Shown here piece by piece: positions 1 through 34,111 of a stretch of DNA of 34,111 bases. The DNA comes from Gemmatimonadota bacterium. GTDB lineage: Bacteria > Gemmatimonadota > Gemmatimonadetes > Gemmatimonadales > Gemmatimonadaceae. Positions within the stretch are counted from its first letter, which is position 1, and the number at the start of each line of letters is the position of its first letter. Below the pieces are notes generated by a model. It was given only the letters and a program-made list of their open reading frames with translations. It did not search any database and was not told the DNA's origin. The position numbers were made by a program, and so were the translations under genes. The stretch is taken from positions 1 through 34,111 of the forward strand of contig QHVE01000022.1 in the NCBI GenBank assembly GCA_003223455.1, given 5' to 3'.

Positions 1-219
1 CGACATGCTCTTGTCGACCTGCATGATGAAGTCGTCCGCCTGAAGCACGATGCGCGTCAGGGAGTCCTTCTGCGCCGACAGCTGGGTGGCGAGCTGCGTC
101 TGCTGCGCGGAGGCGACGGCGGCGACGCTGTCGGCGGCCTTGTGCTCCGGCGACGGGCCGCAGGCGACGAGCGCGAACGCTGACAACGTGGCGAGCGTGA
201 CACGACGAGGTGTGATCAT
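1..219 (-). CDS. Lipoprotein with coiled-coil-like mature part (C-terminus beyond the window)
   Basis: The reading frame starts at ATG (complement of 217-219) and runs off the left edge after 73 codons. The first 20 residues form a lipoprotein signal peptide: two arginines at 5-6, a hydrophobic stretch, and the lipobox LVAC ending at Cys20. The mature part visible here is rich in Ala, Gln, Ser and Lys with a heptad-like pattern, so a helical or coiled-coil periplasmic protein is likely. No family is recognisable from this fragment. No clear Shine-Dalgarno sequence precedes the start, since the upstream sequence is pyrimidine-rich. I am confident in the gene and the lipoprotein call; the function is unknown. 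Confidence 0.75.
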   Translation of the reverse strand, partial: MITPRRVTLATLSAFALVACGPSPEHKAADSVAAVASAQQTQLATQLSAQKDSLTRIVLQADDFIMQVDKSMS

Positions 220-484
220 GGGAGGAGAGAGTGCAGGGCGGGACGGATGCTCGCGGACGATCTTGGTCGACGACGCATCTGGAGGAGGGAAGCCGAAACT
301 GCACGCATGTCCAGCGCCGCGCGCTGTGGTGGCACACATCGCGTGTGTGATCCACCACACATGGCTCGCCACCCTCGGCGATCCGTCAACGCGTGTACCC
401 ACTCCCTAGGCGGCAGTCGACGACGGCAGCACGTCCGGCGTCCCCTGACTGCGGGCCCCGTTCGGGCGCAACATTCTGGGGAGC
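220..484. other. Non-coding stretch upstream of the first lipoprotein gene
   Basis: No convincing gene is seen between the lipoprotein start and the heptad repeat; open frames here lack signal peptides, family motifs and ribosome sites. A small imperfect palindrome (CACAC-ATCGC-GTGTG, about 335-350) lies in the leader or promoter region of the minus-strand lipoprotein gene. I cannot point to a clear promoter. Confidence 0.5.
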
Positions 485-549
485 CGTGGTGAGTGGTGAG
501 TGGTGAGTGGTGAGCGGTGAGCGGTGAATGGTGAGTGGTGAGTGGTGTG
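485..549. repeat. Heptad tandem repeat (GGTGAGT)n
   Basis: About nine near-perfect copies of the 7-base word GGTGAGT, with two GGTGAGC variants and one GGTGAAT variant, run directly into the left side of the hairpin at 550-583. On the other side of that hairpin the strand carries complementary-type words (ACCACTAAACCACAAACCAC), so the repeat forms part of an imperfect outer stem. Strand slippage is a likely origin of the copy number. Confidence 0.85.
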
Positions 550-583
550 ACGGCCTCGGAAAGCTCCTGCCTCCCGAGGCCGT
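550..583. terminator. Intergenic hairpin, GGCCTCGG core family (site 1)
   Basis: Arms ACGGCCTCGG (550-559) and CCGAGGCCGT (574-583) are perfectly complementary around a 14-base loop. The site lies just after the stop of the minus-strand lipoprotein gene at 615, where a terminator is expected. The outer sequence extends the pairing imperfectly: GTGGTGAGTGG-type words on the left, the complement of GTGGTTTAGTGGTTTGTGG on the right. There is no T-tract, so intrinsic termination is inferred from position and stem strength. The same core recurs at five other sites in this window. Confidence 0.6.
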
Positions 584-614
584 TGCCACAAACCACTAAA
601 CCACAAACCACGCA

Positions 615-1388
615 CTATCTCGCCCAGTGCTTCCCCTCGCTCCAGTGCTCCGCCTGGAAAAACGACTCCGGGAGCTCCACGTTGGCGCGCCAGTCCGAGT
701 ACTCCTCCGTCTGCATCGCCGCGCCCTTGTCGAGCATGCGGACACGCGTCGCGAGCCACCCGCCTCCGAGCGCGACGTTGTTCTCGAGTCGCACGTCCTG
801 GGCGCGCCCTTCGGGAGAGGGAATGAGCGGCAGCAGGAACCGTGTCACGATCAGTCGGTCGCGCTCCACCCAGAACTGCGGCGACGTCGTGTCGCTCGGC
901 GACGACGAGCCGACGACGTACGTCGGCTTGCCCTCCCACTCCTGCGTGCGGATGCGCGACAAGTCGATCTTGTACGGCGCGAGCTGCTTGATCGTGACGT
1001 CGAGCGGCTCCAGGTACACGCTGACGATGAGCGGCAGGAACGGATTCCCCTCGGCGAGGCTCCGCACCACCTTGCCACCGCGCAGAACGTAGAGCGAATC
1101 CGCCGTGTAGAGCGCGCCGTGGCCGAGGGCGGGATCGCCGATGTCGATACGCAGCCGCGGGCCGCGCTGCGCCTCGTACCACGTCGTCACCTGAAACGTG
1201 CCGTCCGGCCGCCGCTGAGTCGTGCGCTGCACGAAGGTGAGCGTGTGGAACCAGCGGCCCGCATATCGATCGTGCATGCGAGCGAGGAGGGCGGTGCCGT
1301 CGTGCGGCTCACGGCTCGCAGTCCCGTGCGAGGCGGAGGCACAGGCGGCGAGCACAGCGAGCAGAATGGCGAGTGTCGAGCGCAGCAT
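615..1388 (-). CDS. Lipoprotein, possibly LolA/LolB-like fold
   Basis: This 257-residue protein starts at the ATG whose complement is 1386-1388. That choice places a lipoprotein signal at the N-terminus, with the hydrophobic stretch LAILLAVLAA followed by Cys16; an upstream in-frame ATG would bury the signal 44 residues in. The mature part is made of short beta-like strands with repeated F-x-V/W-x-E elements. Outer-membrane lipoprotein-sorting-type proteins look like this, reading a polymer or lipid substrate on a half-barrel. No catalytic motif is seen. It is transcribed toward the hairpin at 550-583 and diverges from the secreted-protein gene at 1540. The LolA-like assignment is a guess from overall pattern; membrane-anchored periplasmic location is well supported. 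Confidence 0.8.
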   Translation of the reverse strand: MLRSTLAILLAVLAACASASHGTASREPHDGTALLARMHDRYAGRWFHTLTFVQRTTQRRPDGTFQVTTWYEAQRGPRLRIDIGDPALGHGALYTADSLYVLRGGKVVRSLAEGNPFLPLIVSVYLEPLDVTIKQLAPYKIDLSRIRTQEWEGKPTYVVGSSSPSDTTSPQFWVERDRLIVTRFLLPLIPSPEGRAQDVRLENNVALGGGWLATRVRMLDKGAAMQTEEYSDWRANVELPESFFQAEHWSEGKHWAR

Positions 1389-1539
1389 GCGAGAGATCGT
1401 GGGAAGCGGCACGGTTCGGTGGGCAGCGGCTCGGAGCAGGGGCGGCGCATGCCCGCCTTCCCGTAGTAAGCTCCACATCTCATGTTGAAGTGCGGTATGA
1501 CGCCGCCGTCCGCTCACCAATAATCAGTCCGAGACCCAC

Positions 1540-2022
1540 ATGCGCAAACTATCGAGTGCCCTGCTCCTGTCCCTCCTCGCGGTCGCTCCCGCCGTCGCGC
1601 GTGCGCAGGCCGCGCATCCCGACTACTCGGGCACCTACGTGCTGGATCCGGCGCAGAGCGAGGGGCAGATGGTGCCGACGAAGATGACGCTCAAGATCGC
1701 CCAGACGCCCGCGGGGCTCACGCTCGACCGCACCCAGACGAATCAGATGGGCGAATCGACGGCGCAGCTCAAGTACACACTCGACGGCTCGCCGTCGAAG
1801 AACACGCTGAACATGGGTGGCAACTCCGTCGACGTCTCGACGGTCGTGACCTGGGAGGGCGCCTCCCCCGTGCTCACCAGCGCGATGAAGTTCGGCGACA
1901 ACGACGCCCAGTCCGTCGAGAAATGGTCCTTGGCCGACGGTGGAAAGAAGCTGACCATCGACCGGAAGGTCAGCGTGGGCGGTCAGGAGTTCACGAACAA
2001 GCTGGTGCTGGTGAAGCAGTAG
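1540..2022 (+). CDS. Small secreted protein, lipocalin-like pattern, unknown function
   Basis: This 160-residue protein has a clear Sec signal peptide: RK at 2-3, a Leu/Ala core and a probable cut at ARA|Q after residue 22. The mature protein begins with D-Y-S-G-T-Y-V-L-D-P, an opening common in small secreted beta proteins of soil bacteria that read like W/Y-x-G-x-W/Y-x-L-D lipocalin-type folds. Several alternating-hydrophobic strands follow (TLKIAQ, LTIDRKVSV, KLVLVKQ). No cysteine or catalytic motif is present. The start lacks an obvious Shine-Dalgarno sequence. It is convergent with the barrel gene ending at 2120, with a perfect 25-bp hairpin between them. I do not recognise a specific function. 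Confidence 0.8.
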   Translation: MRKLSSALLLSLLAVAPAVARAQAAHPDYSGTYVLDPAQSEGQMVPTKMTLKIAQTPAGLTLDRTQTNQMGESTAQLKYTLDGSPSKNTLNMGGNSVDVSTVVTWEGASPVLTSAMKFGDNDAQSVEKWSLADGGKKLTIDRKVSVGGQEFTNKLVLVKQ

Positions 2023-2040
2023 CATTACCAACGCGCGGAT

Positions 2041-2102
2041 GCGCGGATGCGAGAACGGCCTCGGGAAGCAGGAGCTCCCCGAGGCCGTTCTCGCATCCGC
2101 GC
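2041..2102. terminator. Convergent-gene hairpin, GGCCTCGGG core (site 2), perfect 25-bp arms
   Basis: Arms at 2041-2065 and 2078-2102 are exactly complementary over 25 bases with a 12-base loop. The inner part is the shared core (AACGGCCTCGGG); the outer part is the site-specific word GCGCGGATGCG, and GCGCGGAT is tandemly doubled just left of the arm. The hairpin sits between two convergent genes (stops at 2022 and 2120), so it probably terminates both. Confidence 0.7.
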
Positions 2103-2119
2103 ACTAGCGCATCACCGCC

Positions 2120-2707
2120 CTAGAACGTGATCCCGAACGTGATCGGGATGTACTGCACCGTGCCGCTCTCGCCGGTATCGAAGAAGTTGTTGGACGAGAT
2201 GCGGCGATAGCGCACGTCGAGTCGGGTCGAAAGCGTTCCGAGCGCGAAATCGAGTCCGCCGCCGACGTTGAAGCCCCAATTGTTGTCCGAAACCGACGCG
2301 TCCACGCTCCCCGAGCTCGCGGAAACCTTGATCTTCGAGTAGGTGGGCCCACCGGTGAGGTATGCCCGCACCGGACTGCCGGCATTCGGGAGCCAGAGCA
2401 CCGCGTTGGCATTGAGGCCGAGATCCGAGAGATCCGCGTTGTCGGCGCCCCCGGTGTCCTTCGAGCCGAAGCTCGAGTAGATCACCTCGCCCCGGACACC
2501 GAACACGCTCAGCGGAACGCGGTAGTCGATGGCGCCTCCGACGCTGTAGCCCGTGTTCGCACCGTCCTTCAGGTCTCCGGTCGGCAGTGCCGCGCCGCCA
2601 AACACCGTGAACTTCAGTGGATTCGACACCTGCGCCTGCGCGGCGCTGGTCGACCCCAAGGAGGTCAACACGGCGAGCGAGAGGAGCATGGTGGTGCGTT
2701 TGATCAT
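2120..2707 (-). CDS. Small outer-membrane beta-barrel protein (paralogue A)
   Basis: The 195-residue protein has a Sec signal peptide cut near AQA|QV (about residue 25). It then shows the opening S-N-P-L-K-F-T-V-F-G-G, alternating polar and hydrophobic strands with Gly and aromatic girdle residues, and a C-terminal ITFGITF ending in Phe, the signal recognised by the BAM machinery. Size and pattern match 8-stranded OmpA/OmpX-like or 'outer membrane beta-barrel' domain proteins. An AAGGA ribosome site lies about 9 bases before ATG (complement of 2705-2707). A second, clearly related barrel is encoded upstream at 2971-3501, so the pair is a tandem duplication. Whether it is a channel, an adhesin or purely structural cannot be read from the sequence. 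Confidence 0.85.
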   Translation of the reverse strand: MIKRTTMLLSLAVLTSLGSTSAAQAQVSNPLKFTVFGGAALPTGDLKDGANTGYSVGGAIDYRVPLSVFGVRGEVIYSSFGSKDTGGADNADLSDLGLNANAVLWLPNAGSPVRAYLTGGPTYSKIKVSASSGSVDASVSDNNWGFNVGGGLDFALGTLSTRLDVRYRRISSNNFFDTGESGTVQYIPITFGITF

Positions 2708-2906
2708 GGGTTCGCTTTCCTTATAGAGGACTGGTTAGCGGGCAACCGCCCGGTCGTGCACGTCTATCAAACGAGCGCGACAGATCGGAAGCAACATTGT
2801 CGACCCACCAGTCAGTTATTCCGCCTCGCCCACTCTGCTCAGGCCTTCCGACGACGGAACGACCCCCGCCGCGTTCCGTCGTTCGACCCGAGCACAGCGA
2901 AACAAA
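2708..2906. other. Intergenic region between the paralogous barrel genes
   Basis: No gene is supported here. It should hold the promoter of the minus-strand barrel gene starting at 2707, but I cannot identify a convincing -35/-10 pair. The right part leads into the hairpin at 2907-2939. Confidence 0.4.
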
Positions 2907-2939
2907 ACGGCCCCGGGCGCTGCAGCGTCCCGAGGCCGT
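2907..2939. terminator. Hairpin, GGCCCCGGG/CCCGAGGCC variant of the core (site 3)
   Basis: ACGGCCCCGGG-CGCTG pairs with CAGCG-T-CCCGAGGCCGT, with one G-T/C-A type mismatch and a one-base bulge. It lies just past the stop of the barrel gene at 2971 (minus strand), a terminator position. Unlike the other sites, only the right flank carries ACCACTCAACCACCAAACCA-type words; the left flank has no partner for them. This copy may therefore be a decayed or half-built version. Confidence 0.55.
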
Positions 2940-2970
2940 CTCCACCAGACCACTCAACCACCAAACCAGA

Positions 2971-3501
2971 TCAAAACGTGATCCCGAACGTGATCGGTAC
3001 GATCTGGTACGCGCTGCCACTCGTCGAGATCCGGCGGTATCGCACATCGAATCGTGTGCCGATCAGGCCGAGCGCCGACTGGACGCCGAGCCCGGCGTTG
3101 AACCCCCAGTGGTTGTCGGTATCGGTGAGCTGCGCGTAGCTCGGGCCCGCAGTGAAGTACGGCCGGATCACCCCCGCTGTCGGCAGCGTCAGCCACGCGA
3201 CGACGTTGGCGTTGGCCCCGAAATCGTTCACGTCGCGATTCACGCCGCTTCCGCTCGGCGTGTCGGCGTTGAACGCCGAATACACGATCTCCCCCCGGAA
3301 TCCGACCGGGCTCAGGGGCACCCTGAGGTCCACCGCGCCGCCGACCGTGAAGCCGGGCTTCACCTGATCGTCGAGATCGCCGATGGGGAGCGCCGGCCCA
3401 CCGAAGAACGTGAACTTCAGCGGGTTGCTGATCTGCGCGCGCACCACCCCGAGCGGGCTAAGGGCGATGAGCGCGACACCCACGGCCGTGCGGATCTTCA
3501 T
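2971..3501 (-). CDS. Small outer-membrane beta-barrel protein (paralogue B)
   Basis: This is a 176-residue protein starting at the ATG whose complement is 3499-3501. GGAGAAA lies about 6 bases upstream, and this start puts a Sec signal (M-K-I-R-T-A-V...) at the N-terminus with a cut near VRA|Q (residue 22). It shares with the neighbour at 2120-2707 the opening I-S-N-P-L-K-F-T-x-F-G-G-x-A-L-P-x-G-D-L, a middle motif of the type G-x-x-x-D-R/L-R-V-P-L-S, a late motif F/L-D-V-R-Y-R-R-I-S and the C-terminal VPITFGITF. The final Phe is the BAM signal. It is shorter than its paralogue by some 19 residues, mainly in loops. It diverges from the M13 peptidase gene, with an inverted repeat (3567-3593) in the shared upstream region. 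Confidence 0.85.
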   Translation of the reverse strand: MKIRTAVGVALIALSPLGVVRAQISNPLKFTFFGGPALPIGDLDDQVKPGFTVGGAVDLRVPLSPVGFRGEIVYSAFNADTPSGSGVNRDVNDFGANANVVAWLTLPTAGVIRPYFTAGPSYAQLTDTDNHWGFNAGLGVQSALGLIGTRFDVRYRRISTSGSAYQIVPITFGITF

Positions 3502-3566
3502 GTCGTTTCTCCAGCGGGCTGGTTGTGTCGGTGACTCCGACACGTGCACCGCGTTACGACGTCAGC

Positions 3567-3593
3567 AACATACCGGCCGTTCCGGCGTATGTT
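3567..3593. promoter_or_regulatory. Inverted repeat AACATAC-N13-GTATGTT, possible operator
   Basis: Two perfect 7-base arms separated by 13 bases (about 20 bp centre to centre, two helical turns) lie in the 197-bp divergent region between the barrel gene start (3501) and the M13 peptidase start (3699). The spacer is itself partly symmetrical (CGGCC..CCGG). Spacing and position fit a dimeric regulator's operator; a leader hairpin is the alternative. No regulator is identified. Confidence 0.4.
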
Positions 3594-3698
3594 ATTCGAC
3601 CCGCTGCATCGTGCTCAGCAGGCAGAGCAGGATCGTCCCAGCAGCGTGCGGCCCCATCGGTGATCTTCCTCATCCGTCCACTCGGAGCACCCCCCGTG

Positions 3699-5744
3699 AT
3701 GTCCGTTCCCTCGTCCGCGGCGACCGTCGCGCGCGCGATCGCCTCGGCGTTCGTGCTCGTCTCCGTCGCAACCACCGCCTCAGCGCAGTCGACACGTCCC
3801 TCGGGCATCGACACGAGCACCTTCGACCGCAGCGTCCGCCCACAGGACGATCTCTTCCGGTTCGTCAACGGCGGCTGGCTCAAGCGGACTCCGATCCCGA
3901 GCGATGCCGCGCGCTGGGGCGCGTTCGACGAGCTCGACGAACGCAGCCGTGAGGCGATGCGCACGATCCTCGAGGACGCCGCGCGTTCGAACGCGCCCGC
4001 CGGGTCGGAGGAGCGGAAGGTCGGCGACCTCTACGCCAGCTTCCTGGATTCGGCGCGTGTCGAAGCGCTCGGCGTCACGCCGCTCAAGGGTGAGCTCGAC
4101 CGCATCGCCGCGCTGAAGAGCTCGGCCGAGCTTCCTGCGGTCTTTGCGCATCTCGCGCGCATCGGTGTCGCGCGTCCATTCGGCGCTGGTGTCGGCTCCG
4201 ATCCGAAGAAGTCGTCGACGAACGCCGTCCTCATCAGCCAGTCGGGACTCACGATGCCCGACCGCGACTACTATCTGATCAACGACGCACGCATGAGCGC
4301 GGTGCGGCAGTCGTATCAGTCCTATCTGAGCCAGCTGTTCACGCTCGCCGCGCTCCCCGATCCCGCCGGCGCCGCGTCACGCGTGCTCGCGCTCGAGACC
4401 GCGATCGCCGGCAAGCAGTGGGAGCGCGCCCGCAACCGCGACCGCAACGCGATCTACAATCCGATGACCGTGGCGGCGCTCGCCGCGTCATCGCCGCACT
4501 TCGACTGGAAGGGCTACCTCAGCTCCGCCGGCCTCGGCGCGGCGACCGGTGTCATCGTCAACCAGCCCGACTACCTCGTGGCGCTCGACTCGATCGTCAC
4601 CGCGACGCCGATCGGCACCTGGCGCGAGTACCTCGCCGCCAAGCTGCTCGACGCGTACGCGTCGGAGCTCTCGTCGCCCTTCGTGCAGGCGCGGTTCGAC
4701 TTCCGCGGCAAGGTGCTGAACGGGCAGCAGGCGCAACGCGCGCGTTGGAAGCGTGGCGTCGCGGAGGTCGAGGGCGCACTCGGCGAGCCCGCCGGCAAGC
4801 TGTACGTCGCCCGCAACTTCAAGCCGGAGGCGAAGGCGCGCATCGACGAGCTGATTCGCAACCTCCGCGAGGCATATCGCATCGGCATCGACAGCCTCGA
4901 GTGGATGACGCCAGCCACCAAGGCGCGCGCGAAGGAGAAGCTCGCCCAGTTCACCGTGAAGATCGGCTACCCCGACAAGTGGCGCGACTACTCCTCGCTC
5001 GCCATTCGTCGCGACGATCTGGTCGGCGACGTCATGCGCGCCCGCGCCTGGGCCTACGACGACATGCTCGCTCAGTACGGCAAGCCGGTCGACCGGACGC
5101 GCTGGCTGATGACCCCGCAGACGGTGAACGCGTACTATCAGTCGACGAACAACGAGATCGTCTTTCCCGCCGCCATCCTGCAGCCGCCGTTCTTCGATCC
5201 CAAGGCCGACGACGCGGTCAACTACGGTGCGATCGGCGCCGTCATCGGCCACGAGATTGGCCACGGCTTCGACGATCAGGGCCGCAAATCGGACGGGGCG
5301 GGGAACCTGAGCGACTGGTGGTCCGCCGACGATGCAAAGGCGTTCGAAGAGCGCGCCACCCGACTCGGTGCGCAGTTCGAGGTCCTCACCCCCCTCGAGG
5401 GCGCGAAGGTCAACCCGAAGCTCACGATGGGTGAGAACATCGGCGACCTCAGCGGCCTCGCCCAGGCGTATCGCGCCTACCGCATCTCGTTGAAGGGAAA
5501 GGAGGCGCCGGTGATCGACGGCTTCACCGGCGACCAGCGCTTCTTCATCGGCTTCGCCCAGATCTGGCGCGCCAACAACCGGGAGGCCTCGCTCCGTCAG
5601 CAGCTCCTGAGCGATCCGCACTCCCCGGGCGAATACCGGGCGAACGTGCCGGTCGCGAACAGCGAGGCGTTCCAGCGGGCGTTCGATCTGAAGCCCGGCG
5701 ACAAGCTGTATCGGGCGCCGGGGGAGAGGGTGCGGATCTGGTAA
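3699..5744 (+). CDS. Secreted M13-family zinc metallopeptidase (neprilysin/PepO-like)
   Basis: The 681-residue protein starts at ATG 3699, chosen because it puts a signal peptide at the N-terminus (cut near ASA|Q, residue 29); an in-frame ATG at 3525 would add 58 residues without signal character. The M13 hallmarks are in order: N-terminal helical domain beginning D-x-S-V-R-P-Q-D-D-L-F-R-F-V-N-G-x-W-L, the substrate motif V-N-A-Y-Y, the zinc site HEIGH (His518, Glu519, His522) followed by G-F-D-D-Q-G-R, and the third ligand Glu579 in GENIGDLSGL. The extreme C-terminus R-V-R-I-W keeps the family Trp. M13 enzymes cleave short peptides on the amino side of hydrophobic residues; the signal peptide implies periplasmic or extracellular peptide degradation. 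Length is normal. It stands alone and is followed by a 28-bp perfect hairpin. Confidence 0.95.
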   Translation: MSVPSSAATVARAIASAFVLVSVATTASAQSTRPSGIDTSTFDRSVRPQDDLFRFVNGGWLKRTPIPSDAARWGAFDELDERSREAMRTILEDAARSNAPAGSEERKVGDLYASFLDSARVEALGVTPLKGELDRIAALKSSAELPAVFAHLARIGVARPFGAGVGSDPKKSSTNAVLISQSGLTMPDRDYYLINDARMSAVRQSYQSYLSQLFTLAALPDPAGAASRVLALETAIAGKQWERARNRDRNAIYNPMTVAALAASSPHFDWKGYLSSAGLGAATGVIVNQPDYLVALDSIVTATPIGTWREYLAAKLLDAYASELSSPFVQARFDFRGKVLNGQQAQRARWKRGVAEVEGALGEPAGKLYVARNFKPEAKARIDELIRNLREAYRIGIDSLEWMTPATKARAKEKLAQFTVKIGYPDKWRDYSSLAIRRDDLVGDVMRARAWAYDDMLAQYGKPVDRTRWLMTPQTVNAYYQSTNNEIVFPAAILQPPFFDPKADDAVNYGAIGAVIGHEIGHGFDDQGRKSDGAGNLSDWWSADDAKAFEERATRLGAQFEVLTPLEGAKVNPKLTMGENIGDLSGLAQAYRAYRISLKGKEAPVIDGFTGDQRFFIGFAQIWRANNREASLRQQLLSDPHSPGEYRANVPVANSEAFQRAFDLKPGDKLYRAPGERVRIW

Positions 5745-5770
5745 GGGCGGTCGGTGGTTGAGTGGTGAGT

Positions 5771-5800
5771 GGTTCGTGGTTCGTGGTTCGTGGTTCGTGG
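5771..5800. repeat. Tandem word repeat (GGTTCGT)x4
   Basis: Four consecutive 7-base copies of GGTTCGT lead straight into the left arm of the next hairpin; the last copy is part of the stem. The same arrangement of heptad words feeding a core hairpin is seen at 485-549 with a different word. Confidence 0.85.
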
Positions 5801-5853
5801 TTTTAACGGCCTCGGGAGGCGATTGCTTCCCGAGGCCGTTAAAACCACGAACC
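5792..5853. terminator. Very long perfect hairpin after the M13 gene, GGCCTCGGGA core (site 4)
   Basis: Arms 5792-5817 and 5828-5853 are exactly complementary over 26 bases, extending to 28 with the next two pairs, around a 10-base loop. Inside is AACGGCCTCGGGA; outside is the site-specific GGTTCGTGGTTTT. It follows the M13 peptidase stop by about 50 bases and precedes the S1 protease gene, so it should separate the two transcription units. Confidence 0.75.
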
Positions 5854-5908
5854 ACCAAACCACAAACCGTCCTCCGTAAACCACCAAACCACAAACCGTC
5901 GTCCGTAA
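5851..5908. repeat. 29-bp tandem duplication to the right of the hairpin
   Basis: Positions 5851-5879 and 5880-5908 are the same 29-base unit (beginning ACCACCAAACCACAAACC) with a single C-to-G difference at base 22. The unit starts inside the right arm of the hairpin, so the duplication appears to have copied arm sequence outward. It lies in the leader or promoter zone of the S1 protease gene. Confidence 0.85.
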
Positions 5909-6029
5909 ACAAATGATTGACAGCGCCGACGCGCAGCCGTAGAAATCCGCATCGATGTCGATGCCGGCATCCGCCCATCCACGCCCCCCTCGAAAGCGTG
6001 GACTCACCGGTGCTTCTGCCCCACATCCT

Positions 6030-6869
6030 ATGAAATTCCGTCAGCTCCCTGCGCTCGCGATCGCGTCGCTCACTCTCGCGGCCTGCTCCGAGCCATCCCT
6101 CCCGACGTCGACGCTCGCGCCGTCGGCCCCCAGCACGATCGTCAACGGCACGTATACCGGCTCATCGTTCTCCAGCGTTGGCGCCCTCCTGTTCGACTTC
6201 GACAAGAACGGCGTGATCAACGGCGACGACCTGTTCTGCTCGGGCAGCCTGATCTCGCCAACAGTGTTCCTCACGGCGGCCCACTGCGTCGCGTCCTCGG
6301 ACACGCCTCCTGGCTCCCAGTGGTACGTGTCGTTCGCGCCTGACCTCTACGCGAATGACATCGAGGTCATCAGGGCCGACGCCTACTACTACGATCCGCA
6401 GTACGGCCACGATCAGGCGAACCTGCACGACCTCGCGGTGATCATCCTCCCCGCGAATTCGACGAGAGGGCTGACGCCCTATTCGCTGCCGACGCGCGGG
6501 GAGCTCGACCGCCTGTCGGCGAAGGGCGGCCTCAAGGACGCGATCTTCTACAACGTCGGCTACGGCACCTCGGCGACGCGCTCCGGCAAGCCGCGATTCC
6601 CCTACGACGGGAGGCGCTACGTGTCGGAATCCGAGTTCATGGCCCTTCGGCCGTACTGGCTCGGTCTGCTCATGAACACGCATGCCACCGGCCTTGGCGG
6701 CGACTGCTACGGTGACTCCGGCGGTCCGAAGCTACTCGAGAGCAACCCCGGCGTCGTCTACGCCACCGTCACGACCGGCGACGCCAACTGCCGCGCCACG
6801 AGCTGGGACTACCGCACGGACACGGACGCCGCTCGCGCGTTTCTCGGGAGGTTCGTGACGCTTCCGTAG
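6030..6869 (+). CDS. S1 (trypsin-like) serine protease lipoprotein with an EF-hand-like loop
   Basis: The 279-residue protein starts at ATG 6030, which places the lipobox LAAC with Cys19 correctly; an in-frame ATG at 5955 would hide it. A trypsin-type mature start I-V-N-G (37-40) is followed by the catalytic triad His85 (TAAHC), Asp134 (H-D-L-A-V) and Ser230 (GDSGGP). Unusually, residues 56-67 read D-F-D-K-N-G-V-I-N-G-D-D, matching an EF-hand or dockerin calcium loop (acidic or Asn at 1, 3, 5, 12; Gly at 6; Ile at 8), placed between the mature N-terminus and the His motif. Cysteines near His and Ser fit the usual disulfides. The product is probably an outer-membrane or surface-anchored protease. 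It converges on the FecR-type gene, with a hairpin between them. Confidence 0.9.
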   Translation: MKFRQLPALAIASLTLAACSEPSLPTSTLAPSAPSTIVNGTYTGSSFSSVGALLFDFDKNGVINGDDLFCSGSLISPTVFLTAAHCVASSDTPPGSQWYVSFAPDLYANDIEVIRADAYYYDPQYGHDQANLHDLAVIILPANSTRGLTPYSLPTRGELDRLSAKGGLKDAIFYNVGYGTSATRSGKPRFPYDGRRYVSESEFMALRPYWLGLLMNTHATGLGGDCYGDSGGPKLLESNPGVVYATVTTGDANCRATSWDYRTDTDAARAFLGRFVTLP

Positions 6870-6886
6870 GTGACGTAGAACGGTGT

Positions 6887-6946
6887 AACGGATTAACGGC
6901 CGGCCTCGGGAAGCTCCTGCGTCCCGAGGCCGGCCGTTAAACCGTT
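6887..6946. terminator. Convergent-gene hairpin, GGCCTCGGGA core (site 5)
   Basis: Arms 6887-6911 and 6922-6946 pair over 25 bases with one mismatch and a 10-base loop. The core GGCCTCGGGA is shared with the other sites; the outer arm is the site-specific word AACGGATTAACGGCC. To the right the words ACCGTTAAACGG and TTACCGTCTAACCG continue the theme. It sits between the S1 protease stop (6869) and the FecR-type stop (6976), so it probably terminates transcription from both sides. Confidence 0.7.
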
Positions 6947-6975
6947 AAACGGTCTTACCGTCTAACCGCTATCCG

Positions 6976-8253
6976 CTACTTCTTCCCCTTCTTCGCCGCC
7001 TCCGGCTTCGCCGTCGGTTCCGTGAACGCCATGTTCTGCCCCACGTAGCCGAACTGCAGACCCGTGCTCGCCTCGATGCCGCGGATCGCCTGGCGGGTCG
7101 AATCGAGCGACGCGCGGAAGCTCGCCTTCCGTTCCATCAGCTTCGGCTGCGGGACGAGGATCGTGAGGCCGTACCACTTCTTCATGAGGTTGAGCACCTG
7201 GTTGAGCGGCTTGTCGTTCACGACGAGCATGCCCGAACGCCACGAGTCGGCTTCTTCCTTCTGCGCCGCCGTCGCCTGCCGCACGACGCTGTCCTTGGCG
7301 ATGACCGCGCCACCCGCTGGGACGTCGGTCAGATCCTTCGGCTTGCCGACCTTCACCGAGCCCTCCGAGACGACCACCGTCGTCTCGATCGTGTTCTCGT
7401 CGACCTTCACCGTGAACGCCGTGCCCGTCGCCACGACGGCGACGGTCCCCGCGTTCACCCGGAACGGCTTCTCCATTCCCTTGGTCACGGTGAACTCGCC
7501 AGCTCCCTTGAGCTTCACGACTCGCAGCTCCGGGCCGAACAGCTTCGGCACCGTGAGCTCGGACTCGGGCGCCAGGCGCACCTTCGTACCGTCGTCCAGC
7601 GTGACCGTGCCCATCCTCGCGAACGTCGTGGCGATGGGCTTCACGTCGGGCGCGTTGAGCGCGCGGGCGAATTTTTCGTTTTCGCTCACACGGCCCATGC
7701 CGTAAGCGGCTCCCAACACAGCCGCGAGGGCCACGGCGAAGATGCCGAGCACGATCCAGAGTGGCTTCCCTTGCTCCGAGTGCTTGATATGCTCGGCGGC
7801 TTCGTGCCGCGAGTGCCGCGCCAGCTCTTCGAGCGCCTTCGGACTGTGCCCCTCGCCGTGCAGGGCGTGCATGATGTGCAGCCACGCCTCTTCCTGCGTC
7901 TCCTCGCGCAACTCGTGCGCGTCGGCGCGGCTGCCCCCCGCGAGACGGTGCGCACCCGCGCGGCGGCTCAGCGCGCGCGCGGCCGCGTGATGGATGTCCT
8001 CGACGAGGAACTGATGCACGTCGGCGGGCGTCTGGAACCGCGCTCGCGCGTCCCATGCGCGCACGAACGCGCCCTCGACGACCTTCCCGACGAGTGCGCG
8101 TGCGTCGGGCCCGAGATCGGTGCGCGCTTCTTCCGTCAGCGCGGGGTATTCCTCGAGGAAGAAACGACGCAGCGTCTCCTCGTCTGCAAGAGCGACGGCA
8201 GGCGACCCAGCGTCGGGTGCATTGCCGTCACGTGCATCGAACGTGGTCGACAT
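6976..8253 (-). CDS. FecR-type transmembrane regulator with a sigma-region-2-like cytoplasmic domain
   Basis: The protein has 425 residues; GAGAGG precedes the ATG (complement of 8251-8253). Residues about 27-100 resemble an ECF sigma factor region 2: F-F-L-E-E-Y-P-A-L, then V-V-E-G-A-F-V-R-A-W-D-A-R-A-R-F, F-L-V-E-D-I-H-H-A-A-A-R-A-L-S-R-R. A His/Glu-rich linker (110-160) follows, then one membrane segment (about 164-187). The periplasmic FecR domain (about 205-305) contains L-D-D-G-T-K-V-R-L-A-P-E-S-E-L, A-T-G-T-A-F and V-S-E-G-S-V-K-V. The FecR C-terminal/STN-like domain (about 338-410) has V-V-N-D-K-P-L-N-Q-V-L-N. A Lys-rich tail ends the protein. Classical FecR proteins carry a short anti-sigma helix at the N-terminus and relay a TonB-receptor signal to a separate ECF sigma factor. 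No separate sigma gene or receptor is adjacent here. Confidence 0.85.
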   Translation of the reverse strand: MSTTFDARDGNAPDAGSPAVALADEETLRRFFLEEYPALTEEARTDLGPDARALVGKVVEGAFVRAWDARARFQTPADVHQFLVEDIHHAAARALSRRAGAHRLAGGSRADAHELREETQEEAWLHIMHALHGEGHSPKALEELARHSRHEAAEHIKHSEQGKPLWIVLGIFAVALAAVLGAAYGMGRVSENEKFARALNAPDVKPIATTFARMGTVTLDDGTKVRLAPESELTVPKLFGPELRVVKLKGAGEFTVTKGMEKPFRVNAGTVAVVATGTAFTVKVDENTIETTVVVSEGSVKVGKPKDLTDVPAGGAVIAKDSVVRQATAAQKEEADSWRSGMLVVNDKPLNQVLNLMKKWYGLTILVPQPKLMERKASFRASLDSTRQAIRGIEASTGLQFGYVGQNMAFTEPTAKPEAAKKGKK

Positions 8254-8384
8254 GAGGCCTCTCTGTCTGGAGTTACGACCGATCGGATAGCGCGAATATG
8301 AGGGGGCACTCCGGCGATGTCACGGGCGGGGAGAACATCTGGCTCGCATGGAGCGCGCGAAGCTCGCGGACTCCACGGCGAGCT

Positions 8385-8397
8385 CGAGTAATACTCG
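8385..8397. promoter_or_regulatory. Small palindrome CGAGTA-A-TACTCG
   Basis: A perfect 6+1+6 palindrome lies in the divergent region between the FecR-type gene and the M24 peptidase gene. It may be one of two operator-like sites there, the other being at 8452-8474. Evidence is only the symmetry and position. Confidence 0.25.
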
Positions 8398-8451
8398 TCC
8401 TCTCGCCTGTCGTCGCCCCGCGCGACGTGCGAGATTTCGAGCACTCTATCT

Positions 8452-8474
8452 ATGTCGTTGCCCGGCAACGACAT
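8452..8474. promoter_or_regulatory. Perfect 23-bp palindrome upstream of the M24 peptidase
   Basis: Eleven-base arms (ATGTCGTTGCC and GGCAACGACAT) flank a single central C, ending 20 bases before the M24 start codon. A one-base centre cannot form a normal RNA loop without losing pairs, so a DNA operator for a dimeric regulator is favoured over a hairpin. Its position, between the promoter zone and the start codon, would suit repression. No regulator is identified. Confidence 0.5.
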
Positions 8475-8494
8475 GTCCCCAGACCGACCGTCAT

Positions 8495-9970
8495 ATGCCC
8501 GCACTGGCCAGGAGTCCGCTCCTTCTCGCCGCCCTCCTCGTATCGCTCATCGCTGCAAACCCCGCGCTCGCTCAGATCCCCGCCGGTGAATACGCCGCCC
8601 GGCGTGACTCGCTCGCCGCGCGCGTGCACAACGGCGTCGTCGTCGCGTTCGGCGGCCGCACGCCCGTCAGCGACTTCGGTCCGTTCCATCAGCTTCCCTC
8701 CTTTCACTACCTCACGAACTTCCACGAGCCCGATGCGGCGTTCGTGATGGTCGTGCGCGATGGCCGCGGCACGAGCACGCTGTTCCTCACGCCGATCGCT
8801 CCGCGGCGCGCGTTCTACTATGGAAGGCGGCCCGACTCGGCCGAAGTGGTGCGCAGCTTCGGCATGCGCGCGCGCTCCTTCGCCGCGCTCGGCGGCGTCG
8901 TCGATTCGCTCGCCCGCGAGAACCTGCCCTTCTTCGTGCTCGACGACTTCGAGGACGCCGACTTCGCCACGCAGGACTCCCTCACGCGCGGCAAGCAGTT
9001 CGTGCGCGCGCTCAAGGCGCACCACGCCTCGGGGATCGAGATCCGCGACGCGCATCCGATCGTCGACGAGCTCCGCGCACGGAAGAGTCCCGCCGAGATG
9101 GCCCTCCTGCGCCGCGCCGCCGAGATCAGCACGGAAGGGCATCGTGCGGCGATGACGATCCCCGAGCCCACCAAGGAGTACGAGATCCAGGCCGCCCTCG
9201 AGGGCACCTTCCTCCGACTCGGCGGCGCTCGACCGTCCTACGGCTCCATCGTCGGCGGTGGCGTGCACGGTACCCAGCTCCACTACATGCGCGATCGCGG
9301 CGACGTGAAGCCGGGCGACGTCGTCGTGATGGATGCCGCCACCGAGTACGAGGGCTACGCGGCCGACATCACGCGCACGCTCCCCGTGAGCGGGAAGTTC
9401 ACGGCCGCGCAGCGCGCGATCTATCAGCTCGTGCGCGACGCGCAGGCCGCCGCCGAGCGCAACTCCAAGCCCGGCATGTCCTCCGTCGCGGCGCAGGACT
9501 CGTCGTTCGACATCCGCGCCAGGGGGCTGGCGACGCTCGGCCTCGTCGAGAGCGCGGACGCCCAGATCGATCTTCCCTGGCCGGCCGACTGCACCGCTAC
9601 CCCGCGCGCCTGCAAGCAGGCGATGTTCTGGATGATCCACGGCATCTCGCACGGCATCGGCCTCGCCGTCCACGATCCGGCGCAGTTCTACGCCAAGGAC
9701 CATTTGTTCAAGCAGGGCGACGCCTTCACGATCGAGCCCGGGATCTACGTCAGCACCACGGCGCTGGACGCGCTGCCCGACACTCCACGGAATCGTGCCT
9801 TCATCGCCAAGGTGAAGCCGGTCGTCCAGCGCTACGAGAACACCGGGGTGCGCATCGAGGACGACTACCTGATCACGGAAAAGGGGCTCGAGCGCATCAG
9901 CCTCGCGCCGCGCGAGATCGAGGAAGTCGAGGCGCTGATGCAGAAGCGTCCGCCGCGCGCCGTGCCGTGA
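8495..9970 (+). CDS. Secreted Xaa-Pro aminopeptidase (M24 family)
   Basis: The 491-residue protein starts at ATG 8495, giving a Sec signal peptide cut near ALA|Q (residue 26); the longer in-frame start at 8348 lacks a signal at its N-terminus. The N-terminal half is the creatinase-N-like domain. The C-terminal pita-bread domain has all five dinuclear metal ligands: Asp280 (V-V-M-D-A), Asp291 (A-A-D-I-T-R), His386 (H-G-I-S-H-G-I-G), Glu414 (T-I-E-P-G-I-Y) and Glu455 (R-I-E-D-D). Family members remove N-terminal residues before proline. Export suggests periplasmic peptide scavenging, in line with the M13 and S1 enzymes nearby. Its TGA overlaps the GTG start of the aminotransferase (GTGA), so the two are probably translationally coupled. 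Confidence 0.95.
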   Translation: MPALARSPLLLAALLVSLIAANPALAQIPAGEYAARRDSLAARVHNGVVVAFGGRTPVSDFGPFHQLPSFHYLTNFHEPDAAFVMVVRDGRGTSTLFLTPIAPRRAFYYGRRPDSAEVVRSFGMRARSFAALGGVVDSLARENLPFFVLDDFEDADFATQDSLTRGKQFVRALKAHHASGIEIRDAHPIVDELRARKSPAEMALLRRAAEISTEGHRAAMTIPEPTKEYEIQAALEGTFLRLGGARPSYGSIVGGGVHGTQLHYMRDRGDVKPGDVVVMDAATEYEGYAADITRTLPVSGKFTAAQRAIYQLVRDAQAAAERNSKPGMSSVAAQDSSFDIRARGLATLGLVESADAQIDLPWPADCTATPRACKQAMFWMIHGISHGIGLAVHDPAQFYAKDHLFKQGDAFTIEPGIYVSTTALDALPDTPRNRAFIAKVKPVVQRYENTGVRIEDDYLITEKGLERISLAPREIEEVEALMQKRPPRAVP

Positions 9971-11127
9971 GCGACACGCACATGGAACGCGCGCTGGGAT
10001 CCCAGCGCGCGATGTTCGACATTCCCGACGGCGTCACCTACCTCAACTGCGCGAGCATGTCGCCGCAGCTGCGCACGGTAACGGAGGCGGGAATCGACGC
10101 GGTCCGTGCGAAGGCGTCGCCGTGGACGCTGCGCCCGAGCGACTGGTTCGATCACGCCGAACCGCTTCGCGCGTTGTTCGGCCGCGTGATCGGTGCCGAC
10201 GCGGAGTCGGTCGCGCTCGTGCCGTCGGTGAGCTACGGACTCGCCATCGCTGCCGCGAACGTCCCGGTGCGCGCCGGCCAGTCGATCGTCGTGCTCGATC
10301 GCGAGTTCCCGTCGGGCACATACACCTGGCGCGAGCTCGCGCGGCGCACCGGCGCACGCATCGTCACCGTGGCGCGCGACGCCGGCTCGAGCTGGACGGA
10401 CGCGCTCCTCGCCGCGCTCGACGACACCGTCGCCGTGGTGGCGGCGCCGGTCTGTCACTGGACCGACGGCTCGCTGATCGACCTCGAGCGCCTCGCGCCG
10501 GCGGTGCGCGCGGCCGGGGCCGCGCTCGTCGTCGACGCGAGCCAGGCGGCCGGCGCGCATCCGATCGACGTCGCGCGCATCCGACCCGACTTCCTTTGCT
10601 CCGTCGGCTACAAGTGGCTGCTCGGTCCGTACAGCCTCGGCTATCTCTACGTGGACCCGAAGTGGCACGAGCGCGGCGTGCCGATCGAGCAGACATGGAT
10701 GTCCCGTTTGGGCGCCGAGGACTTCACCAGTCTCGTGGATTACGTCGACGAGCTGCGCCCTGGTGCACGGCGGTTCGACATGGGCGAGTTCTCGCAGTTC
10801 ACGCTGCTCCCGATGTCGGTCGCCGCGCTGACGCAGGTGCTCGAATGGGGCGTGCCACGCATCGCCGCGAGCATCGGCGCCCTGACGACGCGCATCGCGG
10901 CCGAGACGAAGGCGCTCGGCTGCGGGGTGTCGGCCGACGCGGAGCGCGTGCGGCACATCGTCGGCGTGCGACTGCCACGTGGTCTGCCGAGCGGATTGAC
11001 GGAGCGCCTTGCCGAGGCTCGGGTGTTCGTGAGCGTGCGCGGCGACTCGATCCGCGTGGCGCCGCATCTCTATAATGACGAGACCGATGTGGCGCGGTTC
11101 GTGAACGTGTTGCGGTCGGTGCTGTAA
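9967..11127 (+). CDS. Class V PLP-dependent aminotransferase-fold enzyme
   Basis: The 386-residue cytoplasmic protein has no signal peptide. The GTG start overlaps the preceding TGA by the GTGA arrangement; an ATG at 9982 is an alternative. Fold-type I landmarks are visible: the opening V-T-Y-L-N-C-A-S-M-S-P, the cofactor Asp region V-V-D-A-S-Q-A-A-G, and the Schiff-base Lys216 in S-V-G-Y-K-W-L-L-G-P-Y. Among class V enzymes the Y-K-W-L-x-G-P-x-x-x-G-Y-L-Y-V pattern is closer to the isopenicillin-N-epimerase-like and kynureninase-like branch than to cysteine desulfurases. Substrate cannot be assigned. Coupling to a secreted Xaa-Pro peptidase suggests use of a released amino acid, but this is inference. 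A long inverted repeat follows the stop. Confidence 0.88.
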   Translation: MSDTHMERALGSQRAMFDIPDGVTYLNCASMSPQLRTVTEAGIDAVRAKASPWTLRPSDWFDHAEPLRALFGRVIGADAESVALVPSVSYGLAIAAANVPVRAGQSIVVLDREFPSGTYTWRELARRTGARIVTVARDAGSSWTDALLAALDDTVAVVAAPVCHWTDGSLIDLERLAPAVRAAGAALVVDASQAAGAHPIDVARIRPDFLCSVGYKWLLGPYSLGYLYVDPKWHERGVPIEQTWMSRLGAEDFTSLVDYVDELRPGARRFDMGEFSQFTLLPMSVAALTQVLEWGVPRIAASIGALTTRIAAETKALGCGVSADAERVRHIVGVRLPRGLPSGLTERLAEARVFVSVRGDSIRVAPHLYNDETDVARFVNVLRSVL

Positions 11128-11128
11128 C

Positions 11129-11206
11129 GGGTGGGAGTGGGGAGTTTGGAGTGAGGAGCGTCCCGAGCGGCGTTTGCGGTCACCCCGAACTCCCCACTCC
11201 CCACCC
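11129..11206. terminator. Inverted repeat after the aminotransferase gene (GGGTGGGAGTGGGGAGTT words)
   Basis: Arms 11129-11146 and 11188-11206 are complementary over 18-19 bases with a single-base indel and a loop of about 41 bases. The G-rich arm consists of repeated GGGAGT/GGGGAGT words and starts 2 bases after the stop codon. It lies before the RND pump gene on the same strand and probably ends the M24-aminotransferase transcript. The core differs from the GGCCTCGGGA family, but the word-palindrome design is the same. Confidence 0.55.
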
Positions 11207-11256
11207 GGTCCGCGTACCAAGTCCACCACGCAAACGAACGCAGCCGTACTCAGGGA

Positions 11257-14200
11257 ATGTTCATCTCCGATTTCGCCATCCGCCGTCCGATCATCACCGT
11301 CGTGGTGACGATCGCGCTCGCCGTGTTCGGCATCGCCGCGCTCGCGCGGCTTCAGACCGACGAGTTCCCGGACATCGACGCGCCGATCGTCTTCGTCGGC
11401 ATCGTGTATCCCGGCGCGTCGCCGGACCAGGTCGAGCGCGAGGTCGTGGACCGGCTGGAGGACCGCATCTCGGGGATCTCCGGGCTCGATAAGCTCACCT
11501 CGACGTCGAGCGACGGCTTCGCGCAGATCATCGTCCAGTTCAAGTTCGACAAGCCGACGGACGAGGCGACCCAGGACGTGCGCGACGCGATCTCCGCGGT
11601 GCGCGCTCAGCTCCCGACGGAGATCGTCGAGCCGATCGTCCAGCGGTTCGATCCGGCGCAGCAGCCGATCGTGTCGCTGGCGCTGACGTCGCTCACTCTC
11701 ACGCCCGCACAGCTCACCCAGATCGGCGATCAGACGATCGGTGGCGAGCTGCGTTCGATCCCCGGCGTGGCCCAGGTGCAGGTGGCCGGCGCCGACAGCG
11801 CCACGCTCAACGTCGTGCTCGATCCGGCGCGGCTCACGAGCACGGGGGTCGGTATCGATCAGATCGTGGCCGCGCTGCGCTCCCAGAACCTCGCTGCACC
11901 CGTCGGCCAGGTCACCGGTCCCGTGACCGAACGCGCCATTCGCCTCGAAGGGCGACTGGAGCGTCCGGAGGATTTCGCGCAGCTCATCGTGACGCAGCGC
12001 GCCGGCGTGCCGATCCGGCTCGGCGACGTCGCCACCGTGGAAGCCGGTTCCGCCGAGCGTCGCTCGGCGGCGCTCTTCAACGGACGCGAGGCGATCGGTC
12101 TCGACATCGTGAAGTCGAAGGGCTACAGCACGACCACCGTCAGCGACGCGATCAAGGCGCGGCTCCCCGCGCTGCGCGCCACTCTACCCAAGGGGACGAC
12201 GATCGAGATCGTGCGTGACGCGGGCAGCCGCGTTCGAGCCTCCGTGCTCAGCGTACAGGAGGCGCTCGTCGAAGGTGCGGTGCTCACCGTGCTCGTCGTC
12301 TTTCTCTTCCTCAACTCGTGGCGCTCGACGGTGATCACGGGGCTCGCGCTCCCGGTGTCGGTGCTCGCGTCGTTCGTCCCGCTCATGCTGTTCGGCTTCA
12401 CGCTGAACACCATGTCGCTGCTCGGCCTCTCGTTGGCGATCGGCATCCTGATCGACGACGCGATCGTCGTGCGCGAGAACATCGTGCGTCACGTCGAGAT
12501 GGGGAAAGACCATCTCGTCGCGTCGCACGAGGGGACGGACGAGATCGGGCTCGCCGTCGCGGCCACGACGTTCTCGATCGTCGCCGTGTTCGTGCCCGTC
12601 GGCTTCATGAGCGGCTTCGCGGGGCAGTGGTTCAAGCCGTTCGCGCTCACGATCGCCGCCGCGGTGCTCGTGTCGCTGTTCGTGTCGTTCTCGCTGGATC
12701 CCATGTTGTCGGCCTACTGGGCCGACCCGCAGATCGAGGCGCACGAGCGGCGCAATCCGATCGCCCGCGCGCTCGACCGGTTCAATGGCTGGTTCAACCG
12801 CCAGGCCGAGCGCTATCGCCGCGGTGTCGCATGGGCGCTCGATCATCGCAAGATGATGATCGCGCTCGCACTGGGGTCGTTCGTCGCCGCCATCGGGCTG
12901 CAGGTGACGATCGGCGGATTCGGCTTCGCTCCCGACAGCGATCGGAGCGAGCTGACGGTGACGGTCGAAGCGCCGCCGGGCTCCAGCCTGGAGTACACGC
13001 GCGTCGTCACGGAGCAGGTGGCGCGGCAGGTGCGCGCACATCCCGAGGTCCAGTACACCTACGCGACCGTGGGCAGCGCATCGGGCTCCGGCGGCGTCGA
13101 CGTGGGCTCGGTGTACCTGCGGCTCAAGCCACGACACGAGCGCGACGTGAGTCAGCAGGCGCTCGGCAAGGAGCTGCGGCGTGAGCTCAAGCGGATCGGC
13201 GGTGCCACGGCGTACCTGCTCGAGGCGGGTGGACCGGGCGGCGGACGCAAGCCGCTGCAGCTCGAGCTCAAGGGTCCGGACGCGACCACGCTCGGGCTGC
13301 TCGCCGACTCGCTCGCCAAGATCGTGCGCGGCACGCGCGGAGCCGTCGACGTCGGGCTGTCGAGCAAGGGCACGAAGCCGGAGCTTCGCGTGACGATCAA
13401 CCGGGGCCTCGCCGGAACGATCGGCGTGAGCGTCGGCCAGATCGCCCAGGCGCTCCGCCCGGCGTTCGCCGGCGTCGACGCCGGCACGTGGGTCGATCCG
13501 ACGGGCGAGACGCGCTACGTACGCGTGCGGCTTCCGGCTGCGATGCGCGAGAGCCCGGCCGACCTCGCCGCGATCCCGATCGTGCTGCCCGGCGCGAGCG
13601 CGTCGGGCGGCCCCGCGGTGGTCCCACTCGGTCAGGTCGCGACCATCTCGGCGAGCGGCGGTCCGGCGCAGATCGATCACCTCGACCGCAGCCGCGTGGT
13701 CGTCGTCGGCGCGAACATCGAGGGCTCGATCGGCAACGTCTCACGCGCCGTGCAGCAGCGGATTGCGAGCTTCCGTCTGCCCGAGGGCTACACCATCTCG
13801 GCCGGCGGCCAGACGGCGGATCAGGCCGAGGTGTTCGGTTCGATCTTCACCGCGCTCGGCGTCGCCGTGATGCTGATGTATCTCATCCTCGTGATTCAGT
13901 TCGGCAGCTTCCTCGATCCGCTGGCGATCCTCTCGTCGCTACCCCTCTCGCTTATCGGCGTCGTGCTCGCGCTGCTCGTCACGCGCGACACACTGAACAT
14001 CATGTCGCTCATCGGCGTGATGATGCTCATGGGGATCGTGGCGAAGAATGCGATCCTGCTCATCGACTTCGCCAAGTGGACGCACGAGCAGAAGGGCCTG
14101 CCGATGCGCGACGCGCTCATCGAAGCCGGCGCGATCCGCCTGCGCCCGATCCTCATGACGACGCTCGCGCTCATCGCGGGCATGATCCCCGTGGCGCTTG

Positions 14201-14400
14201 GCGGCGGCGAAGGCGCCGACTTCCGCGCCCCACTCGGCCGCGCCGTGATCGGCGGGACCATCACGTCGACGATCCTGACGCTGTTCGTCATCCCGACGGT
14301 CTACGAGATCCTCGATGATTGGCGCGAGAAGCTCGGCGCGAGATTCAGGCGCCGCACCGCCGCGCATGCACCGACGCCTGTGCCGGTACCAGGGGATTGA
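11257..14400 (+). CDS. RND efflux transporter, inner-membrane subunit (AcrB/MexB-like, HAE1 type)
   Basis: The 1047-residue length is standard for the family. The start M-F-I-S-D-F-A-I-R-R-P-I is typical, with AGGGA immediately before it. Twelve membrane segments are arranged as TM1, a large periplasmic loop, TM2-6, TM7, a second large loop, and TM8-12. The proton-relay residues are present: Asp400-Asp401 in TM4 (G-I-L-I-D-D-A-I-V) and Lys930 in TM10 (G-I-V-A-K-N-A-I-L-L-I-D-F), matching Asp407/408 and Lys940 of AcrB. Proton-driven export of hydrophobic or amphiphilic compounds through a tripartite complex is expected. The usual periplasmic adaptor and outer-membrane channel genes are not adjacent on either side, so it must share or borrow them. 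Substrate is unknown. Confidence 0.95.
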   Translation: MFISDFAIRRPIITVVVTIALAVFGIAALARLQTDEFPDIDAPIVFVGIVYPGASPDQVEREVVDRLEDRISGISGLDKLTSTSSDGFAQIIVQFKFDKPTDEATQDVRDAISAVRAQLPTEIVEPIVQRFDPAQQPIVSLALTSLTLTPAQLTQIGDQTIGGELRSIPGVAQVQVAGADSATLNVVLDPARLTSTGVGIDQIVAALRSQNLAAPVGQVTGPVTERAIRLEGRLERPEDFAQLIVTQRAGVPIRLGDVATVEAGSAERRSAALFNGREAIGLDIVKSKGYSTTTVSDAIKARLPALRATLPKGTTIEIVRDAGSRVRASVLSVQEALVEGAVLTVLVVFLFLNSWRSTVITGLALPVSVLASFVPLMLFGFTLNTMSLLGLSLAIGILIDDAIVVRENIVRHVEMGKDHLVASHEGTDEIGLAVAATTFSIVAVFVPVGFMSGFAGQWFKPFALTIAAAVLVSLFVSFSLDPMLSAYWADPQIEAHERRNPIARALDRFNGWFNRQAERYRRGVAWALDHRKMMIALALGSFVAAIGLQVTIGGFGFAPDSDRSELTVTVEAPPGSSLEYTRVVTEQVARQVRAHPEVQYTYATVGSASGSGGVDVGSVYLRLKPRHERDVSQQALGKELRRELKRIGGATAYLLEAGGPGGGRKPLQLELKGPDATTLGLLADSLAKIVRGTRGAVDVGLSSKGTKPELRVTINRGLAGTIGVSVGQIAQALRPAFAGVDAGTWVDPTGETRYVRVRLPAAMRESPADLAAIPIVLPGASASGGPAVVPLGQVATISASGGPAQIDHLDRSRVVVVGANIEGSIGNVSRAVQQRIASFRLPEGYTISAGGQTADQAEVFGSIFTALGVAVMLMYLILVIQFGSFLDPLAILSSLPLSLIGVVLALLVTRDTLNIMSLIGVMMLMGIVAKNAILLIDFAKWTHEQKGLPMRDALIEAGAIRLRPILMTTLALIAGMIPVALGGGEGADFRAPLGRAVIGGTITSTILTLFVIPTVYEILDDWREKLGARFRRRTAAHAPTPVPVPGD

Positions 14401-14417
14401 GGTCCGGACTGCCAAAA

Positions 14418-14440
14418 CGAGTACCGAGTACGACGGACGT
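14418..14440. repeat. Dispersed 23-base intergenic repeat (GAGTACCGAGTACGAC type), copy 1
   Basis: This 23-base sequence, beginning CGAGTACCGAGTACGAC, occurs again at 27412-27434 with one mismatch. Both copies lie just after the stop of a plus-strand gene that converges on a minus-strand gene. Here the downstream words (ACCAAGTACCCGGTA) could pair imperfectly with it. Confidence 0.75.
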
Positions 14441-14490
14441 ACCAAGTACCCGGTATGGTGGGACGCCCCCTTGATGTACCGCGTGAAACC

Positions 14491-14528
14491 GAATGGCCTC
14501 GGGAGCTGGAAGCTTCCCAAGGCCGTTC
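14491..14528. terminator. Convergent-gene hairpin, GGCCTCGGGA-type core (site 6, degenerate)
   Basis: GAATGGCCTCGGGAGCT pairs with AGCTTCCCAAGGCCGTTC, with two mismatched or wobble positions and a very short loop. It lies between the RND pump stop (14400) and the DUF4239 stop (14553), a shared terminator position. It is the least perfect member of the core family. Confidence 0.6.
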
Positions 14529-14552
14529 GTGTTGCGGGCCCCGGACCCCCGA

Positions 14553-15332
14553 CTACTTCATCGACTCCCGCAAATCCACCAGCGTCCGATCGATCGCGTC
14601 CACGCGAACTCGCCCCATCCGCGGATACTCGAGCTCCGCGACGACGTACGTGGCGCTGGCGATCGTGCCGGCCACGCCGACCATGTACAGCCAGTTCCGC
14701 TTCTCGGCGGTCGCGATCGCGTAGCCCACGAACACGGCGCCGATCAGCGCCGCGATCGCCAGCAGCACGTAGATCAGTCGCGGCGGATGGATCGCGCGCG
14801 CCAGGCGCTCCTTCTCGACGGCGCCGAACAGCTCGTTCATGCTGGGCAGGAGCAGCATGCGCGCCTTGTCACCGGCCGGCGTCGAGCAGACCTCGACGGC
14901 CTTCGCCCACAGGTCGTTCTGCGCGCGCGTGACCGCCTCGGGCTGGCGGATCGTCGCCGCGTCGGCGACCGACGTGCTCGCGTAGGAGGCGATGAGCGCG
15001 TCGATGTAGCGCCGCATCGCGTCGCGCACGGGCGGCTGGAGCTCGGCCGGCAGCATGTCGATGCGCTGCCATGTCGTGCCGGCCACGTTCGTCGTCGCGC
15101 CGACGAGCTCGCGCCGGCTGTCGAACCGCGCCGCCGCGCCGTTGAAGGTGAAGCCGATCATCAGGGCCACCAGCGCGTACACCGATCCGTCCACCACGCC
15201 GACACCGGCGCGCGCACCCGGTACGTTCAGTCGGCGGACGCCGAGCCGACGACCAAGCTCGAGAAAGATCAGGAGCGCCACGAACATCCCGAGGGCCGGG
15301 ATTATCGGGAATGTGGCAGACGCAATGTGCAT
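14553..15332 (-). CDS. DUF4239 (bestrophin-like domain) membrane protein
   Basis: The 259-residue protein has membrane segments at about 7-27 and 50-66, a long amphipathic soluble region, and two more membrane segments near the C-terminus, ending in A-E-L-E-Y-P-R-M-G-R-V-R-V-D. The second segment with G-F-T-F-N-G-A-A-A-R-F-D and the late L-E-x-P-R-x-G motif are typical of DUF4239. That family is distantly likened to bestrophin anion channels, but its function is not established. It lies 60 bases downstream of the OprP-like porin gene on the same strand and could be the last gene of the aspA-ansB-porin transcript. The link to asparagine metabolism is not supported by anything in the protein itself. 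Confidence 0.85.
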   Translation of the reverse strand: MHIASATFPIIPALGMFVALLIFLELGRRLGVRRLNVPGARAGVGVVDGSVYALVALMIGFTFNGAAARFDSRRELVGATTNVAGTTWQRIDMLPAELQPPVRDAMRRYIDALIASYASTSVADAATIRQPEAVTRAQNDLWAKAVEVCSTPAGDKARMLLLPSMNELFGAVEKERLARAIHPPRLIYVLLAIAALIGAVFVGYAIATAEKRNWLYMVGVAGTIASATYVVAELEYPRMGRVRVDAIDRTLVDLRESMK

Positions 15333-15392
15333 GTGACGTGTCCTCGACTTCTGGGTTGCGTTGCTGCTGCGTCGCGATACGGTGGACGCTCT

Positions 15393-16787
15393 TCAATCCG
15401 TGGCGACGCTGAGCTTCGTGAACTGGAGCTGGAGGCGCGCCTGGAAGAACTCCGTCGTGGAATGCCCGCCGAATCGATCGAGGCCGCTGATGCCGTAGGT
15501 GAACTCGAGCCGGGCCTGGTCGTTGAGATGCCAGTTCACCATCGGCGTGACGCGCCAGAGCTTTCCACCGCTCAGGCTGTCCGCGGTCAGATTGATGTAC
15601 GAGACGCGGAGCACGGCCTCGAGGGCTCCCGGGCCGCCCTTGAACACCGGGCGCCGGGGCGAGACGGCCCTGAAGGTTCCGGACGGCGTGATGTAGGGAC
15701 GCGTCTCGCCCGTGACGATCCAGGAGACGAAGGCATCTCCGCCGTGAAAGACCGGATCGCCGGCCTGAGGCGACTTGGCCTGTTCGGCATAGTACTCGGT
15801 GCCGTAGAGCCATGGACCGTCGCGATAGTAGATCTCGAGGCCCGCGATCGTCCCCCGGCTGGCGGGGAACTTCCCGGTGTCGATGAAGCTCGTTGCCGCG
15901 AACACTTCCGGCTTCGACTTGAGCTGGAGCGTGTCGTGCTCGGGCTTGCCGACGTGCAGTCCGGCGCCGACGTGCCAGAGCGTCCCGGCGGTATCCGCAT
16001 CCATCCGCACATAGGCGAGCCGGCCGAGGACCTGGTGCTCGTAGTAGGAGAAAGACTCGCCCTCCGACAGGACGTTGGTGAAAAAGCCAAGGTTCCAGAG
16101 TACGTGCGCCTTCGGCACATAGCCCATCCACTTGATGCCGTCTGCCAGGAGCGGGATGGCCGCATCGGAGAAGGTGAATCGTTCCGACGTCCACCCGTCG
16201 TATCCGCTGAGCACGCGATTGAGGCTGAGCCCTTCCTTGAGGCGGCCGATCTGGAACTGGCTCGAGATCTCTGGAGCAGCGACGGAGATCATCGACAACC
16301 GGACCCTCCACTTCCACGCCGCCCAGTCGTACATGAGGCCTGTCTGCCATGTGATCGGCCGCTCGGTGCGCAGCGTTCCGAACAGCATGATGCGCGAATC
16401 TCGGATCTTTCCCTGCGGCTCCGCGTTGAAGTGCGCGGCGCTCATGGAATCCTGGTTGAAGCTCGCGTAGTCCGTGAGAACCGCCGCGCCCCAGAGAAGG
16501 GTCGTGAAGCCGAGATTGTACTCGTTCCAGTGGAGGACGAATTCGCTCGGCCATTTTTCCTTCGCCGCCTTCGTCGCACCGGCAGGGCCCGCGGCCGAAT
16601 CGGAGTCGGCGCGCGCCGCTCCGACCGAGGCCGCGGTGGCGACGAACGGATCGCGGCTCGCCGGAGCGAGCCGCTGCCCGTGCGCCGGTCGCGCCCACCA
16701 CAGGCATGACGCCAGCAGGAGGAGCGACTGGAGCAGGAGCGTTCCGACTGGGCACGGACGAACCGCGCCCGGTCGTTCAATACTCAT
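15393..16787 (-). CDS. OprO/OprP-like outer-membrane porin
   Basis: The 464-residue protein has a long signal peptide cut near AHG|Q (about residue 37), an acidic/Ala-rich linker, and a run of amphipathic strands with aromatic girdles. Motifs such as R-x-R-L-S, S-Q-F-Q-I-G-R-L-K-E-G and F-x-x-x-Y-x-x-G-L-x-x-x-x-W point to the phosphate-selective porin O/P family. Those proteins form trimers of 16-stranded barrels. The C-terminus ends K-L-S-V-A-T-D rather than Phe, which is atypical for a BAM substrate. The start overlaps the ansB stop by 11 bases, so the two are co-translated. Because it is coupled to asparaginase and aspartase, I infer uptake of anionic or amide nutrients (aspartate, asparagine) rather than phosphate alone. 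Specificity is unproven. Confidence 0.8.
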   Translation of the reverse strand: MSIERPGAVRPCPVGTLLLQSLLLLASCLWWARPAHGQRLAPASRDPFVATAASVGAARADSDSAAGPAGATKAAKEKWPSEFVLHWNEYNLGFTTLLWGAAVLTDYASFNQDSMSAAHFNAEPQGKIRDSRIMLFGTLRTERPITWQTGLMYDWAAWKWRVRLSMISVAAPEISSQFQIGRLKEGLSLNRVLSGYDGWTSERFTFSDAAIPLLADGIKWMGYVPKAHVLWNLGFFTNVLSEGESFSYYEHQVLGRLAYVRMDADTAGTLWHVGAGLHVGKPEHDTLQLKSKPEVFAATSFIDTGKFPASRGTIAGLEIYYRDGPWLYGTEYYAEQAKSPQAGDPVFHGGDAFVSWIVTGETRPYITPSGTFRAVSPRRPVFKGGPGALEAVLRVSYINLTADSLSGGKLWRVTPMVNWHLNDQARLEFTYGISGLDRFGGHSTTEFFQARLQLQFTKLSVATD

Positions 16788-17880
16788 CGAAGTACCGCTG
16801 AATCGTCTGGACGTCGGTCGTCTTGAGCAACGCCAGACGGAGGAGCACCCGCGCCTTCTGCGGGTTGAGCCCCAACGACGCCACGAAGCCTTCCTTGTCG
16901 TCGTTCACTTCAACGTTGCGCCCGACCTGGCCCGTCGCCACGCGTGACGAGCGCACGCAGACGATTCCCTTCTTCGCCACCGCGGCGAGCGCCTCGAGCG
17001 CGGGCTTCGTCATGTTGCCGTTGCCGACGCCGGCGATGATCAGCCCCTTCGCGCCAGCCGCCACGGCGGCGTTGATCAGGGCACCGTCCATGTTCTCGGT
17101 GGCCATGATGATGTCCACGCGCGGCAGCACCGTGTTCGCGTCGACCGAGAAATCGGACTCCTGGGTGTTCTTGCCGACCGGTCCGCGGTACCACTCCACG
17201 TCACCGTAGGCGACGGTCCCGAGGAGACCCGAGAGCGGAGACATGAAAGTCTGGACGGCCGTGGTGCTCGTCTTGGTGAGCGACGCCGCCCCGTGCACCC
17301 AGTCGTTCACCACCACCATCACGCCACGTCCACCCGCCTTCGCATCGGCCGCCACACCCACCGCGTTGTAGAAGTTGAGCGGGCCGTCCGCCGAGAGTGC
17401 GGTGGACGGACGCATCGACGCGGTGAGCACCACCGGCTTGCGCGATTTCACGACGAGGTTGAGGAAGTAGGCGGTCTCCTCGATCGTGTCCGTACCGTGC
17501 GTGATGACGACGGCGCTGACGTCGGGCTGCGCGACGAGCGCGTTGATGCGCGTCGCCAGCTTGAGCCAGACCACGTCGTTCATGTCCTGCGAGCCGATGT
17601 TGGAGATCTGCTCGCCGCTGAGGTGCGCCAGCTTCTTCGCCTGCGGCACCGCCGCGAGGAGCTGCTCCACGCCGACCTGACCGCTCGAGTAGCCGGCCTG
17701 GACGTCGCTCGCCGCAGCGCCCGCGATGGTGCCGCCCGTCGCGAGCACGACCACGTTGGGAAGCCCATTGTGATTCCCATTCGTCGGTTTGTTCTCCATC
17801 TGTGCGCCGGCGCTGCCGGCGAGAAACGCCATCGCGAGCGTGAGGCTCGCCGATCTCGAAAGCATGTGCCGTACTACCAT
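16777..17880 (-). CDS. ansB: Periplasmic L-asparaginase (type II)
   Basis: The 367-residue protein starts at ATG (complement of 17878-17880), with GGGAG about 6 bases upstream. A Sec signal (cut near AGA|Q, about residue 27) fits the periplasmic, high-affinity type II class. Both catalytic threonine motifs are intact: Thr51 in ATGGTIAG and Thr130-Asp131 in THGTDTIEET. The flexible-lid Tyr64, the substrate-binding N-I-G-S-Q-D-M-N-D and the active-site Lys in the L-T-K-T-S-T-T region are also present. The enzyme hydrolyses asparagine to aspartate and ammonia. It lies between aspA (63 bases upstream) and the porin (11-base overlap downstream). The aspartate it makes is the substrate of AspA, after transport into the cytoplasm. 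Confidence 0.95.
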   Translation of the reverse strand: MVVRHMLSRSASLTLAMAFLAGSAGAQMENKPTNGNHNGLPNVVVLATGGTIAGAAASDVQAGYSSGQVGVEQLLAAVPQAKKLAHLSGEQISNIGSQDMNDVVWLKLATRINALVAQPDVSAVVITHGTDTIEETAYFLNLVVKSRKPVVLTASMRPSTALSADGPLNFYNAVGVAADAKAGGRGVMVVVNDWVHGAASLTKTSTTAVQTFMSPLSGLLGTVAYGDVEWYRGPVGKNTQESDFSVDANTVLPRVDIIMATENMDGALINAAVAAGAKGLIIAGVGNGNMTKPALEALAAVAKKGIVCVRSSRVATGQVGRNVEVNDDKEGFVASLGLNPQKARVLLRLALLKTTDVQTIQRYFDEY

Positions 17881-17891
17881 GGAAAACTCCC

Positions 17892-17907
17892 GCTGTCTGT
17901 CGACAGC
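17892..17907. other. Small hairpin in the aspA-ansB gap
   Basis: GCTGTC-TGTC-GACAGC forms a 6-bp stem with a 4-base loop in the 63-base space between aspA and ansB. With no T-tract it may slow rather than stop transcription or stabilise the ansB message. Position and symmetry are the only evidence. Confidence 0.3.
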
Positions 17908-17943
17908 TCGATGGTGCGAGTTGTGGTCGTGCTCCGATCGCTC

Positions 17944-19347
<1,404 letters not shown>

Positions 19348-19356
19348 GGTCTGCCT

Positions 19357-19396
19357 CGTTGTGGGGTGTCCCGTACATGCGTCAGTCCCCACGACG
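19357..19396 (-). promoter_or_regulatory. Leader hairpin next to the aspA ribosome site
   Basis: On the minus strand CGTCGTGGGG (19396-19387) can pair with CCCCACAACG (19366-19357), 10 pairs with one G-T, around a 20-base loop. The stem ends at the GAGG ribosome site of aspA, so it could affect translation. This is an inference from position; a chance palindrome is possible. Confidence 0.35.
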
Positions 19397-19521
19397 AAAT
19401 CCGCGGACAGAGCACGACGGACCGAGATGGTACGGAAGTCCCACTCCGGCTCTTATTGGCTCTTGGTCTCAGCGGAGGCGAACGGCGCTCGCGTTCGGTT
19501 CCATCGCACGAGATCGACGAC

Positions 19522-19602
19522 GGCGCGGAACGCGCCGGGCACGGGTAGCGGCGCGGCCGTGTCGAGCCGCTCGTGCCGCGTGCGCCGCGCTACGCGGTGC
19601 GC
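19522..19602. terminator. Two GC-rich hairpins after the small unknown gene
   Basis: Just past the stop (19606, minus strand) lies a 10-bp stem with a CTA loop (19580-19602; inner arm GCGCCGCG, two wobble pairs). Farther on is GGCGCG-GAA-CGCGCC (19522-19536). They probably end transcription of the small gene before aspA. Neither has a T-tract and both could be chance products of high GC. Confidence 0.4.
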
Positions 19603-19605
19603 GAG

Positions 19606-19971
19606 CTATCCGGCGCGACAGCTCCCGATGGCACAGCGCTCCGGTCCGTAATACTCGTGAATGCAGAAGCTCACGAGCCGCTCGGAGAGCATGTGCAGGT
19701 TCCCCTCGTCGGGCACACGGCGCCGCTCGAGCAGCTTGGGCCAGTCGCGCTTGAGCGCCACCAGCATCTGCTCGGCGCGCAGCCCACGTGCCCGCGCATC
19801 GCCGGCGATCATGCGCGCCACCTCGCGCAAGCGCTTCTCGAGGAACCAGCCATCGCGCAGCGCATTGAGCACGCGCCAGAGCGCGACCGCCGTCGATGCC
19901 GATACGAGCGCCGTGTCCTTCGGGATCTCGGTCATCGGCTCCAGCTCGGCTAGGATCGCTCGGTCGGTCAT
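19606..19971 (-). CDS. Small helical protein of unknown function
   Basis: This is a 121-residue protein. The ATG (complement of 19969-19971) is preceded by GAGGAGG seven bases upstream, the strongest ribosome site in the window, and this decides the start over an upstream ATG at 20043. It has no signal peptide or membrane segment. It is mostly helical and basic, with L-E-K-R-L-R-E-V-A-R-M-I-A-G-D-A-R-A-R-G in the middle and a late H-E-Y-Y-G-P-E-R-C segment; two cysteines fall near the C-terminus (C-A-I-G-S-C). Helix-rich segments such as L-R-A-E-Q-M-L-V-A-L-K are followed by a Trp-Pro. I do not recognise a family. It is flanked by aspA downstream and a divergent secreted-protein gene. Confidence 0.7.
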   Translation of the reverse strand: MTDRAILAELEPMTEIPKDTALVSASTAVALWRVLNALRDGWFLEKRLREVARMIAGDARARGLRAEQMLVALKRDWPKLLERRRVPDEGNLHMLSERLVSFCIHEYYGPERCAIGSCRAG

Positions 19972-20290
19972 CGTTCGCCTCCTCGACGGCCGCGGCCTGC
20001 GGTGGATGTTCGTCGCGGCATCCGACGAAAGTGCAACGCGCATACCAAGTCTCGTACGCTTTGCGACCGGCCGATGCCAGCGCTCTCGTGCACGTTCATG
20101 GCGGACGCCGGCGTCACGGGGATGGCCGACTCCGCTGCCCGGCGGGGGTACGTTCGACGAGGTAAATTGACTCTGTCCGGCCGCGCCCGGTGTGACGACT
20201 GAACCCCTGCGCCCGGTCTGGTGTTTAATTGAATGGGTCGCCGGTCGTTCACCGGCCGCTCGTAATCATCCCCATGTGAGTGGAAGTCGT
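19972..20290. other. Divergent intergenic region (319 bases)
   Basis: No gene is supported. A TTGACT at 20167-20172 in a locally AT-rich patch could be a -35 box for the plus-strand gene at 20291, but no good -10 follows at the right distance. A TTTAAT at 20224-20229 has no convincing -35. A short hairpin GCCGGT-N5-ACCGGC lies at 20240-20256 in the presumed leader. Promoters are therefore unresolved. Confidence 0.4.
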
Positions 20291-21223
20291 ATGATGGTTT
20301 CCGTGCTGCGCCGCGCCGTCGCGCTGCGCACCGTCTCGGCGTTTCTGGGATTCGTCCTGCCAGGGATCGCCGCCGCTCAGGGCAGCGCAACTCTGACCGG
20401 CCGAATCGTCGACACGGCTGGCGCGCCGATCCCTGGTGCCAGTCTGCGCGTGCCGCAGCTCGAGCGCTCCGTCGCCGTGGATTCGACCGGCCACTTCCGT
20501 CTCGACAGCCTCCCGACCGGCCGACTGACCGTCGTCGGCGAGGCACCGGGCTTCGCCGGCAAGCGCGCCGACGTCACCGTGCCGGCCAGTGGCACGATAG
20601 AGCAGGCTTTCTCGCTCGTCCCGAACGCCCACGTCCTCGCCAACGTCGAGGTGCGGGCGCGTGCCCGGAAGCAGCTGCCGCTCAGGCTGCACGAGTTCGA
20701 ACAGCGCCGCAACCGCGCCGCGGGCGGTCGTTTCCTCGGTCCGGACGAGGTGGCCAGGTTCGATGGCCGCCCCCTCATGGACGCGCTGAAGAGCGTCATG
20801 GTCGGGGTGCGCTTCCAGCGCAACGTGCAGGGGGAGATGAACATCGTGAGCCAGCGGTCGCTCAATCCGGCGTCGATCCGCCAGAGCTCCAACATCAAGC
20901 CGTGCGGCATCCAGATCTGGCAGGACGGTGCGCTGCTCTCCGATCCGAACCAGTCGATCGAGATCACGCTGCCGCAGCCGTCCAATGCGTCCCGCTCCGT
21001 CTCGACGCAGCGCATCGGCGCCGACCACGACTACGACATCTCGAATCTGCTCGCCAACGACTACATGGCGGTCGAGTACTACTCCGATCTCGCCTCGACG
21101 CCGCCAGGCTTCCGCACTGGAACGCCCAGCTGCGGCACGCTGGTGCTCTGGACGCGGATGCCGCTGCTCCCGAGTGAGTCGCAGGCAGGAGAGCCGTCGA
21201 GCAGCCCGCCGACTCCACAGTGA
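20291..21223 (+). CDS. Secreted protein: carboxypeptidase-regulatory-like domain plus TonB-plug-like end, no barrel
   Basis: The 310-residue protein starts at ATG 20291 (or the next codon, also ATG), giving a signal peptide cut near AAA|Q (residue 29). Residues about 33-120 are a CarboxypepD_reg-like beta sandwich: T-L-T-G-R-I-V-D-T-A-G-A-P-I-P-G-A-S-L, then F-R-L-D-S-L-P-T-G and G-F-A-G-K. The second half has a plug-like layout: D-E-V-A-R-F-D-G-R-P-L-M-D-A-L-K-S, a G-I-Q-I-W-Q-D-G strand, and the end V-E-Y-Y-S-D followed by S-C-G-T-L-V-L-W-T-R. In SusC/TonB receptors a barrel of 500 or more residues would follow; here the protein stops after a short Ser/Pro tail. It may be a periplasmic partner or decoy of TonB systems. 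It overlaps or abuts the next gene (GTGACGATG). Confidence 0.8.
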   Translation: MMVSVLRRAVALRTVSAFLGFVLPGIAAAQGSATLTGRIVDTAGAPIPGASLRVPQLERSVAVDSTGHFRLDSLPTGRLTVVGEAPGFAGKRADVTVPASGTIEQAFSLVPNAHVLANVEVRARARKQLPLRLHEFEQRRNRAAGGRFLGPDEVARFDGRPLMDALKSVMVGVRFQRNVQGEMNIVSQRSLNPASIRQSSNIKPCGIQIWQDGALLSDPNQSIEITLPQPSNASRSVSTQRIGADHDYDISNLLANDYMAVEYYSDLASTPPGFRTGTPSCGTLVLWTRMPLLPSESQAGEPSSSPPTPQ

Positions 21224-21225
21224 CG

Positions 21226-22062
21226 ATGCGCGCGACGATTCTCGCGCTGATGACGCCGCTCGTCGTCACGCTCGTTTCTCCACAGTCCGTCGTGGCGCAG
21301 AGCGCTCCCGCGACGAGCACGATGTCCGCGACGTCGCCGCTCGTCGCAGCGCGCCGCGAGTCGGAGCCATACGCCATCACGATGGCGCCGATCGCGCCCG
21401 CCACGACGCGCTCGGCTGAGGACCAGCAGGGAGGGAGCACCGCGGGCCGCGTGTTCCGCGCCGCAGTCGGCATCGGCGTCGGCGCCGCGGTCGGCGGTTG
21501 GCTCGGCTATTTCGGTGCCCAGGTCGCGAACAGCGACTGGGCTCGCATCTCCCCGACGGAAAAGACGAATCTGCGCCAGAGCTACACCACGGTGGGCCTC
21601 ACGGTTGGAGCTGTCGCTGGCTACTTCCTGCGTCCCAAGGTTCATCCCGCCACCCGCTTCCCGCAGCCGATCAACGTGCCAGCGCGCACCGGTCGGCTCC
21701 TCCTCGCCAGCGCCGAGCTGCGACGCTCGGTCGCGACGAACGCGCTCGAAGCGGTGGAGCTCGACCGTCCGGAGTGGATGAAGCAGCAGCGTGAGGACGA
21801 AGCGAAGCGCGGTGGCCAGCCAAGTACGCTCCCCGTCGAGGTCCTCTCGCTGGTGGTGTACGTCGGCGACGAGAAGGTCGGTGCGATCGAGACGCTGCGC
21901 GACATCGCGATTCCGGAAGTTGCCGAGCTGCGCTTCTACGACGCCCGCGACGCGCGGCGGCGGTGGGGGGTCGAGCACAAGTACGGCGCGATCGAGGTCG
22001 TGCCCGCGACGTCGTCGGCGGTGAAGTCCGGCCAGTCGGCGGGAGCGTTGTCGGGGAAGTAG
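21226..22062 (+). CDS. Secreted protein with glycine-rich hairpin segments and a plug-like C-terminal motif
   Basis: The 278-residue protein starts at ATG 21226, two bases after the previous stop; a GTG at 21220 overlapping that stop is an alternative. A Sec signal is cut near VVA|Q (about residue 24). Two glycine-rich hydrophobic segments follow (V-G-I-G-V-G-A-A-V-G-G-W-L-G-Y and V-G-L-T-V-G-A-V-A-G-Y-F), suggesting membrane hairpins of glycine-zipper type. The C-terminal third reads L-V-V-Y-V-G-D-E-K-V-G-A-I, then I-P-E-V-A-E-L-R-F-Y-D-A-R-D-A-R-R-R-W-G, then Y-G-A-I-E-V-V-P. This is the order of elements at the end of a TonB-receptor plug domain (V-x-V-D-G, I-E-x-I-E-V-x-x-x-x-A, Y-G, G-x-I-x-I). 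No barrel follows. Together with the upstream gene it forms an operon of barrel-less plug-like proteins. Confidence 0.75.
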   Translation: MRATILALMTPLVVTLVSPQSVVAQSAPATSTMSATSPLVAARRESEPYAITMAPIAPATTRSAEDQQGGSTAGRVFRAAVGIGVGAAVGGWLGYFGAQVANSDWARISPTEKTNLRQSYTTVGLTVGAVAGYFLRPKVHPATRFPQPINVPARTGRLLLASAELRRSVATNALEAVELDRPEWMKQQREDEAKRGGQPSTLPVEVLSLVVYVGDEKVGAIETLRDIAIPEVAELRFYDARDARRRWGVEHKYGAIEVVPATSSAVKSGQSAGALSGK

Positions 22063-22152
22063 ACCTGAGCGGGATCCGGACGTTGGGAATCGCCGGTAAT
22101 CGCGCGAGCCACGCGCGTTCCACCCGCCTCACCTCGAACATCCGTCCCCCGG

Positions 22153-23043
22153 CTACTCCAGCTCCTCCACCGTCTTCGGCCAGTCGTCGTGCAGCAATCG
22201 CGACAGCGCCCGGTCGGCGAGCAGGCGCCCTTCCGTTTGGCACCTCGGGCAGTAGTTGGTCTCGTTGTCCCGATAGCGGATCCGCTGCACGGCCGTACCG
22301 CATACGGGACAGGGCTCGCGATAGCGGCCGTGCACGGCCATTCCGTCGTGGAACGCCGTCACCTTCTCCGGGAATCCATCGCCGGCCTCGGCGCGCAGGC
22401 GGTCGGTCCACTCCGTGAGCGTGGCGCGCGTCGCGGTGTGAAGGCGCGTCGCCTCCTCGGTGCTCAGCCGGCTCGTGAGCTTGAGCGGCGAGAGCCGCGC
22501 GCGATGGAGAATCTCGTCCGAGTACGCGTTGCCGATTCCGCTGAACAGGCGCGGGTCGGTGAGTGAGCGCTTGAGCGTGTGGTTCTCGCGCGCCAGGCGC
22601 TCGGCGAATTCGTCGCGTGTCGACTCGAGCGGCTCGAGTCCGCCGCGCTCGAATGGCACGAGCGCGTCCGCGCCGCGCACCGCATGGATCGACGCGCGGC
22701 GCTTCGTCCCCGCTTCCGTGAGCACCAGCGTGCCCGAGGGAAACTGGAATTCCGCCAGCGCGATGCGCACCGGCACCTTCGCCCGTGCGCCGGCGGGGAT
22801 CCAGCGGAAGCGGCCCGCGATCATCAGATGGACGACGAGGCGAAGCTCCTCGTCGAACTCGATTACGATGCGCTTGCCGAGCCGCCGCACGTCGACCACG
22901 GCTCGTCCCACGAGCGTATCGAGCGGCGGATCGACGCTGCGCAGCGCGAACACGCTGCGAATCGCGTAGCCCGTGAGCGGCTGCCCGACCACACGTCGCG
23001 CCATGGCCTCGACGTAGACGGTGACGTCGGGTAGCTCGGGCAT
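22153..23043 (-). CDS. Fpg/Nei-family DNA glycosylase (formamidopyrimidine-DNA glycosylase-like)
   Basis: The 296-residue protein starts at the ATG (complement of 23041-23043), so that it begins M-P-E-L-P-D-V; Pro2 and Glu3 are the catalytic residues exposed after Met removal. The conserved Lys in R-L-G-K-R-I-V-I, the helix-two-turn-helix with F-S-G-I-G-N-A-Y-S-D-E-I-L, and the C-terminal zinc finger C-P-V-C-x16-C-P-R-C are all visible. The finger has R-D-N-E-T-N-Y instead of the usual G-R-x-T-x-Y, so the canonical finger arginine that grips the lesion's phosphates is replaced. This is a feature of a side branch of the family. The enzyme excises oxidised bases and nicks the strand. It lies downstream of the USP gene, after a 114-base gap. 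Confidence 0.9.
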   Translation of the reverse strand: MPELPDVTVYVEAMARRVVGQPLTGYAIRSVFALRSVDPPLDTLVGRAVVDVRRLGKRIVIEFDEELRLVVHLMIAGRFRWIPAGARAKVPVRIALAEFQFPSGTLVLTEAGTKRRASIHAVRGADALVPFERGGLEPLESTRDEFAERLARENHTLKRSLTDPRLFSGIGNAYSDEILHRARLSPLKLTSRLSTEEATRLHTATRATLTEWTDRLRAEAGDGFPEKVTAFHDGMAVHGRYREPCPVCGTAVQRIRYRDNETNYCPRCQTEGRLLADRALSRLLHDDWPKTVEELE

Positions 23044-23083
23044 CGAACCGCGGTGAAGTGGTGACGTCGTGCAGTGGTGAAGA

Positions 23084-23123
23084 GGTGAGGTGATGAAGTA
23101 GTGAATCACCGACCCACCTCACC
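23084..23123. other. GTGGTGA-word palindrome between the USP and glycosylase genes
   Basis: GGTGAGGTG (23084-23092) pairs with CACCTCACC (23115-23123). The surroundings are built from GTGGTGAAG words on the left and CACCCACTCCCCACTGCCC words on the right, as at the other intergenic palindromes. It could terminate the USP transcript (minus strand) before the glycosylase gene. The GGCCTCGGGA core is absent. Confidence 0.45.
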
Positions 23124-23157
23124 ACCAAATTATCACCCACTCCCCACTGCCCACTCC

Positions 23158-24477
23158 CTATCCGTCCACCAGCACCAGCGTGCAGCGTCCGGCCACCGTG
23201 TCGAGGCGAAGCGCCGTGTCGCGGCCCGTTGCGTCCGTGCTCACCATCACGGCGCGCACGTTCGAGATGCGGTGGCTCAGCTGCGAGCCCGCCGTGTCGG
23301 GATCGCCGAGCACGATCTCGGCCCGTGACGCCGCGCGGTCGAACGATGCATCGACGAGGCGGTATCCCGACTCCACGCTGCCTGCGCCCTGCGGGCTCGC
23401 CATCCTGAAGCGAAGCTGCGTCGGACGCCCCCCGTTCCGTCGGCCGAACCGCTCGATCAAGCCGGGCCACGCGTTGGCGTCCCAGCTCTCGACGACCCCA
23501 CCGACGGCCGACGGCACGTCCACGCCGGACTCCTGATCCCGATCCGGTACGACGATCACCGTGCAATCGGCGTGGCGGATCAGCTCCGTCGACACGCTGC
23601 CCAGCAGCATCCGCTCGATGAACGAGTGGCGGCGACCGCCGCAGGCGATCAGTCCGGTCCCCTGCTCGCGCGCGAGGGCCAGCAGCGTTCCCGCCACGTC
23701 GCCATGGAGCATTCGCGTCGTGATCGTGATGCCGCGCTCGGAACGCAGCGAGGCGGTGAAGCGGCGGAACAGATCTGCCGCGCGCCGCTCGTACGCGTCC
23801 TCCCACCAGCCGGCGCTCTCTTCGTTCAGGTTGACCGCGCTCTTCACGTGCACGAGCGTGAGCTGTCCCCCGTCGGCGACCATCTCGATGGCGAATCGCG
23901 CCGCACGCTGGCTCGCGGGACTGAAGTCCACCGCGACGATCGCCTCGGCGACGGGTCCCGCGGTGCTCTGGGTCGGCACGACGACGACTGGACGGTCGGC
24001 GAGACGGGCGATCTGTACGGCACGTTCACCGTACACGAGTCGTCCGAGCGCGCCGTGACGCCCCGTTCCGACGACGATGGCGTGCGCCTCGCGCTCGCGC
24101 GCGACGTCGGCGATGGTGCACGCCGCGGGGCCGTCGACGACATCGACATGCTGCGTCCCTTCGTGTCGCTGCGTCCGCGACAGCCGCTCCTCGACGAGCG
24201 TGGCGATCGCCACTCGCTCCTCGGTGTGATAGTGCTCCGGAAGCGCGGGGACGCCGGCGGCGCCCGCGGCGAGGGCGATCATCTCGTCCGGCTCGAGCAC
24301 CGAGATCGCATGCAGCGGCCGGTGCTGTTGGTCGGCGAGCCACTGGGCCACGGAGAGTGCGGCGTCGCAGCCGTCGTAGGGCTTCAGGGCGACCACTACC
24401 GGCTCACGCTGTTCGGCGAGCGTTCCCTGCGAGGACGTCGCGGTGGTCGTCGCGGGATGTGCGGTGGCGAGTGTCAT
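23158..24477 (-). CDS. Tandem universal stress protein fused to a DUF5335-like domain
   Basis: The 439-residue protein starts at the ATG (complement of 24475-24477), with GAGAGGA upstream. Domain 1 (about 24-168) and domain 2 (about 176-312) are UspA folds. Each ends with an ATP-loop-like stretch: G-T-G-R-H-G-A-L-G-R-L-V-Y-G-E-R-A, and G-G-R-R-H-S-F-I-E-R-M-L-L-G-S-V-S, the latter closer to the G-x9-G-S/T rule. Both are followed by V-x-V-V-P. Residues about 335-439 (N-A-W-P-G-L-I-E-R-F-G-R-R-N-G-G-R to the end) look like DUF5335, a family usually encoded as a separate small protein. USP proteins bind ATP or AMP and help in stress survival. The stop of this gene is 114 bases from the glycosylase start, and the PPOX gene lies only 20 bases upstream. 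Confidence 0.85.
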   Translation of the reverse strand: MTLATAHPATTTATSSQGTLAEQREPVVVALKPYDGCDAALSVAQWLADQQHRPLHAISVLEPDEMIALAAGAAGVPALPEHYHTEERVAIATLVEERLSRTQRHEGTQHVDVVDGPAACTIADVAREREAHAIVVGTGRHGALGRLVYGERAVQIARLADRPVVVVPTQSTAGPVAEAIVAVDFSPASQRAARFAIEMVADGGQLTLVHVKSAVNLNEESAGWWEDAYERRAADLFRRFTASLRSERGITITTRMLHGDVAGTLLALAREQGTGLIACGGRRHSFIERMLLGSVSTELIRHADCTVIVVPDRDQESGVDVPSAVGGVVESWDANAWPGLIERFGRRNGGRPTQLRFRMASPQGAGSVESGYRLVDASFDRAASRAEIVLGDPDTAGSQLSHRISNVRAVMVSTDATGRDTALRLDTVAGRCTLVLVDG

Positions 24478-24497
24478 GGTCAGGTCCTCTCGAAGCG

Positions 24498-24953
24498 TCA
24501 GTCGCCCGCGGGCCGTGCCGATCGGCCACGGAGCTCGTCGATGTGAATCGCGAACAGGATCGCGCGCTCGGGTACCGGGTCGTGCGAGCTCAGCGTGCCG
24601 GGGATGAACCGCTGCAGCAGCTCGACGGCGCGCAGGTACAGGTCGCTCGAGCCGACCTTCGGGTCGAGCATCGTGAAGCTGCCGTGCACCACGACGCTGT
24701 CCCAGTGAAACAGCCCGTGAACCTCGTCGACCTCGAACGCGCACCACGGATGGTGCGCCAGCGTCACGAGCTTGGATCCGATGACCGTGCGCCCGACCAG
24801 CCAGTCCCCGTCGTAGACGTAGTGAATCGGCTGGATGTCGACCCGGTCGCGGAACGCGAACGCGAGCCGGCCGACATGGTTCCGCGCGAGCAGTGCACGC
24901 GCGCTCTGTTCGCTCAGATCGGCGAATCGCGGTGTGTGATCGGTGGCGTGCAT
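24498..24953 (-). CDS. Pyridoxamine 5'-phosphate oxidase-family flavin-binding protein
   Basis: The 151-residue protein starts at the ATG (complement of 24951-24953); the longer in-frame start adds a low-complexity leader without support. The split-barrel pattern of PPOX-like proteins is clear: L-A-R-N-H-V-G-R-L-A-F, then V-D-I-Q-P-I-H-Y-V-Y-D-G-D-W-L, G-S-K-L and P-W-C-A-F-E-V-D-E-V. These proteins bind FMN, F420 or haem and act on small redox substrates; the actual substrate here is unknown. It is 20 bases upstream of the USP gene on the same strand, so both are probably made together. A USP-PPOX pairing recalls hypoxia or redox-stress regulons such as DosR of mycobacteria, an analogy only. 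Confidence 0.85.
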   Translation of the reverse strand: MHATDHTPRFADLSEQSARALLARNHVGRLAFAFRDRVDIQPIHYVYDGDWLVGRTVIGSKLVTLAHHPWCAFEVDEVHGLFHWDSVVVHGSFTMLDPKVGSSDLYLRAVELLQRFIPGTLSSHDPVPERAILFAIHIDELRGRSARPAGD

Positions 24954-25131
24954 GGCGGGCCCGGTGCGGGTGGCGGGATTGCCACCGCAGCTCAATCTGG
25001 CCGTGAGGCGCACGAGCACCGATCGGGCATTTTCACGATCGTGATGCGGCGGTTCCCCCACGCATGTCGGGGAGATTCCCGACGGCCCCTCCAACGACGG
25101 AACGCGGATCTGGCGGTCCCCGCGTCACCGC

Positions 25132-25446
25132 CTAGGGTCGTCCGCGCGCCTCGAGCCGCCGCTCGCGCTCGAGTGCCTCGAGCCGCTTCTGCCAGAGCGG
25201 ACCGACGCCATCGAGCCAGCTCTCGATCTCGGCGAGCCCCGCCGTATCGAGCTCGTAGATGCGTTGCTGCGCCGCCACGCGGGCGCGAACCAGCTTCGCC
25301 GTGCGCAGGACCTTGAGGTGCTGTGACACCGCCGACGCGCTGATGGTGAACCGGCTGGCGATCTCGCTGACGCTGAGCGGTCCGCGCGCGAGCATCTCGA
25401 CGATGCGGCGACGCGAGGGATCCGCGAGGGCGGCGAAGGTGAGCAC
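25132..25446 (-). CDS. ArsR-family transcriptional regulator
   Basis: The 104-residue protein starts at GTG (complement of 25444-25446). The winged-helix pattern of the family is complete: L-A-D-P-S-R-R-R-I-V-E-M-L, L-S-V-S-E-I-A, then the recognition helix S-A-S-A-V-S-Q-H-L-K-V-L and the wing region V-A-A-Q-Q-R-I-Y-E-L. No cysteine metal-binding motif (such as C-V-C) is seen, so metal sensing of the ArsR/SmtB type is unlikely. It is closer to the SdpR/YczG-like non-metal branch. A -35/-10 pair would start the transcript at or near the GTG. It lies upstream of the PPOX-USP genes and diverges from amtB, so it may control either side. Confidence 0.9.
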   Translation of the reverse strand: MLTFAALADPSRRRIVEMLARGPLSVSEIASRFTISASAVSQHLKVLRTAKLVRARVAAQQRIYELDTAGLAEIESWLDGVGPLWQKRLEALERERRLEARGRP

Positions 25447-25452
25447 GAGGTG

Positions 25453-25482
25453 AAGATATCTGTCGCGTGGTATTTAAGTCAA
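25453..25482 (-). promoter_or_regulatory. Predicted promoter of the arsR-type gene, possibly leaderless
   Basis: On the minus strand TTGACT (25482-25477), an 18-base spacer and TATCTT (25458-25453) form a sigma70-type promoter. Transcription would begin about 7 bases after the -10 box, at or next to the GTG start codon (25446), which predicts a leaderless message. Confidence 0.45.
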
Positions 25483-25494
25483 TGCTAATTTAAG
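25472..25494. promoter_or_regulatory. Direct repeat ATTTAAG over the arsR -35 box, possible operator
   Basis: ATTTAAG occurs at 25472-25478 and 25488-25494, 16 bases apart, in a conspicuously AT-rich patch overlapping the arsR -35 box. An autoregulatory binding site is plausible. Evidence is the repeat and its position only. Confidence 0.3.
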
Positions 25495-25582
25495 ACGCTC
25501 GCTGCGTGTGCGATTTTGCAGCAAACGCGCGTTCCTGCCGCCAAATCGACCAAAACGCATTAAGAAAGTGCAAAGATGACTC

Positions 25583-25611
25583 TTGACGGTGCACATTTTG
25601 TTGGATATCCT
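25583..25611 (+). promoter_or_regulatory. Predicted sigma70 promoter of amtB-glnK
   Basis: TTGACG (25583-25588), a 17-base spacer and TATCCT (25606-25611) form a good housekeeping-type promoter. Transcription would start near 25618, downstream of the ATG at 25576. This excludes that ATG and supports the GTG at 25687, which has GGAG seven bases before it. No sigma54 -24/-12 element (GG-N10-GC with TTGGCAC context) is apparent. Confidence 0.6.
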
Positions 25612-25686
25612 CGCTGGGGTCACACGCTCGGCAGCGCTTCCTCCACTGCACGCAGGTCGCCCCAACCTTCAGCTCGGAGCTCACCC

Positions 25687-27051
25687 GTGGTCTCGTCAGT
25701 TCTCAGCGCTGCCGCACTGCTCGCGGCGGCAGTCCAGGAAGCGGCGGCCGCCGCACCACCACCCACCGTGTCGCCCGCCGACACGGCGTGGATGCTCGTC
25801 TCCACCGCCCTCGTGCTTCTCATGACGCCGGGCGTGGCGTTCTTCTACGGCGGCCTCGTGCGCGCGAAGAACGCCCTCAACACGATGATGATGTGCATGG
25901 CCGCGTTCGGCGTCTGCGGCGTCATCTGGGCGGTCGTCGGCTACTCGCTCGCCTTCGGCACGGGCGGCAACTATCTCGGCGACTTCTCGTTCGCGCTCCT
26001 CAACAACGTCGGCCTCGACGCGAAGGGCACGATCCCCCACGTCCTGTTCATGGCGTACCAGGCCTCCTTCGCCGTCGTCACGGCGACGCTGATCGCCGGC
26101 GCCATCGTCGACCGGATGCGCTTCGGGCCGTACCTCGCCTTCATCGGGCTGTGGACGGTGTTCGTGTACGCGCCGATCGCACACTGGGTGTGGGGCGGCG
26201 GCTGGCTCTCCAAGCTCGGCGTGCTCGACTTCGCCGGCGGCACGGTGGTGCACATCAACGCCGGCGTCGCGGCCACGGTTGCCGCGATCGTCGTCGGACG
26301 ACGCAAGGACTTCGGCCGCCAGGCGATGCTGCCGCACAACGTCCCGTTCGCGCTCCTCGGCGCCGCGCTGCTCTACTTCGGCTGGTTCGGCTTCAACGGC
26401 GGTAGCGCTCTGGCCTCGAACGCGAGCGCGTCACAGGCATTCGCCGCCACGATGCTCGCGCCGATGGCCACGCTCGTCGTCTGGATGCTGCTCGACTACT
26501 TCCGCAACAAGCACGCGACGGCGGTCGGCGCGGCGACGGCGATCGTCGTCGGTCTCGTCGTCATCACGCCGGCCGCGGGCTTCGTCTCGCCGCAGTCGGC
26601 CCTGTTCATGGGCGCGCTCGGCGCCATCCCCAGCTACTACGCCATCGTGTGGCGCTCGCGCACGCGGCTCGATGACTCGCTCGACGTGCTCGCCGGCCAC
26701 GGCGTCGGCGGCATGACGGGTGCGCTCCTCACCGGCGTCTTCGCCGACGCGGCGTGGGGCGGCACCAACGGTTTGCTCCACGGCAACCCGGGCCAGCTCC
26801 TGAAGCAGGCCACCGGCGTCGCTGCCACGATCGTCTACAGTGCCATCGCCAGCTTCGTACTCCTCAAGGCGATCGCCATGGTCAGCGCGCTCGCGGCCGA
26901 TGCCAGGGCCCAGGGCCGCGGCATGGACATCTCCCAGCACGGCGAGGAAGCCTACACGAACGGTGAGGGCGCGCTGCTCGTCCTCGAGACGGTCGAGGCC
27001 CAGCCGGCCGCCCGTCCCGCCAAGGTCGCCACCGCGGGAGGTGTCGCATGA
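25687..27051 (+). CDS. amtB: Ammonium transporter (Amt/MEP/Rh family)
   Basis: The 454-residue protein starts at GTG 25687, chosen from the promoter position, the GGAG ribosome site and a signal-like hydrophobic N-terminus; eleven membrane segments follow. Family landmarks include F-F-Y-G-G-L-V-R-A-K-N near the first segment and the twin-histidine pore: His189 in G-G-T-V-V-H-I-N-A-G and His338 in L-A-G-H-G-V-G-G-M-T-G. The channel takes up ammonium across the inner membrane. The stop overlaps the glnK start (ATGA), the standard arrangement in which PII binds and blocks the transporter when nitrogen is plentiful. Confidence 0.95.
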   Translation: MVSSVLSAAALLAAAVQEAAAAAPPPTVSPADTAWMLVSTALVLLMTPGVAFFYGGLVRAKNALNTMMMCMAAFGVCGVIWAVVGYSLAFGTGGNYLGDFSFALLNNVGLDAKGTIPHVLFMAYQASFAVVTATLIAGAIVDRMRFGPYLAFIGLWTVFVYAPIAHWVWGGGWLSKLGVLDFAGGTVVHINAGVAATVAAIVVGRRKDFGRQAMLPHNVPFALLGAALLYFGWFGFNGGSALASNASASQAFAATMLAPMATLVVWMLLDYFRNKHATAVGAATAIVVGLVVITPAAGFVSPQSALFMGALGAIPSYYAIVWRSRTRLDDSLDVLAGHGVGGMTGALLTGVFADAAWGGTNGLLHGNPGQLLKQATGVAATIVYSAIASFVLLKAIAMVSALAADARAQGRGMDISQHGEEAYTNGEGALLVLETVEAQPAARPAKVATAGGVA

Positions 27052-27401
27052 AGCTCATCGTCGCGATCATCCGGCCGGACAAGCTCAACGACGTCCTCGA
27101 GAGCCTGTACCGCGCGGAAGTGAAGGGCCTCACCGTCTCGCGCGTGCTCGGTCACGGCGGCGAGACCGACGCGGTCGAGACGTACCGCGGCACGACGGTG
27201 AAGATGGAGCTGCACGAGAAGGTGCGACTCGAGATCGGCGTCTCCAACCCGTTCATCGAGGTGACCGTGCGCGCGATCCTCGAGGCCGCGTGCACCGGCG
27301 AGGTCGGCGACGGAAAGATCTTCGTCGTACCGGTGGAGAACGTCTACCGGATCCGCACGAAGGAGAAGGACGAAGCGGCGGTGACGCCGGCATTGCATTG
27401 A
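27048..27401 (+). CDS. glnK: P-II nitrogen regulatory protein lacking the uridylylation tyrosine
   Basis: The 117-residue protein has standard PII length, starting M-K-L-I-V-A-I-I-R-P-D-K-L. Numbering matches E. coli PII without gaps. Tyr46 and Arg47 in the T-loop and Lys58 are kept, and the C-terminal T-G-E-V-G-D-G-K-I-F signature is present. Position 51, the uridylylated tyrosine, is Val, and position 39, the Gln that helps bind 2-oxoglutarate with Mg-ATP, is Glu. Arg47 is the residue that GlnK inserts into the AmtB pore, so AmtB gating is expected to work, controlled by ATP/ADP and perhaps 2-oxoglutarate rather than by GlnD. The gene overlaps amtB by four bases (ATGA). Confidence 0.95.
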   Translation: MKLIVAIIRPDKLNDVLESLYRAEVKGLTVSRVLGHGGETDAVETYRGTTVKMELHEKVRLEIGVSNPFIEVTVRAILEAACTGEVGDGKIFVVPVENVYRIRTKEKDEAAVTPALH

Positions 27402-27407
27402 ACTGCT

Positions 27408-27463
27408 AGAGCGAGTACCGAGTACGACTGACGTCGCAAGCAACCGGACCCGGTACTCGCTCT
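27408..27463. terminator. Convergent-gene hairpin with dispersed GAGTACCG repeat
   Basis: AGAGCGAGTACCG (27408-27420) pairs perfectly with CGGTACTCGCTCT (27451-27463), 13 bp with a 30-base loop; AACTG and CAGTT just outside extend the stem. It lies 6 bases after the glnK stop and before the convergent norD stop (27472), so it should terminate both. The left arm and part of the loop (27412-27434) match 14418-14440 at 22 of 23 bases. Confidence 0.7.
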
Positions 27464-27471
27464 CAGTTCGG

Positions 27472-29385
27472 TCAGGCCAGCATCGTTCGCACCACCTCGA
27501 GCAACGCCCCCGGCAGCTGCTCCGGACGTCCGAGCACCCGATAGCCGGTCCGACCGAACAGGTGTGGGAGGTACTCCCGCTCCTCCTGCTCCACCGTCAG
27601 GCAGAACGTCACCACCCCCTCCGCACGCGCCTCGTGCAATGCTCGCCGCGAGTCCTCGATCGCGTATGGGCCCTGATAGAGATCCATGTCGTTCGGCTGG
27701 CCGTCGGACAACAACAGAAGCACCCGCCGCTGCGCCGGCTGCGCGTTGAGCACGCCGGTCGCATGGCGCACGGCGGCGCCGAGCCTCGTGTTATCCTGCG
27801 GCACGAGGGCGGCGATCCGGCGGCGCGCCACGAGCGGATCGTGCTCCTCGAACCCCTTGATCGTGCGCACGTGCACGCCGTGTCGTCCCGCGCCGGAGAA
27901 CGAGAGCATCGCGTACGGATCGCCGAGCGAGGCGAGCGCCTCACTCGCCAACAGGAGCGTCATGCGCTCGACGTCGAGCACCGTGCGCCCGTCGGCGAGC
28001 CGCGTGTTCGTCGATCCGCTCGAATCGACGAGCAGCGCGAACGCCACCCTGTGCCGCGCGGGGCGCACCACCTGATAGAGCTGCTCGCTCGGCACGCGAC
28101 CCATGCGGCGATCGACGAGCGCCGTGACGACCGCTTCGAGATCGAGCTCGTCGCCGAGGCGCTGCCGACGGAGCCGCGTGCGCTGCGCGCGAAGCGGCGC
28201 GAACCGATCGCGGATCTCCCGGACGATCGGTGCGTGTTCGCGCAGCACCTCGTCCGCCCACGCCGCGTCGCCGTCCTCCGCGACCGAACGTGTGACGGTC
28301 GCGCCATGCGGACGCATGCGCTGCGCGTACTCGTCCCACTCGGGATACGCGATGCCGGCCGGCGGCGGACGCTGGGACGCGGTGCGCTTCTCATCACCGC
28401 GTTGATCGAGGGGCGTATCGTGCTCCACGTCGTGCGCTGTCTGTGAACGCTCGGACGGCGTCGCCCCACCGTCGGCGGCGATGCCCTGTGCATCCGTCTC
28501 CTGCGTGGCCGAGTCGTCGCCGGTGGACTGCTCGCCGCCATCGGACGAATCGCTCTCACCGCGAGGCGTGCCGCTCTCGTCGTCCGCCTGCGGCGCGGAG
28601 TACGGATCGGGGCGTGATCCTCCCCCGCCACCCCCCAGCTCGACCTCGTTCGTGCCGCGTCCGATCGGCCAGGCGAGCCCCCACAGCGTCATCGGATTGA
28701 GCGGTCGATAGTGCGGCGGTTCGCCCGAGGTGCGACGGATCTCGCGCGCCGTGGCCTCCGCCCACGCGCGCGACTCGGCCGGTGTCGCGAACGCTGGCAC
28801 ATCGTCGGGCACGCGGTCGGGTGGCGACGCGAGCGTGGCGCGCAGCAGCGTTTCCACCTGCCGCTCGGCGTGCGCGAGGCGGAAGATCTTCGGCCGCGCC
28901 GTGAGCTCGGCGAAGCGCAGCGTCTGGAGCAGGGAAGCGAGCGTCGGCGCGCGCGTCGCCACGTCGCGCTCCGCGGCGACGCTCTCGGTGATGAGATAGA
29001 CGTCGCGCGCGAGTGCGTCGCCCGTGGGCGCGTGCGCGTGCGTGCCGCGCGCATGTCGCGCCGCCTGTGCGAGCGCCAGCAGTCGGTAGCGCGCGACCGC
29101 GTGATCAGCATCCCCATGCGTGGCGAGCCGCGGCGGCAGCACGACGTCGCAGTCGGTCGACGATCCGGTGGCGCCGACGCGGAGCGGCACGCCGTACATC
29201 GCGGCGAGCGTCAGCTCGAGCCGCCGGCGCAGCATGTCGAGCGAGATCGTGTCCGCCACCCGTGCGCCGCGCCAGCGACGCATCGGTGAGGAGATCCGCC
29301 GCGTCCAGTGCACCGCGCGATTGCGGAGGTACCGTCTGAGCCTCACGCGCGGCGCAGCGTCAGATCGTCTGCTCGACGAGATCAT
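27472..29385 (-). CDS. norD: VWA-domain protein of the NorD/CbbO type
   Basis: The 637-residue protein has three parts. The N-terminal region is helical (about 1-240). A long Asp/Ser/Gly/Gln-rich linker (about 250-340) contains a G-G-G-G-G-G run. The C-terminal von Willebrand factor A domain has the MIDAS motif D-S-S-G-S beginning at Asp454, with L-L-S-D-G-Q-P-N-D later. NorD/CbbO proteins work with the AAA protein NorQ/CbbQ to insert metal into, or remodel, target enzymes (nitric oxide reductase, RuBisCO). The start at 29385 overlaps norQ by 26 bases; a shorter start (for example the Met at residue 35) is possible. No nor or cbb structural gene is in the window, so the target is unknown and the symbol denotes the family only. 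Confidence 0.85.
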
Positions 29386-30160
29386 CGATCGCCGCGAGCA
29401 GGTCGGGGTCGTCGGTGAGCGGCGCGGCGAGCGCGGTGCGACACGCGTCGCGCGGCGCGATCCCGCTGGCGATCAGTCGCGCGACCGAGACGAGCAGCCG
29501 CGTCCCCGGCCCCTCGGCCAGCCCCTGGTCGCGCAGCCGGCGGATCTGCACGGCGAGCTCGGTGAGCGCGCGGGCGGTGGCGCGCGGCACGCCGCTCTCG
29601 TGCATCACGATCTCCATCTCGCGCGCGGGGGCAGGGAAGTCGAACTCGATCGCGACGAAGCGCTGGCGCGTGCTCGGCTTGAGGTCCTTGAGCGCGTGCT
29701 GGTACCCCGGGTTGTACGAGACGACGAGCTGGAACCCCGGCGCGGCGGTGAGGAGCTCCCCCGTCTTCTCGATCGGGAGGATGCGTCGGTCGTCGGTGAC
29801 CGGATGGATGACGACGAGCGTGTCCTGCCTCGCCTCGACCACCTCGTCCAGATAGCAGATCGCGCCCGTGCGCACGGCGGTCGTGAGCGGGCCGTCCGCC
29901 CAGACGGTGTCGCTACCCCTGATGAGATATCGCCCGGTGAGATCGCTCGCGGAGAGGTCGTCGTGGCAGGCGACCGTGACGAGCGGGCGGCCGAGGAGAT
30001 GCGCCATATGCTCGACGAACCGGGTCTTGCCGCAGCCGGTGGGGCCTTTGAGCATCACCGGGAGCGAACGTTCGTGGCAGGCGCGGAAGAGGTCGATCTC
30101 GGTGCCGAGCGGGAGGTAGTAGGGAGCCTCGGCGCGGTCGGCGAGTCGGAGGGAGCTCAT
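29360..30160 (-). CDS. norQ: MoxR-type AAA+ ATPase of the NorQ/CbbQ family
   Basis: The 266-residue protein starts at the ATG (complement of 30158-30160); an in-frame ATG 36 bases upstream lies in the promoter region. It opens with [11 protein letters not shown], typical of CbbQ/NorQ. It has Walker A GPTGCGKT (39-46), Walker B I-C-Y-L-D-E-V (101-107), sensor S-Y-N-P-G-Y-Q and the P-S-T-R-Q-R-F arginine-finger region. It hydrolyses ATP to drive its VWA partner, encoded directly downstream with a 26-base overlap. The substrate enzyme is not evident from the neighbours (amtB-glnK on one side, a HEAT-like protein on the other). Confidence 0.92.
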
Positions 30161-30167
30161 TCTGTAT

Positions 30168-30196
30168 ACAATAATGTCGACTTTCAACGGCGACAA
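30168..30196 (-). promoter_or_regulatory. Possible promoter of norQ-norD
   Basis: On the minus strand TTGTCG (30196-30191), a 17-base spacer and TATTGT (30173-30168) precede the norQ ATG by 7 bases. If correct, the transcript begins at or beside the start codon, again leaderless. The -35 box is imperfect. Confidence 0.35.
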
Positions 30197-30219
30197 GCCG
30201 GCAGCCCGCGAGTGCCGGC
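30197..30219. terminator. Hairpin after the HEAT-like gene
   Basis: GCCGGCA and TGCCGGC form a perfect 7-bp stem with a 9-base loop, 57 bases past the stop of the minus-strand HEAT-like gene and directly upstream of the predicted norQ promoter. A terminator separating the two units is plausible; there is no T-tract. Confidence 0.35.
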
Positions 30220-30275
30220 CTCTTATGGAAACCTCGCGTGAGACACCGGCGCAATGTCGCCTGCTCGGTTTCCGG

Positions 30276-31043
30276 TCAGCCGCTCAGCTTCCCTATGACC
30301 CGATGCGCGAGCTTTCCGATCTCTCCGCGGTTCGGGCCGACTTTCGCGCGCTCGGCGAAGGCGCGCACCGCACCCGCGTCCGCTCTGATGACGTCGGGAT
30401 CGAGGGCGTCGAGCACCCCGAGTGTGTTGTAGACCGCGTGAGGGTCGTCGGCACGACGCGTGGCAGAATCCAGTAGCACCGGAACGATGTCCGCCCGCGT
30501 GCGCCAGCCCTCGACCAGCCCGTTCGCTGCGGCGACCTGCACGCTCGCGCTGTCGGCGAAGAGGCCGTGTATCAGGTCGTCCCTGCGCTGGGTGAGTGCA
30601 TCGGCGGCGAACTGAGCGATCGGCGATCCGGCATCCGTCGCGCGGATGGCGTCGACGAGGTTCGGGCCGTCCTGCGGCAGGGCGATGAGCGCCGCCTTGA
30701 TCGCCAGTTGCCGGTGACGCTGGTTCTCGCTGAGCAGCGCCTGCATGAACGTGTTGACGACGCTGGCCTGCTGAGCGCGCGAGTGCTGCATCGACACGGC
30801 GATGTCGCGCTCCTTCAGCTCTCGTGCGGATGCAACGTCCCGCTGCCTGAGTCGCTCGGCGGCCTCCACCTGTGCCCGACTCAGCGCGCGTCCAAACAGG
30901 TGTCCGGCAAGGGCGATCGCGATCGGGAGCAATGCCTTCGCAAACACTTCCAGGATGTCCCGTTTGTCGACCCAGCTCGGCCGCTTCCGTCGCTCGAGCG
31001 CTTCGATTCTCTCTTCCAGCGTCTTCAGATCGCTATCAATCAT
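30276..31043 (-). CDS. Membrane-anchored HEAT-like repeat protein
   Basis: The 255-residue protein starts at the ATG (complement of 31041-31043), with GGAG about 9 bases upstream; the longer in-frame start at 31070 has no ribosome site. Residues 5-20 form a short coiled coil ([14 protein letters not shown]), 30-52 one membrane segment, and 55-90 a charged coiled coil rich in Arg, Glu and Gln. From about 95 to the end are paired amphipathic helices of HEAT or armadillo style ([29 protein letters not shown]). Such solenoids usually bind proteins. No enzyme motif is seen and I do not recognise a named family. It diverges from the histidine kinase gene. Confidence 0.75.
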
Positions 31044-31287
31044 GAGCAGCTCCGGGCGGCAAACGCGCACAGACGTCCTGGCGCCGGCCGGCTAGCTCAC
31101 GTGATGGCTGCTGAATGCCTAACCAGGCCGCAAAGGCATCCAGGGAAGAGTGCGCAGAAGGTGCGCACGTTCAATTGGCCCTTCGGCAGCTTCAGGGTCT
31201 TCACAATTCTCGCACACCCAGCCCATTGTCCCGGCCTCGACTCGGATAGCATCGTAGACCCACGATTCCGCGTCTATCCGCATCGAG
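31044..31287. other. Divergent intergenic region between the HEAT-like and kinase genes
   Basis: No gene is supported. Two small inverted repeats are visible: ATGCCT/AGGCAT (31115-31139) and GTGCGC/GCGCAC (31150-31168). A further pair, CGGATA/TATCCG, lies just before the kinase start. TTGTCC near 31230 followed by TAGCAT is a weak promoter candidate with a short spacer. I cannot assign the promoters with confidence. Confidence 0.4.
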
Positions 31288-33036
31288 ATGTCTCTTCGCT
31301 TTCCCGCGCTCCGCTGGACGACGCTGCTCCTCCTGGCGAGCATCGCCCTCACCACGATCGGCGTGGTGGAGGCGAGCCGCGCGGTGCGCTCGCAGCGCGC
31401 CGTCGCCGAGCACGCGCTGCGCGACTACGCCGGGTTCGCCGCGTGGAGCTACCAGGAGCACCTGCGCGCGCGGCTCGGGCGTGCCACCGAGGAGGTGGTC
31501 GGCGCATTCAACCACGGGCACGACGTCCACCGCGGTCCGAACGTGCCGCCGGTGGAGAGCATGCCGTTCTACATCCCCGGCGACGTACGCTGCAACTGCC
31601 GCGTGCCGCAGCATGGCCCGAGTCCGTTCGCCTTCCTCGCCTTCCGCATCGGGACGGACACGCTCGGCGTGGCGCTCAACGCGTACCCGAAGCCGCACGA
31701 GGGATGGTCGGTGTCCCGCGACGTGCCCGAGGCGATGGTCGTCGAGGGTGCACGCCGGTATCCGGCCGCGGTGCGCACGTGGATCAACGACACGATCACG
31801 AAACAGGTTCGCGCCCACCACGACATCGGCCGCTTCCCGGTGATCGTCGCGACGCGCGATTCGGCGCGCCGCTTCTTCACCTACACGGTGATGCCGCGGC
31901 TCGCCGGCGACACGTTGATCTACGCCGCCGAATACGAGCCCGCAGCGTTCGACAGCGTGCTGCACTCGGCGATGACGGACAACGACCTGCTCCCGTCGGC
32001 GTTCACGCGCGGGCGCCCGGCGAACGAGCTGGTCGAGCTCGAGGTCACGGACGCGACCGGGCGCACGCTCTTCCAGTCGGACTCCGTCTCACGCTGGTCG
32101 CTCGACGACACGGCATCGGTGGGTGAGTCGTTCGGCAACCTCCACGTGCGCGCGCAGATCCGCGCCTCGATGGCGGACCAGCTCGTGATCGGCGGCCTGC
32201 CGCGCTCGCGGCTCCCCTTCCTCCTCGCGCTGCTCGCCGTCGCTGCGGCGCTTTCCTTCGTCGCCATCGGTCAGATCCGCCGTGAAGGAGAGCTGGCGAG
32301 ACTGCGCGCCGACTTCGTGGCCAGCATCTCGCACGAGCTCCGCACGCCGCTCACCCAGATGCGCCTCTATCTGGAGACGCTGCGCCTCGGCCGCTTCACG
32401 ACGGACGAACAGCGCGAGTGGTCGCTCGACAACGTCGAGCGGGAGACGACGCGGCTCGGCCACCTGGTCGAGCGCGTGCTCCGCTTCTCGCGCTCGGGGC
32501 GCGCCTCGCCCGACCCGCGCGCGCCGGTCGACGTGCACGCGGAGCTCGAGCAGATCGTCGGCGAGTTCGCGCCGCTCGCCGACGCGCGCGGCGCACGCGT
32601 CGCCGCCGACCTCGCGGTGGTACCGCGCGTGGCGCTGCAGCCGGACGCGCTGCGCCATATCGTGCTCAACCTGCTGGACAACGCCGTGAAGTACGGCCCG
32701 CGCGGGCAGACGGTGCGCCTCACGCTCACGCCCGATGGCGCGAGCGTTCGCATCGCCGTCACCGACGAAGGGCCGGGTATCCCGCCGGCCGATCGTGAGC
32801 GCATCTGGCGACCGTATCAGCGCGGCTCGACGGTCGGCGGCACCGCGGGGAGTGGCGTCGGTCTCTCGGTGGTCCACGATGTCGTCGCGCAGCACGGTGG
32901 CCGCGCGTGGGTGGAGGACGCACCTGGTGGGCGCGGCGCGCGGTTCGTCGTCACGCTCCCCGCGTGCGAGCTGAAGCCGGCCTCACCGATGGCAGCGCCC
33001 GTAGCCGAGGCGGAGCCAGCGCCGGTGCACCGATGA
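31288..33036 (+). CDS. Membrane sensor histidine kinase
   Basis: The 582-residue protein has TM1 (about 10-30), an extracytoplasmic sensor of about 280 residues, TM2 (about 311-330), a HisKA domain with phospho-acceptor His349 (S-I-S-H-E-L-R-T-P-L), and an HATPase domain with N box L-N-L-L-D-N-A-V-K-Y-G, G1 T-D-E-G-P-G-I-P, F-box-like I-W-R-P-Y-Q-R-G and G2 G-S-G-V-G-L-S-V-V. No HAMP domain is evident; the helix after TM2 leads directly to HisKA. The sensor does not resemble PAS/Cache clearly and contains a C-N-C pair in D-V-R-C-N-C-R-V-P, which could form a redox or metal site. The stop overlaps the regulator's start (ATGA), so the two form a two-component pair. The signal is unknown. Confidence 0.93.
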   Translation: MSLRFPALRWTTLLLLASIALTTIGVVEASRAVRSQRAVAEHALRDYAGFAAWSYQEHLRARLGRATEEVVGAFNHGHDVHRGPNVPPVESMPFYIPGDVRCNCRVPQHGPSPFAFLAFRIGTDTLGVALNAYPKPHEGWSVSRDVPEAMVVEGARRYPAAVRTWINDTITKQVRAHHDIGRFPVIVATRDSARRFFTYTVMPRLAGDTLIYAAEYEPAAFDSVLHSAMTDNDLLPSAFTRGRPANELVELEVTDATGRTLFQSDSVSRWSLDDTASVGESFGNLHVRAQIRASMADQLVIGGLPRSRLPFLLALLAVAAALSFVAIGQIRREGELARLRADFVASISHELRTPLTQMRLYLETLRLGRFTTDEQREWSLDNVERETTRLGHLVERVLRFSRSGRASPDPRAPVDVHAELEQIVGEFAPLADARGARVAADLAVVPRVALQPDALRHIVLNLLDNAVKYGPRGQTVRLTLTPDGASVRIAVTDEGPGIPPADRERIWRPYQRGSTVGGTAGSGVGLSVVHDVVAQHGGRAWVEDAPGGRGARFVVTLPACELKPASPMAAPVAEAEPAPVHR

Positions 33037-33725
33037 TGGGGCGCATCCTCGTCGTCGAGGACAACACGGCGCTCGCCGAGGGGCTCGCCTACAATCTGCG
33101 CCACGAGGGTCACGACGTGCGCATCGCTGAGGACGGCGAGAGCGGGCTCGCCGACGCGCGCGCGTGGGAGCCGGACCTCGTGATCCTCGATCTCATGCTC
33201 CCGCGGCTCGATGGCTACGGCGTGCTCGCCGCGATCCGCGAGGACCGCAACGACGTGCCGGTGATCATCCTCTCGGCGCGTGGCGAGGAAGCGGACAAGG
33301 TGCGCGGCTTCCGGCTCGACGCGGACCAGTACGTCACGAAGCCATTCGGGGTGCTCGAGCTCCTCGAGCGTGTGAGCTCGCTGCTGCGGCGCGCGTCGTT
33401 GCGCGCATCGACCCAGGCGCCCGACGAGCTCCGCTTCGGCGACGTGGTGGTGGACATCGCCGCACGCTCGGCGACACGCGCCGGCGAGCCGGCCACGTTG
33501 ACGCCGAAGGCGTTCGACCTGCTGCTCGCGCTCGTGGCGCGCGGCGGGCGCGTCGCCACGCGGCAGGAGCTCCTCAAGGAAGTGTGGGGCTACGGCGCGT
33601 TCGTGCTCTCCCGCACCGTCGACTCGCACATCGCGGAGCTGCGGCGGAAGCTCGAGGCGGATCCGGCCCACCCGAGGCACATCGTCACGGTGTGGAAGGT
33701 GGGTTACCGGTTCGAGGCTTCATAG
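33033..33725 (+). CDS. OmpR/PhoB-family response regulator
   Basis: The 230-residue protein starts at ATG 33033, which overlaps the kinase TGA; the next codon is also ATG. The receiver domain has acidic residues E9-D10, phospho-acceptor Asp53 (V-I-L-D-L-M-L-P), Ser81 and Lys103 (V-T-K-P-F). The C-terminal winged helix has the OmpR signature L-T-P-K-A-F-D-L-L-L-A-L, L-L-K-E-V-W-G-Y and R-T-V-D-S-H-I-A-E-L-R-R-K-L, ending V-W-K-V-G-Y-R-F. It is activated by the upstream kinase and binds DNA as a dimer. Its targets are unknown; the secreted rhodanese gene 107 bases downstream is a candidate by position. Confidence 0.95.
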   Translation: MMGRILVVEDNTALAEGLAYNLRHEGHDVRIAEDGESGLADARAWEPDLVILDLMLPRLDGYGVLAAIREDRNDVPVIILSARGEEADKVRGFRLDADQYVTKPFGVLELLERVSSLLRRASLRASTQAPDELRFGDVVVDIAARSATRAGEPATLTPKAFDLLLALVARGGRVATRQELLKEVWGYGAFVLSRTVDSHIAELRRKLEADPAHPRHIVTVWKVGYRFEAS

Positions 33726-33831
33726 AAACCACACAAACACGGGACGGAACGGCCACCACTCCCGCGGTCTCCGGCGGCATCATACCTCCACGTTCGGCAC
33801 GACGCCGGGCGTCACACGCCAGGAGACTTCG

Positions 33832-34111
33832 ATGCTTCCCTCCCGCTTCCTCTCCCGCCACGTCGCCGGCGCCGCGCTGTCGTGCCTGGTCGTCGCCGCA
33901 CCGCGCGTCACGCCGGCGCAGATGTATGCTCCGCCCAGCGCTCCCATCGTCGTCTCGACGGACTGGCTGGCCAAGCACCTGAACGACCCGAATCTCGTCC
34001 TCCTCCACGTCGGCCAGCAGAAGGAGTACGACGCCGGGCACATTCCCGGCGCGCGCTACGTGAAGCTCGACGACATCTCCGTGTCGAGCCATGACCACGA
34101 CAATGGTCTGA
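33832..34111 (+). CDS. Secreted rhodanese-like sulfurtransferase (C-terminus beyond the window)
   Basis: ATG 33832 is preceded by AGGAGA five bases upstream. The first 93 codons are visible. A Sec signal peptide (cut near TPA|Q, about residue 29) is followed by a rhodanese domain start: V-V-S-T-D-W-L-A-K-H-L, V-L-L-H-V-G, and the family signature G-H-I-P-G-A. In standard thiosulfate/3-mercaptopyruvate sulfurtransferases this is the N-terminal, non-catalytic rhodanese domain; the catalytic cysteine would lie beyond the right edge. An exported sulfurtransferase would act on thiosulfate or similar in the periplasm. Full length and activity cannot be judged here. Confidence 0.85.
   Translation, partial: MLPSRFLSRHVAGAALSCLVVAAPRVTPAQMYAPPSAPIVVSTDWLAKHLNDPNLVLLHVGQQKEYDAGHIPGARYVKLDDISVSSHDHDNGL

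Follow-up and report, generated by a model that had tools for sequence, protein, structure and literature searches.

A gene on the minus strand of the window, the 34,111-nucleotide stretch of Gemmatimonadota DNA analysed here, encodes a FecR-type membrane protein whose cytoplasmic end is a region 2 of ECF sigma factors (sigma2) with its polymerase- and promoter-contacting residues replaced. The reading favoured here, to which we give an even chance from sequence comparisons, is that of a single-copy inner-membrane receptor in which a disarmed FecI-type sigma2 has replaced the FecR anti-sigma domain and which would act by sigma mimicry. A sigma factor and its antagonist are commonly seen as opposites. 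Here, a sigma piece forms the cytoplasmic end of the antagonist's receptor, and this disarmed piece is kept over 24 genera. A search of open-licence literature returned no membrane FecR receptor joined to a disarmed sigma2. The case also carries a warning for annotation, as Pfam names such proteins FecR alone.

Domain organization

The gene (6976..8253, minus strand) runs from an ATG at 8253 to a stop at 6976 and encodes 425 amino acids plus the stop. Its limits are supported by the alignment of 25 full-length orthologues. About 25 related genomes each have a single protein that aligns over the full length, and other matches cover the FecR part only. All features given below lie on the minus strand. 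The cytoplasmic part opens with the sigma region 2-like (pseudo-sigma2) domain (residues 21-104; 7942..8193), built of helices 25-47, 49-68, and 76-104. A short FecR-like helix (residues 117-133; 7855..7905), located by profile comparison and present as a helix in the model, and a juxtamembrane helix (residues 138-161; 7771..7842) with the near-invariant H155 follow. The membrane helix covers about residues 165-187 (7693..7761), with a hydropathy peak at 165-183 and a model helix at 165-199.

The periplasmic part shows the features of the FecR family. The FecR domain (residues 207-301; 7351..7635) is identified by Pfam (PF04773, 1.2e-12) and by fold. The FecR_C (STN-like) domain (residues 343-402; 7048..7227) is identified by PF16344 (2.8e-5) and by fold matches to PupR and the FecA signalling domain. 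In a Foldseek search with the full-length AlphaFold2 model, the periplasmic part matches PupR (6ovk) and BDI_1681 (4m0n) with TM-scores by target of 0.77-0.82. Family alignment places Gly277-Thr278 (7420..7425) at the known self-cleavage site of FecR and FoxR (PMC9249621). Gly-Thr occurs at this place in 49 of 86 family members, including the protein described here.

Several histidines are conserved in the cytoplasmic part between 7771 and 7950 of the window (residues 102-161): H102 (67/90), H132 (70/90), H150 (66/90), and H155 (86/87). From its sequence, this histidine-rich part is a conceivable metal- or haem-binding site.

The N-terminus is a sigma region 2

The domain at residues 21-104 is genuinely homologous to region 2 of ECF sigma factors. 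A family alignment of residues 20-106 matches a set of 30 ECF sigma factors with hhalign at E=1.6e-16 (probability 98.7%), and the family profile matches the genome's own FecI-type sigma factor at 6e-15. A profile search of PDB sequences yields four matches at E<=0.01, each of them an ECF sigma factor; a PDB search with the single sequence (phmmer) returns no match. The best PDB match of the family profile (3.7e-6) is chain C of 9n9q, where RpoE forms part of an RNA-guided transcription complex. In Pfam, Sigma70_r2 aligns to residues 59-99 of this sequence below threshold (0.021 with the whole protein, 0.0015 with the N-terminus alone). NCBIfam gives the same FecR-type picture as Pfam, plus three sub-threshold sigma families at the N-terminus, and the sigma model TIGR02985 is matched by 18 of 25 family members at E<=0.01.

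The predicted structure agrees with the profiles. AlphaFold2 models the three helices with a pLDDT of about 95 across residues 21-100, and in Foldseek the full-length model matches region 2 of sigmaE (4lup_A) over 85 columns at 2.7 A with a TM-score by target of 0.74. With the whole model as query, the E-value of this match is weak (0.12) at a given probability of 1.00, as expected because sigma2 makes up a fifth of the long query. The earlier note had described the N-terminus as similar to ECF sigma region 2 and had proposed two checks, both of which bear it out. The predicted fold is that of E. coli sigmaE region 2, not an unrelated helical bundle, and the profile searches do yield sigma matches.

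The anti-sigma domain is replaced and its following helix retained

Region 4 is missing, and residues 107-166 compare with ECF sigma factors at shuffle level (15 of 60 column shuffles score as well). The Pfam scan of this protein gives no Sigma70_r4 match. An early profile alignment had pointed to a concealed region 4 at residues 105-165, but its reference included two family members; the score fell to shuffle level once these were removed. The same residues 107-166 compare with ordinary FecR N-termini of the phylum at 19.1, above all 60 shuffles (maximum 13.2). The match to the FecR helix is short, with 16 columns aligning TVDEAWARITNALH in the family with DVDRAWSRVAARLD in ordinary FecR proteins. 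Helix 117-133 resembles the 'DVDxAWxxVxxRL' helix of ordinary FecR proteins, which comes after the helices of their anti-sigma domain by sequence inspection.

The anti-sigma domain DUF4880 has no Pfam match at E<=10 in this protein. Among four canonical FecR proteins from the phylum, DUF4880 is matched by two, both weakly; thus, Pfam alone is a weak test for this domain. Since only the following helix is common with FecR, sigma2 occupies the place of anti-sigma helices 1-3, and the helix after them stayed. By its location, helix 117-133 may be the equivalent of helix 4 in anti-sigma domains of class I. In class I anti-sigma factors, the fourth helix binds the polymerase-binding (core-binding) face of sigma2 (PMC7406223).

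The architecture outlined in the earlier note therefore holds throughout. Region 4 is missing, the usual FecR anti-sigma segment is replaced (DUF4880 and helices 1-3 are unmatched), and a membrane helix is followed by FecR and STN-like domains, on which Pfam and structure matches agree. The note's "built-in" sigma2 is better put as a sigma2 domain that replaced the anti-sigma domain.

Polymerase- and promoter-contacting residues are replaced

Family members (90) were compared position by position with 30 ECF factors, with RpoE added for numbering. The RpoE sequence served numbering only. Sigma70 numbers follow the alignment and the general picture of region 2.2 contacts. At the position of sigma70 D403, K or R is found in 82 of 90 members and an acidic residue in none, whereas all 30 ECF factors have D or E. 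In this protein, the residue is K57, which lies in the altered core-binding motif VGKVVEG (residues 55-61; 8071..8091), located by alignment to the A-E-D-x-V-Q-E/D of ECF factors. The neighboring positions have changed as well. The preceding E of the DAED motif (24/30 ECF factors) is P in 47 of 90 members and never acidic, the Q406 position (Q in 30/30) is mostly E, and the E407 position (E or D in 29/30) is mostly small or neutral. The family thus lacks the acidic DAED-type motif. In sigma factors, this motif contacts the beta' clamp (PMC8103513, PMC8999054).

Promoter-reading positions follow the same trend. The -10-reading Asn, at the RpoE N80 position, is kept in 2 of 90 members vs. 27 of 30 ECF factors, and the RpoE R76 position is D or E in 54 of 90 members vs. 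R in 20 of 30 ECF factors. Scaffold residues are kept (W67 in 84/90, R70 in 88/90), and hydrophobic clamp-facing positions are partly kept (F32, F63, and W67). The replaced residues are conserved across genera. NG86 dN/dS, summed over 11 close pairs with low dS and noisy single-pair values, is 0.123 for sigma2 and 0.145 for the periplasmic part. Conserved replacements under purifying selection indicate a maintained pseudo-sigma rather than a working or a decaying sigma factor. The residues of the domain suggest that core binding has been lost.

Phylogenetic distribution and origin

The search for homologues of the same architecture, also proposed in the earlier note, is positive. By the profile of the cytoplasmic part, a family member is found in 91 of 179 Gemmatimonadaceae genomes and in 24 of 35 genera, essentially as one copy each. 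No comparable score occurs outside Gemmatimonadaceae in a 298-genome sample of the phylum. A scan of the contig catalogue with an eight-member profile returned Gemmatimonadota records only, with peptide patterns that are narrow and search other phyla less sensitively; the catalogue labels close relatives as Gemmatimonadaceae or Gemmatimonadetes MAGs. The FecR part lies in the same open frame in 86 of 90 non-redundant members and is missing from the remaining four, which are short frames.

In the tree, the N-terminal domains group into one clade (support 100/100) on a long stem. A set of 25 good genomes yields 21 best sigma matches outside the family, of which 18 adjoin a FecR gene on visual comparison of positions, and the best match in the protein's own genome is the FecI of a FecI/FecR/TonB-receptor locus. 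As judged by these matches, the pseudo-sigma2 is derived from a FecI-type sigma factor. This origin would most simply be explained by one fusion, early in the history of the group, of a FecI-type sigma2 to a FecR protein whose anti-sigma domain it replaced.

Two further genomes stand out. In one genome of the genus to which G030 belongs, an in-frame TAG splits the sigma2 part from the rest of the gene at 718-2046 of locus L120 (G108:C14:148000-151500). The resulting open reading frames, 718-1245 and 1249-2046, may represent a broken gene, an assembly error, or a split protein. Another Gemmatimonadaceae genome (G016, 2.9 Mb) has 30 FecR-type matches and no member of the pseudo-sigma2 family; ordinary FecR proteins are expanded there.

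Genomic context

Across 26 loci compared, no neighbor is conserved beyond close relatives, and there is no conserved operon or linked sigma gene. Nor is a FecI sigma, TonB-dependent transducer, or target operon conserved beside the gene in these loci. Thus, context does not tie the gene to a sigma/anti-sigma pair. An ordinary system is present elsewhere in the same genome, on contig C115, where a divergent FecI-like sigma, a FecR, and a TonB-dependent receptor lie together (locus L072, G000:C115:28000-40000, positions 4782-9128). The genome also encodes an M50 protease. Among 25 good genomes, eight have the protein as their sole FecR-domain protein, including a single-contig genome rated 100% complete. 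With no receptor conserved alongside, this indicates that the protein depends neither on an ordinary FecR nor on linkage to a receptor. Its partner, therefore, cannot always be an ordinary FecR and would be another anti-sigma factor or the protein itself.

Within the window, three peptidase genes surround the receptor gene: an M13 peptidase (3525-5744), a neighboring trypsin-like peptidase (5955-6869), and a divergent neighbor encoding an M24/aminopeptidase P (8348-9970). This cluster is not conserved in relatives. Two further frames in the window, 14493-16709 (+) and 17293-19341 (+), of 738 and 682 amino acids, have no Pfam match at E<=1e-5.

Possible modes of action

In the favored reading, the periplasmic FecR/FecR_C part would respond to a signal or to a partner in the outer membrane. 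Transmission across the membrane may involve a change in conformation or proteolysis of the Prc/RseP type, as known for FecR and IutY, and would alter the availability of the cytoplasmic pseudo-sigma2. Release by proteolysis is possible, to judge from the membrane helix, the conserved FecR periplasmic part, the M50 protease, and the Gly-Thr site. The pseudo-sigma2 would then take up an anti-sigma factor, or its sigma2-binding helix, as PhyR does with NepR, and this uptake would free or restrain a real sigma factor. At rest, the protein's own retained FecR helix (117-133) may cap the pseudo-sigma2. Its residues suggest that the pseudo-sigma2 does not itself form a holoenzyme; it probably signals by binding another protein and not by direct gene switching. 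A more specific version, offered tentatively, is a transmembrane sigma mimic in which the disarmed sigma2 undergoes partner switching with an anti-sigma factor and would relay a periplasmic or outer-membrane signal by mimicry, without destruction of the anti-sigma factor. Such a protein would be a membrane-bound counterpart of PhyR that evolved separately, in a different phylum, from a FecI/FecR pair. If the protein does work as a mimic, PhyR is not the only origin of sigma mimicry, and such mimicry can be coupled to a membrane receptor.

Other readings keep the action within the protein. The pseudo-sigma2 could pack on its own helix 117-133 or dimerise the receptor, with no anti-sigma factor involved and with output from the membrane part or from a different surface, for instance the end of helix 76-104 that is rich in Arg and His. 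This is unlikely but has several points in its favor: the helix was kept from FecR and is modelled confidently, as if packed (AlphaFold2 block mean pLDDT 94-95), the protein can be its genome's only FecR and has no conserved partner gene, and the top covarying pairs include R97-W124. However, these pairs may reflect clades, and covariation between helix 117-133 and the sigma2 positions expected to contact it is not significant (p=0.19). A fused sigma remnant with a structural role only, drifting, would fit the lost functional residues and the absence of the gene from about half of Gemmatimonadaceae genomes. A dN/dS of about 0.12, a constraint no weaker than that on the periplasmic domain, and the conservation of the replaced residues themselves across genera make such a relic quite unlikely.

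Two readings retain contact with the transcription machinery. The earlier note had suggested that the domain could act as a decoy, bound to core RNA polymerase or in competition with a real sigma factor, and the true sigma2 fold with its clamp-facing hydrophobics would suit that role. This suggestion fares poorly, because the key acidic contact is reversed to K or R in 82 of 90 members, the other clamp acids are replaced, and the Asn and Arg that read the -10 element have been lost. ECF43 factors without the DAED motif are inactive until phosphorylated (PMC8999054). A decoy is accordingly rated very improbable. Slighter still is the chance of an IutY-like pro-sigma, from which proteolysis would release a working sigma subunit that directs transcription. 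The plan of the protein (sigma part, membrane helix, FecR) is that of IutY, which is activated by Prc and RseP (PMC8999054, PMC9249621), and an M50 protease is at hand. Against this, region 4 is absent, the region 2.2 and -10-reading residues are replaced, and no TonB receptor or target operon is conserved alongside in the 26 loci.

Comparison with known systems

FecR, PupR, and FoxR share with the family the membrane helix, the FecR and FecR_C/STN-like domains, the helix that follows the anti-sigma domain, and, in many members, the Gly-Thr pair. They differ from it in having the three-helix part of the anti-sigma domain (DUF4880) where the family has pseudo-sigma2, and the family's gene is an orphan. 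Sigma factors that depart from the usual plan provide partial parallels. EcfP and its ECF43 relatives also have a region 2.2 without the acidic motif. However, EcfP is a soluble sigma factor with neutral residues there and regains the charge by phosphorylation (PMC8103513, PMC8999054), whereas the family has a basic motif and no region 4. In the split sigma factor of Bacillus, SigO/RsoA, a sigma region likewise resides in its own protein. SigO and RsoA jointly start transcription (PMC8103513), whereas the family has no such partner or core-binding surface.

PhyR, an alphaproteobacterial anti-anti-sigma factor, uses a degenerate sigma domain as a mimic that draws NepR off EcfG (PMC8103513). As in the family, its sigma-like domain has degenerate core- and promoter-binding regions and is under selection. 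However, PhyR is a response regulator with an ECF-like part made of sigma2 and sigma4 and a receiver domain, and it binds NepR (PMC8103513). The family has sigma2 alone, tethered to the membrane and joined to a FecR sensor, and the Pfam scan of this protein contains no receiver domain. IutY of Pseudomonas putida (ECF243) also combines a sigma-derived cytoplasmic part, which replaces the anti-sigma domain, with one membrane helix and a FecR periplasmic part. Unlike the family, which lacks sigma4 and a linked receptor and has replaced sigma2 contact residues, IutY retains an intact sigma2 (8-84) and sigma4 (100-164) and is the working sigma factor of the aerobactin/IutA system (PMC9249621). IutY and PhyR are the closest known systems, and the family is neither.
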